From the NCBI GenBank assembly GCA_036655895.1, contig JAVVPF010000012.1, positions 1-64,000 on the forward strand: a stretch of DNA of 64,000 bases, read 5' to 3'. This document shows positions 1 to 64,000 of the stretch, piece by piece. The DNA comes from Cloacibacillus sp. (GTDB lineage: Bacteria > Synergistota > Synergistia > Synergistales > Synergistaceae). Each line of letters begins with the position of its first letter. The stretch's first letter is position 1. The notes beneath the pieces are model-generated. The model had not been told where the DNA came from and did not search any database. It saw nothing but the letters and a program-made list of their open reading frames with translations. The position numbers and the translations under genes are program-made.

Positions 1-522
1 GGCCAGGCCTCCAAATCCACCCCGCGCGGCGCCGTCGCCAAATTCGCAGCCGCCGGCAAAAAAATGGGCAAAAAAGATTTGGCCCTCATGGCCATAAGCT
101 ACGGCAACGTCTACGTAGGGCGCGTAGCGCTTGGCGCAAACGACGCCCAGACCATAAAAGTATTCAAAGAAGCCGAAGCCTACGACGGCCCCTCCCTCAT
201 CATCGCCTACAGCCACTGCATAGCGCACGGCATAGACATGGTAAAAGGACTTGAGCAGCAGAAAAAAGCCGTAGAATCCGGCCACTGGGTGCTCCTCAGA
301 TACAACCCGGACCTGGCGGCCCAGGGCAAAAACCCCCTCGTCATAGACAGCAAAGAGCCCACCCTGCCGCTTGAAGACTACATCTACAGCGAAGTAAGAT
401 ACAAGAGCCTTAAAGCCGCGGCCCCCGAAGAGGCGGCGCTGCTGCTTGAAGAAGAGAAAAAAACACTAAAAGACAAGTGGCGCTACTACAAACACATGGC
501 CGCTATGCAGATGGAGGATTAA
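1..522 (+). CDS. nifJ: Pyruvate:ferredoxin (flavodoxin) oxidoreductase, C-terminal part
   Basis: The reading frame is open from the first base, so the gene begins outside the window and only the last 173 residues are visible. They match the C-terminal part of the large single-chain pyruvate:ferredoxin oxidoreductase: a GQASKSTPRGAVAKFAAAGKK stretch, then GKKDLALMA and the segment around GPSLIIAYSHCIAHGI that contributes to the thiamine-pyrophosphate site. The enzyme oxidises pyruvate to acetyl-CoA and CO2 and reduces ferredoxin, a central step in anaerobic fermentation. The next gene starts 8 bases after the stop, so the two are probably co-transcribed, linking pyruvate oxidation and carboxylation. 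An internal ATG at 64 is not the true start. Confidence 0.93.
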   Translation, partial: GQASKSTPRGAVAKFAAAGKKMGKKDLALMAISYGNVYVGRVALGANDAQTIKVFKEAEAYDGPSLIIAYSHCIAHGIDMVKGLEQQKKAVESGHWVLLRYNPDLAAQGKNPLVIDSKEPTLPLEDYIYSEVRYKSLKAAAPEEAALLLEEEKKTLKDKWRYYKHMAAMQMED

Positions 523-530
523 GTTTAAAA

Positions 531-2120
531 ATGTCCGAAATTGAAATCAAGCAAGAGATCAAAGACAGCTGCGGAAACGTAATCGCGACGAAGATCACGA
601 AAAGCTCTGAGGCCGGCGCCTCAAAGTCTGAGCAGCGCCCGGCGGCAAAAGCCGCGCGCGCGTCGGAAAGTATGCCCAAACAGCAGGTGACCGTCACCGA
701 GGCCAAAAAGCCCGAAGCGCCGAAGAAAAAGGCGCGCGTCGGCATCATGGAGACCGCCTTCCGCGACGCGCACCAGTCGATAATGGCGACGCGTCTTCGC
801 ACCGACGACATGCTCCCTATCTGCGAAGCTATGGACGAAGTCGGCTACCACGCTATTGAGATGTGGGGCGGAGCGACCTTCGACTCAGCGATGCGTTTTC
901 TCAACGAAGACCCGTGGGAAAGGCTGCGCCAGATCAAAAAACGTCTTAAGAACACAAAGACGCAGATGCTCCTTCGCGGACAGAACATCGTCGGCTACCG
1001 CCACTATTCCGACGAAGTGGTGCGCGAGTTCGTAAAGCGCGCCATCGGAAACGGCATCGACATCGTTCGCGTCTTTGACGCTCTCAACGACCTCCGCAAC
1101 ATGTCCATCGCGGCTGAGGCCGTCAAAAAAGAGGGCGGCGAGCTCCAGATGACGATCTCCTACACCATCTCGCCCGTCCACACCCTCGACCTCTTTGCGA
1201 AGCAGGCTCAGGAGATGGCCGACATGGGCGCGGACTCCATAGCGATAAAGGACATGGCGGGGCTTCTTTCGCCCGTCGCCGCAGCCTCACTGGTCAAAGC
1301 CATCAAGAGCAAGGTAAACCTCCCCGTCCAGCTCCACAGCCACTACACCAGCGGCATGGCGGCAATGAGCTACATGGCCGGCCTCGAAGCTGGAGCTGAC
1401 GTAATAGACTGCGCCATCTCGCCCTTTGCGATGGGCACCAGCCAGCCCGCCACAGAAACGATGGTGGCTGCTCTTGCAGGAGGGCCGCTCGACACGGGCC
1501 TCTCGCTCGAAAAGTTGCTGCCGGTAGCCAACCACTACCAGATGCTGCACGACAAATATAAAGACATAATCATGGGCGTAAGCGGCGTCAACATCAACAT
1601 CCTGCTCTACCAGATACCGGGCGGCATGTATTCCAACCTCCAGAGCCAGCTCAAAGAGGGCGGATGCCTCAACAAGTTCAAAGAGGTGATGGAAGAGGTG
1701 CCGCGCGTGCGCAAAGAGATGGGCTATCCGCCGCTCGTGACCCCGACAAGCCAGATAGTCGGCACGCAGGCCGCGATGAACGTCATCTCAGGCAAACGCT
1801 GGAAGATGGTGCCAAACGAAGTGCGTCAGTATTTCCGCGGCTATTACGGAAAGACGCCCGCGCCCGTCGACCCAGAGATACAGAAGCTCGTGCTCGGCGA
1901 AGAAGAGCCGATCACCTGCCGTCCCGGCGAGAAGATAGCGCCGGAGATCGAACAGGCGACGAAAGAGATCGGCATGTGGGCGACGCAGCCGGAGGACATC
2001 TTGAGCTACATCCTCTTCCCGCAGGTCGCGAAAGATTTCCTGCCAAACAAGTTTGCGCGCGAGAACTTCGTGAACATCGGACAGGAGCCGCAGGAGGATC
2101 CCGAGGCCTACGCTATCTAG
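531..2120 (+). CDS. Biotin-dependent carboxyltransferase subunit (pyruvate carboxylase B / oxaloacetate decarboxylase alpha type)
   Basis: This 529-aa protein carries a DRE-TIM carboxyltransferase barrel from about residue 70: ETAFRDAHQS near the start, IKDMAG with the carbamylated lysine near 240, and the metal-binding HSH triplet near 270. It would transfer a carboxyl group between carboxybiotin and pyruvate/oxaloacetate or a related acceptor. I start it at ATG 531 after GGAGG; an in-frame start at 477 lies inside nifJ. The first 65 residues are a charged Lys/Ala/Glu-rich extension. There is no biotinyl (AMKM) domain at the C-terminus, so a separate biotin carrier must exist elsewhere. It could equally be a methylmalonyl-CoA carboxyltransferase 5S-like subunit; the substrate cannot be read from sequence. 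Confidence 0.85.
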   Translation: MSEIEIKQEIKDSCGNVIATKITKSSEAGASKSEQRPAAKAARASESMPKQQVTVTEAKKPEAPKKKARVGIMETAFRDAHQSIMATRLRTDDMLPICEAMDEVGYHAIEMWGGATFDSAMRFLNEDPWERLRQIKKRLKNTKTQMLLRGQNIVGYRHYSDEVVREFVKRAIGNGIDIVRVFDALNDLRNMSIAAEAVKKEGGELQMTISYTISPVHTLDLFAKQAQEMADMGADSIAIKDMAGLLSPVAAASLVKAIKSKVNLPVQLHSHYTSGMAAMSYMAGLEAGADVIDCAISPFAMGTSQPATETMVAALAGGPLDTGLSLEKLLPVANHYQMLHDKYKDIIMGVSGVNINILLYQIPGGMYSNLQSQLKEGGCLNKFKEVMEEVPRVRKEMGYPPLVTPTSQIVGTQAAMNVISGKRWKMVPNEVRQYFRGYYGKTPAPVDPEIQKLVLGEEEPITCRPGEKIAPEIEQATKEIGMWATQPEDILSYILFPQVAKDFLPNKFARENFVNIGQEPQEDPEAYAI

Positions 2121-2159
2121 CCAGAACGCGGCATAAAAACAAAAAAGCAATATCAACGG

Positions 2160-2194
2160 TCCCGAAAGCTAAAATTTGCTTTCGGGATTTTTTT
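2160..2194 (+). terminator. Rho-independent terminator after the carboxyltransferase gene
   Basis: The arms CCCGAAAGC and GCTTTCGGG form a perfect 9-bp stem around an AT-rich loop, followed by ATTTTTTT. Confidence 0.9.
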
Positions 2195-2274
2195 GAAATT
2201 TCTTGCTTTATAAACTAGAAAGATTATAATGTCCTTAATGTTGTTATCAATGTTTTACCAAAAGGAGGCCTAAA

Positions 2275-2802
2275 ATGGCAAAGAGAAACTTTAAATCCCG
2301 CAGAAGGGCGTTTACCCTCGTTGAGTTATTGATAGTCATAATCATTATTGGCATACTTGCCGGCATGATGATGCTGTCGGCGGGCGCCGCAACGGACAAG
2401 GCGACGGCGACGAGGATAATTTCAGATACACGCACAATGAAGGCGGCGGCTGTAATGTACAAGGCTGACTACGGCAGCTGGCCGTTATGGATTTATGATG
2501 TAGACAAGTATGTGAACAAGGATGCCTCCGGCGACACGTCGGTGCTGCCGGGAAAATATTTTGACGTGGACCCGGTAGGCGACGGCTACTGGATAGGGGC
2601 CATGAAATTACCGGACGGCGGAGTGTTCGCTGTAGCTCAGCTCACCGCCGTGAGCGACGCCGTAAAAAAATCACTTGAATCAGCGGCGGAAGGCGGCGGC
2701 CTATATGGCGTAGGTGCTGTACACGGAGGAAACATTACTACAGCGTCTCTTAAACCATTTAAGGCTACGGACAAAGGCCTCGTCATGATAATCAGCAAGT
2801 AA
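2275..2802 (+). CDS. Type IV pilin-like prepilin (N-terminal methylation motif)
   Basis: This 175-aa protein begins with a short basic leader and a class III prepilin cleavage and methylation signal, RRAFTLVELLIVIIIIGILA, followed by the hydrophobic helix that packs in the pilus core. The remainder is a small globular head. ATG 2275 follows AAAGGAGG. No assembly ATPase, platform protein or prepilin peptidase lies nearby, so it is an orphan major or minor pilin, or a type II secretion pseudopilin, using machinery encoded elsewhere. It sits between a terminator upstream and the catalase 26 bases downstream. The motif is certain; the exact role is not. Confidence 0.85.
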   Translation: MAKRNFKSRRRAFTLVELLIVIIIIGILAGMMMLSAGAATDKATATRIISDTRTMKAAAVMYKADYGSWPLWIYDVDKYVNKDASGDTSVLPGKYFDVDPVGDGYWIGAMKLPDGGVFAVAQLTAVSDAVKKSLESAAEGGGLYGVGAVHGGNITTASLKPFKATDKGLVMIISK

Positions 2803-2828
2803 CTGCACCAAGAAGGGGGTACTTATAA

Positions 2829-4355
2829 ATGGACGAAAACAAGAACAAGAAACTTACTAACGAAGTTGGCGCGCCCGTATCAGACAATGAAAACTCAATG
2901 ACCGCGGGGCCGCGCGGGCCTGTCCTCATGCAGGACGTATGGCTCATGGAGAAGATGGCGCACTTCAACCGCGAAGTGATCCCGGAACGCCGGATGCACG
3001 CGAAGGGCAGCGGCGCCTACGGAAAACTTACCGTGACGCACGACATCACAAAGTACACAAAAGCCAAGCTTTTTGAAAAGATCGGCAAGGAGACGGAACT
3101 CTTCGTTCGCTTCTCAACGGTCGCCGGAGAACGCGGCGCGGCCGACGCGGAGCGTGACATTCGCGGCGTCGCAGTCAAGTTCTACACGGAAGAGGGCAAC
3201 TGGGACCTCGTAGGCAACAACACCCCCGTATTCTTCATCCGCGACGTCCATAATTTCTCAGACCTTAACCGCGCGGTCAAGCGCGACCCGAAGACCAACA
3301 TGCGTTCTGCGCAGAACAACTGGGACTTCTGGACGATGCTGCCGGAGACGACGCATCAGGTGACGATAACCATGTCAGACCGCGGGCTTCCGCTCTCCTA
3401 CCGTCACATGGACTTCTTCGGCGAACACACCTTCAGCATGTACGACGCGGAGAACAAACGCGTCTGGGTGAAGTTCCATTTCAAGACGCAGCAGGGCATC
3501 AAATGCCTGAGCGACGCCGAGGCGGCGGCGGTCATAGCCAACGACCGCGAAAGCCATCAGCGCGACCTCTTTGAGTCCATCGAAAAGGGAGATTTCCCGC
3601 GCTGGACGATGTACATCCAGGTGATGACCGAAGAGCAGGCCAAAAATCATTACGAAAATCCGTTCGACATCACAAAGTGCTGGCGTCATAAAGAGTTCCC
3701 GCTCATCGAAGTGGGAGTGCTAGAGCTTGACCGCAACCCTGAAAATTATTTCGCCGAGGTGGAACAGTCGGCCTTCACGCCTGCGCACGTCGTGCCCGGC
3801 ATCGGTTTCTCGCCCGACAAATTCCTGCAGGGACGTCTTTTTGCCTACGGCGACGCGCACCGTTACCGCCTTGGAGTCAACCACGACCAGATCCCCGTCA
3901 ACCGCGCTAAGTGCGAAGTGCACAGCTATCACCGCGACGGCATGATGAGGACGGACGGCAACTACGGCGCGACGAAGGGCTATTCACCGAACTCGATGGG
4001 CGAATGGGCCGCGCAGCCTGAATTTGCCGAGCCGCCGCTTGATCTTGAAGGCGCCGCGTGGAGATTCGACCCGAAAGACGACCCGACCGACGACAACTTC
4101 CGTCAGGCCGGCGAGCTCTACCGCCTGATGACTGAAGAAAAGCGCGCGATACTTATCGACAACACCGCGCGCAACATAGCGCCAGTGACAGACAACATCA
4201 AATACCGCCACGCGGTTCACTGTTTCCTCGCCGACCCGGAATACGGCGAGCGCCTCTCAAAGGCGATGGGCGTCTGCTTCAACAAGGTGCAGGAGCTGGC
4301 GAAGCTCACCAACAACGAGCTGAACGAAGCCACTAAAGAGGGCGCGAGGCTGTAA
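2829..4355 (+). CDS. katA: Small-subunit haem catalase
   Basis: This 508-aa monofunctional catalase disproportionates hydrogen peroxide to water and oxygen. It has the distal-histidine region ([12 protein letters not shown], near residue 57), the [10 protein letters not shown] segment with the catalytic asparagine region, and the proximal haem-ligand motif [14 protein letters not shown] with its tyrosine. The length is typical of clade 3 small-subunit catalases with no C-terminal flavodoxin-like extension. ATG 2829 follows AGAAGGGGG. It stands between the prepilin gene and a strong bidirectional terminator. A catalase in an anaerobe points to protection during transient oxygen exposure. Confidence 0.95.
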
Positions 4356-4383
4356 GGCGCCGGCTCTTCCATAGTGACGATAT

Positions 4384-4430
4384 AAAAGCAAGGCCCCGGA
4401 CTTCGCGTCAAGCGCCGGGGTCTTGCTTTA
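4384..4430. terminator. Bidirectional terminator between catalase and the convergent inhibitor gene
   Basis: AAGCAAGGCCCCGG pairs with CCGGGGTCTTGCTT (one G-U pair), flanked by A and T runs on both sides so it can act on both strands. It overlaps the last bases of the minus-strand gene. Confidence 0.85.
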
Positions 4431-4853
4431 ATTTACCTTGATGTTTACCGCTACGATGAGGCAGACGGTCGGAGGCTCCGACGGTTTGCCGTATTGCAGG
4501 TAAAAGCGCGAACGGCCGCTTGCCGTGGCGCGGTATATCCTTTTTTCCAGACCGCCCGCGCCGTCTTTGTCGTTCGGGTAAGTGGGCGGCAGATAGGTCA
4601 CTGAAACGAGCGAAAGGCCCGGGGGCATCGCGCCCACCTCGGTCCAGATTGCGCCGGTCGTCGGGTTGGCGTCGAGCACAAGTTCAAAGTCGCGGTCCAG
4701 CACGCCTTCTACGTTTTTCGTAACTACGTCCGCGCTTTTCGTATCGGTGAACGGCAGCTCGCGCGTAACGCGCCGCACCGCCGCTTCGCAGACGCCGGAA
4801 AGAGCCGCCGTCATTGCGAGAGCCGCAAGCAGCAGAAAAATTGTCTTCCTCAT
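4428..4853 (-). CDS. Secreted chagasin-like cysteine peptidase inhibitor (I42 family)
   Basis: This 141-aa protein has a signal peptide (about residues 1-24, ending GVCEA-A). The mature part carries the family's NPTTG loop (DANPTTGAIW) and a GAGGLEKRIYRA segment matching the second conserved loop; the third, usually RPWE, appears only loosely as GKPSEPP. Chagasin-type inhibitors block papain-like cysteine peptidases. No target peptidase is adjacent, so it may protect the periplasm from host or self peptidases; that is inference. It converges on catalase through a shared terminator. Confidence 0.72.
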   Translation of the reverse strand: MRKTIFLLLAALAMTAALSGVCEAAVRRVTRELPFTDTKSADVVTKNVEGVLDRDFELVLDANPTTGAIWTEVGAMPPGLSLVSVTYLPPTYPNDKDGAGGLEKRIYRATASGRSRFYLQYGKPSEPPTVCLIVAVNIKVN

Positions 4854-4973
4854 GGCATCATCTCGTCTGTTATAAATTATTGCCGCGCTTCGATTATATC
4901 GCAGGCCGCCCCGCTATGCTACAATATTGTGACAGGTATCGAAGTATTAATAATATTTAAGGAGGGCTTACAC

Positions 4974-5291
4974 ATGGCGCAATATATGCATCTGGGCGTG
5001 CCGGTAACGGAGCCGCAGCCCAACGAGGTTTATTCCCCGGAGATGAAACTCTTTCTCACAGACCCGAAGGATCACCCCTATCAGTACGAGTGCCTTCGTT
5101 TTGAGGCGGATTCGCAGATGCCGGAGGATCTAAAAAAATATCCTCACGTGGCGTACAAAGTGGAGGACCTTGAAGACGAGCTTTCGAGATGCGAAAAGAT
5201 AGTTCTGCCGGCGACGCCTGTCGACGCGCATACGAAAATAGCCTTCGCGTGGCGCGACGGCGTGCTCTTTGAACTGATGCAGTGCGATTGA
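4974..5291 (+). CDS. Small VOC/glyoxalase-fold protein, first gene of the dha operon
   Basis: This 105-aa protein starts at ATG 4974 after AAGGAGGG; an earlier in-frame start at 4929 lacks a ribosome site. The C-terminal part (PHVAYKVEDLEDEL, then IAFAWRDGVLFELMQ) has the beta-alpha-beta pattern and terminal glutamate of the vicinal oxygen chelate superfamily, but only one module, so it would act as a dimer. It lies 19 bases before dhaK, and so probably deals with a reactive triose or related carbonyl compound. Its substrate is unknown to me. Confidence 0.6.
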   Translation: MAQYMHLGVPVTEPQPNEVYSPEMKLFLTDPKDHPYQYECLRFEADSQMPEDLKKYPHVAYKVEDLEDELSRCEKIVLPATPVDAHTKIAFAWRDGVLFELMQCD

Positions 5292-5310
5292 TATACAGGA
5301 GGTAATTCTT

Positions 5311-6312
5311 ATGGCGATGAAAAAATTCATAAACAACTCAGATACACTGGTAAAAGAAACACTTTCCGGGCTGGAACTGGCCTTCCCGCACAAAGTCGAA
5401 GTGCGCAAGAACAATCTGGTCGTCAACAAAAATCTCGACAAGGCCGACCGCGTGCATATCGTGACGCTGGGCGGCGCCGGCCACGAACCGGCGCTTGCTG
5501 GCTTCGTAGGCGACGGGATGTTTGACATCTCCGTGGTGGGCGACGTATTTGCCGCGCCTGGCCCCGCCGCCTGCTTTGAGGCGCTTTCGCTCGCCTCGCA
5601 GCCGAAGGGAGCGCTCTTTATCGTGCTCAACCACGCGGGCGACATGATGACCGCAGAGATGACGATGGAGCAGGTAGAAGACGCCGGCCTCAAAGTGGCG
5701 CGCGTCACGACGCAGGAAGACATCTCAAACGCTCCGCGTTCCGACGGCGCAAACCGCCGCGGGCTCGTCGGATGCGTGCCTCTTGCGAAAATTGCGGGCG
5801 GCGCGGCCCTCTTGGGCAAGGAGCTTGAAGAGGTGCGCGCGGTGGCTCAGAAGTTTGCAGACAACATGGCCACGATAGCGGTAGCCTGCCGCGGCGCGAC
5901 CCATCCGGCAAACGGCGCGGAAATATCACACTTCTCCGACGACGACATGGAAATCGGCATGGGACAGCACGGCGAAGGCGGCGGCGGACGCATGACGATG
6001 AAGAGCGCGAAGGAGACTGCGGAGATAATGACGCAGGAGCTTATCGACGACCTCGGCCTCAAAAGCGGCGAAGAGGTGATGCTCATCGTAAACGGCTCCG
6101 GCGCTACGACGCTGATGGAGCAGCTCATCGTATTCAAAGACTGCTGTGAATATCTGAAGGGCAAAGGCATCAAGGTAGTCGCGTCTTACGCGGGAGAGGT
6201 GCTCACCGTTCAGGAGGCCGCAGGCTTCCAGCTCTTCGTGGCGCGCATGGACGACGAGATGCTCAAATACTGGCAGGCCCCCTGCAATACGCCCTACTAC
6301 ACGGTGCGGTAA
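5311..6312 (+). CDS. dhaK: Dihydroxyacetone kinase subunit DhaK
   Basis: This 333-aa protein matches the substrate-binding DhaK subunit. It shows GGAGHEPALAGFVGDGM near residue 52, GDVFAAPGP, and EIGMGQHGEGG near 217, with the histidine that binds dihydroxyacetone as a covalent hemiaminal. It works with DhaL to phosphorylate dihydroxyacetone or a similar keto-sugar. ATG 5311 is preferred over ATG 5317 because CAGGAGG precedes it at good distance. It is the second gene of a tight four-gene operon. No DhaM phosphotransferase partner is present in the window, so the phosphate donor is open. Confidence 0.93.
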   Translation: MAMKKFINNSDTLVKETLSGLELAFPHKVEVRKNNLVVNKNLDKADRVHIVTLGGAGHEPALAGFVGDGMFDISVVGDVFAAPGPAACFEALSLASQPKGALFIVLNHAGDMMTAEMTMEQVEDAGLKVARVTTQEDISNAPRSDGANRRGLVGCVPLAKIAGGAALLGKELEEVRAVAQKFADNMATIAVACRGATHPANGAEISHFSDDDMEIGMGQHGEGGGGRMTMKSAKETAEIMTQELIDDLGLKSGEEVMLIVNGSGATTLMEQLIVFKDCCEYLKGKGIKVVASYAGEVLTVQEAAGFQLFVARMDDEMLKYWQAPCNTPYYTVR

Positions 6313-6331
6313 GCGCCGGGATGAAGTGTTG

Positions 6332-6967
6332 ATGATGGAAAAACTGGAATACGCGCGTTTCGTCAAAATGCTCGAAGAGGCGGCCTCCGCCATCTCCGCG
6401 GCAAAGGACGAGCTGACGGAGCTTGACTGCAAAATAGGCGACGGCGACCACGGCACCACTATGGTGAAGGTGATGGAGCAGGTAAAAGAGACGGCGGCCG
6501 GTTACGAAGGCCGCGACTTCAAAGGCCTGCTTTCCGCGATAGGCGCGGCGGTGCTGAACATGGGCGGCGGCGCCACAGTGCCGCTCTTTGGCTCGCTCTT
6601 CTCCGGCATGGGGCGCGCGACGCCCGACGGCGCGTCGGAGCTTACAAAGGACGAACTTGCCTGCGCCTTAAAAAGCGGCGAGGCGAGGCTTTTGAAATTC
6701 TCAAAGGCTCCGCTTGGCGCAAAGACGCTTGTTGACGCGCTGACCCCGGCGGTGCAGACCTTCGCTGAGTTCCCCGGAACGGACATAGCGGCGGCGCTTG
6801 AGGCGGCGAGGCTTGCGGCGCACGAGGGCTGCATGAAGACGATGGACTATGTCGCCACCTTCGGGCGCGCGAAATACATGGGAGAAGAGGCGCTCGGCGT
6901 CCCCGACCCGGGTTCGGTCTCAGTATCAATAATATTCAAGGCCTTTGCGAAAGCCGCGAACGATTGA
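6332..6967 (+). CDS. dhaL: Dihydroxyacetone kinase nucleotide-binding subunit DhaL
   Basis: About 211 aa, the all-helical DAK2 domain. The magnesium-nucleotide-binding aspartates lie in CKIGDGDHGTTM near residue 30. A glycine-rich AVLNMGGGATVPLFGSLF segment follows, and DPGSVSVSIIF near the end. DhaL holds ADP/ATP and passes phosphate to the sugar on DhaK. The start is uncertain: GTG 6326, ATG 6332 and ATG 6335 are all possible and none has a strong ribosome site, suggesting translational coupling to dhaK 20 bases upstream. The lsrF-like gene follows 22 bases later. Confidence 0.9.
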   Translation: MMEKLEYARFVKMLEEAASAISAAKDELTELDCKIGDGDHGTTMVKVMEQVKETAAGYEGRDFKGLLSAIGAAVLNMGGGATVPLFGSLFSGMGRATPDGASELTKDELACALKSGEARLLKFSKAPLGAKTLVDALTPAVQTFAEFPGTDIAAALEAARLAAHEGCMKTMDYVATFGRAKYMGEEALGVPDPGSVSVSIIFKAFAKAAND

Positions 6968-6989
6968 CGAAAAAAACAGGAGTACGAAA

Positions 6990-7862
6990 ATGGTAGATAA
7001 AATAGGAAACATAATGGCGCACGACTACGGCCTCGACCGGCCGGTAAAGCAGGCGAGTTTTTACGTAAAGGGAGCCGAACACTGCGGATGGGGCATGAAA
7101 GACCGCCTCTCGCGCATCTTCGACCCAAAGAGCGGACGCACCGTCATGCTTGCCTTCGACCACGGCTACATCATGGGGCCGACCGCCGGGCTTGAACGTC
7201 TGGACCTCGCCATCCCGCCTCTTGCTCAATACGCGGACGTTCTGATGGCGACGCGCGGCGCGATAAAGACCTGCGTCCCCCCTGACTGCGGCAAAGCGAT
7301 AGCGCTGCGCTGCACGACAGACACCAGCGTCCTGCACGAGGACCTAAGCTACGGACATGTGGGCGTAAACGTTGAGGACGCGATACGCCTCAACGCCTCC
7401 TGCATGGTGGTGCAGACCTTCGTAGGCTCCGCAAACGAAGTAGGCAGCCTGAAAAACCTCTGCGACACTATAGACGCAGGCAACCGCTACGACATCCCCG
7501 TAATGGGAGTGACGGCGGTCGGCAAGGAGATGGAGCGCACAAAGCGCTACTTCCAGCTTGCGACGCGCATCTTGGCGGAGCTTGGCGCGCAGATAATAAA
7601 AACCTACTACTGCGAGGGGTTTGAAGAGGTTACGGCGGCCTGTCCCGTGCCGATCGTCATAGCCGGCGGCAAAAAAACGCCGGAGCTAGAGGCGCTCCAA
7701 ATGGCCTGCAACGCCATCCGCGACGGCGCAGCTGGCGTGGACATGGGACGCAACATCTTCCAGTCCGAAAACCCGGCGGCCATGCTTGCCGCAGTGCGCG
7801 CCGTGGTACACGACGGCGCGTCGGCAAAAGATGCCTACGACCTCTTTTTGTCGCTGAAATAA
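6990..7862 (+). CDS. LsrF-like class I aldolase/thiolase
   Basis: This 290-aa protein matches E. coli LsrF closely: [30 protein letters not shown], the Schiff-base lysine region [18 protein letters not shown] and [10 protein letters not shown]. LsrF is a DeoC-fold enzyme acting on the phosphorylated AI-2 product 3-hydroxy-5-phosphonooxypentane-2,4-dione. Here it is the last gene of an operon with DhaK, DhaL and a VOC protein, and no lsrACDBK transporter or kinase is present. It may therefore cleave or condense a ketose phosphate made by the DhaKL kinase rather than AI-2. ATG 6990 is chosen with ACAGGAG upstream. Confidence 0.88.
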
Positions 7863-7876
7863 AAAACAAATAAAAA

Positions 7877-7914
7877 CCGCGCGCGGCGCCCCGCAAACGG
7901 GGTCCCGCGCGCGG
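7877..7914 (+). terminator. Long GC hairpin after the dha operon
   Basis: CCGCGCGCGG-CGCCCC pairs with GGGGTCCCGCGCGCGG around a short loop. The following T-tract is weak (ACTCATTT), so it may end the operon inefficiently or only protect the mRNA 3' end. Confidence 0.6.
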
Positions 7915-7959
7915 ACTCATTTCTCCGAGAGCCAGCCTGAGGGAGGCGCAAGCTTGCAG

Positions 7960-8553
7960 ATGGAAAAATTCAATGTTACCGCCTTTTTAGCCTATGTCCT
8001 TATCTGCGCCTACACTCCCGGCCCGAACAACATACTTTCGATGTCGGCGGCGGGCAAGTACGGTTTCAAACGGACGCTCCCGCTGCTTGGCGGCATCTTC
8101 ACCGGCTTTGTCATAGTCATGCTCCTTTGCGCCTATTTCAGTGTAGCGCTTGCCGCCGTCGTCCCCAAGGTTTTGCCTGTCATGAAATGGATAGGCGCAG
8201 CCTACATCCTCTGGCTTGCGTGGCATATATGGAAAGATACGGGAAAAGAGACGCATAAAGAAGCGAAGCCCACAGAATGCCGCTTTATCACGGGATTTAT
8301 GCTTGAGTTTGTAAATGTGAAGATAATGCTTTACGGCGTCACATCGCTTACGTCGTTTGTCATGCCCGCCTTCAAAGATACGGCGACCGTCGTTGCCTTC
8401 GCCGTGCTTCTGGCTGTCATAGGCTCCTCCTCCAACATAACATGGGCACTTTGCGGAGAGGTCTTCGACCGCTTCTTCCGCCATCATCAAAAACAGCTCA
8501 ACGCCGTGATGGCGCTGCTTCTGGCATACTGTGCCGCGGGGCTGCTCCTTTAA
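7960..8553 (+). CDS. LysE/RhtB family amino-acid exporter
   Basis: About 197 aa with roughly six membrane helices. It carries the family's N-terminal signature YTPGPNN followed by the small-residue-rich GKYGFKRTLPLLGGIFTGF, and a second-half FVNVKIMLYG loop. Such proteins export amino acids or analogues, which suits a peptide-fermenting cell that can accumulate toxic levels. ATG 7960 is used with GGGAGG upstream; TTG 7954 is possible. It converges on a LysR-type regulator gene, so that regulator is not the usual divergent LysG partner. Confidence 0.85.
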   Translation: MEKFNVTAFLAYVLICAYTPGPNNILSMSAAGKYGFKRTLPLLGGIFTGFVIVMLLCAYFSVALAAVVPKVLPVMKWIGAAYILWLAWHIWKDTGKETHKEAKPTECRFITGFMLEFVNVKIMLYGVTSLTSFVMPAFKDTATVVAFAVLLAVIGSSSNITWALCGEVFDRFFRHHQKQLNAVMALLLAYCAAGLLL

Positions 8554-8574
8554 GATAAAAATTAAATTTTATTT

Positions 8575-9465
8575 TTATTCTTCCCGCACCGAGCCGTCAG
8601 GCGCCACCATCTTTTTTGTGTATTCTATGAAACGCCGGGAGGCGGGGGATGCCTCTTCAAAGGAGCGGACGCAGAGCGCGAGGTCTCGATGGATGGCCGG
8701 GGCAAGAGGCAGCATCGCAGCGCGGCCCCTGTACGCCTGCATGACAAGCTCCGGCAGGATGCTTATCCCAAGGCCGTTTTCCACCATCGAGAAGGCCGTG
8801 TGGTCGTCGTGCGAGGTGAATTTTATATTCGGAGACAGAGAATATTTTTGAAGTATTCTGTTTGTGTCGTAGTCAAAGCCGCGCGTAAGCAGTATAAAAT
8901 CAGCGCCGTTGAAGGCTTCAAGCGGAAAAGCCTCCGCCGCGGCCATCGGGTGGCCGAACGGAAGAATGGCAAGAAAGGCGTCCTTTTTCAAAATGTGCCG
9001 GTCGTACCCGCGTTCCGGCTGCACGCTCATAAAGGCGAGGTCGACCGCCCCGTCCTCAAGCGCCGCCTCCAACTGGCCTATGCCGCCCTCCGTTATCTCT
9101 ATTTTTATATTCGGGAAATCTCGCTGGAAGCGTTTTATTATCTTCGGCAGCCAGTAAAATGAAATGCTCGTGAATGCGCCAATGCGCAGCGTGCCGCAGA
9201 TGAGCCCGTTTATGGAGCTTACCGTCTGCCCAAGCTGCTCGTTCCATTTCGCCATCTCCCGAAGGCACGGCAGCACGCGCTCGCCCTCCGGCGAAAGCCG
9301 CACTCCGTCGCGCACGCGCAGGAAGAGGCGAAAGCCGAATTCCTCCTCGACGCCGCGTATCATGTGGCTGACGCCGGACTGAGTGTAGCCGAAGGCCTCG
9401 CCCGCCCGGGTGAGGTTTTTGCACTCCGCCGCTTTTATGATGACCTCGTATTTTCTGATCTCCAT
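8575..9465 (-). CDS. LysR-family transcriptional regulator
   Basis: This 296-aa protein has an N-terminal winged helix-turn-helix (residues about 1-60, ECKNLTRAGEAFGYTQSGVSHMIRGVEEE) and a periplasmic-binding-protein-like effector domain (about 90-290). The start at 9465 is set by AGGAGGCGCGC directly upstream; the frame continues 14 codons further with no better signal. It is transcribed away from the large mscS gene and toward the LysE exporter. LysR proteins usually act on a divergent promoter, here the mscS upstream region, but that target is inference. The effector is unknown. Confidence 0.9.
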   Translation of the reverse strand: MEIRKYEVIIKAAECKNLTRAGEAFGYTQSGVSHMIRGVEEEFGFRLFLRVRDGVRLSPEGERVLPCLREMAKWNEQLGQTVSSINGLICGTLRIGAFTSISFYWLPKIIKRFQRDFPNIKIEITEGGIGQLEAALEDGAVDLAFMSVQPERGYDRHILKKDAFLAILPFGHPMAAAEAFPLEAFNGADFILLTRGFDYDTNRILQKYSLSPNIKFTSHDDHTAFSMVENGLGISILPELVMQAYRGRAAMLPLAPAIHRDLALCVRSFEEASPASRRFIEYTKKMVAPDGSVREE

Positions 9466-9566
9466 CTGCGCGCCTCCTTCATAAAAACTGATGTTGAAAT
9501 AAATCATTTATCCGCCCTTTACTATATAATGATATTATATATCGACCTTGATACGGAGGGATACAA

Positions 9567-11735
9567 ATGCGTTCGGCGGCCTTTAAAAAATTTATTTTCG
9601 CAATGATATTGATACCATTTCTTTTGATCTTCCCGCACGCCGCCACAGCCACAGGTTCGCTTGACGACTTGAACGACGAGATTGCGCGCTACCAGACGGA
9701 ACCCCTGAAACGCGCGCGCGAAATAGAAGACGGCCTGCGAAAAATGCGCGAAGTAGAAGACGGCCTTGCACGTCAGTATGACGTAAAAATGTCGGACGTG
9801 CTCGCCTACGAGTACGAGCTTGAATGGCTGGTAGACACTTACTACAGCCTATACTTCCTCCAAAAACGCGGAGACGCGAAAAGCACCTTCGTACTTGACG
9901 ACGCCGAAATAAACGAACTCGCCGCAAAAAAACCGCCCTACACCTTCTCATTCTACCTTGGCGTAGCAAACGACATGGCGACCTGCACCGAAAAATTCAT
10001 GGAAAACCGCGAGGCGTTCGTAAGCGGGCAAAAACACGTACAGCAGCTCAGCGAAGAAAGAAAAGATGCAGAGCGCGCCTATCGCCGCTGCCGTGAAAAA
10101 ACGCTGCTTTCTTCTGAAAACAGAATAAAATACAACTTTGAGCTGCTTGTCATCAAGGCGAAGCTCGAACGCAGCGTGGCAGACCATACCTTCTACGAGC
10201 TGGCCATGAAAATTTCGGAGTCGCGCGGCGCCGAGATGAAAGAAAAGATAGACATGCTCGCCCCCATCCTGAAGAACATACGCGCCAATATCAAAATGGA
10301 CAATGAGACCTTTGAGTATCTCGACTCGATAGCCTTTGGCAAAATGAGGAACATCCACAACATCACCGAGATGCTTTCACATAAATTCAACGAACTAAGC
10401 GAAACGAGACGCTACGCGGAGCGGCCCTCTCCGTTTCTGCGCTACAGCATACTGACCGAACAGACCCTGGTGGAAAGAGAACTGCTCTTTGTGCTGGACC
10501 TTGCCGAGGAATGGGCCGCCATGAGGCTCGTCTGGCGTTCAATGGGCGAAATGTTCACCGAAAAACTTACCGCACAGGAGCAGCGCGCGGTAAAAGCGAG
10601 GATAGAGGAGCAGACGAGCCAGGCGCAGAACGCTCTTGAATATGCGAACAAAGAGATGCAAAAAATACGTTCTGCCGAGGACGAAGTGCAAAATCGCTTT
10701 GGCGACGGTGATATAGCGCCCTTTTCCAAAGAGGCCAGAGAGCGCGACCTCTTTATGGAGAACCTAGAGGCGCGCAAGGAGCGTTATCTCTCCTACATCG
10801 TCATGCTTGGCGCGATGCGCAGCCATTACGAAACGCTCAAAGAAGAGACGGCCAGGATACTGGGAGAAGGCAGCGCAAAGGAAGACATAACGGACACATG
10901 GGGCGAAAATATCTCCTCAATGCTCGACTACGAGCTATGGAACGTCGGAGACTATCCAATCACCGTGGAGAAGATTGCGCTCGCCGCCTTGATTTTCGCC
11001 GTTAGCCTCTGCGTCACGCTGCTTTTCGTGAAGCTGCTCAAAATACATCTTAAAAAATCGCGTTCCATGAGCCGCCACAGCGCGCTGCTCGTACAAAACC
11101 TCGTCTTTTATTTCGGTGTGGCCGTCTCGTTCCTGCTCACCCTCTGGATGCTTCACATCCCTCTCACCGCCTTCGCCTTCATGGGGGGCGCCGTCGCCAT
11201 CGCCATAGGTCTCGGCACCCAGAAAATAATGGGAGATACGCTGAGCGGGCTTCTGTTGCTCTTCCAGAAAAAGCTGCGCATCGGCGACGAGGTGATAATA
11301 GGCGACGTGCAGGGCGTAGTACACGAAATAACGCTGCAAAACACCGTACTGCTCTGCGAAGAGACGAAACACATGATAATACCGAACAGCCGCGTGCTTG
11401 AAAGCTCCGTGCTGAACCTCACGCTCGACAGCACCGTCATGCGCACGGAGCTGAACATCCCCGTCTCGTATGACGCTGACATCGAACTTGCCCTTCTTCT
11501 CATAAAACGCGTGCTCGAAGACAACAAAAGCGTTTTGAAACAGCCGCCCTTCCGCATCCTATATTCCGACGCTGGAGACGGAAGGATCGTCATCAAAGCC
11601 AGATTTTTCATCGACATCAAAGTGACCTTTGAAAGCATCATAAAAAGCGCCCTGCGGCTCAGCATAATAAATTTATTCAAAGAGCACGGCCTTTCGCTGA
11701 ACACTCCCAAAAACGATGTCAGAATAGTTTCGTGA
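9567..11735 (+). CDS. Large mechanosensitive channel of the MscS family with periplasmic coiled-coil domain
   Basis: This 722-aa protein has a signal peptide (about 1-28), a long charged helical region (about 30-460) likely to form a periplasmic coiled coil, then hydrophobic helices (about 475-550) leading into the pore helix and beta domain. The AFMGGAVAIAIGLGTQKIMGD segment is the glycine/alanine-rich TM3 pore, and LRIGDEVIIGDVQGVVHEI is the conserved MscS beta-domain signature. The size and layout resemble the large MscK/MscM-like channels that release solutes during hypo-osmotic shock. ATG 9567 follows GGAGGG. Confidence 0.88.
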   Translation: MRSAAFKKFIFAMILIPFLLIFPHAATATGSLDDLNDEIARYQTEPLKRAREIEDGLRKMREVEDGLARQYDVKMSDVLAYEYELEWLVDTYYSLYFLQKRGDAKSTFVLDDAEINELAAKKPPYTFSFYLGVANDMATCTEKFMENREAFVSGQKHVQQLSEERKDAERAYRRCREKTLLSSENRIKYNFELLVIKAKLERSVADHTFYELAMKISESRGAEMKEKIDMLAPILKNIRANIKMDNETFEYLDSIAFGKMRNIHNITEMLSHKFNELSETRRYAERPSPFLRYSILTEQTLVERELLFVLDLAEEWAAMRLVWRSMGEMFTEKLTAQEQRAVKARIEEQTSQAQNALEYANKEMQKIRSAEDEVQNRFGDGDIAPFSKEARERDLFMENLEARKERYLSYIVMLGAMRSHYETLKEETARILGEGSAKEDITDTWGENISSMLDYELWNVGDYPITVEKIALAALIFAVSLCVTLLFVKLLKIHLKKSRSMSRHSALLVQNLVFYFGVAVSFLLTLWMLHIPLTAFAFMGGAVAIAIGLGTQKIMGDTLSGLLLLFQKKLRIGDEVIIGDVQGVVHEITLQNTVLLCEETKHMIIPNSRVLESSVLNLTLDSTVMRTELNIPVSYDADIELALLLIKRVLEDNKSVLKQPPFRILYSDAGDGRIVIKARFFIDIKVTFESIIKSALRLSIINLFKEHGLSLNTPKNDVRIVS

Positions 11736-11861
11736 CATGTATGACTATTGTAAATATTTAGACAAAGATGTCATATAAAGGCTCCCGTCGGCCGCGCCGC
11801 CCTCTCATATTGATTTACCGCATATATGGAGAGATAAATTTCGACGTGTCTTAACAAAGCC

Positions 11862-11880
11862 GCTGACAGTCAGCTTTTTT
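11862..11880 (+). terminator. Short terminator-like hairpin downstream of mscS
   Basis: GCTGA-CAG-TCAGC followed by six T residues. The stem is only 5 bp, so it is a weak candidate. Confidence 0.4.
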
Positions 11881-12008
11881 CATCTAAGCAAAACTACTGT
11901 GAAATTGGCATATATATAAATATTTCGTTTTACTTTTAATTTGCCGTTGCATATACTGGCGATACTTTAAAGAAACATAAGAGCGACGGGTTGAAGGGGG
12001 TAAGTATC

Positions 12009-12161
12009 ATGCCGATAGGGGAATTTATTCTAATAGCGACGATGAGCATAACGGCACTTGCGTCTGTCCTGTTTACATTCTACATGCTGAAAGTTACGAT
12101 CTGGAGCGAACCAGACGTTGTAAAGATTCCGGCCGCCCAGGCCCACAAAGCGGGTTGCTGA
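12009..12161 (+). CDS. 50-aa single-pass membrane microprotein, copy 1
   Basis: A 50-codon frame starts at ATG 12009 after GAAGGGGG. It encodes an N-terminal MPIGEFILIATMS segment, one hydrophobic helix (about residues 5-28), then LKVTIWSEPDVVK and a short polar tail ending in Cys. The protein is clearly paralogous to the 48-aa product at 12360-12506: both share GEF-[IL]-[LM]-IA near the start, an ITA/VTA-x-x-S-x-x-F core and a K-x-x-[IV]-W motif after the helix. It has its own terminator. Conservation of two copies plus ribosome sites makes coding likely. Function unknown to me; candidates are modulators of a membrane complex such as the upstream channel. Confidence 0.72.
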   Translation: MPIGEFILIATMSITALASVLFTFYMLKVTIWSEPDVVKIPAAQAHKAGC

Positions 12162-12190
12162 AATAATTTTCCACTCCCTAGGAAAAGACA

Positions 12191-12221
12191 TGGCCTTCCA
12201 TTTTGGAGGGCCAAAATTTTT
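12191..12221 (+). terminator. Terminator after microprotein copy 1
   Basis: TGGCCTTCCA pairs with TGGAGGGCCA (one G-T wobble), followed by AAAATTTTT. The A run on the left could also allow action on the minus strand. Confidence 0.8.
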
Positions 12222-12359
12222 GCCGCGCGGCATGAAAATAATTCATGTCACGCATTATATCTTGTCGTTTTACTAATCTTAAGCGTGCTGATATTATAAA
12301 CCCATCAAGAACGGCCGTTCTGAAAGTTTTAATTTAGACATTCTAAGGAGGTTGTGATC

Positions 12360-12506
12360 ATGATGGGATTCGGAGAATTTTTGATGATAGCGCTTACAGC
12401 CGTTACGGCCGCTGGAAGTTTTGTTTTCGCGCTTGTAATGTCGGTCAAAGACGTCTGGCTTGAAGATGCGGCCAAGGACGTTCAGAAAGTGGTAAAGGCC
12501 GCATAG
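12360..12506 (+). CDS. 48-aa single-pass membrane microprotein, copy 2
   Basis: ATG 12360 follows a strong AAGGAGG. The 48-aa product MMGFGEFLMIALTAVTAAGS... has one membrane helix (about 6-28) followed by VKDVWLEDAAKDVQKVVKAA, an amphipathic basic/acidic tail. It is paralogous to the microprotein 198 bases upstream, with the GEF start, T-A-x-x-S core and K-x-x-W motif at the same spacing. A promoter-like TTTACT-N17-TATTAT ends about 60 bases upstream and a good terminator follows, so it is probably a separate transcript. I do not recognise the family. Confidence 0.75.
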   Translation: MMGFGEFLMIALTAVTAAGSFVFALVMSVKDVWLEDAAKDVQKVVKAA

Positions 12507-12560
12507 GCCATTTGCATAAAGCTTCTCTTCCTAAAAAGGCGGTGCAAGCCCCTTTCCCTT

Positions 12561-12601
12561 AAAACCCCTCCCGCCGGCGCAGGCCCAGCGGGAGGGGTTT
12601 T
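12561..12601 (+). terminator. Terminator after microprotein copy 2
   Basis: AAAACCCCTCCCGC pairs with GCGGGAGGGGTTTT: a long perfect stem with an A run before and T run after, so possibly bidirectional with the convergent radical SAM gene. Confidence 0.88.
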
Positions 12602-12641
12602 GTATAGATGGGAGGCTTTGCCGCGATACTCAAGGCGGCGC

Positions 12642-13505
12642 CTACACGTTGCCGATGATCACCGTCTTTAGTTTTTCTTTTGCCGTCTCTGCAAGTTCGC
12701 GCAGCGTTTGCGCAGATGTGGCGGCGCGGTCTGTGACAAGTCTTCGCGGGAAGAATCTCGTTATGTGCAGTGGTATGTTTTCATCTACTGAGGCTATCCA
12801 CTCCGCCATGCGGCGCATCTCCTCTTCTGCGTCGTTTTTTCCTGGCACTATGAGCGTCGTAAGCTCTACGTGAGCGTTGGCCGCGGCGGCCGTGATGAAG
12901 CGTTTCACCGTTTCAAGGTCCCCGCCAAGCCATTTGTAGTAGTCTTCCGTGAAGCCTTTGAGGTCGATGTTCCACGCGTCTATGAAGGGCAGCACCGGGG
13001 CAAGCGCCGCCTCCGTTACGGAGCCGTTGGTGACGACGACGTTTTTCATTCCGAGGGCGCGCACCTCTTTTGCGCAGTCGCGCACGTATTCCCAGCCCAC
13101 CATCGGCTCGTTGTAGGTGTAGGCGACGCCGATGTTGTTCCGTTCTCTTAAGCTGTACGCAAGCTCCGCAAGACGCGCCGGAGGCAGCTCCTCCGTGACG
13201 AGCGTATCAGGGCCCGCGCCAGCCAGTTCGTAGTTCTGGCAGAAGGGGCAGTTGAGGTTGCATCCGAATGTGCCGACGGAGAGTATCATGGAGCCGGGGC
13301 AAAAACGCGCAAGCGGCTTTTTTTCTATTGGGTCGAGCGCCACCGACGCCACGCGGCCGTAGCTGAGGCTGACGCTTCTTGCGCCGTGGTTGGCGCGCGC
13401 GTGGCAGAGGCCGCTTTGCCCCTCTTTTAGCTGGCAGTGGTGGAAGCAGTATGGGCAGCTTATCGCGGTATCGTTAGTAATGGCGCACCACCTCAAATCT
13501 TTCAA
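12642..13505 (-). CDS. amrS: AmmeMemoRadiSam system radical SAM protein
   Basis: This 287-aa radical SAM enzyme carries the iron-sulfur motif CNLNCPFC (near residue 82) after SVGTFG, an N-terminal cysteine-rich segment (CPYCFHHCQLKEGQSGLC), and the ALDPIEKKPLARFCPGS stretch characteristic of the AmmeMemoRadiSam subfamily. It is related to pyruvate formate-lyase-activating enzymes, but no glycyl-radical enzyme is nearby. Its start overlaps the end of the Memo/AMMECR1 fusion gene by 32 bases, so the two are translationally coupled. The biological substrate of this three-part system is, to my knowledge, not firmly established. Confidence 0.88.
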   Translation of the reverse strand: MKDLRWCAITNDTAISCPYCFHHCQLKEGQSGLCHARANHGARSVSLSYGRVASVALDPIEKKPLARFCPGSMILSVGTFGCNLNCPFCQNYELAGAGPDTLVTEELPPARLAELAYSLRERNNIGVAYTYNEPMVGWEYVRDCAKEVRALGMKNVVVTNGSVTEAALAPVLPFIDAWNIDLKGFTEDYYKWLGGDLETVKRFITAAAANAHVELTTLIVPGKNDAEEEMRRMAEWIASVDENIPLHITRFFPRRLVTDRAATSAQTLRELAETAKEKLKTVIIGNV

Positions 13506-14865
13506 GGCTTACCGTTTCGTCGGGGCGGATGCCGGCCTTTTGTTTCGCTATTTCTATCTGCTGACGCACGCTGCCGACGCCCTCCAGGTTTGGCAGAAGC
13601 AGCCCCCGTCTTGCGCCGCGCGTCACGATGACGCCAAATTTTTTTACGTCAAGCTCCGACTCTGAGGCTATAGGCTCCGTGGGGCCGAGAACGTCTACGG
13701 AGCAGGTGATTTTTTCCAGCTCGTCGGGGCGCACCGGCTCAAAGCGCGGGTCCTGCGTCGCGGCGCTTATTGCGTTCTGGATTATCTCCCGCGCGACGGA
13801 GCTTTGTGTTGGCGATGTCGTTCCGATGCAGCCGCGCAGCCGTCCCTCTTTTTTGAGCGATACAAAGACGCCGGCGCGTCGTTTCGTCAGTTCTGGAGGA
13901 AGGCCGGAGGGTTCGGAAAGTTTCGTGCCGTTTTTTACGTATGACTCTATTGAGGCGCGCGCAAGCCGCACGAACTGGTCTTCGTTTTTGCGAAGGTCCG
14001 ATGTGCGCCGCGCCTCGTTTTCTTCGTACAGCGCGAGAAAGCGGCGGCTTTCGTCGTTCGCGCCGGCGGTGAAGGTGCAGACGCCGTAGCCTACGCCGAA
14101 CGGCCCCTCGTAAGAAAGTTTTTCGGCCTTTACGTCGCGCCCGTCGAAAGCGCCCGCCATTATTACGAACGAGCGCTGTCCGCACTCTCCCGCCTCTTCA
14201 CACTCCTCTTCGGAGAAATCAAAAAGCTCTCCGAAGGCGCCGCGCCCCATCACGTCCATGATGCGCGCGTCGTATTTCGGCCCCGCTTCGTTGTAGCCGT
14301 AGGGGCCGTCAGCGGAAAGCCTGTGCGAAAGATCTCCGCTTGCGATGAAGACGGTGTTTCCGCCGAGCTTTTCCGCCGTCTCTTTTATGAGTATGCCAAG
14401 CCGGTAATGTTCCTGCGCCGTGAGGCCCGAAAGCCCGATGCGCACAAATTTTGTCTGCGAGAGGTCCATCGTTTTTTCAAGAAAATATAGCGGGACCATC
14501 GTCGCGTGGTCCAGTTTTTTGTCGCGTTCGCCGAGCGTGCCCGCGGGAAATCCCTCGCGCTCAGCTGCGGCCGAGAGCGCCTTCGTGAACTCGCGGTCGT
14601 AATCCGCGCGGAAGGCGGCATTTGGCGCGCCGAACTGGGCGAAGCTGCCGGAGGCCCCGCCGCCGGGCGATATGTGGAAGTAGTCCGCGTAGGCCGTGGC
14701 GTGCGGCGAGGTGATTATCACCCTCTTCGGCGCCTGCTGCGCGACGAACGCGGCCGCTTTTTCACAGGCTTTTGCCGTAGCCGTTATTTTGCTTTCCTCG
14801 CCGCGTCCCACAGCCGGCACTATGAGCGGGGGGTGCGGGAGCATTATTCCTGCTGTTATCGACAT
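13474..14865 (-). CDS. Memo/LigB-like and AMMECR1 fusion protein of the AmmeMemoRadiSam system
   Basis: This 463-aa protein joins two domains. Residues about 1-265 resemble class III extradiol dioxygenase (LigB/Memo) proteins, with histidine motifs MLPHPPLIVPAVG and TSPHATAYADY, and IASGDLSHRL. Residues about 285-460 are an AMMECR1 domain with GVFVSLKKEGRLRGCIG and DPRFEPV. It partners the radical SAM protein encoded just downstream, giving all three parts of the system in two genes. The start at 14865 is set by CAGAGGTGAT; the frame opens three codons earlier at 14874. Upstream lies the convergently ordered CoA-transferase pair. Confidence 0.87.
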   Translation of the reverse strand: MSITAGIMLPHPPLIVPAVGRGEESKITATAKACEKAAAFVAQQAPKRVIITSPHATAYADYFHISPGGGASGSFAQFGAPNAAFRADYDREFTKALSAAAEREGFPAGTLGERDKKLDHATMVPLYFLEKTMDLSQTKFVRIGLSGLTAQEHYRLGILIKETAEKLGGNTVFIASGDLSHRLSADGPYGYNEAGPKYDARIMDVMGRGAFGELFDFSEEECEEAGECGQRSFVIMAGAFDGRDVKAEKLSYEGPFGVGYGVCTFTAGANDESRRFLALYEENEARRTSDLRKNEDQFVRLARASIESYVKNGTKLSEPSGLPPELTKRRAGVFVSLKKEGRLRGCIGTTSPTQSSVAREIIQNAISAATQDPRFEPVRPDELEKITCSVDVLGPTEPIASESELDVKKFGVIVTRGARRGLLLPNLEGVGSVRQQIEIAKQKAGIRPDETVSLERFEVVRHY

Positions 14866-14965
14866 TTTTATCACCTCTGATAAATATTGTTCTATATTTT
14901 TAAGGCGATCATAGTCTTTTGTCCAAAAAAGTTAATGGCAAATCTACGCGTTAACGGCAGCGCCG

Positions 14966-15631
14966 CTACTGGTATCTTACGAGCCTCGCGCTCACGTCGA
15001 GCTTCATCTCAGTTTTGTCCAGCAGCTCCTGCATCGGGCAGTCGGCGGCCAGCTCCGTCAGCACCATGCGGCCGTAGATACATTCAACGACGCAGTATTC
15101 TGTCACTATCATGTTTACGACGCCGCGCCCAGTAAGGGGCAGAGTGCATTTGTTGACCAGCTTGCTCCGGCCGTTTTTGTCAAAATGGCGTGTGGCTGCG
15201 TACACCTTCTTCGCGCCCGTTACGATGTCCATCGCGCCGCCCATGCCGGGCACTCGCACCTTTGGGATCATCCAGTTCGCGAGGCTGCCCTCGGCGTCCA
15301 CTTGAAGCGCGCCCAGTATCGTCACATCGATATGGCCGCCGCGCATTATCGAAAAGCTAAGGTCTGCGCCGATTATCGCGCCGCCCGCAAGCACGGATAT
15401 CGGCGCGCCGCCAGCGTCGATGGTGCGGAGGTCGTGTTTGTCCTTTGTCGGCCCCGCGTTTATCACTCCGTTTTCCGTTTGCAGAATGAGCCGCACCCCT
15501 TCGGGCACGTAGTCGGGCACGAGCTGCGGTATGCCTATGCCAAGATTGACGAGCGCGCCGTCTTCAAGGTCTTCCGCAAGTTTTTTTGCGATGCGCATGC
15601 GCGCCTCTTCTTCGCTACGTTCTGGAAGCAT
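14966..15631 (-). CDS. Acyl-CoA:acetate/3-ketoacid CoA-transferase subunit B
   Basis: This 221-aa beta subunit of a family I CoA-transferase contains NLGIGIPQLVPDYVP and the catalytic glutamate in QTENGVI (usually SENG), followed by GGAPISVLAGGA. The glutamate forms the CoA thioester intermediate. The start overlaps the end of subunit A by 17 bases. With subunit A it would move CoA between acetate or butyrate and a 3-ketoacid or similar product of amino-acid fermentation. The exact acyl pair cannot be told from sequence. Confidence 0.9.
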   Translation of the reverse strand: MLPERSEEEARMRIAKKLAEDLEDGALVNLGIGIPQLVPDYVPEGVRLILQTENGVINAGPTKDKHDLRTIDAGGAPISVLAGGAIIGADLSFSIMRGGHIDVTILGALQVDAEGSLANWMIPKVRVPGMGGAMDIVTGAKKVYAATRHFDKNGRSKLVNKCTLPLTGRGVVNMIVTEYCVVECIYGRMVLTELAADCPMQELLDKTEMKLDVSARLVRYQ

Positions 15632-16322
15632 ATTCGCCGTCTCCTTTCAGCACGAGGGCGTCAATAAAAATTCCCGGCGTCACGACGTGTTCCGGCGCGA
15701 TGCCGCCAAGCGGCAGCACTTCGTCCACCTCTACGATGACTTTTTTTGCCGCCGTGGCCATTGTCGGGTTGAAGTTTCTGTTTGTGCCGCAGTATATCAG
15801 GTTGCCGGCGGCGTCGGCCTTGTAGGCGCGGATGAGCGCAACGTCCGCTTTGAGCGGCCTCTCTATTATGTACCGCGCGCCGTCGAGCTCTATCGTTTCG
15901 CGCCCCTCTTCATATACGGTCTCTATCCCCGTCGGCGTAAGCACGCCTCCAAGTCCCGCGCCGCCCGCGCGGATGCGTTCGACGAAGGTCCCCATCGGGA
16001 TCAGTTCTATTTTCAGCTCGCCCGTCGTGTATAGCTGCTGCGTGCGTTTGTTGAGGCCGATGTGCGAGGCTGTCAGCGAGCGCAGCTGTCCGTTTACGAC
16101 GAGCGCGGCCACTCCTACCGGGCCTTTTACCTTTGTCTCGTAATAGCTGGTGTCGACGCAGATAAGGTCTATATCATAGGCGTCGGAGGAGGCGAGCGCC
16201 TCAAGTACGGTGTAGGGCGCGCCGCCGAAGTTGAATCCGCCCACCATGAGCGAAGCGCCGGGCTTTACGAATGCGGCGGCTTCCTGCGGGGTGATTATCG
16301 GTTTTATAAATGGTTTTGCCAT
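15615..16322 (-). CDS. Acyl-CoA:acetate/3-ketoacid CoA-transferase subunit A
   Basis: This 235-aa alpha subunit has the conserved SLMVGGFNFGGAPYTVLEAL (G-x-G-G-x-P oxyanion-hole region, near residues 26-40) and the later AYKADAAGNLIYCGTNRNFNP segment. It forms a heteromer with subunit B, whose gene overlaps its 3' end. The ATG at 16322 follows GGAAAGGA at a longish distance. A perfect inverted repeat lies 20 bases upstream and may control the pair. Substrates are probably short acids from amino-acid fermentation. Confidence 0.9.
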   Translation of the reverse strand: MAKPFIKPIITPQEAAAFVKPGASLMVGGFNFGGAPYTVLEALASSDAYDIDLICVDTSYYETKVKGPVGVAALVVNGQLRSLTASHIGLNKRTQQLYTTGELKIELIPMGTFVERIRAGGAGLGGVLTPTGIETVYEEGRETIELDGARYIIERPLKADVALIRAYKADAAGNLIYCGTNRNFNPTMATAAKKVIVEVDEVLPLGGIAPEHVVTPGIFIDALVLKGDGEYASRT

Positions 16323-16342
16323 GAAATAACTAACATCCTTTC

Positions 16343-16368
16343 CGGTAACACTGTTTAAAGTGTTACCG
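16343..16368 (-). promoter_or_regulatory. Inverted repeat upstream of the CoA-transferase operon (putative operator)
   Basis: CGGTAACACT and AGTGTTACCG form a perfect 10-bp inverted repeat with a 6-base spacer, 20 bases before the subunit A start. There is no T-tract toward the gene, so an operator (for instance GntR or LysR type) or a leader hairpin fits better than a terminator. Confidence 0.5.
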
Positions 16369-16498
16369 TTTCGCGCCGCAATGTCAAGCGGGGATTTCTA
16401 GCATTGGCGCCATCTGGCAGACGTGCGGCATTTGTAAATTTTTTCAAAAACCTCAGACTCTATTGTGCTATCATTTACCACAAACGGAGGCGGTTTTT

Positions 16499-18106
16499 AT
16501 GGACAGAGAAGAACTTTTGAAACTTATCAAGGAACTTGTCGCCATTCCCAGCGTCACTGAGAGCGCGTGCGAAAGCGCGCCGGGAGAATGGCTGTATGCG
16601 CGCCTTTCCGCGCTCTCCTATTTTAAAGAACATCCAGATTTTCTGAAACTTATAGATACGCCGCTTGAAGGCTCTCAGCACCGGCTCAAATCGCTCACGG
16701 CGCGTGTAGACGCGGCAAAGAAGACGCGGCGCACGGTGCTTTTGATAGGCCATTACGATGTGGTGGACGTCGCCTGCTACGGCGAGAACGCGGATGCCGC
16801 CTTTGACACGGAACGGCTTGCCGAAATTTTTAAAGCTGACGATGAGACGCTCTACGGGCGCGGCACGATGGATATGAAGTGCGGCGCGGCTATAGAGACG
16901 GCGCTCATTGAAAGTTTCGCGAAGGACGAATCGCTCTTTGACGTAAATCTGGTCATGGCGCTGGTCGGCGACGAAGAGAACGCCTCGGCCGGAATGCGCG
17001 GCCTGCTTCCCGCGCTCTCTGAGATGCAAAAAGAGGGGCTGGAATTCATTGCCGCCGTCAACACGGAGCCGGGAGAGGCGGGGCAGTCCGGCGCGGTAGG
17101 TCCGATGGTATTCTTGGGCACGCTGGGCAAGCTGATGCCAGCCTTTTACATCAGAGGCCGCGACGCCCACGTAGGAAATTGTTACGACGGCTTTTCTGCG
17201 CTGCTTGCCGCCTCGCGCCTCGTCTGCTGGGCCGAGGGCAGCCCGCATTTGGCAGACCCGCTGCACGGCCGCTGTCAGCCGTCGTGGATATGTCTCGATA
17301 TGCGCTCGATGCGCGATTTTTACAGCGTTACGGTGCCGGACCGCGCCTACGCCTATTTCAACTGTTTCACCGCATCAGAAAGCCCGGCTGACGTCACGGC
17401 GCAGATGAGATACGCCGCGGCCTACGCCATAGACCAGACCTCGCAGCAGATGACGGCCTCCTACCGCGCTCTGCTTGCTTCGGGATACGCCGGCTCTGCG
17501 TTCGTTCCGCCGAAGAACTCCGTCTACACGCTGGGCGAGCTGAAGACGATGGCTGCGGCGCGTCTTGGCGACGGTTTTTACACGGAGCTTAAAAAATTCA
17601 CGGATGAACTTCCAAATGGCGACATGAGACAGCGAGGCATAAAACTTGCGGAGTTCATCGCGGAACGCTCCGGCGCTGTGCCTCCGTATATAGTCTGCTT
17701 TTTCCTGCCGCCGTGGCTGCCCGTGCGCACGACGCTTACGGACGACCCGCGCGACGCGGCGGCTATAGCGGCCGTGCGCTCGGTGGAACGCGAGTGTCTT
17801 GAAAAATACGGCCTCGAAATGCGCGAGGTGGAATTTTTTGCGGGGCTCTGTGACTTGAGCTACGTCGGCGCGAAGCTCTCAGACGAAGATGTCGCGGCCT
17901 ACGCCGAGAACGTCCCGGGCTGGGGCGACCTCTACTCGATACCGCTGCCCGAGATGCAGGCGCTGGGGCTGCCGGTCATAAACATGGGGCCAAGCGGCGA
18001 GTCTCCGCATAAAAAAGAGGAGCGGCTGCATCTGCGCTACTCGCTGGAAGTGCTGCCGCATCTTCTTGTCTCGCTGATAAAAAGGCTGGCCGGCCCTTGT
18101 GCCTAA
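16499..18106 (+). CDS. RocB-like M20 family peptidase
   Basis: This 535-aa M20 metallohydrolase belongs with the RocB subgroup by length and sequence. Metal-binding residues are visible in LLIGHYDVVD (His, Asp near 87-91), TLYGRGTMDMKCG (bridging Asp) and VGDEENASAG (Glu pair), with a late GESPHKKEERLH. RocB is linked to arginine/ornithine use in Bacillus, but its reaction is poorly defined; here peptide or acyl-amino-acid hydrolysis is the cautious statement. ATG 16499 follows CGGAGGCGG, and the frame opens 12 codons earlier without a better signal. It stands alone with a 94-base gap to the next gene. Confidence 0.82.
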   Translation: MDREELLKLIKELVAIPSVTESACESAPGEWLYARLSALSYFKEHPDFLKLIDTPLEGSQHRLKSLTARVDAAKKTRRTVLLIGHYDVVDVACYGENADAAFDTERLAEIFKADDETLYGRGTMDMKCGAAIETALIESFAKDESLFDVNLVMALVGDEENASAGMRGLLPALSEMQKEGLEFIAAVNTEPGEAGQSGAVGPMVFLGTLGKLMPAFYIRGRDAHVGNCYDGFSALLAASRLVCWAEGSPHLADPLHGRCQPSWICLDMRSMRDFYSVTVPDRAYAYFNCFTASESPADVTAQMRYAAAYAIDQTSQQMTASYRALLASGYAGSAFVPPKNSVYTLGELKTMAAARLGDGFYTELKKFTDELPNGDMRQRGIKLAEFIAERSGAVPPYIVCFFLPPWLPVRTTLTDDPRDAAAIAAVRSVERECLEKYGLEMREVEFFAGLCDLSYVGAKLSDEDVAAYAENVPGWGDLYSIPLPEMQALGLPVINMGPSGESPHKKEERLHLRYSLEVLPHLLVSLIKRLAGPCA

Positions 18107-18200
18107 AATGCCTATCTTTTGCGCGGCAGTAAATGTTATTTACAAAACGCCTGTTATGGTAGAATGGGAGTAAGTACTGCATAAGGAGAACGATGGCATA

Positions 18201-18671
18201 ATGTATGACGATGATGTTCGAATACGTCCCGCCAAGCCTGAAGAGGCCGAGGAACTGTCGGATATAGCATGGAAGTCTAAGGCCTACTGGGATTATCCCG
18301 TGGAGGTCATGAACAAATTCAGGGATCTGCTCACCGTAGATCAGGATTTCATCGAGCACAACCCCTCCTACCTTATAGAGCACGAGGAGAGCGATGAAAA
18401 GGTCGGTTTCTACGCGCTTGAGGAGAAGGACGGAAAAGTATGGCTGGAGCATCTGTGGGTGCTTCCCGATGAGATAGGCACGGGGCTTGGCGGCACGCTG
18501 CTTTGTCACGCCTGCGAGATGGCGGAGACGATGGGCTACGAAGAAATGTATATAATATCGGACCCGAACGCCGAGGAGTTCTATCGGCACATGGGAGCTG
18601 AAAAAATAGGAGAGGAAGCGACGGATGGAATGCCGGAACGTATTCTGCCCGTCCTCAGGATCAAAATTTAA
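18201..18671 (+). CDS. GNAT family N-acetyltransferase
   Basis: This 156-aa single-domain acetyltransferase begins RIRPAKPEEAEEL, typical of the GNAT first strand and helix. It has the acetyl-CoA-binding motif A as LWVLPDEIGTGLGGTLLCHA (about residues 92-112) and ends with the DPNAEEFYRHMGAEKIGE strand/helix shared by the family. The acceptor cannot be predicted. ATG 18201 is preceded by AAGGAGAACG and a decoy ATG with an immediate stop. Its stop overlaps the start of the helicase gene by one base, so the two are translationally coupled. Confidence 0.85.
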   Translation: MYDDDVRIRPAKPEEAEELSDIAWKSKAYWDYPVEVMNKFRDLLTVDQDFIEHNPSYLIEHEESDEKVGFYALEEKDGKVWLEHLWVLPDEIGTGLGGTLLCHACEMAETMGYEEMYIISDPNAEEFYRHMGAEKIGEEATDGMPERILPVLRIKI

Positions 18672-20227
18672 TGCTCTATAAATGGCAGGAAAAGGCGCTC
18701 GCCGCAATCGACGGTAAAAACGCCATCTTATCCGCGCCCACCGGCAGCGGAAAGACATGGGTGGCCTATATATGGGCCGGCCTCATGGCGCCAGACGGCA
18801 CGCCTCTTTTGCCCGAGGGACGCGTCATCTTCACCGCGCCGATAAAGGCGCTCTCAAACGAGCGCTACCTTGATTTAAAATCTATGGGCTTCGACGTAGG
18901 GCTTGAAACCGGCGACTTCAAAAAGAACGCCGGAGCCGAAGTGCTCTGCTGCACGCAGGAGATATACACGTTGAAATACGCGCACATCCCCGGGCAGAAG
19001 GTTATCGTCGATGAATTTCACTTCATTTTCAACGACCCGGAGCGCGCCCGCGCCTATATAGACGGTCTGCGCCGCACCTCCGACGCAAGCCGGATACTTG
19101 TCATGTCAGCCACCTTCGGCAACCCCGACCGTGTGCGCGATTACCTTGAGGAGATGGCGCGCCGCGAATTTATACTCTTTGAGACGGAGCACCGCTCAAC
19201 AAAGCTCGTATTCCGCCAGCGCGGCCTGCGCTTTTCACAGATACGCGACGCGCTTGTATTCGCCTTTTCAAAAAAGGGCGTCGAATGGATAGCGGCGCAG
19301 ATAGCGAAGACGCGCCACAAGGCGGGCGCTCCAAAGCGCGCTCGTCTGCGCGAGATAGCGGAGATACTTGAGGTCGAAAAAGTCCCCGAAACGATGCTTC
19401 GCGGCGTCGGCATGTACTTCGGCTCAATGCTGCCGAAAGAAAAGCTGCTCGTCGAGATGGCTTTCCGAGAGCGCATAATCGACGTCGTAGCCGGCACCGA
19501 CGCGCTTTCGCTTGGCGTCAACCTCCCCGCGGAGACTGTAGTCTTCGGCCAGATGGCGAAATTCATCGACGGCCCGCTCACAAAGAACGAATTTCTCCAG
19601 ATGGCGGGGCGCGCGGGACGCAAAGGCTTCTTCGACACGGGATACGTCTCCTACATCCCGCGCAGCAAATGTGAAAATTTCGATTACGACACCGCCATAC
19701 TATATCTTGAAACGCTGGACAAGCCGCGCGAAGAGGCGAAGATAAGGCTGCTTCCCGCCATAGGCAAGCTGCTGAAAAAAGAAATATCGCTTGACGACGA
19801 GGCGTCGGTCATAGCGGACTGCTCAATGCCGCGCAGATCCGTCCGCTCCGTCAAAAAAGAGGTGGAGCAGGCGCTGCGCGAGATAACGCAGATGCTTTTG
19901 CAAATAAAAGACGAAAAAGAGCGTACGAAGGTGCGCAAAATATTGGGCGACATCTGGAACGATGAGATGGAGCGCGAGGTCAACATAGCCATCGCGCGGC
20001 TTTTCGCTCAGTCCGAAGCGCCGGACGCCATAGCCTGTGCAGAGCTGCTCAAAAAGAGCGAGCGCAACTACCTTCAGGCGCTGCTTAAGATAAAACGCTT
20101 CGCAAACCGCCTGCCGGAGCAGTACCGCTTCTCGCACATGGAGGAGATAGACGCGCTGGTCAACAAAATAGACGCCTCCGTCTTCGGCTTTGAGGACAAG
20201 ATACACCAGATACGCCTGACGGAATAA
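18671..20227 (+). CDS. Ski2-like DEVH-box superfamily 2 helicase
   Basis: This 518-aa ATPase shows motif I SAPTGSGKTW (near residue 20), motif Ia TAPIKALSNERY, motif II DEFHF (a DExH variant), motif III MSATFG, and motif VI QMAGRAGRKG (near 310). The second RecA fold includes GTDALSLGVNLPAETVV. The compact size, without the accessory domains of the large Lhr or Hel308 proteins, and the DEFH box place it in the small bacterial Ski2/Mtr4-like group. RNA unwinding or processing is likely but unproven. Overlap with the GNAT stop suggests a shared transcript. Confidence 0.87.
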   Translation: MLYKWQEKALAAIDGKNAILSAPTGSGKTWVAYIWAGLMAPDGTPLLPEGRVIFTAPIKALSNERYLDLKSMGFDVGLETGDFKKNAGAEVLCCTQEIYTLKYAHIPGQKVIVDEFHFIFNDPERARAYIDGLRRTSDASRILVMSATFGNPDRVRDYLEEMARREFILFETEHRSTKLVFRQRGLRFSQIRDALVFAFSKKGVEWIAAQIAKTRHKAGAPKRARLREIAEILEVEKVPETMLRGVGMYFGSMLPKEKLLVEMAFRERIIDVVAGTDALSLGVNLPAETVVFGQMAKFIDGPLTKNEFLQMAGRAGRKGFFDTGYVSYIPRSKCENFDYDTAILYLETLDKPREEAKIRLLPAIGKLLKKEISLDDEASVIADCSMPRRSVRSVKKEVEQALREITQMLLQIKDEKERTKVRKILGDIWNDEMEREVNIAIARLFAQSEAPDAIACAELLKKSERNYLQALLKIKRFANRLPEQYRFSHMEEIDALVNKIDASVFGFEDKIHQIRLTE

Positions 20228-20260
20228 GAATAAAATAAACATCGAACACAGGAGGCCCGC

Positions 20261-20662
20261 ATGAAAATACTTGTAATAGACGGGCAGGGCGGCGGCATAG
20301 GAAAACAGGTCGTCTCCGCGCTGCGCGCAAGGTTTCCCGAACACGGCGTCACCGCGGTGGGCACCAACAGCATAGCGGCCGCCGCCATGCTGAAGGCCGG
20401 CGCGCAAAAAGCGGCCACCGGCGAAAACTCCGTCGTCGTATGCAGCAGAGACGCCGACGTGATAATAGGCCCCGCCGCCATCGTCATAGCGGACTCGCTG
20501 CTCGGCGAGATAACGCCCGCGATGGCCGCGGCTGTAGCGCAAAGCCGTGCTGTGCGCATACTCATCCCGGTAAACTGCTGCAACAATATAATAGCGGGGG
20601 TCGCCGACCTCTCGGTGGGACGCCTCATTGAATGCGTCATGGACGAAATAAAAATGTTATAA
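20261..20662 (+). CDS. DUF3842 family protein
   Basis: This 133-aa protein starts MKILVIDGQGGGIGKQVV, a glycine-rich Rossmann-like nucleotide-binding loop, and contains VTAVGTNSIAAAAMLKAGA and the NCCNNIIAGV motif near residue 107. The pattern matches DUF3842 proteins found in anaerobic Firmicutes and Synergistota. The fold suggests binding of a nucleotide or dinucleotide, but no reaction is known to me. ATG 20261 follows CAGGAGG. It sits between the helicase and the metal transporter; the hairpin at 20736 may end its transcript. Confidence 0.75.
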   Translation: MKILVIDGQGGGIGKQVVSALRARFPEHGVTAVGTNSIAAAAMLKAGAQKAATGENSVVVCSRDADVIIGPAAIVIADSLLGEITPAMAAAVAQSRAVRILIPVNCCNNIIAGVADLSVGRLIECVMDEIKML

Positions 20663-20735
20663 TAAACAAGTCCGTCCACGAAGGGCGGCGCGCGCACGAA
20701 GCGCGAAGTGATGTCCAAAAAACAAAACATAACGG

Positions 20736-20790
20736 TTGCCATGAAGGCGCTTTATCTCCGGCAGGAGAGGCCTGTAATGGCAATTTTTAT
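20736..20790 (+). promoter_or_regulatory. Attenuator-like hairpin in the cbiM leader
   Basis: TTGCCAT (20736) pairs with ATGGCAA (20777), enclosing AGGC/GCCT and CTCC-GGCA-GGAG pairs, and is followed at once by TTTTTAT. The ribosome site GGAGGT of cbiM begins about 5 bases after the T run. The position suits a leader-controlled terminator, but it may only end the DUF3842 transcript. No cobalamin riboswitch box is seen in 20663-20735. Confidence 0.55.
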
Positions 20791-20808
20791 ATTTGGAGGT
20801 AATGTACA

Positions 20809-21798
20809 ATGCATATGGCTGACGCTCTTCTTTCGCCCTCGGTGGGACTTGTGATGTGCGCCGCAAGCGCCGGCGCCGTCGCGTGGTCCGTCTCGAAAAT
20901 AAAAAAGGAAGGTCTCTGCGACCAAAAGATACCGCTCATGGCTGTGACGGGAGCCTTCGTCTTCGCCGCACAGATGATAAACTTCACCATCCCGGCTACC
21001 GGCTCTAGCGGACATATCGGCGGCGGAGTGCTGCTTGCCGCGATGCTCGGCGGCGCGCCGGCGCTGCTTTCGATAGCCGCCGTTCTGATGATCCAGGCGC
21101 TCTTTTTCGCGGACGGCGGACTGCTCGCGCTTGGCGCCAACATCTTCAACATGGGAGTCATTCCCTGCCTTTTCGTCTACCCGCTATTATTCGCGCCAAT
21201 AGTAAGGCGCGGCCTCACGAAAAAAAATATAATGGTAGCATCGATGCTTTCAGTCGTCGTAGGCCTCCAGCTCGGCGCCTTCGCGGTCGTCCTTGAAACG
21301 CTCGCCTCCAGCATCACCGCTCTGCCGTTTTCGACCTTCGCGCTGCTGATGCAGCCGATACACGCGGCGATCGGCGTAGTCGAAGGGCTTGTGACGGCCT
21401 CCATACTGTCGTTCGTTGCGCAGGCGCGTCCGGAAATACTCGAATGCGGCAAGCTTTCATCGGACGTCTCCGCGGTTTCGTTCAAAAAGGTGCTTGTGGC
21501 GCTTGTCGCAGCCACAGCCATAACGGGCGGCGCGCTTTCGCTATTTGCCTCCGCCTACCCAGACGGCCTAGAATGGGCGATGGAGAAGACGGCCGGAGCC
21601 GCCGCGCTTGAAACAAGCGGCCCAGTTTTTGCCGCAGCGTCCGCCGTGCAGGCAAAAACCGCGCTGATGCCCGATTACGCCTACGCCGGCACAGAGAGGG
21701 GAACATCCGCCGCCGGCCTCATCGGTAGCGCGCTCACCTTCGCCGCGGCGGGCGGTGCAGGCTGGCTCATATCAAAAAACAGACAAAGGCGCGCGTAG
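20809..21798 (+). CDS. CbiM/NikM-type cobalt/nickel transporter component with C-terminal PDGLE domain
   Basis: This 329-aa membrane protein begins MHMADALLSPS, the N-terminal Met-His metal-chelating signature of ECF-type CbiM/NikM substrate-capture proteins. About seven helices follow, with GSSGHIGGGVLLAAMLGG and ALGANIFNMGVIPC. The C-terminal part has YPDGLEWAMEKTA, the PDGLE sequence of the CbiN/NikN small component, so both are fused. No CbiQ permease or CbiO ATPase gene follows; a terminator does. It may use components encoded elsewhere or work alone. Cobalt supply for B12-dependent amino-acid fermentation is a sensible role. Confidence 0.88.
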   Translation: MHMADALLSPSVGLVMCAASAGAVAWSVSKIKKEGLCDQKIPLMAVTGAFVFAAQMINFTIPATGSSGHIGGGVLLAAMLGGAPALLSIAAVLMIQALFFADGGLLALGANIFNMGVIPCLFVYPLLFAPIVRRGLTKKNIMVASMLSVVVGLQLGAFAVVLETLASSITALPFSTFALLMQPIHAAIGVVEGLVTASILSFVAQARPEILECGKLSSDVSAVSFKKVLVALVAATAITGGALSLFASAYPDGLEWAMEKTAGAAALETSGPVFAAASAVQAKTALMPDYAYAGTERGTSAAGLIGSALTFAAAGGAGWLISKNRQRRA

Positions 21799-21811
21799 CT
21801 TTCTTGTAAAT

Positions 21812-21860
21812 AAAAAAATATCCCCGCTGGCTTGAGACTCTGTCAGCGGGGATATTTTAT
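21812..21860. terminator. Bidirectional terminator between cbiM and the M14 peptidase gene
   Basis: AAAAATATCCCCGCTG pairs with CAGCGGGGATATTTT, with A and T runs on the outside; it serves both convergent genes. Confidence 0.88.
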
Positions 21861-21875
21861 AGAGATATTGTCTTA

Positions 21876-23690
21876 TTATTTCTTTCTGCGTAACACCAAC
21901 ACTCCGCCAGCTGCAACAAGCAACGCTGCGAAAGCTCCGGCAGCCGCCGCGTTGCACCCGCTTGAACCGCCGCCGTTGTCTGCTGGTTCATCTTTAGGAG
22001 CTTCCCAGTCTAAGGGCGTCTCCGTCACCTGTTCAAGGTTATTTTTGTCGATTACAGCGTAGTCCGCGAGAGATTTCATTACTGGGAATACTCTCGCAGC
22101 TTTCTTCTTGTTTATGCCAGTGTCAAAGAAATTCCAGCTGGCGAGGCCGTCGTTTGATTCGGGTTCAAGAAGGACGCCGGCCAGTTTACCGTTGCGCTGT
22201 GATGTGGTTACTACATACGTACCCGCTGGTATGCTCTTTTCTGATTCCGCCCAATCGCCGCTTGTCAGCAGACGTCGTGTATGTCCCTCATAATAACCGA
22301 ATGCGGGATCGATTTCGTGATCAAATTTCTTAAACTCGTTGACCGTAACCTTCACGTCGCTTTTCAGACGCGCAACCTCTATATCATGAAGCAGGAGATT
22401 GTTGATAACATTAAAATATCCTTCAGGAATGAAGTAATAGGCAGGGAGGTATCTCTGCGTAATAGGCGTGAAAGTGCTGAGGTGCTTCAGCTGATATGTC
22501 TTTGGCTTGCTGAGGTCGGCTTCCCATGGCGCGGTATATTCGTAGGAATCTATCGAGATCATCTCGGTCACGTCGCGGCTTGTGGTGAGCACGATCATCT
22601 CTCCGTTAAGGCCGTTCTTTTCTCTTCCGGTTTCCTTGTCGTTAAGCTTCTGGACAAAATTCTTGACCTCGTCCTTATGTTTTGAGAGAGCCGAGATAGT
22701 TCCGTAGATACAGGAGTACTGAGTCTCTACACGTGTTTTGTAGGGGTCCCATGAATAGCATTCAAGCAGAACGGAAACCATCTTCCGAAGCCCCACATAG
22801 TTGAAGGCGTATCTAGGGAGGTCCTCATCTGCGGTTTTCGACCAGTATCCCCCGTTCGGGTCGTCGATCCACCAGTCTTCTCCAGGCTTGAAAAAGTTGC
22901 CGTAGGGACGCGCAGTTCTGCCAAACTTAACGTCGAGCATTGAGCCTTTTCCCATCGCGGAAGGGATAAATACTTTTGAGTTAAAGTCTGAGAGTTCTTT
23001 ATCCGTATTAGCATTATATGACCAGTGATAAGTGACGGCATGGCGTATCCTTGATCCGTTAGTCGTGTGCGCGTCAAGTATTAGTGAAGGCTGCCATTTT
23101 TTCATAACCTTCATTATGGCCTTGTTTTCGGGCTGCTCTAGTTTTGTAAAGTCGCGGTTGAGATTGAGACCTTGCGCCGTGAGACGTGAGCCGACGAGCT
23201 TAGGTTCGGGCTGGGAATCTATTCTGTGTTCACCAAGCATGTCGTTTCCGTCAAGGTTGTGATTTGGGTTGATTATAATGACTACGTCTTTGAGTATATC
23301 GTCATGCTTTCCCTGAGCGATCTCTCGAGCGAGGATGAGAGAGGCCTCTTTTCCTTCTATTTCACCGGAATGTATATTGTTGTTGAGATAACATACGACC
23401 TTGTCCTTTCCGACCTTTTCTGGCGATGCTGGAGCCGGATTGCCTATGACCATGACGATCATCTGTTTGCCCATGGGGGAGTATCCGATGTGTTCAACGC
23501 GGATTCGACCTCCGCTCTGCTTGGCAACATTGTTGCAGAAATCAAGAACTTCTTTGCTGGATGAAGTTTTGGTATAATTTGACGCTTCCGCCGGAGTTTT
23601 CATTTCATCCAGAGATACGGCAAATGCCATGCCGCAGCTTATCAGGCCGACTAAAGCGGATATTAGAGCAATACAAAAAATTTTCTTCAT
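21876..23690 (-). CDS. Secreted M14-family zinc carboxypeptidase with Synerg-CTERM tail
   Basis: This 604-aa protein has a signal peptide (about 1-24) and an M14 catalytic domain. Zinc ligands are visible in NNNIHSGEIEGKE (His107, Glu110) and probably in LILDAHTTNGS; PNHNLDGND is another family segment. The C-terminus reads NGGGSSGCN, then a small-residue hydrophobic stretch, then LRRKK: the Synerg-CTERM sorting pattern of Synergistota surface or secreted proteins. It would trim peptides outside the cytoplasm for amino-acid uptake. It converges on cbiM across a shared terminator. Cleavage and anchoring at the Ser-Gly-Cys-Asn tail are inferred from the family. Confidence 0.88.
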   Translation of the reverse strand: MKKIFCIALISALVGLISCGMAFAVSLDEMKTPAEASNYTKTSSSKEVLDFCNNVAKQSGGRIRVEHIGYSPMGKQMIVMVIGNPAPASPEKVGKDKVVCYLNNNIHSGEIEGKEASLILAREIAQGKHDDILKDVVIIINPNHNLDGNDMLGEHRIDSQPEPKLVGSRLTAQGLNLNRDFTKLEQPENKAIMKVMKKWQPSLILDAHTTNGSRIRHAVTYHWSYNANTDKELSDFNSKVFIPSAMGKGSMLDVKFGRTARPYGNFFKPGEDWWIDDPNGGYWSKTADEDLPRYAFNYVGLRKMVSVLLECYSWDPYKTRVETQYSCIYGTISALSKHKDEVKNFVQKLNDKETGREKNGLNGEMIVLTTSRDVTEMISIDSYEYTAPWEADLSKPKTYQLKHLSTFTPITQRYLPAYYFIPEGYFNVINNLLLHDIEVARLKSDVKVTVNEFKKFDHEIDPAFGYYEGHTRRLLTSGDWAESEKSIPAGTYVVTTSQRNGKLAGVLLEPESNDGLASWNFFDTGINKKKAARVFPVMKSLADYAVIDKNNLEQVTETPLDWEAPKDEPADNGGGSSGCNAAAAGAFAALLVAAGGVLVLRRKK

Positions 23691-23750
23691 GATAATCTCC
23701 CTTCTTCAAGATCCATTGATTCAGCGCATACATTTCCCAACTCAAGCGGT

Positions 23751-24377
23751 TTAATCCTCTTTTTCTATTTTTATCGCTATCACTCCTTTGTACTCTCGAT
23801 AAAGGTTGGCGGCTCTGGCCTCGTAAAGCACATTTGTACAGTCCTTAAGAGGCCTTCCGTTTTTTTTTGATAAAAGGAGGTAGAATGCCCTCTCTCTTTC
23901 AACAAAACTTTTCCATGCTCTGTCGACTGCGCGGAAGCTGGGACGCAGCGGTTCTCCCCTGTCGTAGGGAACGCGCTGATTTACCGCTTTGAATGACCTC
24001 ATAAGATGCTCTCGCGTCTTTTGAGAGAGCCAGTTGGAGTTGTTCCGCGCAAGCGAGTTGATTTCTAATTCTCTTTGGTCAATTATTGCTTGCAAATTAT
24101 CTCTGTATATGTGAAAAGCCTTGCCGTGAATTTTGAGTTCTTCGTCAAATATGCCAAGATTCTCTTTTTCACTCTCGAAGTAGTCTATAAAGGCCAAATG
24201 CGAAGCGAAGTAGGCTTTTTTTACATCGTTATTTTTTATTGAGGCTAAAAACTTTTCGTGTTTTAAAAGCATGGAGCGGTAGGCTGCTTCAGGAAACTCT
24301 CCCGCGGCAAGCTCACGCGAGGGCAGAAAGACGAGCCCCATGATAATTAACACGCGCAGTACAGTTTTGATTAACAT
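23751..24377 (-). CDS. Secreted protein of unknown function
   Basis: This 208-aa protein has a signal peptide (about 1-26, ending LAAG-E) and a mature part that looks mostly helical and charged, with EAAYRSMLLKHEKFLASIKNN near the start and KKAYFASHLAFIDYFESEKE after it. I recognise no family. It is the first gene upstream of the M14 peptidase on the same strand (60-base gap), so a shared transcript and an exported partner role are possible. Base composition is more AT-rich than the surroundings. ATG 24377 follows AAGGAGAG. Confidence 0.65.
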   Translation of the reverse strand: MLIKTVLRVLIIMGLVFLPSRELAAGEFPEAAYRSMLLKHEKFLASIKNNDVKKAYFASHLAFIDYFESEKENLGIFDEELKIHGKAFHIYRDNLQAIIDQRELEINSLARNNSNWLSQKTREHLMRSFKAVNQRVPYDRGEPLRPSFRAVDRAWKSFVERERAFYLLLSKKNGRPLKDCTNVLYEARAANLYREYKGVIAIKIEKED

Positions 24378-24768
24378 TAGATCTCTCCTTCCAAACTAGA
24401 GTAGAGCTGACTCTTCTGTCAGCCCGTTTAGGTGGATGCTAGAAAATGTCTATTTAGCATATTTTTTCTTAACTAAGTGTAATATTTTAGTGATTTATTG
24501 GATATAATTTTATTTTTGAGATATTAGCTTTGGGTCTGTTATTTTATCGTTTTAGAGGGAAAAAACAAAAAATTATTTTGTACACGGTTCTATTGAAATA
24601 TCTTTTGAAAAAATAAAGCAATCTATCCGCTGCGCCGTTTCCTAAAACAATCTCAGGGAAGGTGCTTTGATAGTGCAAATACTCACTATATTGCTCATAT
24701 TTGGTCCAGCGTATATACTTTGCAAAATCCTAAGAATTCAACATAGCAACATAGAAAGAAGGTAAAAA
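24378..24768. other. 391-base AT-rich intergenic region
   Basis: It lies between two divergent genes. Besides the Lrp-gene promoter at 24691-24719 I see no gene, repeat or RNA structure. It is markedly richer in A and T than the rest of the window. Confidence 0.6.
24691..24719 (+). promoter_or_regulatory. Sigma-70-type promoter for the Lrp/AsnC gene
   Basis: TTGCTC (24691) and TATACT (24714) are separated by 17 bases, and the start codon lies 50 bases downstream. Confidence 0.65.
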
Positions 24769-25200
24769 ATGATACGCTATGATATTTCACCAGACAACGA
24801 CGACATTGATAATGAAATAATCTCTGAGTTGGCAAAGAACTGCAAGATAACCTGCAAGGCGTTATCAGAACGTGTCAACATCTCTATACCGCGAATCTAT
24901 GAGCGTACTAAAAAATTAGAAGAGAAGGGGTATATCAAAGGGTATCACGCTGAAATAGATTTCAAGCAGCTCGGATATCAAGTTCATACCTTTGTTTTGA
25001 TAAAAACGGACAAATATGTTGGGGCGATGCTCAATGAATTGAAGAAGATCGATTTTGTATATGATGTGTGGGTCGTATCTGGGGAGTATCACTATATGCT
25101 CGATGTATACACCCAAAATATGGACGACTTGTTTAGCCTGTTAGATTATTTGTATAACAACATTGGAAGAACACAAACTCTTTTTGTAATGGAACATTGA
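24769..25200 (+). CDS. Lrp/AsnC family transcriptional regulator
   Basis: This 143-aa protein has the AsnC-type helix-turn-helix (about residues 12-60: DIDNEIISELAKNCKITCKALSERV, then ISIPRIYERTKKLEEKGYI) and a C-terminal RAM ligand-binding domain (about 68-140). Such regulators sense amino acids. ATG 24769 follows AAGAAGG. Its codons are AT-rich compared with most of the window. It stands between the divergent secreted-protein/M14 genes and the convergent lyase pair, so it may govern peptide or amino-acid catabolism on either side; the sequence does not settle which. Confidence 0.9.
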   Translation: MIRYDISPDNDDIDNEIISELAKNCKITCKALSERVNISIPRIYERTKKLEEKGYIKGYHAEIDFKQLGYQVHTFVLIKTDKYVGAMLNELKKIDFVYDVWVVSGEYHYMLDVYTQNMDDLFSLLDYLYNNIGRTQTLFVMEH

Positions 25201-25321
25201 AGGTCCGCTATTTAGAAATCCTGCTCTATTGTGCAGTCAAAACGCCTGCGCCAGCACAATATTTGCGGTATTCAATTTTGTCTTGATAATAAAACCGTCT
25301 TTGATCTTAAATTTCCGCTGC

Positions 25322-25370
25322 AAAAAACCTCCAATGGAGCGCTCTATACTTTCGCACTCCATTGGAGGTT
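25322..25370 (-). terminator. Terminator of the split-lyase operon (minus strand)
   Basis: AACCTCCAATGGAG and CTCCATTGGAGGTT are a perfect 14-bp inverted repeat. Read on the minus strand the stem is followed by TTTTTTG, so it ends the transcript of the two lyase genes; the convergent Lrp gene may use it less well. Confidence 0.85.
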
Positions 25371-25412
25371 GCATCATATACTCGGCTACAAGCTAAATCT
25401 TGCCGGTGGTTT

Positions 25413-26507
25413 TTATGCCGTCATCAGGTCGGCTAAGATATCTATGCCGCTGTCGGCTTTTCTTGCTGCGGAATAACTGAATTCGACGTGGTCTTCCTGT
25501 CCGCCCTTGGTGGGGATGGAATCTGCGCTGACCTGCATCGTCATGCCGCGCAGCCTGTTTAATAGCGCTGCCGCGCGAGGCGTTTCGCCGTTTGCTTCGA
25601 CTAGGTCGTAGGCCATCTCCGCTATTACTACGCTTAAGAGGTCCATCGCGTATCCCACCTGCGTGTTGCTGCAGTTGCAGCCCATGACGGCCTCATAGCT
25701 TCCGTCTTCGAGCTCGAAGAGGTTCGGGTTGTCGCAGGTGATGTTGTTTTCAAAGTCCAGTATCCTGCCGACGAAGGCCGCGGTCTCTTCGCAGGCCGCT
25801 ATCTTTTCGCTGCTGGCTTTGCCGCCTACCGCGGCGCGGTATTTTTCAAAGAGGCAGGAGAATTTGATGAAGGAGACGACGGCGATACTCTGGCTCATTG
25901 TGGAGCCGTTCATCTGCGCGAGGACCTCTTTGCATTCGAGGACGAAGGTCTCAGCCATTCCCGCCGCGCGATATGCTTCGGAGGCAGGCACGACTTTGCC
26001 GTTTACGATCGCTCTTGCGCCTGGAAGCCCAGCCACGGTCATTATGTTCTGCGCGATGGGCGCGAGGTCGCTCAGTCCGGTGGAGCCGTCGCCGTGCACC
26101 GCGGGCGATATCCCGCGGTTGAACATCTCAAGCAGTCTTTCTATCAGTTCCACACGCACGGCGGAGTAGGCGCGGCAGAGGATGTTTGCGCGAAGAAGTA
26201 GCTCCGTCCTTGTAACGACGGCGGGCAGATAATCTCCAAAGCCGGCTCCGTGGACGTAGGGCAGAGTCCTGTTCCATTCGATATGTTTGTCGGGCGGCAC
26301 AGGCACGTCTTTCAGCGCGCCAAGGCCGGTGTTGATGCCGTATACGGCGGGCGCGCCTACTTCAAGCCATTTGTCTATCTGTTTGCGCGTCTTGAGGCAG
26401 CGAGCGCGCGCCTCGTCCGAAATTGTCACGTTTGGGCGGTCGTCGCTCAATATTTTCGCAACGTCGTCTACAGTGAGTGTATAACCGTCTAAAATATATG
26501 TTCCCAC
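25413..26507 (-). CDS. HAL/PAL-family aromatic amino acid lyase-like subunit A (incomplete, atypical MIO site)
   Basis: This 364-aa protein matches histidine ammonia-lyase in several blocks: YGINTGLG (Tyr56), LPYVHGAG (His86), AQMNGST (Asn200), DNPNLF (259-264) and SIPTKGGQEDHV (Glu338). Compared with HutH (about 500 aa) it lacks the block containing the YSLRCQPQ motif, the LPPFLVE...NSGFM block, and most of the C-terminus. The MIO-forming Ala-Ser-Gly is not there: the site reads GDGSTGLSDLAP (139-150). The missing blocks are present in the gene 13 bases upstream, so the two products probably assemble together. GTG 26507 follows GGGAGG. Substrate and reaction are not assignable. Confidence 0.8.
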   Translation of the reverse strand: MGTYILDGYTLTVDDVAKILSDDRPNVTISDEARARCLKTRKQIDKWLEVGAPAVYGINTGLGALKDVPVPPDKHIEWNRTLPYVHGAGFGDYLPAVVTRTELLLRANILCRAYSAVRVELIERLLEMFNRGISPAVHGDGSTGLSDLAPIAQNIMTVAGLPGARAIVNGKVVPASEAYRAAGMAETFVLECKEVLAQMNGSTMSQSIAVVSFIKFSCLFEKYRAAVGGKASSEKIAACEETAAFVGRILDFENNITCDNPNLFELEDGSYEAVMGCNCSNTQVGYAMDLLSVVIAEMAYDLVEANGETPRAAALLNRLRGMTMQVSADSIPTKGGQEDHVEFSYSAARKADSGIDILADLMTA

Positions 26508-26520
26508 AACGATTCCTCCC

Positions 26521-27756
26521 TTACTTCAATGTTCCGACGGCGGATTCGGCCGCCTTCAGTATTTCGCCGCCGGCCGTCAGGTGTTCCGCCGCTATCATGT
26601 CGGGCGCCGTAAAGCGGTTTTCTACCATCATCGGAATCTCCTCGCGCAGGCGTCTGTAGGCCGCTTTTGTGCCGGCTCCGAACGCAAATTCGGGGATCTT
26701 GGCGTGCACGATGTCAAGCGCCTGTGCGGACATCAAGATCTCTACCGCCATGACGCGGTTCAGCTTGAGGATAAGTTCAAAGAGCCTGCTTACGGCGAAA
26801 TAGGCGTGGCAGGAGTTCGTGCGCTTTATCGCCGCCGTCGGCAGCGTCAGCAGTTTCAGCTCCGCAGTCTCCGCCGCCTGAGTCGATTGGACGATGGGGA
26901 AGCCGTAGTTGATGCCAAGTTCGTCCGCTACGAGGTTCATCGGCAGCCCGTAGGAGAGCCTTGTGTCGTTGAGGCGGAAGCCGCGGCGTTCGCTGATGTG
27001 CGCAAGGTCGGCAAGGGCCGTCGCAAGAGCGTTCATCGCGTATTCTGTCCTGTATAGCTCCGCTGCGCCGCTGTTCCAGTCTTTTACGACCTGCTCTTCG
27101 CACCAGTGGAAGATGTCGCGCGCTCCGCCGTGCGTCTGCGGCGTCGCGCGCACGCAGATGGCGTCCTGCACACGGGGTTTTTTGTCGTACCCGTAGGCGT
27201 ATCTGCCTTCGTCCGTCGTAAGCTGCGAGCCTTCGGTGATGCGGCGCACGTTTTCGGCGGTTTCGATTTGTCCGGGGAAGGGGCGTCCCAGTTCGTGGAG
27301 CCTTTTGTCAAAAGCGCCTAATTCACCGCGTATGGCTTCAAGGTTCATGGATACGGCGACGTCGGCCGTCTTCACGGCAATATCGGCGCGGGCGCAGATA
27401 TATGCGGCCATGCCCAGCGTCACGCAGTTGCAGCTTTTAACAAAGGCGCGTTCGCCGCAGGAGAGGGCGGCTTCTTTTGCAAGAGCCTCCGTCAGTATCG
27501 CGGCAAGAGTCTCTTCGTCGGCGCGGTCGAAGGGCAGCTCCGGCAATGAGCCTGACGCAAGACATTTCTCCGCCGCTTTCTTAAGATCGGAATAATTTTT
27601 CTCGGCCGCGCCTTTTATCAAAAGTTCCAAGATAACGGCAACACAGCCAATCGGAAGATTTTCAGCCATTGTGCAGCATCCTGCGCTTACGACGGCTTCT
27701 TTTGCGCCGCAGCGCTGCGCTGATTCAAGATCGTGGGCCCACAGCAAATTTTCCAA
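26521..27756 (-). CDS. HAL/PAL-family aromatic amino acid lyase-like subunit B (complementary blocks)
   Basis: This 411-aa protein contains the HAL blocks missing from subunit A: an AFDKRLHELGRPFPGQI segment near 148, RVQDAICVRATPQTHG (195-210, matching HutH VQDPYSLRCQPQ, with Arg203 kept and the tyrosine replaced by Ile), and LPMNLVADELGINYGF (271-286), plus the helical C-terminus. It lacks the Tyr53/His83 region and the DNPLVF/NFH and QED blocks. An ASG-S-L-P tripeptide at 67-69 might be a displaced MIO triad or chance. TTG 27756 follows GGAGGTG. It is the first gene of the operon and divergent from the SARP regulator. Confidence 0.78.
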   Translation of the reverse strand: MENLLWAHDLESAQRCGAKEAVVSAGCCTMAENLPIGCVAVILELLIKGAAEKNYSDLKKAAEKCLASGSLPELPFDRADEETLAAILTEALAKEAALSCGERAFVKSCNCVTLGMAAYICARADIAVKTADVAVSMNLEAIRGELGAFDKRLHELGRPFPGQIETAENVRRITEGSQLTTDEGRYAYGYDKKPRVQDAICVRATPQTHGGARDIFHWCEEQVVKDWNSGAAELYRTEYAMNALATALADLAHISERRGFRLNDTRLSYGLPMNLVADELGINYGFPIVQSTQAAETAELKLLTLPTAAIKRTNSCHAYFAVSRLFELILKLNRVMAVEILMSAQALDIVHAKIPEFAFGAGTKAAYRRLREEIPMMVENRFTAPDMIAAEHLTAGGEILKAAESAVGTLK

Positions 27757-28059
27757 TTTTTACACCTCCACAATAATATTTGACCTGGTTGTTTTACGAG
27801 CTGGTCCCGCCTTCGCTTTATTAAAAAATAACGCGTCTGCCGCAGACTGGCTCCTATCTTATGAAAAGGCCGTCGAACTTTCGTGGAATTTTCGTCAAAA
27901 AAATATCTAAAAAAGCCGCGGCGCGCGCAATGAAATTTGACGCTGGCTCTACGCTGCGCGGCAACGCCGCATTTACAACCGCTGAGTTCGGATATAGAAT
28001 GAAAAATGTAAACGTCCTTTATCCGCCAATAAAATATTTATCCGCCGAGGGGAGCCCAG
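27757..28059. other. 303-base divergent promoter region between lyase operon and SARP gene
   Basis: It holds ribosome sites for both flanking genes and AT-rich stretches suited to promoters. No convincing RNA gene or repeat is seen. A frame at 27861-28445 overlaps the regulator and is judged a shadow. Confidence 0.55.
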
Positions 28060-31000
28060 ATGGAGACAGGAAAAATCGCAATCAAAATGATGGGCTCACC
28101 TCAGATAGCCGTAGACGGCGCGGCCGTCCGCTTTCCCTTCCGTCACGCCGACGCTCTTATCTATTACCTCGCCGTCAACAAAGAGGCCTCGAAAGCAAAG
28201 CTCTGCGATCTTCTCTGGGGAGACAGATGCACCGACGAGAAGGCAAAGTCAAACCTGCGCAACACCGTTTATGTGATCAGAAAACAGCTTGGCGCGGATT
28301 TTATTACGGAGCCGGCCCGACAGGTGATGGCGCTCAACAAAGCGCGCGTCGTAAAAATGGACGTAACGGGCGCGCCGGACGACGGAGCCTCTTTGGAGCG
28401 CTGGGAAGAATTTTTGCGGGATTTCTATCTGAAGGACAACGATGATTTCAACAACTGGGCGGCGGAAACTGGGCGTTATATCAAAAATAATTACTGTAAA
28501 GAAAAAAAAGAAAAGATAACGGCAGCCTTTGAGGCAAAAGATTTCAGCCTCTGCCGCAGTCTCTGCGGCCTGCTTGCGGACGCGGATAGATATGACGAAT
28601 TTGGCTGGCGCTACCTGCTGCTGTCGTTGGGAGAGCAGAGGGAGTACGCGCTTGCCGCGAAGAGCTACGAAGAGCTGAAAAATCTTCTGTGGAAGGAGTT
28701 CCTTCAGGAACCGGAAGAAGAGACGCAGCAAACGGCGCTTGAAATAAAAAACAGACGCTGCGCCGCCGCAGAAAGCGCGCAGGGCGTCTCTTTCGCGGGC
28801 GCAAGAAACAGATTTTTTTACGGACGCGAGGCGGAACTAAATCAAATATCGCGCGCGCTTCGTCTGTTCGTCGAAGAGGCGCAAACGACAAGCTTTCTCG
28901 TCAGAGGTGAGATGGGTATCGGAAAGAGCGCGCTCATGGAGCGGGCCGTGGAGTCCGTACCGCTTGCCGGCCGTGCCGCGCTCATTTCGGTGCGCTGCTA
29001 TCAGGCGGAGGAGACCTTTCTTCTCAAACTCTGGTATGACCTCTTTGAACAGCTGCTGAAAACCATCTCGCACGACACCTCCGCCGCGGCGCAGGTGCTG
29101 CGCCGCGCTGTGCTTGCGCTCTTTCCAAGCCCGGATTCGGTCGTGCCGCCCGCAGACGAACTTTTTACGGCCGGTCAGGAATATTTTATGGTAAAGGCGC
29201 TCGTTCGGTACTGCGCCAACAACCGCCTCATACTAAAAATAGACGACATACAGTGGGCCGACCCGGCCAGCCTCGCCCTTATACGCAACATCGTCACGAT
29301 GGACAAAAACCGCACCATTTTATTTGTCATGGGCTGCAGGAACGACCAGACCGCGGAGACGGAGCGGCTGACGAGCGGCCTGAAACTCTCCGGCTTTCTG
29401 GAAGAATATGAGCTGCCGCGCTTTACTCCGGCGCAGACCGCCGATTTCGCTCAAAATTTCCTGCCGGACTGTAAGTTTGACGCGGCCTTTAACCGAGCGT
29501 TCTTTCGAGAGACGGAGGGCAATCCGCTTTTTATCACCGAAATGCTGAACAACATCTCTTTCAGCGGCTCGCTTGCGGGATTTACACCTAAACTGGGCGA
29601 CGTCATCCGCCAGCGTATCTTGAGCATCGACAAAGAGGCGCTGCAAATACTTGAACTGATCTCCATGATGCCGGACGGCGCCACCTTTGAAACTCTGTCG
29701 AACATCTCTCGCACAGATGAGCGGAGGCTGGTCGAGATACTTGAACGGCTTATCGCCAGAAAGTTTATTTTCGAGGAGACGGGCTCCGGGGGCGTAGTCT
29801 TTCGTTTCACGCATCAGAAAATAATGGAATACGTCTACGAGCATATTTCCTTTATCAAAAGAAGGCTGCTCCATGAAAATATAGCCCTCTACTTTGAGAG
29901 CATCCTTTCGTCGCAGGCGCACGGAGCTTTCGTCTTTCCAAAGCTCATCTACCATTTTGAAAAGAGCCGCCTCCTTAAAAAATATCTCGAATATGTCATA
30001 AAAAATATAATTGGCTATTTGAATATGGCGCAGGAATATTTCCCGACAGGAGGCAGCGCGGCCCAGCCCTTTATCTTAAGCGGCGCGGGCGGCGTCTCTG
30101 TGCTGAAGCTGAATAATATCGAACGGTATTTCCGTTCCGTCGAGCAAAAAATAACGGAAAACCTCGAATCGTTCAGCGATGAAGAGGGGCGTATGCTGCT
30201 TTCGGAGTTTTATAATCTGCAAGGGCGCCACTACACGCATAATTTGAATTACAGCCGCGCTGCGGCCTGCATCGCAAAGATAAAAGAACTCAACGAAGAA
30301 TGCAGGACGGAGGCCCAGCGGAGCTGCATCCTAAAGGCGAACTATCATTTAAGCTCAATTTGTATGGACAGGATAGATATAGAGCCGCTGCTGCGCGCGG
30401 CGGAAGAATCGCTGCGGCTCGTCGAAGAAGAAAACGGCCCGCTGAAAGCTACGTGGCTGCGCATAAGCGGAATGTCGAAGGTGCTTGCGGGACGCTGCGA
30501 GGAGGCGCATTCTCAGCTGCGTGAGGCCGAGGCGCTCTTTGTCTCCTTTGGCGACGCGCGGAGGTACCGCTATTCCATCTGCGCCTGTTACTCGTGGATG
30601 GGCGAAGCATGCCGAAAACGATTTGACTTTGACGGCGCAGACGCGTGGCACGAGCGCGCCGTTACGCTATGCGAAGGCGCGGAGCTGCTTGGGGGCGCCG
30701 CTCTCTTTTACACGCTCTACGCGCAGTCGCTCGCCGACAGATGTCTAGTTGGCGGCGGCAGCCGTTTGGAGCCGCTTGGCTGCGTGCTGCAAAAGGCGCG
30801 CTCCGTCTTTGATAAATTTCACCTGCGCTGGTACAGGGGCACGGCCTTCGCCTATTCCGCGCTTGCGGCCTACGAGGCTGGGGCCTGCTGTGACGCCGCG
30901 AAATATTTGACCGCGGCGCGCGGCGCGGCGGAGGTGCTTGACAGCGACTACGAACGCTGCGTAGTAAACCGAATATCCGCGCAGATAAAAAAACGGATGG

Positions 31001-31134
31001 CGGAGGGCGGCGAAACGCGGGCGGAGCTTTCCGCCGCGGTGAGCGGTGGATTTATCTTCTACAAAGAAAGCGCTATGCGGATAACGGAGCGCCTTTTTCT
31101 TCCGATAGAGGCTGAACATCTGCGCCGCCTGTAA
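28060..31134 (+). CDS. SARP/BTAD-type transcriptional activator with AAA ATPase and TPR region
   Basis: This 1024-aa regulator starts with an OmpR-like winged helix (about 1-95, MGSPQIAVDGAAVRF through NTVYVIRKQLG), followed by a bacterial transcriptional activation domain (about 100-225), then a STAND/AAA-like ATPase with Walker A RGEMGIGKSAL (near 285) and Walker B LILKIDDIQWADP (near 390), and a long helical repeat region to the end. Such proteins integrate a signal by ATP-dependent oligomerisation. It is divergently transcribed from the lyase pair, making that operon the most likely target (inference). SARP-type regulators are commoner in Actinobacteria than in this phylum. Confidence 0.87.
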   Translation: METGKIAIKMMGSPQIAVDGAAVRFPFRHADALIYYLAVNKEASKAKLCDLLWGDRCTDEKAKSNLRNTVYVIRKQLGADFITEPARQVMALNKARVVKMDVTGAPDDGASLERWEEFLRDFYLKDNDDFNNWAAETGRYIKNNYCKEKKEKITAAFEAKDFSLCRSLCGLLADADRYDEFGWRYLLLSLGEQREYALAAKSYEELKNLLWKEFLQEPEEETQQTALEIKNRRCAAAESAQGVSFAGARNRFFYGREAELNQISRALRLFVEEAQTTSFLVRGEMGIGKSALMERAVESVPLAGRAALISVRCYQAEETFLLKLWYDLFEQLLKTISHDTSAAAQVLRRAVLALFPSPDSVVPPADELFTAGQEYFMVKALVRYCANNRLILKIDDIQWADPASLALIRNIVTMDKNRTILFVMGCRNDQTAETERLTSGLKLSGFLEEYELPRFTPAQTADFAQNFLPDCKFDAAFNRAFFRETEGNPLFITEMLNNISFSGSLAGFTPKLGDVIRQRILSIDKEALQILELISMMPDGATFETLSNISRTDERRLVEILERLIARKFIFEETGSGGVVFRFTHQKIMEYVYEHISFIKRRLLHENIALYFESILSSQAHGAFVFPKLIYHFEKSRLLKKYLEYVIKNIIGYLNMAQEYFPTGGSAAQPFILSGAGGVSVLKLNNIERYFRSVEQKITENLESFSDEEGRMLLSEFYNLQGRHYTHNLNYSRAAACIAKIKELNEECRTEAQRSCILKANYHLSSICMDRIDIEPLLRAAEESLRLVEEENGPLKATWLRISGMSKVLAGRCEEAHSQLREAEALFVSFGDARRYRYSICACYSWMGEACRKRFDFDGADAWHERAVTLCEGAELLGGAALFYTLYAQSLADRCLVGGGSRLEPLGCVLQKARSVFDKFHLRWYRGTAFAYSALAAYEAGACCDAAKYLTAARGAAEVLDSDYERCVVNRISAQIKKRMAEGGETRAELSAAVSGGFIFYKESAMRITERLFLPIEAEHLRRL

Positions 31135-31332
31135 TGCGTGCTCCAAACCGCGTCTTTTGCACAAGATTTCGCCGTGTTGTAAAACTTTCGCAATGACTTT
31201 ATAATACCTTTATAATCAACGTTTCGTTTGAACAGGGTACAGGCAGACGGAAGGCGTTGCCTTCTCGTTTTGTCTGCGCCGTTTTTAAATTCTCTGCCGA
31301 CGCGTCGGGCTGACACGAAGGAAGTCTTTGAA

Positions 31333-33657
31333 TTGACAAATGGCAGTAAACGAGTGCTTCAAGCTGCGGTCATACCGCTCCTCATAATCATGGGAGCGGT
31401 TCTTGCCATATCCATCAACTACCACATCGCGAAAGACCGCGAAGTCAAGCGCGCCCAGAGGATACTTACGGACTCCGCGCGCGAACAGGTGCATAGATTC
31501 AACGCGAAAATGGAAGGGAAATTTTCCGTCGTCAAAATGACGGCGGAATATCTGAGCGACCATAAGGGCGACATCACGGCGGAGCGCGACATACTCAAAG
31601 ACGCGGAGTACGTCGGAGGCTTTCGCTACGCCGCCGTTAGCTGGAAAACCGACCCTGTCGCGCGGCTCGGCTCCGGGGGGCGCATGGAACTGGCGCAGAG
31701 CGATTTTTATAAAAAAGCGCTTGAGGGCGTCACCAGCCTCGGATATATCGGCAGCAGCCATCAAGACAGAGGCGCGCTTTTTATATACGCGGCTCCGATA
31801 TGGCGTTTGGGCGTGGTCGAGGGCGCGGTAATGGGAGCCTACGACGCCGACCGCCTTATTCCAGCCATAGTCTCCGAAGCCTATGACAGACGCGGCTATT
31901 CCTTCATCTGCGGCGCGGACGGCCGCGTGATCATCGGAAGCTGGGCCAAGTCATACCTTTTGGGAGGCGGGCGGCGCGCGACGGGGCGCGTCAATCTGCT
32001 TTCAGTGTTGGAAAGCCGCGCGAAGATGGCGCCCGGTACGCCGCTTGAAAGTTTAAAAAAGAAACTGCGTGACGGAAAGAGCGGCTCCGTCGCCTATACG
32101 ATAGCCGGAAAGAGCCGGTACGCCGTCTTTGAGCCGCTGTACATCAACGACTGGTTCCTCTTCAACGTCGTAGACGCTTCGATAATCACGGCGCAGGCGG
32201 CGCAGAATCTTCGCGGGGCGCTCTTTATGGGCGCATGCGTCTTCGTTATGGCTTTTTTCATCGCACTCTATATGCTGCGGCGAGAGCGCTACAATACAAA
32301 AATAATAGCGGGCGAACGAGAAAAACTCCGCGTAAGCGAAATGGAATACCGCGTCGCCGCCTCGCACAGCACGAAGGCGATAGTCCGGTTTGACATCAAG
32401 GCACGCATCGCCTACACGCTGGGTTATAACGCCGACACAGGCGCGTCGCTTGAAGAATTTCCCGGTCTGCCCGACTCCGCCATCCGCGCCGGCATTGTAG
32501 CGCCTGAATCCGTCGATGCGTTTAAGGGGCTCTACGACTTGATGGCGGCCGGAGAACCGACTGGCGGCTGCGTCGTGCGCATGAAAAACAAAGACGGAGC
32601 TTTCGCGTGGGTGCAGTACACCTACACGCTCGTAAGCGACGACGCTGGAAAGCCCTCCTGCGCCATCATAACAAGCGAGGATATTACGGAACGGCGCGAG
32701 CGGGAGATAGCCTATCAGAAATGGGAAAATACTATCTGCGCCATCCCGGATGAAAAGATGGCGCTCTTTGAGTTCAACCTGTCGCGCGGAGGCTTTGAAC
32801 GGCGCGAAGGAAAACTTGCGCTCTTCTTTGCCGAAGACGAAACCGCGAACTTCAGCGCAAGCGCCGCGCGCTTCATAAACGAGCTCGTCTGCGAAGAGGA
32901 CAGGGCCGCGTGCGCCGAAGCGCTCAACCGTGAAAAACTCATTGCCGCCTTCCACGACGGCGTAAGGTCTTTTGTTGCGGACGTCAGAGTGGCGGATAAA
33001 GAGGGCGGGTACAAGTGGCGCAACCTCGACATACAGACCGCGGCGCTTTCTGGCTCGTTAGACATCAGAGTATATCTGCTTTTCACGGACATAGACGAGG
33101 AAAAACGCGCTCATATCGAGGTCGCGCGCCGCGCCGTTGAAGATTCGCTGACGCATCTCTACAACAGAGGCGCCTTCACGGAGATGATCGTGCGCATGAC
33201 GAAAGACGAGGGTGCGCCCTTTGCCTTCGTCATCATTGATATAGACGGCTTCAAGCGGGTCAACGACACATTGGGCCACAACGCAGGGGACCGTCTGCTC
33301 GTAGAGGCGGCAAACCGTCTCTGCACCATGGTGCGCAAAGAAGATATAGTCTGCCGCTTGGGCGGCGACGAATTTATCGTCTGTTTGAAAAATATCGCAG
33401 ACGACGCAGGAATAGAAAAAAAGGCGCGCGAACTATGCGGCGGTCTGCGCATTTCGGCGCATGAGGAAGGGGTCTCTGTATCGGTTTCGGCGAGCCTTGG
33501 CGTAGCGCTCTATCCAAGAGACGGGCGCAGCTTTGAAACGCTTTACAAACGAGCGGACGCCGCGCTCTATCATGTGAAGCGCGGCGGAAAAAACCACGTC
33601 GGACTTTACCGACCGGAGATGGAGGACATTGCGCGCTCCGTGCGGACGGAGGATTAG
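31333..33657 (+). CDS. Membrane-bound diguanylate cyclase with extracytoplasmic sensor and PAS domain
   Basis: About 774 aa from TTG 31333, chosen because AAGGAAG precedes it at 8 bases; the frame opens at 31228. A first helix (about 12-30), a Cache-like sensor region (about 40-285) and a second helix (about 290-312) give a transmembrane sensor. A PAS region follows (about 330-460). The C-terminal GGDEF domain (about 605-760) has RLGGDEF and an upstream RKED inhibitory I-site at the correct spacing, so product feedback by cyclic di-GMP is expected. There is no EAL domain. It would raise c-di-GMP in response to an external ligand. Confidence 0.88.
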   Translation: MTNGSKRVLQAAVIPLLIIMGAVLAISINYHIAKDREVKRAQRILTDSAREQVHRFNAKMEGKFSVVKMTAEYLSDHKGDITAERDILKDAEYVGGFRYAAVSWKTDPVARLGSGGRMELAQSDFYKKALEGVTSLGYIGSSHQDRGALFIYAAPIWRLGVVEGAVMGAYDADRLIPAIVSEAYDRRGYSFICGADGRVIIGSWAKSYLLGGGRRATGRVNLLSVLESRAKMAPGTPLESLKKKLRDGKSGSVAYTIAGKSRYAVFEPLYINDWFLFNVVDASIITAQAAQNLRGALFMGACVFVMAFFIALYMLRRERYNTKIIAGEREKLRVSEMEYRVAASHSTKAIVRFDIKARIAYTLGYNADTGASLEEFPGLPDSAIRAGIVAPESVDAFKGLYDLMAAGEPTGGCVVRMKNKDGAFAWVQYTYTLVSDDAGKPSCAIITSEDITERREREIAYQKWENTICAIPDEKMALFEFNLSRGGFERREGKLALFFAEDETANFSASAARFINELVCEEDRAACAEALNREKLIAAFHDGVRSFVADVRVADKEGGYKWRNLDIQTAALSGSLDIRVYLLFTDIDEEKRAHIEVARRAVEDSLTHLYNRGAFTEMIVRMTKDEGAPFAFVIIDIDGFKRVNDTLGHNAGDRLLVEAANRLCTMVRKEDIVCRLGGDEFIVCLKNIADDAGIEKKARELCGGLRISAHEEGVSVSVSASLGVALYPRDGRSFETLYKRADAALYHVKRGGKNHVGLYRPEMEDIARSVRTED

Positions 33658-33890
33658 TCCAAGCGCTCCTCTTTTTCTCGTTCTATTCTATTTTCTTCTT
33701 CTATTTCGTTCAGATAGATCTTCCAGATCTTAAGGGCGAGCCACGCGCAGAAACAGCCGCCGACAAACCCCGCGACAATGGGCACGGGCTTCGGATGTCC
33801 CATAGCCCAGCTCCCAAGGCCGCCGAGGGCGTAGCCGAAGGCGATGATCGTAGCAAAAGAAAGGCATAACACAGTCAGTCGTTTTTTCAT
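33654..33890 (-). CDS. Small membrane protein, two predicted helices
   Basis: This 78-aa protein has a basic start, two hydrophobic segments (about 4-30 and 36-58) separated by a GHPKPVP turn, and a highly charged tail (EIEEENRIEREKEERLD). I recognise no family, although the layout resembles small AtpI/AtpZ-like or unknown two-helix proteins. The ribosome site is poor. Its last codons overlap the end of the convergent diguanylate cyclase gene by four bases. Confidence 0.55.
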   Translation of the reverse strand: MKKRLTVLCLSFATIIAFGYALGGLGSWAMGHPKPVPIVAGFVGGCFCAWLALKIWKIYLNEIEEENRIEREKEERLD

Positions 33891-34060
33891 TGGCTAATTG
33901 TACGGCACAATCCCCCCGCTTGTCAAAGAACGCAAAACAGTCCGCGCCGCCCGTCACAAGAGAACCGATGTGACAAGAAAACGGCGCGGAATGCGGCGTG
34001 TAAAAACTCTTCGCAACGCCGCGAACGCCGCCCTACCTCTGCAAAGTCTTTCCCGCAATG

Positions 34061-34088
34061 TTGCACATGCCGGTTTTTATGGTAATAT
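34061..34088 (+). promoter_or_regulatory. Promoter-like sequence upstream of the GntR gene
   Basis: TTGCAC (34061) and TAATAT (34083) with a 16-base spacer. Confidence 0.45.
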
Positions 34089-34100
34089 TAATTGTTCATG

Positions 34101-34118
34101 TTCCGCATTTTTGCGGAA
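34101..34118 (+). promoter_or_regulatory. Palindrome upstream of the GntR gene (putative self-operator)
   Basis: TTCCGC-ATTTTT-GCGGAA lies between the promoter-like sequence and the ATG at 34149, where a repressor would block transcription. Confidence 0.4.
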
Positions 34119-34148
34119 ATGGGCGGTAAGGAAGCATCTGGGGGGACT

Positions 34149-34826
34149 ATGGCAGTTATGATTGAACGTTCTAAAATTTATAATACATCATCTGATTTCG
34201 TCTATCTTGACCTTCGGGCGAGGATAGTAAATAAGGAACTAAAGCCGTCACAGAGGCTTCTTGAGGTCAAAATCGCAACAGAGATGGGCGTGAGCCGCAC
34301 TCCCGTACGCGAGGCGCTGCGGCGTCTTGCCAACGAAGGGCTAGTCCGCATCGTTCCAAACAGCGGCGCGCGCGTCGCCTCTCCCACGTCGGGAGAGATG
34401 GAGAGCGCCTACAGCGTGAGGGAATATCTCGAAGCTATGAGCGTGGAGCTTGCCTGCCGCAACGGCATCGACAGGCGTATGCTTGAAAAGGCCGAGGAGA
34501 TACTGGGAGCGGAGGAGACGGCCTTCGCCGCAAAGGACATCGACGCGTTCCTTGAGGCGAACAACGCCTTTCATCGCCTGATAGCGGCGGCCGCAAAAAA
34601 TTCAGTGCTCAGCGAATATGTTGACAATATCATGCTCCGCACCAACGTTTATATGTTTTTCTTCAATCAGTTCAACGAGAAAGAGAATTTTTCCTCTGCG
34701 GAGCACAGGGCTATCCTGCGCGCCATCGCGAAGCGCGACAAGGAAAACGCGCAGGATAAAATGAGGGAACATCTGCATAACTCACACAAGCAGCTTTCGA
34801 TGCCTGAAAGCCGAAGAGCATATTGA
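34149..34826 (+). CDS. GntR family (FadR/FCD) transcriptional regulator
   Basis: About 225 aa from ATG 34149, which follows GGGGGG; the frame opens 19 codons earlier. It has an N-terminal winged helix (about 12-75, with LKPSQRLLEVKIATEMGVSRTPVREALRRLANEGLV, a textbook GntR recognition helix) and an all-helical FCD ligand domain (about 85-215) with the metal/ligand histidines in NNAFHRLI and AEHRAIL. FCD regulators sense organic acids. It is 15 bases before the DegT aminotransferase gene, so the two probably share a transcript, which is an unusual pairing. Confidence 0.88.
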   Translation: MAVMIERSKIYNTSSDFVYLDLRARIVNKELKPSQRLLEVKIATEMGVSRTPVREALRRLANEGLVRIVPNSGARVASPTSGEMESAYSVREYLEAMSVELACRNGIDRRMLEKAEEILGAEETAFAAKDIDAFLEANNAFHRLIAAAAKNSVLSEYVDNIMLRTNVYMFFFNQFNEKENFSSAEHRAILRAIAKRDKENAQDKMREHLHNSHKQLSMPESRRAY

Positions 34827-34841
34827 TACAGGAGGATTATT

Positions 34842-35990
34842 ATGACTGAAATCACAAAAGTTCCGTCTTTCGATTTGACAAGAAATTACGCGAGAGTAAA
34901 AGAAGAAATAAATGTGGCGGTGCTGCGTGTGCTTGAGACACAGCATTTCGTCCTCGGCCCCGAGGTGGAGGCCCTTGAAAAAGAAATAGCCTCTTACCTT
35001 GAAGTCTCGTCCGCGGTGGGATGCGCCTCCGGTACGGACGCTCTGGTGCTTGCTATGATGGCGCTCGACCTGAAGCCGGGCGACGAAGTTATCACCACTC
35101 CCTTCACTTTTTTCGCGACCGCAAGCTGCATCACGCGCACCGGCGGAACGCCGGTCTTTGCCGACGTAGACCCTGTCACATACAACCTGAACATGGAGGA
35201 CGTGCTGGCAAAGATAACGCCGCGCACGAAGGCCGTCATTCCGGTGCACCTCTTCGGGCAGATGTGCCCGCTTGAGGATATCCGCGAAACGCTCAAAAGC
35301 CGCGGCATCGCGCTCATTGAAGACTGCGCGCAGGCCATCGGTTCGCATAGAATGATCGACGGCCGTGTAAAGCACGCGGGTTCCGTCGGTGAAATGAGCT
35401 GCTTCTCGTTCTTCCCGACGAAGAACCTCGGATGCTACGGCGACGGCGGCATGGTGGCGATAGCCGACGACGAAAAGCTCGCGGCAAGGGTGAAGAGCCT
35501 GCGCGTGCACGGCGCCGGAAAGACCTATTATCATGACGAGGTTGGAATTAACAGCCGCCTTGACGCGCTTCAGGCGTCGATACTGCGCGTGCGTCTGCGC
35601 CACCTCGAAGGATGGAACGAGGAACGCCGCATCGTCGCTGAGCGCTATATGCTCCTCTTCGGTGAAAAGAACCTCCTCGACGTCATAACGCCGCCGGCGG
35701 AGCTTGCGGGCGGACGTCACGTCTATCATCAGTATGTCGTGCGAGCCAAATCCCGCGACGAACTTCAAAAATTCCTTGAGGGCCGCGGCATAACGACGCG
35801 AGTCTATTATCCGCTGCCGCTGCATCTTCAGCACTGTTTCTCAAACCTCGGCTACAAGGCGGGAGATTTCCCCGTGGCGGAGATGCTGAGTTCAGAGGTG
35901 CTGGCGCTTCCAATGTTCCCGGAGCTTCTGCCGGAAGAGCAGGAGCGCGTGGTCAATGAAATTGCTGATTTTTACGCTAAGAACAAATAA
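34842..35990 (+). CDS. DegT/DnrJ/EryC1/StrS family sugar aminotransferase
   Basis: This 382-aa PLP enzyme shows GCASGTDALVLAM near residue 61, TPFTFFATASCI, the PLP-pyrimidine Asp/Gln region LIEDCAQAIGS, and the Schiff-base lysine in FFPTKNLGCYGDGG near 190. Family members transaminate keto-sugar nucleotides for surface polysaccharides. ATG 34842 follows AGGAGG. No other nucleotide-sugar gene is adjacent, so the sugar remains unknown. A second, more distant DegT enzyme lies at 56226 in the Kdo8N cluster. Confidence 0.9.
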   Translation: MTEITKVPSFDLTRNYARVKEEINVAVLRVLETQHFVLGPEVEALEKEIASYLEVSSAVGCASGTDALVLAMMALDLKPGDEVITTPFTFFATASCITRTGGTPVFADVDPVTYNLNMEDVLAKITPRTKAVIPVHLFGQMCPLEDIRETLKSRGIALIEDCAQAIGSHRMIDGRVKHAGSVGEMSCFSFFPTKNLGCYGDGGMVAIADDEKLAARVKSLRVHGAGKTYYHDEVGINSRLDALQASILRVRLRHLEGWNEERRIVAERYMLLFGEKNLLDVITPPAELAGGRHVYHQYVVRAKSRDELQKFLEGRGITTRVYYPLPLHLQHCFSNLGYKAGDFPVAEMLSSEVLALPMFPELLPEEQERVVNEIADFYAKNK

Positions 35991-36045
35991 AATTGACCAT
36001 TATAGACTATAATAGTATCAACTTTAGAATTAGGAGGTAATTCGG

Positions 36046-36735
36046 ATGATGTATCCGTTTTTCGACCCCACGATAATAGTGCTGATACCAGCTTTGCTTT
36101 TCTCGCTATGGGCGCAGTTCAAGGTAAAGGGCGCCTTTGCGAAGTACAGCGAGGTGCGCGCCGCAAGCGGCATGACGGCGGAGCAGGTCTCGCGCCGGCT
36201 GCTTGACGCAAACGGCCTGACAAATATCCGCATAGAGCATGTGCATGGCGAGCTCACGGACCATTACGACCCGAGCGCGAAGGTGCTGCGTCTTTCCGAC
36301 AGCGTCAACGCAAGCCGCAGCATAGCGGCCATCGGAGTCGCCGCGCATGAGGTCGGACACGCCATCCAGGACAAGGAAAATTACGGCTTCCTGCGCCTTC
36401 GCAACGCGATAGCGCCCGGAGTGCAGCTCTGCTCGACGCTCTCCATGCCGCTTTTCTTCATCGGACTCATATTCGGCTCGCTGAATCTGCTGAACTTTGG
36501 CATCCTGCTCTTCTGCGGCGTGCTCGTCTTTCACCTTGTGACGCTGCCGCTTGAGTTTGACGCAAGCGCGCGCGCTCTGAAGCTGATGAATGAAACACAT
36601 ACGCTTTCTGGTTCCGAGCTTACCGGCGCTAAGTCCGTGCTTGACGCGGCGGCGCTCACCTACGTGGCCGCGCTCGTAATGACGGTGCTGCAGCTTGTTC
36701 GTCTTCTCGCGCTGCGAAACATGCGCCGCGATTAA
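36046..36735 (+). CDS. Membrane zinc metallopeptidase (YugP-like, Zn_peptidase_2)
   Basis: This 229-aa protein has a first membrane helix (about 8-24), a cytoplasmic-side domain with the zinc motif AAHEVGHAIQD (HExxH near residue 105), and two to three further helices. The length and the AHEVGHA context match the YugP/DUF neutral zinc metallopeptidase family. ATG 36046 follows AGGAGG. In Firmicutes this family often neighbours rsmB, prkC and rpe, and here rsmB follows 66 bases downstream. Natural substrates are unknown. Confidence 0.85.
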   Translation: MMYPFFDPTIIVLIPALLFSLWAQFKVKGAFAKYSEVRAASGMTAEQVSRRLLDANGLTNIRIEHVHGELTDHYDPSAKVLRLSDSVNASRSIAAIGVAAHEVGHAIQDKENYGFLRLRNAIAPGVQLCSTLSMPLFFIGLIFGSLNLLNFGILLFCGVLVFHLVTLPLEFDASARALKLMNETHTLSGSELTGAKSVLDAAALTYVAALVMTVLQLVRLLALRNMRRD

Positions 36736-36801
36736 AAAATGTAAATAACAAAAGGGAGGCGGCATTAAGTTGCTGTCTCTTTTTTTAAGGAGCTGAGGTT
36801 C

Positions 36802-38121
36802 ATGAGAGGATTAGAGGCCGCTCTTTCTATATACGGCGAAGTTCGCGGCGGCGCGTTTGCGTCGGAGGCGCTTCGCAAGGTCTACACCAACATAGCGCCG
36901 AACGACCGCACGCTCGCGGCGACGCTTGTCTACTGCACGCTGCGCAGGCAGGCGCTGTGGAAGACGATGCTTGTGAAATTTTGCAAGAGAAACGCGCGCG
37001 ACCTGCCGGAGCTTACGACAAACGCGCTCATGGTGGGCATAGCCGGCATCATGGAGCTGAAACATTTCGCTCTGCCGGTGCTCATAAACGGTATAGTACA
37101 GGCGATAAAAAACAACGGAGACGAACGCGACATAGGCCTCGTCAACGCCGTTTTGCACACCGTGGCTGACGAGGGCGTGAAGTTCATGGAGAACCTCAGC
37201 AAAAGCTCTGCTCTGCGCGACCAGGCGCTTTACTGGGGCGTCCCGGGATGGGCCGCCGCGCAGTGGTCGAAAGAACTTTCTATCGCCGAGGCCAAGAAGC
37301 TCGTTCGCGGCAGCGGCATGAGGACCTATCTTTCTCTGCGTCTTTCAAGCGGCGTCGACCGCGAAAAATATATTGAGGAATACAACGCGACGGGCCGCAA
37401 GGCATGGGCCTCGCCGTTTCTTGAATACTCCGTGCGCACGGCGGCCAATCCCTATCCGGTCGACCTTCCCGGTTTCGGCGAAGGCCGGATAATGCCGCAG
37501 AGCGAATCGTCGATGCTAATTGCCGAGCAGCTTGCAAAGCGCAGACAGGAGGGCCTTGTGCTCGACATGTGCTGCGGGCGCGGCGTAAAGACGGGACAGC
37601 TTGCCGACCTGATGCCCGAAGCTAAAATAGAGGCGTGGGATCTTTCCGAGGGAAAGCTCAAATCCGCGCGCTTTGAGATGATGCGCCTCCACGCGGAGGA
37701 CCGCGTCAAATTCAAGCACGGTGACGCGCTCCTGCTTGAGCCGGACGAGGCGCCGTCCATGATACTTCTTGACGCCCCCTGCACCGGAAGCGGCACCTGG
37801 GGCAGACACCCCGAAAGCAAATGGCGCTGCACGCCGGAGCAGGCCGAAGAAAACAGCAAGCTGCAAAAACAGCTGCTTGAGCGCGCCGTGGAGATGCTGA
37901 AGCCAGGCGGCGTCATAGCCTACAGCACATGCAGCCTCTTCCGCGATGAAAACGAAAAAGTCGCCGCCGACATCATCGGACGGCATCCTGAGATAGTCGA
38001 GCTGCCGATAGGCCGCACCGCCAAGTTCATGCAGAAGGGCAAGCCGTACGGCACGATAATAATGCCGGCTCTGCCGTGGGTGGACGGTTTTTATATGGCG
38101 CTCTTGTCCAAAAGGAAATAA
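36802..38121 (+). CDS. rsmB: 16S rRNA (cytosine-5) methyltransferase RsmB-like
   Basis: This 439-aa protein combines an N-terminal NusB-like RNA-binding domain (about 1-135) with an m5C methyltransferase domain. SAM-binding motif I is VLDMCCGRGVKTGQ (near 253), motif IV DAPCTGSGTWGRH carries one catalytic-region cysteine, and motif VI STCSLF carries the nucleophile. In E. coli RsmB methylates C967 of 16S rRNA. ATG 36802 follows AAGGAGCTGAGG. It is followed after 22 bases by the PASTA protein, preserving Firmicute gene order. Confidence 0.9.
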   Translation: MRGLEAALSIYGEVRGGAFASEALRKVYTNIAPNDRTLAATLVYCTLRRQALWKTMLVKFCKRNARDLPELTTNALMVGIAGIMELKHFALPVLINGIVQAIKNNGDERDIGLVNAVLHTVADEGVKFMENLSKSSALRDQALYWGVPGWAAAQWSKELSIAEAKKLVRGSGMRTYLSLRLSSGVDREKYIEEYNATGRKAWASPFLEYSVRTAANPYPVDLPGFGEGRIMPQSESSMLIAEQLAKRRQEGLVLDMCCGRGVKTGQLADLMPEAKIEAWDLSEGKLKSARFEMMRLHAEDRVKFKHGDALLLEPDEAPSMILLDAPCTGSGTWGRHPESKWRCTPEQAEENSKLQKQLLERAVEMLKPGGVIAYSTCSLFRDENEKVAADIIGRHPEIVELPIGRTAKFMQKGKPYGTIIMPALPWVDGFYMALLSKRK

Positions 38122-38143
38122 AGGGAGTAACGGAGGTTTTGTA

Positions 38144-39358
38144 ATGGGTAAATTGCATCGCTGGGGAATGATATTTGCCTTTCTCGTAATAATCGGCTGC
38201 GCCTACATTGGTATAAAGATGGTTTTTATCGAGGATAAGGATACCGACGTTCCGTCCGTAACGGGAATGCAGTTGGTCGACGCGGTCGACGCGCTCCAGT
38301 CAAAGGGGCTTCTTGCCAAGGTCGACAAGGTCGATTCCCCGATGGCGGCGGAGACTGTGGTCTCGCAGAACCTACCCGCTGGGGAGAAGGTCGCTAAAGG
38401 CAAGGTGATCCTGCTTCGCGTAAGCAAAGGCGGGGCGATACAGCTCATCCCCGACGTGCGCGGCATGAGGTTTGAAGAGGGCGTCAAGAAACTAAGCGAC
38501 GCCGGCTTCAAGGTCGACAAGGTCGTGCGCGTCACAGATAAATTAAAACAAGACGGCTGCATAATAGCGCAGAACCCCGCCTCTCCGCAGCAGGTGGCGG
38601 CGAACTGCATGGTCGGCCTTCTGGTCAGCAGCGGAGTGAAGGGCGAGAACGCTTTCGTCGCCGTGCCGGAGCTGACAGGCAGCGATCGTCAGGCGGCTAT
38701 TGACATGCTTGAACAGCTAGGCCTCAAGCTCGGTCAGAGCGCCGAGGCGCCTTCCGCCTCCGCGCCAGTGGGCAGCGTGCTGAACTCAAGGCCGCGCGCC
38801 GGAGCCAAAATTCCGGCGGGTTCGCTCGTAAACCTCACCTTCGCAAGAGCGCCGCTGCCGACTGAAACGACGACGGAGGTTCCTCCCGCGGCCGGAGATC
38901 GTGACCCGGAACGCGCGGAGGCCGTGCGCAAAGTCGTCATACAGGAGACGACGCCCGCGGTCATACCGTCAAAAGTTCCCGCTGTGAAGGAAGAGCCGGC
39001 AAAGAAGACGGAACCGGCCAAGCCCGCGGAACCGGCGAAACCGGCGCAGACAAAGCCCGTGACGCTTCCTGACGCCGCGAAGGCGGAAAAGCCCGCAGTA
39101 AAAGCGCCGGAGGCGCCAAAGTCCGCGCCTGCGGATACGGCCTCTAAAAAAACGGCGAAGGTGCGTTATCAGGCGCCGCCGCTTTCCAAGCCGCTCTCAT
39201 TGAAGATAGAGATAACGGACGCCTCCGGCACCCGCGTCTTAAAGGACGGCCTGGCGCAGAGCGGAGAATATATCTCAATGAACGTGCCCTATTCGGGAGA
39301 GGCGCGCATAACTATTTTCCTTGGAGGAGATTTCGTATGGCAGGATCGCTTCAACTAA
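38144..39358 (+). CDS. Membrane-anchored triple PASTA-domain protein without a kinase domain
   Basis: This 404-aa protein has only eight residues before a membrane helix (about 9-27), then three PASTA domains: about 33-98 (DVPSVTGMQLVDAVDAL), 100-166 (LIPDVRGMRFEEGVKKL) and 171-238 (VPELTGSDRQAAIDML). A long Pro/Ala/Lys-rich linker (about 240-340) leads to a C-terminal beta-type domain (about 345-404). PASTA domains bind peptidoglycan or muropeptides. The position between rsmB and rpe is where Firmicutes carry the Ser/Thr kinase PrkC, yet no kinase precedes the helix. An adaptor sensing or binding cell wall is likely. ATG 38144 follows AACGGAGG. Confidence 0.86.
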   Translation: MGKLHRWGMIFAFLVIIGCAYIGIKMVFIEDKDTDVPSVTGMQLVDAVDALQSKGLLAKVDKVDSPMAAETVVSQNLPAGEKVAKGKVILLRVSKGGAIQLIPDVRGMRFEEGVKKLSDAGFKVDKVVRVTDKLKQDGCIIAQNPASPQQVAANCMVGLLVSSGVKGENAFVAVPELTGSDRQAAIDMLEQLGLKLGQSAEAPSASAPVGSVLNSRPRAGAKIPAGSLVNLTFARAPLPTETTTEVPPAAGDRDPERAEAVRKVVIQETTPAVIPSKVPAVKEEPAKKTEPAKPAEPAKPAQTKPVTLPDAAKAEKPAVKAPEAPKSAPADTASKKTAKVRYQAPPLSKPLSLKIEITDASGTRVLKDGLAQSGEYISMNVPYSGEARITIFLGGDFVWQDRFN

Positions 39359-39381
39359 AAGAGCTTAAGGGCGGCAGAGAT

Positions 39382-40056
39382 ATGATAATTTCACCATCTC
39401 TGCTCTCCTGCGACATTCTGAACATGGAAAGCCACATAGAAAAACTGGAGGGAGAGGCGGACTGGCTCCATGTGGACGTAATGGACGGCCACTTCGTGCC
39501 GAACCTGTCCTATGGTCCGGCGCTGGTCAAAGCGCTGCGCAAAAGATACCCGAGCGCCTTCCTTGACGTGCATATAATGGTAGAGCCGGCGGAGGACTTC
39601 CTCGACATGTTTCTTGAGGCCGGCCCGTCGTTGCTTACAGTCCACGCGGAGGCGGCAAAGCACATCCACCGCGTGCTCCAGAAGATAAAGGGCGCGGGTG
39701 TGCTCGCCGGAGTCTCCATCAACCCCGGCACGGCGGCGCAGCCTCTTGACCCTGTGCTGCATCTCTGCGACCTCGTCCTCGTAATGTCGGTCAACCCCGG
39801 CTACGGAGGCCAGTCTTTTATACCGGAGACGCTTGAGCAGGTGCGCTGGCTTGCCGGCAGGCGCGCGGAACGCGAGCTTGGCTACATCATCGAAATAGAC
39901 GGCGGCATCAGCCCCGCTAACATAAAAGAGGCGGCGGAGGCCGGATGCGACGCGGCTGTGGCCGGAAGCGCGGTCTTTGGAAGACCGTCGCCCGCCGAAG
40001 CTGTTCGGGAGATGCGGCGCGCCGTTGCCAGGGAGGCTCTCTCAAATGAATACTGA
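39382..40056 (+). CDS. rpe: Ribulose-phosphate 3-epimerase
   Basis: This 224-aa TIM barrel has ISPSLLSCDILNM at the start, the catalytic Asp and metal histidine in WLHVDVMDGHFVPN (near 30-40), DVHIMVEP, MSVNPGYGGQSF and the second catalytic Asp in IEIDGGISPANI. It interconverts ribulose 5-phosphate and xylulose 5-phosphate in the pentose phosphate pathway. I start it at ATG 39382 because homology begins there; the frame opens at 39337 inside the PASTA gene. Its end overlaps the next gene by 11 bases. Confidence 0.93.
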   Translation: MIISPSLLSCDILNMESHIEKLEGEADWLHVDVMDGHFVPNLSYGPALVKALRKRYPSAFLDVHIMVEPAEDFLDMFLEAGPSLLTVHAEAAKHIHRVLQKIKGAGVLAGVSINPGTAAQPLDPVLHLCDLVLVMSVNPGYGGQSFIPETLEQVRWLAGRRAERELGYIIEIDGGISPANIKEAAEAGCDAAVAGSAVFGRPSPAEAVREMRRAVAREALSNEY

Positions 40057-41044
40057 CAAGACGGCCGCCGAAAGGACTCCTGAACAAAAGAAAGCGGACG
40101 ACGCGCGCGTCCTCGGCGCGAAACTGCGCGAGATCCGCGAAGCGCAGGGCCTCACACTGGACGACGCCTGCGACGCCTTAAAAATACAGCAAAAATATCT
40201 GTCAGCGATAGAATCCGGCTCGCTGGAACTCCTGCCCAAAGGCCCCTTCTGCCGCAGCTTTCTGCGCCAGTACTGCGGATACCTCAAGGCGGACGACCTC
40301 TGGAAACGGTACGACAAACTGACAAATAAAAAAAACGAGGCGCTTGACGCCTACAACAAAGAAGACGAAGAGGCAAACTATACAAGCAACCCTAAAATAT
40401 TCCGCAAGAGTTCATACCTATGGGTCTATATGGTAATTGTCCTCTGCCTCGGAAGCGCGGCTTGGATAACGTGGCAGTACAGAAGCGAAATAAAGGTCGG
40501 CGCGACCACTCCGCTTGACGGAGGCACTGCGCCGATCGTCGAGTCAAAGCAGCACGAACAGCCAGCGCCGGCTCCCGCGCCCGTCTCGCAGGAGGCCTCC
40601 GCGCCCGCCGCAACGCAGCCCGCTTCGGTAGATTTGGGCTGGATGGACGGCAAAGTGCCAGTGAAGGCGGCGCCTCCCAAAGCGCCTCTCTCATCTGATG
40701 CGGCAGCTGTCACGACAAGCGTGGATGCAGCTAGAGTGCCTGCGCCCGCCGCAAACGTCCCTCCGGCCGCGGGGAACGCCGTGCTTAGAGTGGCTCCGAC
40801 CGTTACGATATGGATAAAGGCGACGGTAGGAGGCAAGTCCAAGTTCGAGGGGCTTCTGAAACAGGGCGAAACAAAGGACTTCACGCCCGATGCCGACACG
40901 CCGTTGCGCGTGCGTTACGGCAATCCGGCTAAGACGAACATCTCGTGGATGGGATCTGCCGAAGCGCCTGTGACCCGCTCGGGCAGCCCGGTCACCAAAT
41001 ATTACTGGAGCGACGGGACCGTTACCGATACGAGAAACCGCTGA
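40046..41044 (+). CDS. RodZ-like protein: helix-turn-helix, membrane helix and DUF4115-type C-terminal domain
   Basis: About 332 aa from ATG 40046 (GGGAGG upstream; overlaps rpe). An N-terminal Xre-like helix-turn-helix (about 22-85, LREIREAQGLTLDDACDALKI) of the RodZ/HTH_25 kind is followed by a charged stretch, one membrane helix (about 128-148), an Ala/Pro-rich periplasmic linker (about 165-250) and a C-terminal beta domain ending with SPVTKYYWSDGTV. RodZ couples MreB to the cell-wall machinery. The C-terminal domain resembles that of the preceding PASTA protein's tail region only loosely. A terminator follows. Confidence 0.82.
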   Translation: MNTDKTAAERTPEQKKADDARVLGAKLREIREAQGLTLDDACDALKIQQKYLSAIESGSLELLPKGPFCRSFLRQYCGYLKADDLWKRYDKLTNKKNEALDAYNKEDEEANYTSNPKIFRKSSYLWVYMVIVLCLGSAAWITWQYRSEIKVGATTPLDGGTAPIVESKQHEQPAPAPAPVSQEASAPAATQPASVDLGWMDGKVPVKAAPPKAPLSSDAAAVTTSVDAARVPAPAANVPPAAGNAVLRVAPTVTIWIKATVGGKSKFEGLLKQGETKDFTPDADTPLRVRYGNPAKTNISWMGSAEAPVTRSGSPVTKYYWSDGTVTDTRNR

Positions 41045-41069
41045 CGCGCGGACGGTTTGAAATAATAGA

Positions 41070-41116
41070 CGAGGCGGCGCTTTCATGTGCAAGCGCCGCC
41101 TCGTTCATATTTTTTA
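41070..41116 (+). terminator. Terminator after the rodZ-like gene
   Basis: GAGGCGGCGCTT pairs with AAGCGCCGCCTC, followed by a T-rich run (GTTCATATTTTTT). Confidence 0.82.
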
Positions 41117-41131
41117 AATTTTTTTAAAAGC

Positions 41132-41482
41132 CTACTGCGCGGTCAGCTCTTTTGCCGCTCCGCCCATGATGTTGCAGGTGAGCTCTATCGTCAGTTTGTC
41201 GCCTGGTTTGACGTCCTTTAGCTGGACCTTGTCCGAAAAGCCGGCGTTGGTCGGCTGCTCCGTATATTTTTTCAGCAGTACCTGTTTGTTGCCGTCCATT
41301 ACGGTCATCGTCATGATAAAATGTTTTGTCCTGTCGTTGACCGGATGCTGCGCCGTTACGGAAAGCGTGCCGCTTCCCTTGTCCCAGCTCGCGCTGATAT
41401 CGGTCGGCGGATGGGCAAAGGCCGCAGCCGCGCTCATTACAACGGCAAAGACAAAAGCCGCCAGAATTTTTTTATATCTCAA
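41132..41482 (-). CDS. Secreted superoxide reductase-like protein (desulfoferrodoxin centre II fold)
   Basis: This 116-aa protein has a signal peptide ending AAAFA, so the mature chain would start HPPTD. The pattern QHPVNDRTKHFI and ELTCNIMGG aligns with the superoxide reductase motifs HPMEEKHYI and YCNLHGHW. His and Cys iron-ligand positions are kept, but the last histidine ligand (CNLH) is Met here. It may be a modified iron site or only an Ig-like relative. TTG 41482 follows AGAAGGAGG. It is divergent from the pgs genes. The assignment is by eye and should be treated as tentative. Confidence 0.55.
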   Translation of the reverse strand: MRYKKILAAFVFAVVMSAAAAFAHPPTDISASWDKGSGTLSVTAQHPVNDRTKHFIMTMTVMDGNKQVLLKKYTEQPTNAGFSDKVQLKDVKPGDKLTIELTCNIMGGAAKELTAQ

Positions 41483-41630
41483 AGGAAACGCCTCCTTCTT
41501 ATTAGCTCTTTGAGATATTATACATTATATTTGTGAAAATTATGTGAGAGCAAAATTGACGAACTCGCGGGAGACGAAATGGATCTAAAATGAAAGAACT
41601 GAAAAACGATTTAAAAAGAAGCGCGCGGCC

Positions 41631-42638
41631 ATGAAGCCGGAAATAAGAATAGCCGTCACAGGCGGCCGCGGAAAAAGCGGCGTAACGCGCCTTATACACG
41701 CGGGCCTTGCCGCCTGCGGTCTTCGCGTGCGTTCGCGCATAACGGGCGTGCTGCCGCGCGAGCTGTCGCGCGACGGCGAGCGCGCCATCATGCGTTCCGG
41801 CGCCGCCTCCGCCTATGAGGCCGGATGGTGGTTTCGGCGGCTGCCGCAAGACACGCAGGCCGTAGTCTGTGAAAACAGCGCCGTTACACCTGCGCTGCAG
41901 GGGCTTCTTCCCGCCTTTATAGCGCCTTCGGTCACGGTGCTCACAAATACCGCACTGGACCACACGGAGCTTTGGGGCGCCGATGAAACTTCCGTGCTGC
42001 GCGCGCTCTCTGAGGCGCTGCCGCGCGGAGGCAAAGTCGTGCTGCCGGAGGCGCTTGCCGTGCGGTTAGATATGCGCCTGCTTGCCGAAGAACGTGCGCT
42101 TTCTCTCTTTCCCGTCGCGCCCGACCCCAGCCTTCCCCATCCGTTTTCGATCAACATCGCGCTTGCGCTTGCCGCCTGTTTTTTATCCGGCGCGGACGAG
42201 GCGGTGGCGCGCGCCGCGATGGAGAGCCTTCCGCCCGACATCGCGGACTCCTGTATAATAGAAACTGGCGGTGCGCAGCTTGCATTCGCCTTTTCAATAA
42301 ACGACCTGCAAAGCACGGAAAGCTATTTCACGCAGCTTGGCTGGGAGGTTCGTGACACCGTATGTCTTTACAATCACAGGGCGGACAGGAGCGCGCGCTT
42401 TGACGCCTTTTATCCGTGGATGAAGACAGCCGCGTGGCGTGAGGTGCAGATAATAGGCGACAGACCTCCGCGGCTCAGGGATAAATATGTGCCGCTTTGC
42501 GGCACCGCCGCCTTTGAGGCGCTTGTAATAAAAAATAAAAAGAGCTTCGGCTGCGGCAACACCGTCTACGGACTGCCGCTGGAATTCAAACTAGAGACCG
42601 AAGCCGGAAAGAAGATGCGCGGCATAGATGGAAGATAA
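41631..42638 (+). CDS. pgsB: Poly-gamma-glutamate synthase subunit PgsB/CapB-like (Mur ligase fold)
   Basis: This 335-aa protein begins RIAVTGGRGKSGVTRLIHAGL, an ATP-binding P-loop of the Mur-ligase type in the form seen in PgsB, followed by VTVLTNTALDHTELWG, the PgsB/Mur central motif. PgsB forms amide bonds between the gamma-carboxyl of glutamate and the next amino group. At 335 aa it is shorter than typical PgsB (about 390). It overlaps the pgsC-like gene by 11 bases. No strong ribosome site precedes ATG 41631. Another amino acid polymer is possible. Confidence 0.82.
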   Translation: MKPEIRIAVTGGRGKSGVTRLIHAGLAACGLRVRSRITGVLPRELSRDGERAIMRSGAASAYEAGWWFRRLPQDTQAVVCENSAVTPALQGLLPAFIAPSVTVLTNTALDHTELWGADETSVLRALSEALPRGGKVVLPEALAVRLDMRLLAEERALSLFPVAPDPSLPHPFSINIALALAACFLSGADEAVARAAMESLPPDIADSCIIETGGAQLAFAFSINDLQSTESYFTQLGWEVRDTVCLYNHRADRSARFDAFYPWMKTAAWREVQIIGDRPPRLRDKYVPLCGTAAFEALVIKNKKSFGCGNTVYGLPLEFKLETEAGKKMRGIDGR

Positions 42639-43074
42639 TTTAACGCTTATCCTAGCGGCCGGAGTGGCCGCCTCGATGATATGGCACAGGCGCACGGGGC
42701 TCTCATCGGGAGGCATAGTATCGCCGGGCGTTCTGGCAATGACGATGGGCGACCTACGCCGCGTCGCGGCTGGCATCGCCGTGGCGGTGGCGGTGGCCCT
42801 TGTTCTGCGGCTCATCCGGCACTTTAGGCCGCTTTTTGGACACGAACGCACAGGTACCGCGATGCTGCTTGCGCTTGTCATACGTTTTGCCGCGGGAGGC
42901 GCCTCCGCCGACCCGCTGTGGTTCGGCTGGGTGGTGCCGGGACTGATCGGCGCGGACGTTGAAAGACAGGGCGCGGTGCAGACGCTTTCATCGCTCTTTA
43001 TCACAGCCTTTGCCGCGCTCTTTTTCGTAACGCTCGCCAAAGCCGCGTCGGAGTACCTTCTGCAATGGATATAG
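42628..43074 (+). CDS. pgsC: Poly-gamma-glutamate biosynthesis membrane protein PgsC/CapC-like
   Basis: This 148-aa membrane protein has about four helices and the PgsC signatures RTGLSSGGIVSPGVLAM (near residue 21) and WFGWVVPGLIGADVERQG (near 98). PgsC forms the membrane part of the polymerase with PgsB. It overlaps its neighbours on both sides (11 and 10 bases), showing a tightly coupled operon. No PgsA/CapA or PgsE gene follows. Confidence 0.85.
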   Translation: MEDNLTLILAAGVAASMIWHRRTGLSSGGIVSPGVLAMTMGDLRRVAAGIAVAVAVALVLRLIRHFRPLFGHERTGTAMLLALVIRFAAGGASADPLWFGWVVPGLIGADVERQGAVQTLSSLFITAFAALFFVTLAKAASEYLLQWI

Positions 43075-44114
43075 CAGATTTTCGCGGGTATAAGGCCTCC
43101 GTGCGCCGCAAGCGGCTTGCCGCGGGCGCGCTGCTTGTTGTTGCGGCGCTTCTTATGGCGCTTGCCTGGTATCTTTCCGGCTCGTCGCTCTCACCGGAGG
43201 AGGAAAAGCTTTACGCGCGCGTCACACGCGCCCACCAGTCTATAACCGCCTTCAAAAAAGAACTCGGCATCTCGACGCCAAAGGCGGACGACCCTCACGC
43301 AACGGGCCTGATAGGGCTTGAATGGAGCCCGCTTACTACCACGATAGGGGCGCCTGCCGCGAAACGTACGGCGGCGGACGCAAGATGGGCCGTCATCACC
43401 TCGCGCTGGCTAGACACTCTGGGCGTCAAGCGCGGCGACAGCGTAGTGGTGCTCTCTTCCTCATCTTTTCCCGGCATGATACTGAACGTGCTTACGGCGC
43501 TTGAAGCGCGCGGCGTGAAGGTGACGATGCTGCTCTCGCTCGGTTCTTCCACCTACGGTGCGAACGATCCGCGCGCTACGTGGCCCGACATCGCGGCGCG
43601 CCTGCGAAAAGAGGGGCTGCTGCACACCGCCGCCACCTATTATTCTTATGGCGGCGATGAAGACAACGGCGGCGGGATAAGCGGCGAGGGGCTCCAAATG
43701 ATGCGAGATGCCGCCGCGCGCTACGGCGTGCCGCTTGTCCCAAAGAAAAATCTGCGTGAGATGGTGGCGTGGAAGATGTCGCTCATAAAAAAAATAGATC
43801 CAAAGGCGGTGATCAGCATCGGAGGCTCACATTCGTCAATGGGCGACGACGACGCCGTACTGAAGCTTGAACCGGGCCTCCATCTCAAACCGTCGCCGTA
43901 TGCCGGAGACGGACTCATCGGAGCTTCGCTTAATGCGGGCTACCCGGTAATACACCTGCTCAACATGAAAGAGCTATGCGCGCAGAACCACGTTCCGTTT
44001 GACGCCGCGCCCTCCGCGCTGCTCTACGGCGGCCGCTCCGCGCTCTTTTCGCTTGCCGGTCTTTTTATATTTTTTGCCGCGCTCTTTTGTTACCCGCGCT
44101 GGAAAATGATATAA
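43065..44114 (+). CDS. pgsW: Poly-gamma-glutamate system protein PgsW-like
   Basis: This 349-aa protein has a short cytoplasmic start, one helix (about 18-37), a large extracytoplasmic domain and a last helix (about 322-342). Segments such as TTTIGAPAAKRTAADARWA, VVVLSSSSFPGMILNVL and SIGGSHSSMGDDD agree with the poly-gamma-glutamate system protein family found beside pgsB and pgsC in clostridia and spirochaetes. Its biochemical role is unknown; it replaces the capsule-anchoring proteins of Bacillus in these systems. It overlaps pgsC by ten bases. Confidence 0.78.
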   Translation: MDIADFRGYKASVRRKRLAAGALLVVAALLMALAWYLSGSSLSPEEEKLYARVTRAHQSITAFKKELGISTPKADDPHATGLIGLEWSPLTTTIGAPAAKRTAADARWAVITSRWLDTLGVKRGDSVVVLSSSSFPGMILNVLTALEARGVKVTMLLSLGSSTYGANDPRATWPDIAARLRKEGLLHTAATYYSYGGDEDNGGGISGEGLQMMRDAAARYGVPLVPKKNLREMVAWKMSLIKKIDPKAVISIGGSHSSMGDDDAVLKLEPGLHLKPSPYAGDGLIGASLNAGYPVIHLLNMKELCAQNHVPFDAAPSALLYGGRSALFSLAGLFIFFAALFCYPRWKMI

Positions 44115-44153
44115 AATACAAGGTATAAATAATTAATAAAGGGGTGCATCTAT

Positions 44154-44801
44154 ATGGACTTCCAAGAGGCAAAAAAAGAAAGTGCAAAAAACAAGGCGCT
44201 CGTACTCTGCCGCGCTCTTGAAAAAAAAGGCTACAGGGCTGTATTTGCGGCGGATAGAGACGAGGCCGTTAAAACGGCGCTTGAAATGATACCGGACGGA
44301 GCCTCCGTCGGCATTCCCGGCACTCTCACCGTGCGCGAGCTGGGACTTCCTGCGGCGCTTGAGGCAAAAGGCTGCCGCGTTACGCACCATTGGGATCCGT
44401 CGTTCTCAGCGGAGGAAAGAAACGCCGCATTCATCGCGGAGAATCTCTCCGATTGGGTGGTGACCAGCACAAACGCCGTAACGTTCGACGGTACGCTCGT
44501 CAACATCGACGGCACCGGCAACCGGGTCGCCGCGATGGCGTGGGCGCCGGGCAAGATACTCTACATAATAGGCGTGAATAAAATAACGCCGGACCTTGAG
44601 ACCGCAATAAAGCGCGTCCATAACGAAGCCACGCCGCCAAACGCGCTGCGCCTCGGCAGAAAAACGCCCTGCGCCGCGACGGGTATCTGCGCAAACTGCG
44701 AAGGCCCAAACAGGATCTGCAACATACTTTCCATAATAGAACACGCGCCCGGCGGCCGCGACTGCCGCGTCATAGTGGTCGGCGAGGAGCTCGGTTACTA
44801 A
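44154..44801 (+). CDS. LUD domain protein (LutC/YkgG-like)
   Basis: This 215-aa protein carries the LUD (DUF162) fold, with GIPGTLTVRELGLPAALEAKG near residue 53, VVTSTNAVTFDGTLVNIDGTGNRVAAM and the cysteine-containing tail CAATGICANCEGPNRICN seen in clostridial stand-alone members. LUD proteins occur in lactate oxidation complexes, but here there is no LutA/LutB partner, so it may work alone on another hydroxy acid. ATG 44154 follows AAAGGGG. It lies 39 bases after pgsW and is followed by a terminator. Confidence 0.82.
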   Translation: MDFQEAKKESAKNKALVLCRALEKKGYRAVFAADRDEAVKTALEMIPDGASVGIPGTLTVRELGLPAALEAKGCRVTHHWDPSFSAEERNAAFIAENLSDWVVTSTNAVTFDGTLVNIDGTGNRVAAMAWAPGKILYIIGVNKITPDLETAIKRVHNEATPPNALRLGRKTPCAATGICANCEGPNRICNILSIIEHAPGGRDCRVIVVGEELGY

Positions 44802-44858
44802 AGCCACATCCGCGCCGCCTCTGTCCCACAATAGGCAAAAATGCCTGAAAATCAAAAA

Positions 44859-44909
44859 GACCTCCCGCCTTTCCAAAGACCAGTGGAAAACGGGAGGTTT
44901 ATTTTTTTC
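44859..44909 (+). terminator. Terminator after the LUD gene
   Basis: ACCTCCCG pairs with CGGGAGGT around an inner TTTCC/GGAAA pairing, followed by TATTTTTTT. Confidence 0.85.
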
Positions 44910-45272
44910 ATCCTACGTAAAATAATAAACATATATTTTTGTTAATATAAAGATAAAAGCAAACCTAGTGCTTATGTGGCGCAAATAGGCATATATTTGG
45001 TAGTCTTTGTGAAAAAAAGTTAATTAGTTAATGAACATATTCTAATTTTAAAAAACGCCTATTATAAAATACTTAATAATGGATATAGGCGTATTAACGT
45101 TTGATTTTTGTGCAAAACTACGTTGTTTAATAATCGATAATATGTTATCATTTGTCGCGCAACAACAGGAATTTGTCGAACCGCGAGAATCGCGTTTTTT
45201 CACGGTATTTTCACACAGCCGAAAAAAGGCCTTTTTGCGGTTTGATAATAATCTTTAAGGAGGTTCTTCAAT
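44910..45272. other. Long AT-rich upstream region of the DUF6305/permease operon
   Basis: No credible gene. It contains an inverted repeat ACGCCTAT (45055) / ATAGGCGT (45085) with a 22-base spacer and a small CGCGA-GAA-TCGCG hairpin followed by TTTTTT (about 45181-45199), which could be a leader attenuator. A frame from ATG 45141 lacks a ribosome site. Confidence 0.5.
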
Positions 45273-45824
45273 ATGAAGAAAGTTTTATGTTTAATGACGC
45301 TGCTTTTAGGTTTTGCGACATCGGCATTCGCTCTTGAGATCCAAACGCCGATCATCGCCACAACGTGCGGCCAGACGCCCGGCGCGATGATGGTCAAAAT
45401 GTCCGCAAACCAGGCCAAGGTGACGCCCGCCGAGCACAATAACGGTCTCACCGCAGCCGACCTCGTAGGCAAGAATTACAAGACGCTCATCGTAACGGCC
45501 GGCACCAGCGGCAAGGGAATGGGCGCTGCTGGCACCGACATCGACAAAGAGATCAAACGCTGCCAGGCTCTCATCAAAGAGGCTAAAAAGCTTGGGATGA
45601 CCGTCATCGGAGCGCAGGTGGAGGGCATGGCCCGCCGCACCGACGCCTCTGACGAAAAATCCATCAAGGCCATCATGCCGCTCTGCGACGCCATCCTCAT
45701 CGTGAAGGACAGCGACAAGGACGGATTCTTCACCACATACGCCAAGCAGATCAAAAAGCCCCTTATCGTAGCGAAGGATTCCCTCGAGGTCGGTAAAAAA
45801 CTGGCAGAGATGCAGAAGAAGTAG
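45273..45824 (+). CDS. Secreted DUF6305-like protein, first gene of a transporter operon
   Basis: This 183-aa protein has a signal peptide (about 1-20, ending SAFA-L) and a mature alpha/beta domain: LEIQTPIIATTCGQTPGAMM at its start, TLIVTAGTSGKGMGAAGTD near 73, then DIDKEIKRC and a late CDAILIVKDSDKDGFFTTYA. I associate it with DUF6305 but cannot verify that. The parallel strand-helix pattern suggests a Rossmann-like ligand-binding protein in the periplasm. ATG 45273 follows AAGGAGG. It is six bases before a DctM-like permease gene, so it may be that permease's solute receptor. Confidence 0.7.
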   Translation: MKKVLCLMTLLLGFATSAFALEIQTPIIATTCGQTPGAMMVKMSANQAKVTPAEHNNGLTAADLVGKNYKTLIVTAGTSGKGMGAAGTDIDKEIKRCQALIKEAKKLGMTVIGAQVEGMARRTDASDEKSIKAIMPLCDAILIVKDSDKDGFFTTYAKQIKKPLIVAKDSLEVGKKLAEMQKK

Positions 45825-45830
45825 TCCACG

Positions 45831-47132
45831 ATGTTCGCTTACGCCTATACTATCTTGGCCATAATAGTAGCGGCCTTTTTAGTAGCAAAATTCTTTAAAC
45901 TATCAACGGAGCTTTCTATGCTCTTAGCAGCGTGCGCCGCGGCTTTATACCACGGCGTCACCTACGCGGGCGACATCTTCCCCGTGCGCTACATCGTTGA
46001 AGGCATGTTCACCTATTTCGACGTCTGCCTCATCTTCATAACGGCGACCTTTTTCATGTCGCTCATTAAAGAATCTGGCGGCGTCGCCTTCATCGTGCGC
46101 AAAATAGTGGCGAGGTTCAGGACGCGCCGCATGGTGTGCCTGCTGCTGCTCACGCTGGTCATGCTGATCCCCGGAGCGCTCACTGGTTCGGGCGCTACGA
46201 CGGTGCTTACGGTGGGCGCGCTTGTCGGTTCCGTGCTTGCCGTGATGGGCGTCAGCGCTGAAAAACGCGTAGCCGCGATATTCCTCACGGCGGCTATGAG
46301 CGCGGCGGCTCCCCCCATCAATATATGGGCGATGATGGCGGCGGCCGGCGCGAACATGCCCTACGTCGGCTTCACGTGGCCGCTTGCGATACTTTCCGTC
46401 TTTGGCGCCGTCTTTTCCATGTTCTACCTTGCGTGGGGCGGAGACGCCATCGACGAAAAACAGGTGCTTGCGCTGCTGCCCGAGCCTCCTGAGAAGATGA
46501 GCTGGATGCGCGTCATAATCCCCTTCATCGTTCTTGGCGCGCTCATCGTGGCGGGACGAGTCTTCCCATTCAGCTTCCCGATACTGGGCCTTCCGCTCAT
46601 ATTCATGATAGCGGCCGGCGCGGCCATCCTGCTCAGCCCCATCAAGCTGGACATCTGGAAGGTCTCCTGCGACACCGTCACCAACCTTCTGCCGCTGGTC
46701 GGCATCATGGTGGTGGTAGGCGCGCTCAACGAAGTGATGGCGATGACAGGTGCGCGCGGACTGATTTCGCTGCTCATAGTCACGCTGCCGATCACCACGC
46801 TCTTTGCGACACTCTTTTTTATACTCCCCATCTCGGAGGGTATGCTGCAGTACGCCGTAGCCCCGCTCATCGGAGTGCCGCTCATAATGCTCTTCAACAT
46901 GAAGGGGCTCAACCCGATAATCTGCCTATCCGCGATGGCGACGCTCTGGCCGCTTGGCGACTGTCTGCCGCCTACCGCCGTAGTCGGACGCGCCGCGGTG
47001 ATGGAGCTGGACTACAAAGGCAGCTACTACGCGGGCTTTGTAAAGAGCTGCATCGTACCCTTCATAGCCATCTCTGCCGTCTGCACGCTATTCCTTGTTT
47101 TCAGCAAGGAACTGTCGTTCTTGGCGCAGTAG
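45831..47132 (+). CDS. DctM-like (TRAP/ion transporter superfamily) large permease
   Basis: This 433-aa protein has about twelve hydrophobic segments in two halves. Each half has a small-residue motif of ion-transporter-superfamily permeases, for example IPGALTGSGATTVLTVGALVGSV (near 108) and the second-half WPLGDCLPPTAVVGRAA (near 380). It resembles TRAP large subunits, but no standard TRAP receptor or four-helix small subunit is beside it; instead it is preceded by the secreted DUF6305-like protein and followed by a 54-aa membrane protein. The transported compound is unknown; the hydrolase genes downstream suggest an acylated amino acid or similar. Confidence 0.75.
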   Translation: MFAYAYTILAIIVAAFLVAKFFKLSTELSMLLAACAAALYHGVTYAGDIFPVRYIVEGMFTYFDVCLIFITATFFMSLIKESGGVAFIVRKIVARFRTRRMVCLLLLTLVMLIPGALTGSGATTVLTVGALVGSVLAVMGVSAEKRVAAIFLTAAMSAAAPPINIWAMMAAAGANMPYVGFTWPLAILSVFGAVFSMFYLAWGGDAIDEKQVLALLPEPPEKMSWMRVIIPFIVLGALIVAGRVFPFSFPILGLPLIFMIAAGAAILLSPIKLDIWKVSCDTVTNLLPLVGIMVVVGALNEVMAMTGARGLISLLIVTLPITTLFATLFFILPISEGMLQYAVAPLIGVPLIMLFNMKGLNPIICLSAMATLWPLGDCLPPTAVVGRAAVMELDYKGSYYAGFVKSCIVPFIAISAVCTLFLVFSKELSFLAQ

Positions 47133-47149
47133 GAGAGGGAGGAATATAG

Positions 47150-47314
47150 ATGCTGGCAGTCAATACTTTCATAATGTACTGTTACTACGCCATCGCCGCC
47201 TATTTCGGCGCGGCTATGGCATGGCAGGCCTATAAGACGAAGAACCCGCAGCAGGCAGTTCTTTACATCATAGTGCTGATACCGTTCGTTCTGCGCCTCA
47301 TGCGCCTTAAGTAG
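47150..47314 (+). CDS. 54-aa membrane protein between the permease and the hydrolase
   Basis: ATG 47150 follows AGGGAGG 17 bases after the permease stop. The 54-aa product MLAVNTFIMYCYYAIAAYFG... has a first hydrophobic segment (about 3-25), a short polar turn AYKTKNPQQ, and a second hydrophobic segment (about 36-50) ending RLMRLK. Position and ribosome site make coding very likely. It could play the part of a minimal small subunit for the DctM-like permease. The next gene begins ten bases after its stop. Confidence 0.75.
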   Translation: MLAVNTFIMYCYYAIAAYFGAAMAWQAYKTKNPQQAVLYIIVLIPFVLRLMRLK

Positions 47315-47324
47315 GGTGATTTAG

Positions 47325-48488
47325 ATGACCAAATTAAATGCAGTAAAGATAATAGCGGCTGTTGCTGCCATCGGTGCCATCGCCGTCTCAGGCAAAGAGT
47401 TCCGCGACATGTGGAACTTCAAGGAGCCCTCTGTCATCGGACCGCAGACCATAGTCAAAAGACTTTCGGACTACGAGCCGACGATGAAGGGCACGACCAA
47501 CGACAGCAACATTTACATCATCGACAGCGGAAAGCCCGGCGGCACCGTCATGGTACTCGGCGGAACTCATCCAGAGGAGCCGGCCAGCAACATTTCGACC
47601 GCACTGCTTCTTGAAAACGCGAAGCTGGACAAGGGACGCCTCATCATCGTCAACCGCGCAAACAGAAGCGCGTCGCTCGCCACGCGTAGCGGCGAAGCCT
47701 ATCCCTCATACGACCACGTCAAGACCCCTTGGGGCGAAAAGACCTGGCGTACCGGAGACCGCGCGGCAAACCCGCTAGACTCATGGCCCGACCCAGAGGT
47801 CTATATCCATTATCCAAGCAGGCAGATGCTCGCCTACATGGATATACGCAACTTAAACAGAGCGTGGCCGGGGCGCAAGGACGGCCTCATAGCCGAACGC
47901 ACCACGCACGCGCTGATGCAGCTCATCAAAAAAGAGAAGGTCAACCTCGTCATGGACCTTCACGAAGCCGAGCTTGAATATCCCGTTATCAACACCATCG
48001 TCACGCACGAAAAGGGACAGGACGTAGCCGCGATGACCTCTATGGGCCTCACGGCCAACGAGTTCAAAGTGCCGCTCAATATGGAGTTTTCGCCCAAGGC
48101 GCTGCACGGCCTCTCTCACCGCGAGATAGGCGACCACTCCGACGCGGCCTCCATCCTCTTTGAGGTGGCCGAACCGTTCCTTGACCGTATCCGCGGCATC
48201 ACCGACGAAAAACTGCTGATGACCGGCAAGGATGATTTCGTGCGTAAAGCGGGCGACCACAAGCTGCTCTATTCGCCCATCGACGAAAACGGTTGGCCCA
48301 TCGACACGCGCGTAGGCCGCCATGTCTCCACCGTGCTTGACGCCATCAAAAACTACAGCGACATGAACCCGGACAAAGCCGTAGTCGTCGAAGGCGTGCC
48401 GAGATACAAAGAGATAATAGAAAAGGGGCTCGGCAAATTCTTCAAAAACCCCGCAGACGCGCCCGCGGACAAAGTCGTTTACGACTAA
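47325..48488 (+). CDS. Membrane-anchored AstE/AspA-like zinc deacylase
   Basis: This 387-aa protein has an N-terminal hydrophobic anchor or signal (about 5-22) and a carboxypeptidase-like domain of the succinylglutamate desuccinylase/aspartoacylase family. Zinc ligands are suggested by LGGTHPEEPASN (His and Glu near 81-84) and VMDLHEAELEY (His near 206). It would remove an acyl group from an amino acid or act as a carboxypeptidase outside the cytoplasm. As the fourth gene of the DUF6305/permease operon it may process the compound that is transported. A terminator follows. Confidence 0.78.
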   Translation: MTKLNAVKIIAAVAAIGAIAVSGKEFRDMWNFKEPSVIGPQTIVKRLSDYEPTMKGTTNDSNIYIIDSGKPGGTVMVLGGTHPEEPASNISTALLLENAKLDKGRLIIVNRANRSASLATRSGEAYPSYDHVKTPWGEKTWRTGDRAANPLDSWPDPEVYIHYPSRQMLAYMDIRNLNRAWPGRKDGLIAERTTHALMQLIKKEKVNLVMDLHEAELEYPVINTIVTHEKGQDVAAMTSMGLTANEFKVPLNMEFSPKALHGLSHREIGDHSDAASILFEVAEPFLDRIRGITDEKLLMTGKDDFVRKAGDHKLLYSPIDENGWPIDTRVGRHVSTVLDAIKNYSDMNPDKAVVVEGVPRYKEIIEKGLGKFFKNPADAPADKVVYD

Positions 48489-48503
48489 ACCAAACCGGAA
48501 ACA

Positions 48504-48537
48504 GCGGGGAAGCCGTAACCGGCCTCCCCGGGTTTTA
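48504..48537 (+). terminator. Terminator after the AstE-like gene
   Basis: CGGGGA-A-GCCG pairs with CGGC-C-TCCCCG with one internal mismatch, followed by GGTTTTAT. Confidence 0.7.
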
Positions 48538-48563
48538 TCAAAATATTTTACAAAGGAAGTGTA

Positions 48564-50216
48564 GTGAGAATCATGAAATCGATTTTCAAAAAAGCTTCGC
48601 TCGTAGCCCTGTTCCTAATGCTCTTCACCAGCGCGTCGTACGCGTGCACAGTTGTGATGGCCGGGAAAAAGGCGACAGTGAATGGAGAAGTGCTAGTTTC
48701 CTACACCTGCGACGGCTGGTATGACAACCGTCTCACAGTGATCCCCGCGCAGAAATATCCAAAAGGCGCAATGGCTCCCGTCTACAAAAACATCTGCTAC
48801 CAGTCGAAGCCCGACGTGAAGCTTGACAAGGTCGGCGAGATCCCCCAGGCGGCCCAGACCTACGCCTACTTCCACACCGGATACCCCATCATGAACGAAA
48901 AGTCGCTCGTTTTTGGCGAATACACATGGGGCGGCCGCGAAGAGAACGAATGCCCGACCGCGATGATGATGATCGAACAGCTCGAGGTCTTCGGACTTCA
49001 GCGCGCGGCCACAGCGCGCGAAGCCATCAAAGTGATGGGCGCGCTCGCTGAGAAATACGGCTACGGCGACGGCGGAGAAGCGCTCGCCATCGCTGACAAA
49101 AACGAAGTATGGCTCTTTGAGATCACAGGCCCCGGACCCCTCTGGAACGCGGAAAGCGGCAAACCCGGCGCAGTCTGGGTCGCCCAGCGCGTGCCCGACG
49201 ACAAGTACGGCATGGGCTCAAACCGTTCCCGCATCGGTGAGATCGATTTCAACGACAGCAACAACTTTATGTACTCCAAGAACATAAAGACCTTCGCGCA
49301 GGAAATGGGCTGGTGGAAAGAGGGAGAAAAGTTCGTATTCCACAAGATATACAACCCTACCCCCTACGGCTCGCCCTACTACCAGCAGCGCCGCGAGTGG
49401 AGAGTCTACAACCTGCTCTCCCCCAGCATCAAACTCGACCCCAACGCGAAGGAACAGTATCCTCTCTTCCAGAAGCCCGAGAAGAAGCTGACCGTAAAAG
49501 ACCTTATGCGCGTCAACCGCGACTACCTTGAAGGCACGCAGTTCGACCTCACAAAGGGTCTGGCCGCCGGCCCCTTCGGCTCGCCCACACGCTACCCCAC
49601 AGGCAAGGCGCAGAAGCCCGAGAACCGTAAGAGCAACGACTGGGATCGCCCCATCTCCCTTTTCCGCTGCTCCTACAGCTTCGCCGCGCAGATTCGCCCC
49701 AACATGCCCGACGAGATAGCGGCGCTTACATGGTTCGGCCTCGACCAGCCTCACACCACAGTTTATATGCCGATATTTGCCGGCGTGACAAAGCTGCCCG
49801 AGAGCATGAACGTCTATGACCGCGCGAAGTTCAACCAGAAATCACTTTTCTGGGCCTTCAACCTCGTAGCCAACTGGGCGGACCTCAAACATTCCTACAT
49901 GATCAAGGACATTCGCGCCGAGCAGACAAAGCTTGAAGACGGATTCTTCAAGACCGTGCCCGCCGCAGAGAAAAAGTTCATGGAGCTTTACAAGGCCAAG
50001 AACGTGAAAGGCGCCGACGCCTACATCACCACCTACGTCAACGACAACATCAACACCGTCTACACAGATTGGTGGAACCTCGCCTGGAATCTTATAGGCA
50101 AATATTCCGACGGCTACGTCATTGACGAAAACGGAAAGAATGTAACGGTAGGCTATCCGACAGAATGGCTCACCAAAGTAGGCTTCGGCGACAACGACGC
50201 CCAGCCTAAGAAATAA
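48564..50216 (+). CDS. Secreted C69-family dipeptidase
   Basis: This 550-aa protein has a signal peptide (about 1-27) cleaved just before Cys28 in SYA-CTVVMAGKKA, exposing the N-terminal nucleophile cysteine of an Ntn-hydrolase. Segments MNEKSLVFGEYTWGG and NEVWLFEITGPGP are typical of family C69 (PepD-like) dipeptidases. It would cleave dipeptides in the periplasm. GTG 48564 follows AAAGGAAG closely; ATG 48573 is the alternative. It is the last gene before a strong terminator and lies 75 bases after the AstE-like gene, so both likely serve peptide use. Confidence 0.87.
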   Translation: MRIMKSIFKKASLVALFLMLFTSASYACTVVMAGKKATVNGEVLVSYTCDGWYDNRLTVIPAQKYPKGAMAPVYKNICYQSKPDVKLDKVGEIPQAAQTYAYFHTGYPIMNEKSLVFGEYTWGGREENECPTAMMMIEQLEVFGLQRAATAREAIKVMGALAEKYGYGDGGEALAIADKNEVWLFEITGPGPLWNAESGKPGAVWVAQRVPDDKYGMGSNRSRIGEIDFNDSNNFMYSKNIKTFAQEMGWWKEGEKFVFHKIYNPTPYGSPYYQQRREWRVYNLLSPSIKLDPNAKEQYPLFQKPEKKLTVKDLMRVNRDYLEGTQFDLTKGLAAGPFGSPTRYPTGKAQKPENRKSNDWDRPISLFRCSYSFAAQIRPNMPDEIAALTWFGLDQPHTTVYMPIFAGVTKLPESMNVYDRAKFNQKSLFWAFNLVANWADLKHSYMIKDIRAEQTKLEDGFFKTVPAAEKKFMELYKAKNVKGADAYITTYVNDNINTVYTDWWNLAWNLIGKYSDGYVIDENGKNVTVGYPTEWLTKVGFGDNDAQPKK

Positions 50217-50242
50217 CCCATCTCTAAATAAGTAAACGATAG

Positions 50243-50290
50243 ACAGAGAGAGCGCGGAAGAAATATCTTTCCGCGCTCTCTCTGTTTTAT
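50243..50290 (+). terminator. Terminator after the C69 dipeptidase gene
   Basis: ACAGAGAGAGCGCGGAA pairs with TTCCGCGCTCTCTCTGT, a perfect 17-bp stem, followed by TTTTAT. Confidence 0.88.
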
Positions 50291-50317
50291 GAAGCCCCTT
50301 CACAACCCTACTTGCCG

Positions 50318-50665
50318 TTATTGCGCTGTGGAGGGCTGTAAAAATGGCTCTTCATTATCGGGTGATTCGTACAGTTTGTAGCTGACGCCCTCGGGAAATG
50401 TGACAGAAACTTCAAGTTTTCCGCCCATTGCCTTTACGATCTTCTTCAGCGAACGGATGTGAAGGTCGTCCTGTTTTTCCATTTTTGACAGCGAAGGTTG
50501 TGCCATGCCAAGGCTTGCGGCAAGAGTTTTCTGCGTCAGATGACGGGCTTTGCGCACATCTTCAAGGCGCAGTGCAAAACGCATAGCCTCGGCCTTTGAT
50601 TTTGCGTTTGCCTTAACCTCTTCCGGCAGAGCATCGCGCAGCTCGGAGAATTTTTTCAGCGACAT
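50318..50665 (-). CDS. higA: HTH antitoxin of a HigBA-like module
   Basis: This 115-aa Xre-type protein has a helix-turn-helix at about residues 38-90 (ALRLEDVRKARHLTQKTLAASLGMAQPSLSKMEKQ) and a C-terminal beta-like extension. Its start directly abuts the stop of the toxin gene, an arrangement (toxin first) typical of HigBA modules. It would neutralise the toxin and repress the promoter through the palindrome at 51022-51050. The gene symbol is by analogy. Confidence 0.85.
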   Translation of the reverse strand: MSLKKFSELRDALPEEVKANAKSKAEAMRFALRLEDVRKARHLTQKTLAASLGMAQPSLSKMEKQDDLHIRSLKKIVKAMGGKLEVSVTFPEGVSYKLYESPDNEEPFLQPSTAQ

Positions 50666-51022
50666 TTATATCACTCCTTCGTTTTTTAACTCTTCCAACA
50701 GTTTATCAAATAATTTATCCGCTTTAGGAACGTGTTCCTCATACCATCTGTTTGCGCCGCCCTTGCAGCCAGCCAGCAACAAAACCGCTGTACGCCGCGG
50801 ATCAAAGGCGTAAAGGATACGGTATGGATTTCCACCAGACTGTACTATCAGTTCCCGCATTTGCTTGTGCCTTGAGCCCCTTATTTCGCCGGAATACGGT
50901 CTCCCAAGAGATGGGCCGTGCTCTTCAAGCAAATCAACCACAGCCGCAACATCTTCATGTACGGCGTCATTTTGTGCGTCCCACCATAATTCAAATTCGT
51001 CGGTAACCTCAATGTCCCACAT
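50666..51022 (-). CDS. higB: RelE/HigB-like toxin
   Basis: This 118-aa protein starts MWDIEVTDEFELWWDAQ and contains GRPYSGEIRGSRHKQMRELIVQ and GNPYRILYAFDPRRTAVLLLAGCKGG, the core strands of the RelE/ParE toxin fold (phage-derived Gp49/HigB type). Such toxins cleave mRNA at the ribosome. It is translated first, from ATG 51022 with GGAGGC upstream, and the antitoxin follows without a gap. The whole operon is behind a consensus promoter. Confidence 0.88.
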   Translation of the reverse strand: MWDIEVTDEFELWWDAQNDAVHEDVAAVVDLLEEHGPSLGRPYSGEIRGSRHKQMRELIVQSGGNPYRILYAFDPRRTAVLLLAGCKGGANRWYEEHVPKADKLFDKLLEELKNEGVI

Positions 51023-51071
51023 TATAATATAGCCTCCAAGCTAATTATAATAAAAGGGCCGGCCTTGTCAA
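51022..51071 (-). promoter_or_regulatory. Consensus promoter and operator palindrome of the toxin-antitoxin operon
   Basis: On the minus strand TTGACA (51071-51066) and TATAAT (51049-51044) are 16 bases apart. The near-palindrome TTATAATTAGC / GCTATATTATAA (51050-51022) overlaps the -10 box, as expected of a self-repressing antitoxin site. Confidence 0.8.
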
Positions 51072-51141
51072 GTGAACTTATGGTATTTTAAAATATTCGA
51101 GTATATTGTTAATAGATAATTAAAGCTGTACTGCGTTCAGT

Positions 51142-51342
51142 TTATTCCAGCCCTGCGTCGTAGCCGGCTTGGTCTATTATTTCGAGTACCTTGTCTGCGT
51201 CGGCCTCAATCTCTATCAGCGCCTTTTTTGTCTCAAGGTCCAGCGACTTTACGACGCCGCCAGCTTTTTCTACAGCTTCGCGTATCCTCTTTTCGCAGTG
51301 TGCGCAGCTCATATCCGGTATGTGAAGTTTGTATTCCGCCAT
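51142..51342 (-). CDS. copZ: Copper chaperone, HMA domain
   Basis: This 66-aa single heavy-metal-associated domain has the metal-binding motif DMSCAHCEKRI near residue 12 and the expected beta-alpha-beta-beta-alpha-beta length. It binds Cu(I) and delivers it to the P-type ATPase encoded 16 bases upstream in the same operon. The start at 51342 is preferred over 51348 because AGGAGG lies at better distance. Confidence 0.88.
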   Translation of the reverse strand: MAEYKLHIPDMSCAHCEKRIREAVEKAGGVVKSLDLETKKALIEIEADADKVLEIIDQAGYDAGLE

Positions 51343-51358
51343 GTCCATTCCTCCTGAT

Positions 51359-53572
51359 CTATGATTGTTTTTCTTTATTTTCAGCGGAGCCCGCTATCCT
51401 CAGCGAGTTCAGTATAACTGTGATCGAGCTTGCCGCCATCGCGCATTCGGCGGCTATCGGGTGCAGAAGCCCAGCCATCGCCATCGGTATCGCGATTATA
51501 TTATATATGAAGGCGCCGAAGAGGTTTTCCCGTATCACCTTCCACGTCTTTGCGGAAATCTTTATCGCGGAGACGATGCGCGAAAGGCCGCCCTTCATTA
51601 TGACGATGTCCGCGCTGTCGACGGCTAGGTCCATGCCGCCGCCCATCGCTATGCCGACCTCCGCGCCTTTGAGCGCAGCCGCGTCGTTTATGCCGTCGCC
51701 GCCCATAAGTACGCGGCGGCCGGCGCTCTGCGCCTCGTGCACTAGAGAGAGCTTCTCTTCGGGGCGCACCTCCCAGCGTATCTCTTCTATGCCCGCCTCG
51801 CTTGCTATAGAGAACGCCGTCTCCTGCGCGTCGCCGGTTGCCATCATAGGCGTCACGCCAAGAGCTATGAGGTCTGCGATTGCGGCGCGGGAGTCTTCGC
51901 GTATCGGGTCGGTTATTGCGAAATAGCCGACGGGCTTTCCGTTTTTGCGCACCTCAACAAGTGTCATCGCCTGCGCGTCCTTTTTTGTCCACCGCGCCCG
52001 GTCAAGCGGCCTGCCTACAAACCATTCGTCGCCGCCCCAGCTGCCGGCCACGCCTTCGCCCGGAGTCTCGACAACGGAGTCGGGCTTTGCCGCAATGTGG
52101 ATGCCTGTTGCCTCAGTTACGGCGCGCGCAAGCGGATGTCCCGAGGCTGACTCAAGCGCGTAGACATATTTCAGCGCCTCCTGCGGCGCCTCCCATTTTG
52201 TGACCTTAGGCTCGCCCTTTGTTATCGTTCCGGTTTTGTCGAGTATCGCAAAATCAACGTCCTTCAGCGTCTGGATGGCCTCCGCGTTGCGGATGAGAAG
52301 GCCGGAACGCGACGCCTCGCCGGTGCTTACGACGAGTGCAAGCGGCGTCGCTAGCCCGAGCGCGCAGGGACAGGCGATGACGAGCGTCGCAATAAAGGCG
52401 TAGGCCGCAGCCGCCGCTGGGGAGGAAAGGTTCGTAGGCCATGGCATCATCGAAGCAAGCGGCGCTATGAGCGCGTGCATCTGCGGATAGAAGAAATACC
52501 ACGCGGCCGCGCTTATGCAGGCAAGCGCTATGACGGTAGGCACAAATTTCAGCGTCAGCCGGTCGGCCAGCGCCTGCAGCGGGATTTTGCTTCCCTGCGC
52601 CTCGCGCACAAGCTCCAGCATCTTTGCAAGGAATGTATCTTCGCCCACCTTCGTAGCGCGCACCGTGAGCACGCCGTACATGTTGAGCGCGCCTCCCGTC
52701 ACCTCAGAGCCGGCGCGCTTCGTCACGGGAAGAGACTCGCCCGTCAGCAGCGACTCGTCTACGCCGGACTCGCCCTCGACTACGACGCCGTCAAGCGGGA
52801 TGCGCTCGCCGGGATTGACCTGTATGAGCGTCTCCGGCTTCACCGCGTCCACCGGCACCATCACCGATTCGCCCTCTATCATCACGCGCGCTTCACGCGG
52901 CTGGAGCGTCAGCAGTGTTTTCACCTGCTTCGCCGCGCGGTCGCGCAGATGCGATTCTATATAGCGTCCCGTCAGGTGCAGCATCATTATCATGACGCCC
53001 ACCGTGCCGAAGGATGGAATGTCAAATCCAAAGAAGCCAAGCAGAGCCGTCAGCCACGACGCGGCGGCTGAGAGCGCAATGAGCGTATCCATATTTGTAT
53101 GGCGGTGGCGAAGCGCTATCCAGGCGCCGCGCATAGTCTTTCGCCCGCACCAGAAGATGGCGGCCGCGCCGAAAATTATCTCCATCGGGCCGTACCACAT
53201 GAAGTGATAGCCGAAGAACATGTGCAGGAGCATCAAAAGCGACATCGGCACGCCTATTATGAGTATTTGGATGAGAGTTCTGCGCGCCTCTTTGTAGCGT
53301 ATTTCGTCAATGTCCGCAGGCGCGTCGCGCACGATCTCATATCCGCTTTTTTTGACGGCCTCCTCAAGCTGCGCCTCCGTCACCTCCGGCGCGGCGAGCA
53401 CAAAGGCGCTCTCCGTGGCGAGGTTGACCGAAACGAACGAGACGCCAGGCACTTTTTTGAGCGCGCGCTCGATGATGCGCGAGCAGGTGGTGCAGGTCAT
53501 CCCCAATATCCTGAAGTTCCATTTGTTCTCTTCCGCGATCTTTTCCTTATTTATCTCCGTAGTTTCAGCCAT
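51359..53572 (-). CDS. copA: Copper-exporting P1B-type ATPase
   Basis: This 737-aa pump has one N-terminal HMA domain (ILGMTCTTCSRIIE, near residue 24), membrane helices, the ion-site CPC in CPCALGLATP (near 400), the phosphorylation motif DKTGT, TGES of the actuator domain, HP in GHPLARA and the hinge GDGINDAAAL. It exports Cu(I) from the cytoplasm. It is followed by copZ. No copper regulator (CopY/CueR/CsoR) is adjacent. Its upstream region is shared with the divergent tRNA-Ser promoter. Confidence 0.93.
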   Translation of the reverse strand: MAETTEINKEKIAEENKWNFRILGMTCTTCSRIIERALKKVPGVSFVSVNLATESAFVLAAPEVTEAQLEEAVKKSGYEIVRDAPADIDEIRYKEARRTLIQILIIGVPMSLLMLLHMFFGYHFMWYGPMEIIFGAAAIFWCGRKTMRGAWIALRHRHTNMDTLIALSAAASWLTALLGFFGFDIPSFGTVGVMIMMLHLTGRYIESHLRDRAAKQVKTLLTLQPREARVMIEGESVMVPVDAVKPETLIQVNPGERIPLDGVVVEGESGVDESLLTGESLPVTKRAGSEVTGGALNMYGVLTVRATKVGEDTFLAKMLELVREAQGSKIPLQALADRLTLKFVPTVIALACISAAAWYFFYPQMHALIAPLASMMPWPTNLSSPAAAAAYAFIATLVIACPCALGLATPLALVVSTGEASRSGLLIRNAEAIQTLKDVDFAILDKTGTITKGEPKVTKWEAPQEALKYVYALESASGHPLARAVTEATGIHIAAKPDSVVETPGEGVAGSWGGDEWFVGRPLDRARWTKKDAQAMTLVEVRKNGKPVGYFAITDPIREDSRAAIADLIALGVTPMMATGDAQETAFSIASEAGIEEIRWEVRPEEKLSLVHEAQSAGRRVLMGGDGINDAAALKGAEVGIAMGGGMDLAVDSADIVIMKGGLSRIVSAIKISAKTWKVIRENLFGAFIYNIIAIPMAMAGLLHPIAAECAMAASSITVILNSLRIAGSAENKEKQS

Positions 53573-53614
53573 CTGTTTATGCCTCGTTCTCCTAAATTTT
53601 TTCTATTATATAGC

Positions 53615-53643
53615 TTGCAATAAGCTTTAAAATCCGGTATAAT
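53615..53643 (+). promoter_or_regulatory. Promoter of tRNA-Ser
   Basis: TTGCAA (53615) and TATAAT (53638) are separated by exactly 17 bases; the tRNA starts 15 bases after the -10 box. Confidence 0.8.
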
Positions 53644-53657
53644 TCCTGCTTGTTAAT

Positions 53658-53744
53658 GGAGAGTTGTCCGAGTGGTCGATGGTGATTGACTTGAAATCAA
53701 TTGGGTGAATAGCCCCGGGGGTTCGAATCCTCCACTCTCCGCCA
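53658..53744 (+). tRNA. tRNA-Ser (anticodon UGA)
   Basis: The acceptor arms GGAGAGT and ACTCTCC pair fully, followed by discriminator G and an encoded CCA. The anticodon loop CTTGAAA within GATTGA...TCAATT gives UGA. A long variable arm (GGTGAATAGCCCC) and the T arm GGGGG-TTCGAAT-CCTCC complete a class II serine tRNA of 87 bases. Confidence 0.95.
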
Positions 53745-53758
53745 TATTTAACTTATCA

Positions 53759-53782
53759 CGGCCCTCTATGGGGCCGTTTTTT
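53759..53782 (+). terminator. Terminator of the tRNA-Ser transcript
   Basis: CGGCCC-TCTATG-GGGCCG followed by TTTTTT. Confidence 0.85.
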
Positions 53783-53915
53783 ACTGCCATAATAATCTAT
53801 CACCTTTAAACAATATAACAAAGCGTCAAATACCTGTAATAACACTCCGTGCGCCCATAAATTTGATTTTCAATTATAATGGTCGTATTGAAACCTGCTA
53901 TCTGGAGGAATGTTA

Positions 53916-54281
53916 ATGAATATGAAAAAGTTTGCGGCGGCGCTTCTGATAATTCTCTGTTTTGCCTCGATGGCGGCGGCTTTCGGGAAGAAGGGCGTCA
54001 TTCCTGAGGGAGACCCTATCTCCTACAGGGGGCTGCGCGTTTCGGAGAACGGCGTGAGCCTTACGCTCGTCAATAAGGGCGACAAGGCCGTGACCTTCAA
54101 CGCGGCGCTTGTTTTCTTAAGCGACAAGCGCAAAGAGCTGGGCGACACCTATATTGAAAAGACGACGATCGAGCCGGGCGGCGAGGCCGTCTTTAAGGAC
54201 CTCTTCCTTAAGGGCGACTATAAGGTTTGCAGAAAGGCCGCGACTATTGCCTGGACTATTTATCTGCTCGAGGCGAAGTAG
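53916..54281 (+). CDS. Small secreted protein of unknown function
   Basis: About 121 aa from ATG 53916, seven bases after GGAGGA (ATG 53910 is too close). A signal peptide (about 1-22, ending AAA-F) precedes a beta-rich region SYRGLRVSENGVSLTLVNKGDKAVTF that resembles small Ig-like FxLYD/DUF folds, ending IAWTIYLLEAK. I know no function. The kdsB gene begins six bases after its stop, so it is co-transcribed with LPS sugar genes and may be an envelope protein. Confidence 0.68.
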   Translation: MNMKKFAAALLIILCFASMAAAFGKKGVIPEGDPISYRGLRVSENGVSLTLVNKGDKAVTFNAALVFLSDKRKELGDTYIEKTTIEPGGEAVFKDLFLKGDYKVCRKAATIAWTIYLLEAK

Positions 54282-54286
54282 GCGTG

Positions 54287-55024
54287 ATGGATAAAAAGAT
54301 AAAGACGCTCGCGGTGATCCCCGCGCGCTACGCGAGCACCCGTCTGCCGGGCAAGCCTCTCATTGAAATAGACGGCGTGCCTCTTGTGATGCGCGTCTTC
54401 AACAACGTGAAGAACTGTCCCTGCATAGACCGAGTTATAGTGGCGACCGACGACGAGCGCATTGCGGCGCTCGTTTCGGCAAACGGCGGGGAGGCGGTCA
54501 TGACGCCCTCTGAGCTGCCAAGCGGCGGCGACCGCGTCGCCTTTGTGTCGCGGATGATGCCGTCGGAGTATGTGCTCAATATTCAGGTGGACGACCCCCT
54601 TGTCGGGGCGGATATGATAGAGCCGCTTGTGGCGGCGCTTGACGCGGACGCCTCCGTCATGCTTGCGCTGCTTGCGAAGCGCATAGAAAATATGGAAGAG
54701 GTCGAGGCGAAGGACATCGTGAAATGCGTCTTCGACAAAAACGGACGCGCGCTTTATTTCAGCCGTTCGCCGATACCATATCCGCGCAACGAGGGCGGAG
54801 TGTGGTACAAGCACATAGGCCCCTACGGCTGGCGCCGCGATTTTCTGCTGGATTTTGCTGCGGCCGAGCAGACGCCGCTTGAGAAGGTGGAGAGCCTTGA
54901 GATGCTGCGCGTGCTGGAAAGCGGCCACGCCATCCAGTGCGTCCAGACGCCGCGCGACACTATAGAGATAGATACGCCTGAGGATGTGGCGCGTATAGAA
55001 AAATATTTCGCCTCCAGACGCTAA
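54287..55024 (+). CDS. kdsB: 3-deoxy-manno-octulosonate (or 8-amino-Kdo) cytidylyltransferase
   Basis: This 245-aa CMP-sugar synthetase begins TLAVIPARYASTRLPGKPL, the nucleotide-binding signature, and includes VATDDERI, ELPSGGDRVAF and NIQVDDPLVGADMI, all typical of KdsB. It activates Kdo with CTP for LPS core synthesis. Because kdnB and kdnA follow, the true substrate is probably 8-amino-3,8-dideoxy-Kdo, as with the Shewanella enzyme. ATG 54287 overlaps no ribosome site of strength, suggesting coupling with the upstream gene. Confidence 0.92.
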   Translation: MDKKIKTLAVIPARYASTRLPGKPLIEIDGVPLVMRVFNNVKNCPCIDRVIVATDDERIAALVSANGGEAVMTPSELPSGGDRVAFVSRMMPSEYVLNIQVDDPLVGADMIEPLVAALDADASVMLALLAKRIENMEEVEAKDIVKCVFDKNGRALYFSRSPIPYPRNEGGVWYKHIGPYGWRRDFLLDFAAAEQTPLEKVESLEMLRVLESGHAIQCVQTPRDTIEIDTPEDVARIEKYFASRR

Positions 55025-55103
55025 AGCGGCCCTTTGCGCGGGATAATAATTAAAAGGTCAATCAGAATATAAATACAAGAGTATATTTTAAGGAGATATG
55101 ACA

Positions 55104-56219
55104 ATGAACAAACCTTCAACAATCAAGGAATTTACAGAACTGAAACCGTGGTGGCGCACGCCTGTGCCGACGGATATAGTGCTTTCAGACAACGGCGTGG
55201 ACGAACTTCTTGCTAGGCTCAAAAAAGAGGGCCGCAGCCCCTTTTTCGTCGTAGACGGAGCGCTGGAGAGCCAGCCCGCCTTTGCTAAGATATTTGCCGC
55301 GGGCCCGCTTTTCGTCTTTGACGCCTCTTTCTCGGAGCCGCGGACGTCCGACGTCGACGCGCTGCGCGAAGAGATACGCAGCCTGCCGCAGCAGCCGGAC
55401 ACGCTTGTTGGAATAGGCGGCGGCGCCACGATGGACTTGACGAAGGCGACGGCCATTTGCCTTGCGAACCTCGAACCGGCGCAGCGCTATCAGGGCTACG
55501 ACCTTGAGATGAACAAGGGCGCCGATATATGGGTGCTGCCTGCGCTGAACGGCACGGGAGCCGAGATAACGCCGATCGCGGTGCTGCGCGGCCCCGAAAA
55601 AAAGCTCGGCATCAACAACAGGTATACTGAATCGAACGTCGCGATAATAGACCCGCAGCTTTCAAGCGGAGCGCCGCACTTTAACAGGTTCTTCACGATG
55701 ATGGACTGCTATTTTCATCACTATGAGATCATGATGAGCAAGACGAGCGCGCCCGATGCAATAGAGGACGCGAAGGATGGACTTGCGCTCTCAAAAGAGG
55801 TGCTCGCGCACGACCTCACTGAATACGACCTCGGCAACGCGATGCTTTCAGCTATGGCCTCTGTGCTCGGCGGCAGCAGTACGATCGGCGGCCGCGTAGG
55901 CGCCTCGCACGCCATCTCTTACGGCCTCAGCAACAGCGCTCCGCACCTTCCGCACAGCGTGGCGGTCACCATCGCAATGAGCGTGCTTGAGGACATCTAT
56001 CCCGACGGATACTCCGACACATGCGCCTTCCTTAAGAAAAACGGCCTGGCTATGCCTAAGGCCTCCGACTACGGCATCGGCGAAAAGGATGTCGAAAAGA
56101 TGACGAAGACGGCGCTCGGCATGGAAAAACTTTGGCACAGCTGCTTTGGCGACGGCTGGCGCGACATAGCGACGCGGGAGTACATCGAAAATATCTACAA
56201 GAGAATCATAGGAGCGTGA
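55104..56219 (+). CDS. kdnB: Iron-containing alcohol dehydrogenase family, KdnB-like (Kdo 8-oxidation)
   Basis: This 371-aa protein of the iron-type dehydrogenase family has the NAD-binding GIGGGATMDLTKA (near 112), LPALNGTGAE and GASHAISYGLSNSAPHLPHS with metal-binding histidines. Located between kdsB and a DegT aminotransferase, it fits KdnB, which oxidises the C8 alcohol of Kdo to the aldehyde. ATG 55104 is chosen with AAGGAG eight bases upstream; ATG 55098 is too close. The neighbouring genes, not a unique motif, decide the call. Confidence 0.82.
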   Translation: MNKPSTIKEFTELKPWWRTPVPTDIVLSDNGVDELLARLKKEGRSPFFVVDGALESQPAFAKIFAAGPLFVFDASFSEPRTSDVDALREEIRSLPQQPDTLVGIGGGATMDLTKATAICLANLEPAQRYQGYDLEMNKGADIWVLPALNGTGAEITPIAVLRGPEKKLGINNRYTESNVAIIDPQLSSGAPHFNRFFTMMDCYFHHYEIMMSKTSAPDAIEDAKDGLALSKEVLAHDLTEYDLGNAMLSAMASVLGGSSTIGGRVGASHAISYGLSNSAPHLPHSVAVTIAMSVLEDIYPDGYSDTCAFLKKNGLAMPKASDYGIGEKDVEKMTKTALGMEKLWHSCFGDGWRDIATREYIENIYKRIIGA

Positions 56220-56225
56220 TTTAGA

Positions 56226-57389
56226 ATGCCAGGAACAGAGATATTCAATAATGACGAAGTGAAGGCGGCCGTAGACGTACTCGAACGCCAGATGATACAC
56301 CGCTACGGTTCTCACGGCGCGCGCGCGGGCATCTACCGCGCCGAGGATTTTGAAAACAGGGCGAAGGAGCTGACCGGCTCAAAGTACGCACTGGCCGTTT
56401 CAAGCGGAACGGCGGCGCTCATCACAGCGCTAAAGGGCATAGGCATAAAGCCGGGAGACGAGATAATTACCTCGCCGTTTACCTTCATCGCAAGCGTTGA
56501 GGCCATCGTCGCCTGCGACGCAGTGCCTGTTCTCGGAGACCTTGACGAAACGCTGGGCCTCGACCCAGCGTCGGCGGAACGTCTTATCACTCCGCGCACA
56601 AAGGCTATAATGCCGGTCCACATGTTCGGCGCCTCTGCCGATATGGACGCCTTCATCGCTCTTGGCAAAAAATATGGCATCCCGATAGTTGAGGACGCGT
56701 GTGAAGTGGTAGGCGGCACATACAAAGGCCGTATGCTCGGAAGCATCGGCGCCTGCGGTGCGTGGAGCTTCGACCCGAACAAGACGCTCACCGTGGGCGA
56801 GGCCGGCATGATCTTCACCGACGACCACGACGCTTGGTTTGCGATGGACTGCTACAGCGATCACGGCCATGTCCACAGCAAAGAGCACGACCGCGGCGCG
56901 GAGGGCAAATTCGGCTTCGGCGTCAACTACCGTATAAGCGAGCTGCAGGGCGCGCTTGGCGCGGTCGCGCTTGAAAAGATGCCCGAGGCTCTTGCCGCGC
57001 TGCGCGCCAATAAAAAGAAGATAATGGAGGCAGGCGTAAAGGCGGGGCTTTCGCCGCGCCCGATGCACGACGCGGACGGCGATACGGCGACGCACGCCAT
57101 CTTTATGATGCCCACTGCGGACGCCGCGAAAAAATTCCAGGCGGCCTCAGGCTGCGCCATAATCGCCGGCAACACGTGGCATTACGCAAAGCACTGGAAG
57201 GCGCTTTCTGATATGGGCGACATGGACTATTTCGGAAACCATACGCCGTCATACGCGCCGGAGACGATGGCGCAGGCGGAATCAATGCTTTCACGCGCCG
57301 TCATGTTCGGGCTCAACATAAAGATGAGCGACGAAGAGATCGCGAAGATAACCTGCGCGATCGAGAAGGGCGCGGCGGCCGCGCTTTAG
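56226..57389 (+). CDS. kdnA: DegT-family aminotransferase, KdnA-like (8-amino-Kdo synthesis)
   Basis: This 387-aa PLP enzyme shows ALAVSSGTAALITAL (near 55), TSPFTFIASVEAI, IVEDACEVVGGTYKG and the Schiff-base lysine in SFDPNKTLTVGEAGM (near 187). It begins seven bases after kdnB. In Shewanella, KdnA aminates the 8-oxo-Kdo made by KdnB to give 8-amino-3,8-dideoxy-Kdo; the same order of steps is likely here. It is clearly different from the DegT enzyme at 34842. Confidence 0.83.
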   Translation: MPGTEIFNNDEVKAAVDVLERQMIHRYGSHGARAGIYRAEDFENRAKELTGSKYALAVSSGTAALITALKGIGIKPGDEIITSPFTFIASVEAIVACDAVPVLGDLDETLGLDPASAERLITPRTKAIMPVHMFGASADMDAFIALGKKYGIPIVEDACEVVGGTYKGRMLGSIGACGAWSFDPNKTLTVGEAGMIFTDDHDAWFAMDCYSDHGHVHSKEHDRGAEGKFGFGVNYRISELQGALGAVALEKMPEALAALRANKKKIMEAGVKAGLSPRPMHDADGDTATHAIFMMPTADAAKKFQAASGCAIIAGNTWHYAKHWKALSDMGDMDYFGNHTPSYAPETMAQAESMLSRAVMFGLNIKMSDEEIAKITCAIEKGAAAAL

Positions 57390-57422
57390 CGCGGTACCGT
57401 GTTTGGATTGGAGGAGCGGCCT

Positions 57423-58646
57423 TTGAACGAAGCGCTTATGAAAGAGATAGAGTCTCTCGAACCTCAGATGGTCGAGACGCTCGGCAAAATGATAGAATAT
57501 CCCGCCGTCAGCCCAAAGAACGGAGGCGCGGGCGAGTTCCACAAGGCGCAGTATCTGCTTGCGAAGATAAAGGAACTCGGCTTTGACGACGTAAAGGTCT
57601 ACGCCTCGTCCGACCCGCTTGCGGCTGGCGGCGAGCGCCCCAACCTCGTCGTCTCGTATCCGGGCAAAACGAAGCGCCGCCTCTGGTTCGTCTCGCACAC
57701 GGACGTCGTGCCCGAGGGCGAGCGCTCGCTGTGGCAGACGGACCCGTTCAAAGCAGTCGTAAAGGACGGGAAAATATACGGGCGCGGCGTGCTCGACAAC
57801 GGGCAGGCGCTGGTGGCGTCGCTCTATGCGCTGTACGCAGTAAAAAAACTTGGAATTGCTCCCGAGTATGAGATATGCCTTGCGCTGGTCGCCGACGAAG
57901 AGGTCGGCAGCAAGCAGGGCATCCAGTATTTGATAAAAAAGGGCCTATTTCGCGCGGACGACCTCGTGCTCGTTCCCGATATGGAAAACGAGGCCGGCGA
58001 TTTTATCGAGATAGCGGAAAAGAGCATCCTATGGGCTGAGTTCACCGTTGACGGAAAACAGGTGCATGCAAGCACGCCGCAGCTTGGAAACAACGCCTGC
58101 CGCGCGGCGAACGCGCTTTCTGTTGCGTTGGATGAAGCGCTGCATGCGGCCTTCCCGGAAGAGGACAGCCTCTTTGACCCGCCAGTCTCCACCTTTGAAC
58201 CGACGCGCAGGGCGCAGAACGTCACCAACATCAACACTGTGCCGGGGCGCGAGGTCTTTGCCTTCGACTGCCGCGTGCTGCCCTCCGTGCCTCTTGAAGA
58301 GGTTGAAAAAGTTATAGCCGCGGAGATCAAAAAGGTGCGGGAAAAATACGGCGTCACCGTCGCGTACGGCTTTGAGCAGCGCGAGCAGGCGCCAGCTCCC
58401 ACAAGCCCCGACGCTGAAGCGGTGAAGCTTCTTACCGACGCGGTGAAGGAGATATTCCCGAAGGTCGAGCCAAAGGCGGGCGGCGTGGGCGGCGGCACTT
58501 GCGCCGCGTACTTCAGAGCGGCGGGCATTCCTGCCGCCGTCTGGGGGCAGGCCGAGGACTGCGCGCACATGCCGAACGAATACTCCGTCATAAAATATCT
58601 TACGAACAACGCGAAGGTCTTCGCGCTGATGATGGTCGGAAAATAA
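57423..58646 (+). CDS. M20 family metallopeptidase (ArgE/DapE-like)
   Basis: About 407 aa from TTG 57423, six bases after GGAGGAG (GTG 57399 also opens the frame). Metal ligands appear in LWFVSHTDVVPEGE (His-x-Asp), GRGVLDNGQALVA (bridging Asp) and ADEEVGSKQG (Glu pair), with the late AEDCAHMPNEY histidine. The segment ASTPQLGNNA marks the dimerisation domain. It should hydrolyse a peptide or acyl-amino acid; the substrate is unknown. It follows kdnA by 33 bases and may only share its transcript. Confidence 0.87.
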   Translation: MNEALMKEIESLEPQMVETLGKMIEYPAVSPKNGGAGEFHKAQYLLAKIKELGFDDVKVYASSDPLAAGGERPNLVVSYPGKTKRRLWFVSHTDVVPEGERSLWQTDPFKAVVKDGKIYGRGVLDNGQALVASLYALYAVKKLGIAPEYEICLALVADEEVGSKQGIQYLIKKGLFRADDLVLVPDMENEAGDFIEIAEKSILWAEFTVDGKQVHASTPQLGNNACRAANALSVALDEALHAAFPEEDSLFDPPVSTFEPTRRAQNVTNINTVPGREVFAFDCRVLPSVPLEEVEKVIAAEIKKVREKYGVTVAYGFEQREQAPAPTSPDAEAVKLLTDAVKEIFPKVEPKAGGVGGGTCAAYFRAAGIPAAVWGQAEDCAHMPNEYSVIKYLTNNAKVFALMMVGK

Positions 58647-58681
58647 TTGCGCCGCCGCGCCTTGCGGGTCCGGCGATAAAT

Positions 58682-58729
58682 AATATAAACGGTTCTTTCG
58701 ATAGCAGAAAGGGCCGTTTATATTTTTTA
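58682..58729 (+). terminator. Terminator after the M20 peptidase gene
   Basis: AATATAAACGG-TT-CTTTC pairs with GAAAG-GG-CCGTTTATATT (two wobbles), followed by TTTTT. Confidence 0.85.
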
Positions 58730-58815
58730 CGTGAATTTATCCGAAGCAAAACTGCAAAATTTGTGAGCATGCGATAAAATGTAGAAAACACTCTTGATAA
58801 GGATGGGCGTTGCAC

Positions 58816-60012
58816 ATGAACAGCATTGAGGCATTTTTGATATTGGCCATCGTCTACTATATCGGCGAATTTGTAGGCACTAAAACAAAAGCGTGGGTGC
58901 CCTCCGTCTTTGTCATTGCAACTCTTTTTCTTTTAGGCTTTTGGAGCTTCTTTCCAAAGGACATTGTGGCTCTTGCGGGAATGGGTGCGCCTCTAGGCGG
59001 CACGCTTGTAATTATGCTGTGCATCACCCACATGGGCACCATCATTTCGGTGCGTCAGCTGCTTGACCAATGGAAGATAATCTGCGTTACGCTTGCTGGG
59101 CTTGCGGGAATGGTGACGCTCTGCTGGTTCGTTTGCATCCCGCTCGTGGGACGAGCCTACGTGATAGCGGGGCTGCCTCCGCTTACGGGAGGTATAGTCG
59201 CCGCCACCATGATGAATACGGCGGCGGAGGCGCGCGGTATGACGGCCGCCGCCGTGCTTGCCATTGCGATGTACGCAGTGCAGGGCTTTTTCGGCTACCC
59301 GCTTACGGCGATATGCCTGAAGCTTGAAGGACGCAAGCTTCTTGCCGCTTACCGCAGCGGGAAGGTGCGCGCAAGCAAGAATGAAGTTGTGGACACTGTC
59401 GTTGGCAACATGGCGACGCAGGAGACTGGCCGATTTAAGTTCTTCCCTGAAGTACCTCCCAAATATTCCACGACGGCGCTCATCCTTGGAAAGCTGATGT
59501 TCTCTGCATACATTGCGAGCGTAGCTGCGAAATTTACCGGTATCAACATGGCGGTGCTTGCTCTTCTCTTCGGTGTGATCCTCTCTGAGGTTGGTTTTCT
59601 TGAAAAGAACGCGCTCCAAAAGGCCGGTTCTTATGGATTTTTAATGTACGTGCTGATGATATTCGTCTTCGCAGGGCTTAAGGATGCGACGCCAGAGATG
59701 CTTTGTGAGTGCATCGGCCCGATGCTCACGATCATCGTAGTCGGTGTGTTGGGTATGGCAGTGCTTTCCATCATCGCGGGAAAAATATTAAAGGTAAGCT
59801 GGGAGATGGCATTTGCCACGTCGCTTACGGCGCTGTATGGCTTTCCGCCAAACTACATCCTTACGGAAGAGTCCGTCAAGGCATTGGCTGAGACCCCCGA
59901 GGAGCATCAGTATCTGCTTGATTCGATGCTGCCCCAAATGATAGTCGGCGGCTTTGTCACAGTGACGATAACTTCCGTCGTTATTGCCGGCATCTTCATC
60001 GGCCTGTTGTAG
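58816..60012 (+). CDS. Sodium/glutamate symporter-like membrane transporter
   Basis: About 398 aa with roughly ten to eleven membrane helices. Glycine-rich segments GMGAPLGGTLVIMLCITHMGT (near 57) and PPLTGGIVAATMMNTAAEARGM (near 118) resemble the re-entrant regions of GltS-type carriers, but the match is distant. The start may be ATG 58816 or TTG 58810; AAGGATGG lies upstream. The amidohydrolase gene begins 13 bases after the stop, so the transporter probably imports the N-acyl amino acid or dipeptide that the enzyme cleaves. Confidence 0.68.
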   Translation: MNSIEAFLILAIVYYIGEFVGTKTKAWVPSVFVIATLFLLGFWSFFPKDIVALAGMGAPLGGTLVIMLCITHMGTIISVRQLLDQWKIICVTLAGLAGMVTLCWFVCIPLVGRAYVIAGLPPLTGGIVAATMMNTAAEARGMTAAAVLAIAMYAVQGFFGYPLTAICLKLEGRKLLAAYRSGKVRASKNEVVDTVVGNMATQETGRFKFFPEVPPKYSTTALILGKLMFSAYIASVAAKFTGINMAVLALLFGVILSEVGFLEKNALQKAGSYGFLMYVLMIFVFAGLKDATPEMLCECIGPMLTIIVVGVLGMAVLSIIAGKILKVSWEMAFATSLTALYGFPPNYILTEESVKALAETPEEHQYLLDSMLPQMIVGGFVTVTITSVVIAGIFIGLL

Positions 60013-60025
60013 AGGAGGCGTTGTG

Positions 60026-61210
60026 ATGGATATAAGAGAGGCTGCCAAAAGGCAGAACGATTATATTGTTGAGCTAAGGCGCTGGTTTCACGCGCACCCA
60101 GAGCTCTCCTTTGAGGAAAAAAATACTACTGAGCGGATAAGGTGCGAGCTGGAAGGAATGGGGATCAAGACGCGCACCTTCCCAGATTATTACGGTGTCA
60201 TTGGTACAATACATGGCGGCCGTCCCGGCGCGTGCGTCATGCTGCGCGCGGACATTGACGCTCTGCCTTCCATAGAAAAGACGGGGCTGCCCTTTGCTTC
60301 CGAGAACGAAGGCAAAATGCACGCCTGTGGGCATGACGCTCATATCGCAATGCTGCTTGGCGCGGCCAAAATACTTTCTGATATGAAAGAGGAACTGCGC
60401 GGTACGGTCAAACTGCTCTTTCAGTCCGCGGAGGAATCGTGCCATGGTGCAGAATATTACGTCGAGAATGGCTGCCTTGACGGCGTAGACGCGATATTTG
60501 GCATACATATCTGGGGCACTCTGCTCTCTCCGCTAGTGAGCCTTGAGGCCGGCGGACGAATGGCTTCCTGCGATAATTTTAAAATAACGGTAAAGGGTGC
60601 TTCCGCTCACGGTTCCGCGCCGCATCTTGGACACGACGCCGCAGTCGCGGCCGCTTCCATCATCATGAACCTGCAGACCTTTGTAAGCCGTGTAAACGAT
60701 CCTCTAAACACCCTTGTTGTTACGGTGGGGACGATACGCGCCGGGACGCGCTTTAACATAATTGCAAGCGAGGCCGTGATGGAGGGCACCGTGCGCACGT
60801 ATTCGCGCGAGCTGCGCAAAACGATTGACGCGGGGCTTGAAAAAATAATAAAGGGTACGGCGGAGGCGCTGGGCTGTGAGGCTGAGTTTCAGTATGATCG
60901 CTTCCCGGGGCCTGTGATAAACGACCACGAAGATTTGAACTATATTGCGCAAAACGCGGCTGTTAAGCTCTATGGAAAAGAAATATTGACTAAGATGCCC
61001 AAACTGACAGGATCTGAGGATTTCGCCTATTTCATGGAAAAAGTTCCCGGTTTTTATGGATTCATCGGTGCGCTCAAGCCTGAGGACGGCATAACCTATT
61101 CCAACCACAGCGACAAATTCACAGTAGACGAGGATGCCCTTCACAGAGGAGCTGCGCTTTACGCGCAGTTCGCAACGGATTTCCTTGAAGCAAAAAGCTG
61201 CGCCTCTTGA
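60026..61210 (+). CDS. M20D amidohydrolase (N-acyl-L-amino acid/hippurate hydrolase type)
   Basis: This 394-aa enzyme has LRRWFHAHPELSFEE at the start, VMLRADIDALPSIE, the metal-binding MHACGHDAHIAMLLGAAK (near 100), SAEESCHGAEYY with the catalytic Glu pair and GSEDFAYFMEKVPG near the C-terminus. Length and motifs fit the M20D aminoacylase/hippurate hydrolase group. ATG 60026 follows GAGGAGG. It is paired with the upstream transporter. A decayed fragment similar to its first 30 residues lies just downstream. Confidence 0.9.
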   Translation: MDIREAAKRQNDYIVELRRWFHAHPELSFEEKNTTERIRCELEGMGIKTRTFPDYYGVIGTIHGGRPGACVMLRADIDALPSIEKTGLPFASENEGKMHACGHDAHIAMLLGAAKILSDMKEELRGTVKLLFQSAEESCHGAEYYVENGCLDGVDAIFGIHIWGTLLSPLVSLEAGGRMASCDNFKITVKGASAHGSAPHLGHDAAVAAASIIMNLQTFVSRVNDPLNTLVVTVGTIRAGTRFNIIASEAVMEGTVRTYSRELRKTIDAGLEKIIKGTAEALGCEAEFQYDRFPGPVINDHEDLNYIAQNAAVKLYGKEILTKMPKLTGSEDFAYFMEKVPGFYGFIGALKPEDGITYSNHSDKFTVDEDALHRGAALYAQFATDFLEAKSCAS

Positions 61211-61362
61211 CCGACATCAAGGCGCTCGCCAGACGGCACACGATATATAACTGAACGCCGCCGATATTCCCATGCGTACCCGGAGCTTACGCTGCGCATT
61301 GTCGGATATAAAAGGGCGCTGACTATAGGCACCTTAGCGCAGGCAACCGCTACAATATAATT
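61207..61362 (+). pseudogene. Decayed N-terminal fragment of a second M20 amidohydrolase
   Basis: Translation from 61210 gives DIKALARRHTIYN and then, after a one-base frameshift at about 61248, ERRRYSHAYPELTLR. This aligns with residues 2-30 of the intact upstream enzyme (DIREAAKRQNDYIVELRRWFHAHPELSF). Homology fades after that and stops appear in all frames. It looks like the remnant of a tandem copy. The match is short, so confidence is moderate. Confidence 0.45.
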
Positions 61363-61390
61363 ATCTGACCGCGCAAAGCGGTACATTCTA

Positions 61391-61437
61391 TAAAGCCCAT
61401 CCGTTTTGCGCGATGCATAAACGGGTGGGCTTTTTTG
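61391..61437 (+). terminator. Terminator downstream of the amidohydrolase and fragment
   Basis: AAAGCCCA-T-CCGTTT pairs with AAACGG-G-TGGGCTTT and is followed by a T run; the leading A run may let it serve the convergent minus-strand gene too. Confidence 0.82.
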
Positions 61438-61485
61438 ACTTTCTACCGCTGGGAACGGTTCTGGAAGAAGGCGTTTTTTTGTGTG

Positions 61486-62841
61486 CTATTTGCCTGATTT
61501 TTCCGGCATCATCGTCACGATGTTGGTAACGTTGTCGATGACGCTGGTTCCGTCTTTTCTCGTCATCTCCATGTCGGTGACGGCGACGCAGTTAATGGTG
61601 CGTCGTCCGTCGGCGCCCGCGCGTCCGGATGGCCCGAGCGCATAGACGTCGTGTATTATATACGGCTTATTATTTACAGTGCCCAGGTAGAGCATGATAT
61701 GCCCAGGCATCTGTAAAAGAGTTCCGGCGTGACATTTTGTCAGCAGTTTTTTCTTTTCGTCGGCCGTCATTTTCGCGGCGTTCCAGCGCGCGGAAGGGAT
61801 CTTCGTCTGCGCGCCGGAGTTGCGCGGCAGCTCTATGCCGAAGCAGGCGTAAACGTCGCGCGTGAAGGCGCTGCAATCGCGCGCGGAAAACATTCCGCCC
61901 CAGCCGTAGCGTTCGCCGAGCATCTTGAAGGCCTGTTTTACGATATTTTCCTCAGTGCAGGGCAGATATCCGGCCGTCACGTCAGCGGCGCGCGGAATGC
62001 GCTCCGTCGCGACGCGTAAGGAGCCGTCGGGCGATCTTTCAGGGACAAGCACCAGATATGAAAAATCACTGGCGACGCCGCCCGCCGTTTCCACGTCGTC
62101 CGCCTTCGGCAGCTTCGTCCCCATGAAAAATTCGCGGCGTCCTGCGTCGGCTGCCTCAGTGCGCAAGTCCGTCGTCACGCGGTTTCCTGTGACGGTGTAA
62201 AAATCGCGCGAGGCGGTCTCGGTGATGGTTTTTTTGTCGGTGAAGGCGGCGGCCTCCGCGTGCAGCCACCCTGAGGCGGTGGGGCTTACCGTGAAATACC
62301 ACTTTCCGTCCGCCGAGGCGTGGAGAATGGCAAGCGGCTCCCATATCTTAAGCGTGCTTTCTACGTTCATGTCAAAAAGGAGGTCGTTTGGCTCGCTATA
62401 CAGTGGTTCGTCCGTCGGCAGCGTCTTGAGCGCTGCGTTTTGAACGGCCACCGCAAAGCGCACGACGGTAGTCTCGCGCACCGAGCCGGTGTTTGTCTGC
62501 GCCTCAAGCGATTGCCAAAATGTGTCGGAGGCGGGCGCCGGCCCTAGAAAGCGTTCGCTTTTCGGCCTCTTTGAGAAATTGGCCAACTCCTCCATAACTT
62601 TTTCCTTTGAAATAAGCTCGGGATAGGCCGTGATGTCGACGCAGTAGGTTTTAGACGTAGCTTTGATGTTCTGCGAAAGCGTGAATACCTGCTTTGGCAA
62701 AAGAATTTCTTTCTTCATGCCGCGCGCGCGCGTCCAGAAGGCCGGCGACAGCATCTTTTCGTTAGTGCCGCAGAAATTTTCCGCGCCCGCGGCGGCGCCG
62801 GTGATGATTATAAGAAGCAGTGCGAACAAGATTTTTTTCAA
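61486..62841 (-). CDS. Secreted NlpC/P60-family cell-wall peptidase with SH3-like domains
   Basis: About 451 aa from TTG 62841, placed seven bases after GGGAGGG. A signal peptide (about 1-20) is followed by an N-terminal stabilising region, SH3b-like segments (about 125-205 and 220-300) and a C-terminal NlpC/P60 domain with YGWGGMFSARDCSAFTRDVY (nucleophile Cys), a PGHIMLYLG histidine and HDVYALG. Such enzymes cut peptidoglycan stem peptides, usually gamma-D-Glu-diaminopimelate bonds. It is divergent from secA. Confidence 0.85.
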   Translation of the reverse strand: MKKILFALLLIIITGAAAGAENFCGTNEKMLSPAFWTRARGMKKEILLPKQVFTLSQNIKATSKTYCVDITAYPELISKEKVMEELANFSKRPKSERFLGPAPASDTFWQSLEAQTNTGSVRETTVVRFAVAVQNAALKTLPTDEPLYSEPNDLLFDMNVESTLKIWEPLAILHASADGKWYFTVSPTASGWLHAEAAAFTDKKTITETASRDFYTVTGNRVTTDLRTEAADAGRREFFMGTKLPKADDVETAGGVASDFSYLVLVPERSPDGSLRVATERIPRAADVTAGYLPCTEENIVKQAFKMLGERYGWGGMFSARDCSAFTRDVYACFGIELPRNSGAQTKIPSARWNAAKMTADEKKKLLTKCHAGTLLQMPGHIMLYLGTVNNKPYIIHDVYALGPSGRAGADGRRTINCVAVTDMEMTRKDGTSVIDNVTNIVTMMPEKSGK

Positions 62842-63002
62842 GGCGTTTCCCTCCCTAATAGTTGATAAAGTATAACATTTCACGCACAGCTCGGTAATTA
62901 TTTTTTGACTAACTTCCACCTATAAGTATATAATCAATAAATATGCAGCGCATGTTATGCGGCATGTTGTACTGTGCCGTCTGAAAGGTGGAAAATAAAT
63001 AG

Positions 63003-64000
63003 ATGGGGCTTCTCAACGGAGTAATAAAGGCTCTGGGCTTTGACCCGAACGACAGGGCAATCGCGAAATATGAAAAAAGAGCGGAGATAATAGATTCCTA
63101 CGAGGCGGAGACTGAAAAGCTCACCGACGAGGAACTTGCAAGATCCGCGCAGATTTTTAAGGAACGCCTTGACAAAGGCGAAACGATCGACGACATACTG
63201 CCCGAGGTCTTCGCCAGGGTGCGCGAAGTCTCAAAGCGCACGCTTGGACTGAGACACTTCAAGGAACAGATGATAGGCGGTATGGCGCTCAACGACGGCA
63301 ACATCGCCGAGATGAAGACAGGCGAAGGAAAGACGCTTGTCGCGACTCTCGCCGTCGCGCTCAACGCCATCGAGAAAAAAGGCGTCCATGTGGTCACGGT
63401 AAACGACTACCTCGCGGCGCGCGACGCTCAGTGGATGTCGCCAGTCTACAACGGCATGGGCCTTTCCGTCGGCGTCATCTCGCCGTTTATGGCCGACGAC
63501 AAGCGCTCCGAGGCCTATCACTGCGACATAACCTACGGAACGAACAGTGAATTCGGCTTCGACTATCTGCGCGACAACATGGCTATACAGAAGGAGCAGC
63601 AGGTTCAGCGCGGCCATAACTTCTGCATCGTAGACGAAGTAGACTCCATCCTCATAGACGAGGCAAGGACGCCGCTTATCATCTCCGGCCCCTCCGAGGA
63701 CAACACGGAGCCGTACCGCATTGCGGACGGCGTGGCGCGCGAACTTCTCAAGACCACGGACTTCGAGCTTGACGAAAAAGAACGCAACCTGGCGCTCACC
63801 GAGGCGGGCATCTCAAAGGCAGAACGGCTCATGAACCTGCCCAATCTCTTCACCGACTTCAACAACTCGTCGCTTTCGCACAAAATAGTGCAGGCGCTCA
63901 AAGCGCATCACCTCTTCCAGCGCGACGTTCACTACGTCGTGAAGGACGGCGAGATCGTCATCGTAGACGAATTCACGGGGCGCCTCATGTTCGGCCGCCG
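63003..64000 (+). CDS. secA: Preprotein translocase ATPase SecA, N-terminal part
   Basis: The frame runs from ATG 63003 (AAAGGTGG upstream) to the end of the window without a stop; 332 residues are visible. Motifs of SecA nucleotide-binding domain 1 are clear: [25 protein letters not shown], Walker A TGEGKT (near 98-103), [30 protein letters not shown] and the Walker B box [21 protein letters not shown]. SecA drives protein export through SecYEG. The C-terminal two thirds lies beyond the window. Confidence 0.97.

Follow-up and report, generated by a model that had tools for sequence, protein, structure and literature searches.

The window (the whole 64,000-nucleotide stretch of Cloacibacillus sp. 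DNA that was analysed) carries on its minus strand two adjacent genes, B and then A, whose coordinates are collected in Table 1 with those of the motifs discussed below. As the sequence-only reading had it, both open reading frames are intact and lie 13 bases apart in the window sequence, and each is preceded by a strong Shine-Dalgarno sequence. A is followed by a 17-nt inverted repeat (94%, at 25326-25370) and then, on the minus strand, by a T-run. A consensus terminator scan gave no match for this B-A terminator, whose loop is longer than the scan permits. The regulator gene that diverges from B has homologs divergent from B in 5 of the 6 Synergistota-like pair loci, and homologs lie near the pair also in Cuneatibacter, Acidaminobacter, and one Clostridium metagenome-assembled genome (MAG); its product is a probable pathway regulator. 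The name Synergistota-like is given here to the window and its relatives on a Synerg-CTERM match below threshold. Elsewhere in the window, four plus-strand ORFs of 335-433 aa (41631-42638, 43065-44114, 45831-47132, and 47325-48488) gave no Pfam match at 1e-8.

Table 1. Features of the B-A locus (positions in the window; residue numbers are those of HutH)
Feature	Position	Strand	Basis or remark
Subunit B gene	26521..27756	-	411 aa, TTG start, GGAGGTG ribosome site
Subunit A gene	25413..26507	-	364 aa, GTG start, GGGAGG ribosome site
13-base B-A intergenic junction carrying the ribosome site of A (GGGAGGAATCGTT)	26508..26520	-	
Probable intrinsic terminator of the B-A transcript	25321..25370	-	17-nt inverted repeat, then T-run
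Divergent AAA/BTAD-type regulator, 1024 aa	28060..31134	+	probable pathway regulator
YGINTG in A (Tyr53 loop)	26325..26342	-	alignment
GSTGLSDL in A (MIO-site remnant, one residue shorter than GSVGASGDL)	26064..26087	-	alignment
MNG in A (Asn195)	25905..25913	-	alignment
MGCNC in A (Phe329 replaced by an invariant Cys)	25671..25685	-	alignment
QED in A (Glu414)	25491..25499	-	alignment
QDAICVR in B (Gln277 kept, Tyr280 replaced by Ile, Arg283 kept)	27148..27168	-	alignment

Both products match the Pfam model Lyase_aromatic (PF00221) far above its cut-off of 27.3, A with 220.8 bits and B with 166.9 bits, over separate stretches, and both stay under the curated cut-off of 539 of the HutH equivalog model TIGR01225 (180.6 and 137.7 bits, respectively). 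In an alignment to full-length HALs, with HutH residue numbering checked against PDB 1GKM/1GKJ, A spans residues ~1-205 together with the 305-345 and 400-430 segments; among its motifs are YGINTG, the region of His83, Asn195, the DNP/NFHG region, and QED, whereas residues 205-305 and 345-400 are missing, roughly. B spans residues ~195-305 and ~345-505, preceded by no more than a remnant that cannot be aligned, and is without the N-terminal catalytic half, the F329 segment, and the E414 segment. The segments that make up one complete chain of ~500 aa in an MIO lyase are here split over ORFs of 364 aa and 411 aa. The earlier description of A and B as HAL-family genes with complementary missing blocks is thus borne out by alignment, and we regard the two-gene split and the complementarity as well supported.

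The label "ammonia-lyase" that came with this description is not supported. MIO-dependent ammonia-lyases and aminomutases (HutH, PAL, and TAL) carry an Ala/Thr/Ser-Ser-Gly triad that cyclizes to MIO, and no such triad is found in A or B. Every full-length A reads GSTG-LS-D at the position of HutH GSVG-ASG-D, B holds no counterpart of the triad, and the stretch G-S-T-G-L-S-D-L is invariant throughout alignment A3, which has 18 A sequences. The MIO ring is closed by the backbone nitrogen of Gly144, a residue without counterpart in any full-length A. To judge from these alignments, neither A nor B is able to form the MIO cofactor. Most catalytic positions of HutH are conserved: Tyr53, His83, Asn195, and Glu414 are invariant across A sequences, in which Phe329 is Cys, and Gln277 and Arg283 are invariant in B. 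The sequence-only reading had also assigned to B an intact YSLRCQPQ block; Gln277 and Arg283 of this block are present, but Tyr280 is Ile in 20 of 20 B sequences.

A true ammonia-lyase acting on histidine or a related amino acid, with an MIO-like group formed from a variant triad (G-L-S or L-S-D), would fit the retention of the four residues in A and the Ser that precedes Asp at the triad. We hold this to be very improbable: one triad residue is deleted, Gly144 has no counterpart, Tyr280 is replaced in every B, and this genome already has canonical HAL genes. Because the MIO triad is missing in every full-length A, the ammonia-lyase reading was rejected as the main one.

Two further proteins with altered triads came to light. 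In Cuneatibacter, a second, N-terminally truncated A reading GCTGLGDL lies directly 3' of an intact pair (L081:11381-12253). On contig C60 of the genome studied here, a full-length HAL-family protein (L099:4293-5825) has also lost the triad (GSVG-YL-DA) and has Leu for Tyr280; it groups with a Pseudoflavonifractor protein as a third MIO-less lineage. MIO may have been lost more than once in the HAL fold, by a one-residue deletion in the triad together with the loss of Tyr280.

The B-A pair is rare. Relatives of A and/or B were found at 22 other loci in total, almost all of them as a B-A pair, with B directly upstream of A on the same strand wherever the order was resolved. This genome has a second pair (C3), and two pairs apiece were found in two relatives that belong to another genus. 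With two peptide patterns derived from the first six A sequences, 84,980 species representatives were scanned, which added 17 loci, a lower bound, in Cuneatibacter, Dethiosulfatibacter (two pairs), Acidaminobacter, clostridial MAGs, Paenibacillus and its relatives, Lawsonibacter, Pseudoflavonifractor, and Devosia. Class surveys, one for A and one for B, gave matches only in their respective seed genomes. Among 300 Paenibacillaceae genomes, A and B occur in the same 5, with no orphan half; this draw includes genomes already known to be pair-positive, so that 5 of 300 would be a biased estimate of prevalence, and its extra matches to the B profile, near 240 bits, are full-length HALs. Likewise, the same 3 of 101 Synergistota-like relatives have both A and B, and no orphan half was found among them. 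Co-occurrence had been put forward as a check of the split, and these surveys answer it: the halves are adjacent wherever the order was resolved, and neither A nor B was met alone.

The two genes have also evolved together. The trees of A and B mirror each other (r=0.944, a value reached in 0 of 10000 permutations) and have 14 of 16 splits in common, and dN/dS values of 0.07-0.18 between orthologues indicate purifying selection on both. Longer copies are found in Paenibacillus, Acidaminobacter, and one Clostridium MAG, with A of ~445 aa and B of 485-518 aa; the long B copies start with a recognizable, degenerate HAL N terminus that has neither the Tyr53 loop nor the MIO loop. By their sequences, these copies look like intermediates of a progressive reciprocal loss after duplication. 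The origin proposed from the sequence alone, duplication followed by reciprocal loss to give an obligate hetero-oligomer, is well supported by the fixed gene order, the absence of orphans, the matched trees, the intermediates, and the joint placement of the halves by AlphaFold2 described below.

Decaying gene fragments or a sequencing artefact could be suspected, since each ORF alone is an incomplete HAL and A is truncated or frameshifted in three distant genomes. In Lawsonibacter and Pseudoflavonifractor (L095:669-2154 and L096:1196-2693), B is followed immediately by residues 193-362 of A only, residues 1-192 not being found at the locus, and in Devosia (L097:10001-11118), A is frameshifted near residue 300, by a sequencing error or as a pseudogene. 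For the pair as a whole, the chance of decay or artefact is negligible, in view of the purifying selection, the occurrence in isolates of distant groups, the matched trees, and the conserved junction and order. Gene decay was rejected on dN/dS and conservation, and the earlier argument against random decay holds, with dN/dS of 0.07-0.18 and relatives that are nearly all B-A pairs.

In the full trees, A and B each form their own fully supported clade outside the ergothionase clade; B is placed next to HAL_L018/L021 (92%), and A falls on the side of the HALs. A quick AU test under a simpler model rejected no placement (p 0.31-0.63), a position as sister of ergothionase included, and neither ergothionase nor any named HAL group was therefore adopted as the source of A and B. 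The HALs L018 and L021 of the relatives, with both of which B groups, carry YGFNTGLGKLKD, and the triad of L018 is Ala-Cys-Gly rather than Ala-Ser-Gly.

The active site of HutH is assembled from Tyr53, His83, Asn195, and Glu414 of one subunit, residues 277-283 of a second, and residue 329 of a third. The first and third of these sets are present in A and the second in B. Prediction of an A-B complex was the other computational check that had been suggested. In its models, AlphaFold2 puts both halves together, with a pTM of 0.72 and a mean pLDDT of 79.5 for the B-A read-through of the window and a pTM of 0.86 and a mean pLDDT of 81.2 for that of Paenibacillus, both obtained with fused chains and a shallow alignment and without a negative control. 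The models' top PDB matches are HAL-family folds, ergothionase among them, and no split homolog with a solved structure was found among PDB chains. Random placement would be expected to score well below these pTM values, and the models imply a confident mutual arrangement of the halves. The assembled complex is probably A2B2, a tetramer in which B would supply residues 277-283 to each live site and the second A subunit its 329 loop. Such an arrangement would have two live sites per tetramer and would account for the way in which the three sets are divided between A and B.

The pair goes along with genes for the catabolism of ergothioneine, an antioxidant taken up with the diet. Each of the two relatives has one pair at the head of a cluster composed of three-subunit XDH (xanthine-dehydrogenase-type) genes, a BCCT transporter, an ergothionase homolog, and a second XDH set. 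Ergothionase, XDH, and BCCT genes adjoin the pair in Dethiosulfatibacter, ergothionase and XDH genes adjoin it in Acidaminobacter, and in a Clostridium MAG the gene order is ergothionase, XDH, B, A, HutI, so that A and HutI are immediate neighbors. A betaine-type ABC binding protein gene adjoins B in five Paenibacillus loci, and near a sixth there is a complete betaine ABC set, with no ergothionase within the flanks examined. In three of the six Synergistota-like pair loci, that of the window included, the regulator is the only such neighbor, and this genome's second pair has no linked genes of this kind. The ergothionase-BCCT-XDH cluster of this genome lies on another contig than the window (C1, L098:8540-17911); it has two XDH-type molybdenum subunits, no split pair, and a divergent BTAD-type regulator as in the pair loci.

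At the level of genomes, ergothionase accompanies every intact pair except in two partial MAGs, and it is absent where the pair looks broken (Lawsonibacter, Pseudoflavonifractor, and Devosia). It is present in 5 of 5 pair genomes versus 27 of 300 overall in Paenibacillaceae (P=4e-6) and in 3 of 3 versus 18 of 101 among the relatives (P=0.005), neither value being corrected for kinship. Urocanase is present in 19 of 19 pair genomes. Linkage alone cannot separate a hercynine-type lyase from another step of the same pathway, ergothionase being usually co-present.

The chemistry, the substrate, and the stoichiometry of the A-B enzyme are what we infer from these data. Without MIO, the enzyme would not be expected to release ammonia by the usual route. 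With its MIO-less triad and the loss of Tyr280, the pair carries two marks of ergothionase, a family member that releases trimethylamine rather than ammonia and the closest functional analogue of the pair. Our working hypothesis is that an ancestral lyase gene was duplicated, that the copies lost complementary segments, and that B and A now form an obligate two-subunit enzyme with a composite site, at which an imidazole betaine such as hercynine loses trimethylamine by elimination; to this hypothesis we give an even chance. To each live site, A would contribute Tyr53, His83, Asn195, Glu414, and the loop that was NFHG and is now NCSN, and B would contribute Gln277 and Arg283. Tyr53 of A would act as the base, His83 and Glu414 of A would hold the ring, and Arg283 of B would hold the carboxylate. 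Like ergothionase, the enzyme would act on an aromatic betaine and eliminate trimethylamine, which leaves more readily than ammonia. The substrate is most likely hercynine (N-trimethylhistidine) or another relative of ergothioneine; hercynine is the natural candidate because it would yield urocanate directly. The product, urocanate or an analogue, would pass to HutU and HutI.

The same gene order in the Clostridium MAG, which places the pair between the steps of a urocanate-type acid and of imidazolonepropionate, and the nearly constant company of ergothionase would also suit an MIO-less HAL-fold enzyme of another step in ergothioneine or imidazole catabolism, for example, a hydration, an isomerization, or a C-S step with thiourocanate, urocanate, or one of their derivatives as the substrate. 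We judge such a step unlikely, if still a serious contender. Urocanase in all 19 pair genomes means that the ring hydratase is not missing, and a ring hydratase is weakened as a candidate. The C-S bond in gut ergothioneine catabolism is already reported to be cut reductively by an XDH-family enzyme (PMC12771579), and the Paenibacillus pairs, next to betaine transporters and with no ergothionase in their flanks, suggest an imported betaine as the substrate.

The loss of the defining cofactor and the large conserved regulator divergent from the Synergistota-like pairs raise the idea of a noncatalytic pseudo-enzyme complex, that is, a ligand sensor, carrier, or regulator that binds ergothioneine-type metabolites or partners ergothionase. 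This appears improbable to us: the invariance of Tyr53, His83, Asn195, Glu414, Gln277, and Arg283 across distant bacteria is more than a scaffold needs, and the linkage in Clostridia and Paenibacillus is metabolic, not regulatory.

If the trimethylamine-lyase hypothesis is right about the substrate, the pair would be a new enzyme of ergothioneine and hercynine catabolism and possibly a gut-bacterial route to trimethylamine. In the open literature searched, we found no publication that describes a HAL split into incomplete subunits or a lyase acting on hercynine, and novelty is provisional. As a whole, the proposal of an undescribed family of two-subunit, MIO-less lyases of gut and soil bacteria, which arose by reciprocal degeneration of a duplicated homotetramer, have one composite site, and act as trimethylamine-lyases on hercynine-type betaines, is offered tentatively, with clearly less than an even chance of holding in full. 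Generic family models label such a pair only as HAL-like. HAL-type enzymes are the textbook case of active sites shared by identical subunits, and the pair looks like a natural experiment in which this sharing let two copies each discard what the partner supplies; the partly reduced intermediates of Paenibacillus make the evolution of an obligate heteromer directly testable.

Among known systems, ergothionase, the ergothioneine trimethylamine-lyase (PDB 6S7J, Treponema denticola), is a HAL fold without MIO (PMC13405746). Ergothionases read GSVG-(E/A/Q)(G/A)-D at the triad and QD(P/A)L for QDxY, and both changes, a triad one residue shorter and an aliphatic residue for Tyr280, are found in A and B. 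Ergothionase genes also cluster with those of betaine transporters and XDH. However, ergothionase is a single full-length chain, whereas A and B are two chains outside its clade, and its residues differ at two positions: Asn195 is kept in A but is Ser in the two ergothionases that were aligned, and position 329 is Cys in A but Phe in ergothionase. On these residues, the pocket of A would not be simply that of ergothionase. With HutH (PDB 1B8F/1GKM), the pair shares the fold, Tyr53, His83, Asn195, Gln277, Arg283, and Glu414, but HutH is a homotetramer of one ~510-aa chain with MIO, whereas A and B are two chains without MIO, Tyr280, or Phe329. The XDH-family C-S reductase, or thiourocanate desulfhydrase, as described in PMC12771579 and PMC13405746 (Feng 2025, JACS), is linked to the pair by the XDH-type genes that adjoin several pairs; it is a molybdenum enzyme and has no relation to A and B. 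Mixed tetramers of HAL-fold proteins occur also in tobacco PAL. The partners in these heterotetramers are full PAL isoforms, whereas A and B are each without what the other has. For the mixed tetramers of HAL-fold paralogues in tobacco, Reichert 2009 is cited in PMC9262799.

Follow-up and report, generated by a model that had tools for sequence, protein, structure and literature searches.

Two paired HAL-family proteins from Cloacibacillus jointly hold most residues of one HAL-type pocket and lack the Ala-Ser-Gly triad of the MIO electrophile

Two adjacent genes of a Cloacibacillus sp. encode distinct members of the HAL family, referred to here as subunits A and B, which between them carry the base and substrate-binding residues of a HAL-type site, complete but for MIO, Tyr280 and Phe329. 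Textbooks explain the expulsion of ammonia by HAL, PAL and related enzymes through MIO. In A/B a canonical MIO is very probably absent, and the active site is likely to be a composite of the two subunits. The explanation that we tentatively favour, with a probability just short of even, is that A/B is a heteromeric, MIO-free HAL-type lyase of ergothioneine catabolism, which probably frees trimethylamine from a histidine betaine.

Both genes lie on the minus strand of the window, the stretch of 64,000 nucleotides analysed here (positions 1 to 64,000 of contig JAVVPF010000012.1). The gene for B (26521..27756) starts with TTG and encodes 411 aa. It is followed by the gene for A (25413..26507, 364 aa), which begins 13 bases past the B stop with a GTG codon preceded by the ribosome-binding site GGGAGGA. 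The B-A transcript probably ends at a terminator (25326..25370, minus strand), recognised in the sequence itself as a 14-base perfect inverted repeat (25326-25339 / 25357-25370) with six T after it on the minus strand. The sole Pfam match of either product is the HAL-family profile PF00221 (Lyase_aromatic, cut-off 27.3 bits), with 220.8 bits for A and 166.9 bits for B. Scores against the NCBIfam hutH model TIGR01225 amount to 180.6 bits for A and 137.7 bits for B, under the curated cut-off of 539. Single-chain models of A (pLDDT 82.9, pTM 0.87) and B (pLDDT 82.9, pTM 0.84) both match HAL structures with a Foldseek probability of 1.00; aminomutase structures are also matched by A and ergothionase structures by B. 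Divergent from B, a plus-strand gene (28060..31134) encodes a 1024-aa protein with an AAA_16 match, whose homologues also match BTAD. Genes of this family are divergent from B in loci L037-L040 and L044 and located upstream of it in L046 and L047, and the protein probably regulates the B-A pair.

Where HAL reads GSVGASGDLAP, residues 139-150 of A read GDGSTGLSDLAP and are one residue short. In the joint alignment, G141-A142-S143-G144-D145 of P. putida HAL (1gkm) is matched by G-L-S-gap-D, i.e. Ala is replaced by Leu, Ser is in place if the gap is set at Gly144, and Gly is missing. This arrangement stands in 20/20 A homologues in place of an MIO-type triad, be it Ala-Ser-Gly or an xSG/xCG variant. 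The core of the shortened loop, GSTGLSDL (A residues 141-148; 26064..26087, minus strand), is invariant in all 20 homologues that cover it in one frame, which come from the window's own genome (twice), its relatives, Clostridia and Paenibacillus, and the number of synonymous codons that encode it ranges from two to six per position. As the motif is invariant throughout this synonymous variation, the shortened loop can be put down neither to chance nor to an error of sequencing. Thus, a sequence-only reading that had noted the missing Ala-Ser-Gly triad in A was exact, and the sequencing error at 26060-26075 that it had allowed for is ruled out.

One residue of the loop might still serve an electrophile. 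Ser146 is invariant (20/20) and, with the gap at Gly144, stands at HAL Ser143, where ergothionases have Ala or Gly; the counterpart of HAL Asp145 is also kept. These features would suit a non-canonical MIO or related electrophile formed in A by cyclisation of Leu145-Ser146-Asp147. However, MIO cyclisation needs the glycine, and the third place of the triad is Gly in 26/26 HAL rows and in both ACG-type rows. Given in addition the missing residue in the loop and the replacement of Phe329 by Cys and of Tyr280 by Ile, such a cyclisation is very improbable.

The remaining pocket residues of HAL are divided between the two chains. Subunit A carries Tyr56 (HAL Tyr53; 26340..26342) in the base loop YGINTG, His86 (His83; 26250..26252), Asn200 (Asn195; 25908..25910) and Glu338 (Glu414; 25494..25496) in QEDHVEFS, all on the minus strand and each invariant in 20/20 homologues, and none of these four is found in B. 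HAL Gln277 and Arg283, on the other hand, are kept in B alone (22/22, joint alignment). They belong to the segment QDAICVR (B residues 197-203; 27148..27168, minus strand), whose Gln, Ile and Arg are invariant in all 22 B homologues, while in A the Gln277-Tyr280-Arg283 segment is deleted or unrecognisable in the joint alignment. B retains the C-terminal helices and is devoid of the Tyr53 loop, the MIO loop, the residue-329 loop and Glu414. Tyr280 and Phe329, the neighbours of MIO in HAL, are both replaced, the former by Ile in 22/22 B and the latter by Cys in 20/20 A. This Cys279 lies in the loop MGCNCSNTQV (A residues 275-284; 25656..25685, minus strand), which matches the HAL residue-329 loop and also contains an invariant Cys277.

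From structural knowledge of HAL and PAL, Tyr53, His83, MIO, Asn195 and Glu414 of one site are assigned to one chain, Gln277, Tyr280 and Arg283 to a second and Phe329 to a third. The A/B split follows this three-chain pattern, so that an A2B2 tetramer would have two complete and two dead sites. MIO-family enzymes are homotetramers in which each of the four sites is built by three interlocking monomers (PMC9002059); as to which chain contributes which HAL pocket residue, this general statement of a three-chain site was all that we found in the literature. The proposal that A and B are paired subunits, already made from the sequence, is supported by their complementary losses, their constant adjacency and their relationship as sister paralogues. 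We also considered A as an ordinary HAL fragment and rejected this, as the triad that it lacks is not found on any adjacent piece, and A and B are paralogues, each conserved in its own right.

In the favoured explanation, A and B would assemble as a heteromer, probably A2B2. A working site would be formed by one A, contributing Tyr56 as the base, His86 and Glu338 for the imidazole, and Asn200, by one B supplying Gln197 as well as Arg203 for the carboxylate, and by the Cys279 loop of the other A chain, and two of the four sites would be dead. Since the residue-329 loop reaches a neighbouring site and GCNCSNTQ is invariant in 20/20 A, replacing GGNFHAEP of HAL, one may ask whether Cys279 and Cys277 take over the role of MIO by covalent or acid catalysis. 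This is improbable, because a thiol is a nucleophile and not an electrophile and the cysteines may only shape the pocket; moreover, we know of no precedent in the family for Cys catalysis replacing MIO.

The sequence-only reading had also suggested that the electrophile is supplied in trans by B. Its ASGSLPEL with ASG at B residues 67-69 (27550..27558, minus strand) was read correctly, and the presence of this tripeptide in the window's B speaks for an MIO formed there. Across the B homologues, however, ASG is unique to the window's B (1/22) and absent from the other 21, the closest one with 75% identity included. It is not a functional feature, a displaced triad is ruled out by non-conservation, and formation of MIO in trans by this tripeptide has practically no probability left. 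Residues 67-69 sit in a degenerate, poorly conserved N-terminal region ahead of the MIO-loop position. In the joint alignment, the MIO-loop residues are absent from 22/22 B, and the segment opposite the MIO loop holds no triad in any of them. In Paenibacillus B, the N-terminal region of which is still recognisably HAL-like, we read KENMTELSAMSEL at the MIO-loop position of the alignment.

Among the options raised before, the absence of MIO chemistry fits best. Loss of the triad with the remaining pocket kept is the pattern of ergothionase, an enzyme that the sequence-only reading had left out of account. PMC13405746, citing Maurer et al. 2019, describes ergothionase as a HAL-family trimethylamine lyase without MIO. 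Like A/B, the enzyme from Treponema denticola (6s7j/6s7q) has the HAL fold, has lost the triad in a loop that is one residue short, keeps Tyr53, His83, Arg283 and Glu414 and has an aliphatic residue at Tyr280; ergothionase genes occur in the same clusters and genomes as A/B. In all 23 aligned rows of the ergothionase clade, the loop is short by the same residue as in A, and Leu stands at Tyr280. Unlike A/B, ergothionase is a single chain of ~500 aa with Ser at Asn195, a retained Phe329, the lysine of FGT[FI]QKT and its own loop GSVG[EAQ][GA]D, and it forms a separate clade in the best tree. Because A/B have neither this lysine nor Ser at 195, their chemistry need not equal that of ergothionase.

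HutH of Pseudomonas putida (1b8f/1gkm) shares with A the fold, the base Tyr53, the imidazole-binding His83 and Glu414, and Asn195, and with B the fold, Gln277 and Arg283. In contrast to the two chains of A/B, it is a homotetramer with Tyr280, Phe329 and an MIO made from Ala142-Ser143-Gly144. Among the best full-length matches to both A and B in the window's phylum are ACG-type HAL homologues of ~540 aa (L041 6467-8080, L042 8885-10519 and L043 7004-8602). Unlike A/B, these are single chains with an Ala-Cys-Gly triad and a complete HAL site in which the other pocket residues are all kept, and they are not the sister group of A/B in the tree.

Retention of the base, imidazole and carboxylate contacts together with loss of the electrophile suggests that A/B carry out a simple acid/base elimination on a substrate with a leaving group that does not require MIO. 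The reaction and substrate that we infer for A/B are the release of trimethylamine from a histidine-type betaine, e.g. hercynine or modified ergothioneine. As this leaving group would be a tertiary amine, as in ergothionase, an electrophile would not be needed and plain acid/base elimination would be enough.

The choice of a histidine betaine is suggested by the genetic company of A/B. Full-length HAL homologues in five A/B clusters (L038, L040, L045, L046 and L047) are all ergothionase orthologues, with 46-47% identity to 6s7j and 28-33% to HAL. Ergothionase is present in 14/14 well-assembled genomes with intact A/B and in 14/19 A/B genomes overall; the five without it are two short-contig MAGs, two genomes whose A is truncated, and Devosia, in which A is frameshifted. 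As background, ergothionase occurs in 26/188 genomes of the window's phylum and in 15/201 genomes of a Paenibacillus-family sample, where 4/4 A/B genomes have it (hypergeometric 2e-5; this value and that of 2e-3 are indicative only, because the Paenibacillus-family sample was drawn around an A/B genome and related genomes do not count as independent). BCCT betaine transporters are found near A/B in L038 and L045, and betaine-type (OpuAC) ABC binding proteins adjoin B in Paenibacillus. L056 has the gene order ABC, permease, binding protein, two flavin monooxygenases, EamA, B, A, and an ergothionase operon in L098 is arranged in parallel to it. Subunits of a xanthine-dehydrogenase-type molybdenum enzyme are encoded near A/B in six loci (L038, L040, L044-L047), and in L047 a gene for imidazolonepropionase (hutI, 468 bits, cut-off 298) comes after A.

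Part of this company would also suit a MIO-free two-subunit enzyme that acts after ergothionase on (thio)urocanate or on the product of a molybdenum hydroxylase, by hydration, isomerisation or sulfur loss and without release of trimethylamine. Well-assembled genomes with an intact A never have A/B without ergothionase, whereas ergothionase is common without A/B. This counts against the favoured explanation, since the substrate of A/B could be an ergothionase product from which trimethylamine is already gone, and the neighbouring molybdenum enzymes and hutI point in the same direction. On the other hand, the amine-lyase base and the imidazole- and carboxylate-binding residues are kept, the B-A operon of L056 has a betaine-type ABC transporter of its own in parallel to the L098 operon, and the characterised HAL-fold enzymes eliminate or move an amine to our knowledge. 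We consider a role after ergothionase unlikely, and a betaine lyase remains our preferred reading.

Urocanase (hutU) is present in 15/15 A/B genomes searched and thus does not discriminate. S-methyl thiohydantoin desulfurase was rejected as a marker of the A/B route. It has only a distant relative in L053 (69-77 bits, cut-offs 440-450) and no match in the window's genome, and hence does not identify the A/B substrate; in Paenibacillus it accompanies ergothionase and not A/B. In the window's own genome, the ergothionase orthologue (507 aa, 497 bits to 6s7j, loop GSVGEGDI) is encoded away from A/B, beside BCCT and molybdenum-enzyme genes. This cluster (L095 5540-14911) comprises ergothionase, BCCT and, for the molybdenum enzymes, two large subunits together with FAD and 2Fe-2S subunits, and is a candidate for an anaerobic ergothioneine route.

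The A/B family is rare and scattered. The window's own genome has a second A/B pair, and both pairs recur in each of two related complete genomes. A scan of 84,980 species with one genome per species revealed 17 further loci, in Cuneatibacter, Dethiosulfatibacter, Acidaminobacter, other Clostridia, Paenibacillus and Devosia. A and B are always neighbours, in the order B-A in 23 loci. The family occurs in 3/188 genomes of the window's phylum, in 4/201 of the Paenibacillus-family sample and in 1/391 and 1/250 of two more samples, where the one match is in each case the genome around which the sample was drawn. A and B form one clade each (SH-aLRT 100 for both), and the two clades are sisters (SH-aLRT 93), which the best tree places on the side of the MIO enzymes. 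In that tree A/B fall outside the ergothionase clade, but a tree that unites A/B with ergothionase in one MIO-less group is not rejected (p-AU 0.33). Loss of MIO in A/B and ergothionase may have been shared or convergent, and ergothionase may or may not be the direct ancestor of A/B. It is conceivable, at somewhat less than even odds, that a duplication split the three-chain site between two subunits and that MIO was abandoned on the way to a lyase that frees trimethylamine from some histidine betaine distinct from ergothioneine.

A and B are shorter than HAL, to the greatest extent in Clostridia and in the lineage of the window, and A is truncated in L058 and L059 and frameshifted in L060, as might be expected of a decaying or regulatory pseudoenzyme. 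Nevertheless, the pocket residues do not vary from phylum to phylum, although identity over the remainder is down to about 45%, changes in the motif are mainly synonymous, and three related genomes each keep two pairs; a pseudoenzyme is hardly probable. The truncated copies (L058 1687-2172, L059 2226-2711) follow an intact B and start only at A residue 199, with the shortened loop, Tyr56 and His86 gone. Right behind A in L044, there is a second A-like gene in two frames (11158-12253), which reads GCTGLGDLAP.

Ergothionase is the described exception to the need for MIO, and A/B would be a second MIO-free branch. If so, the pair would show how gene duplication divides an oligomeric active site over obligately paired subunits and would help to test when the MIO electrophile becomes dispensable. 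As a trimethylamine-releasing lyase it would also add a trimethylamine route outside present annotation, and surveys for ergothionase-like sequences only may miss A/B. The link to ergothioneine is of interest because the part of this dietary antioxidant as a trimethylamine source is disputed.

A third triad-less group of the HAL family, composed of G000:C60:4338-5810 (L006) and L078 1426-3012, is nested among MIO enzymes in the tree, and the loop of L006, GSVGYLDAEAHAA, is shorter still. A very divergent HAL homologue from Devosia (L079 1402-2961) with the short loop GSIGCADI groups with the ergothionases on a long branch.
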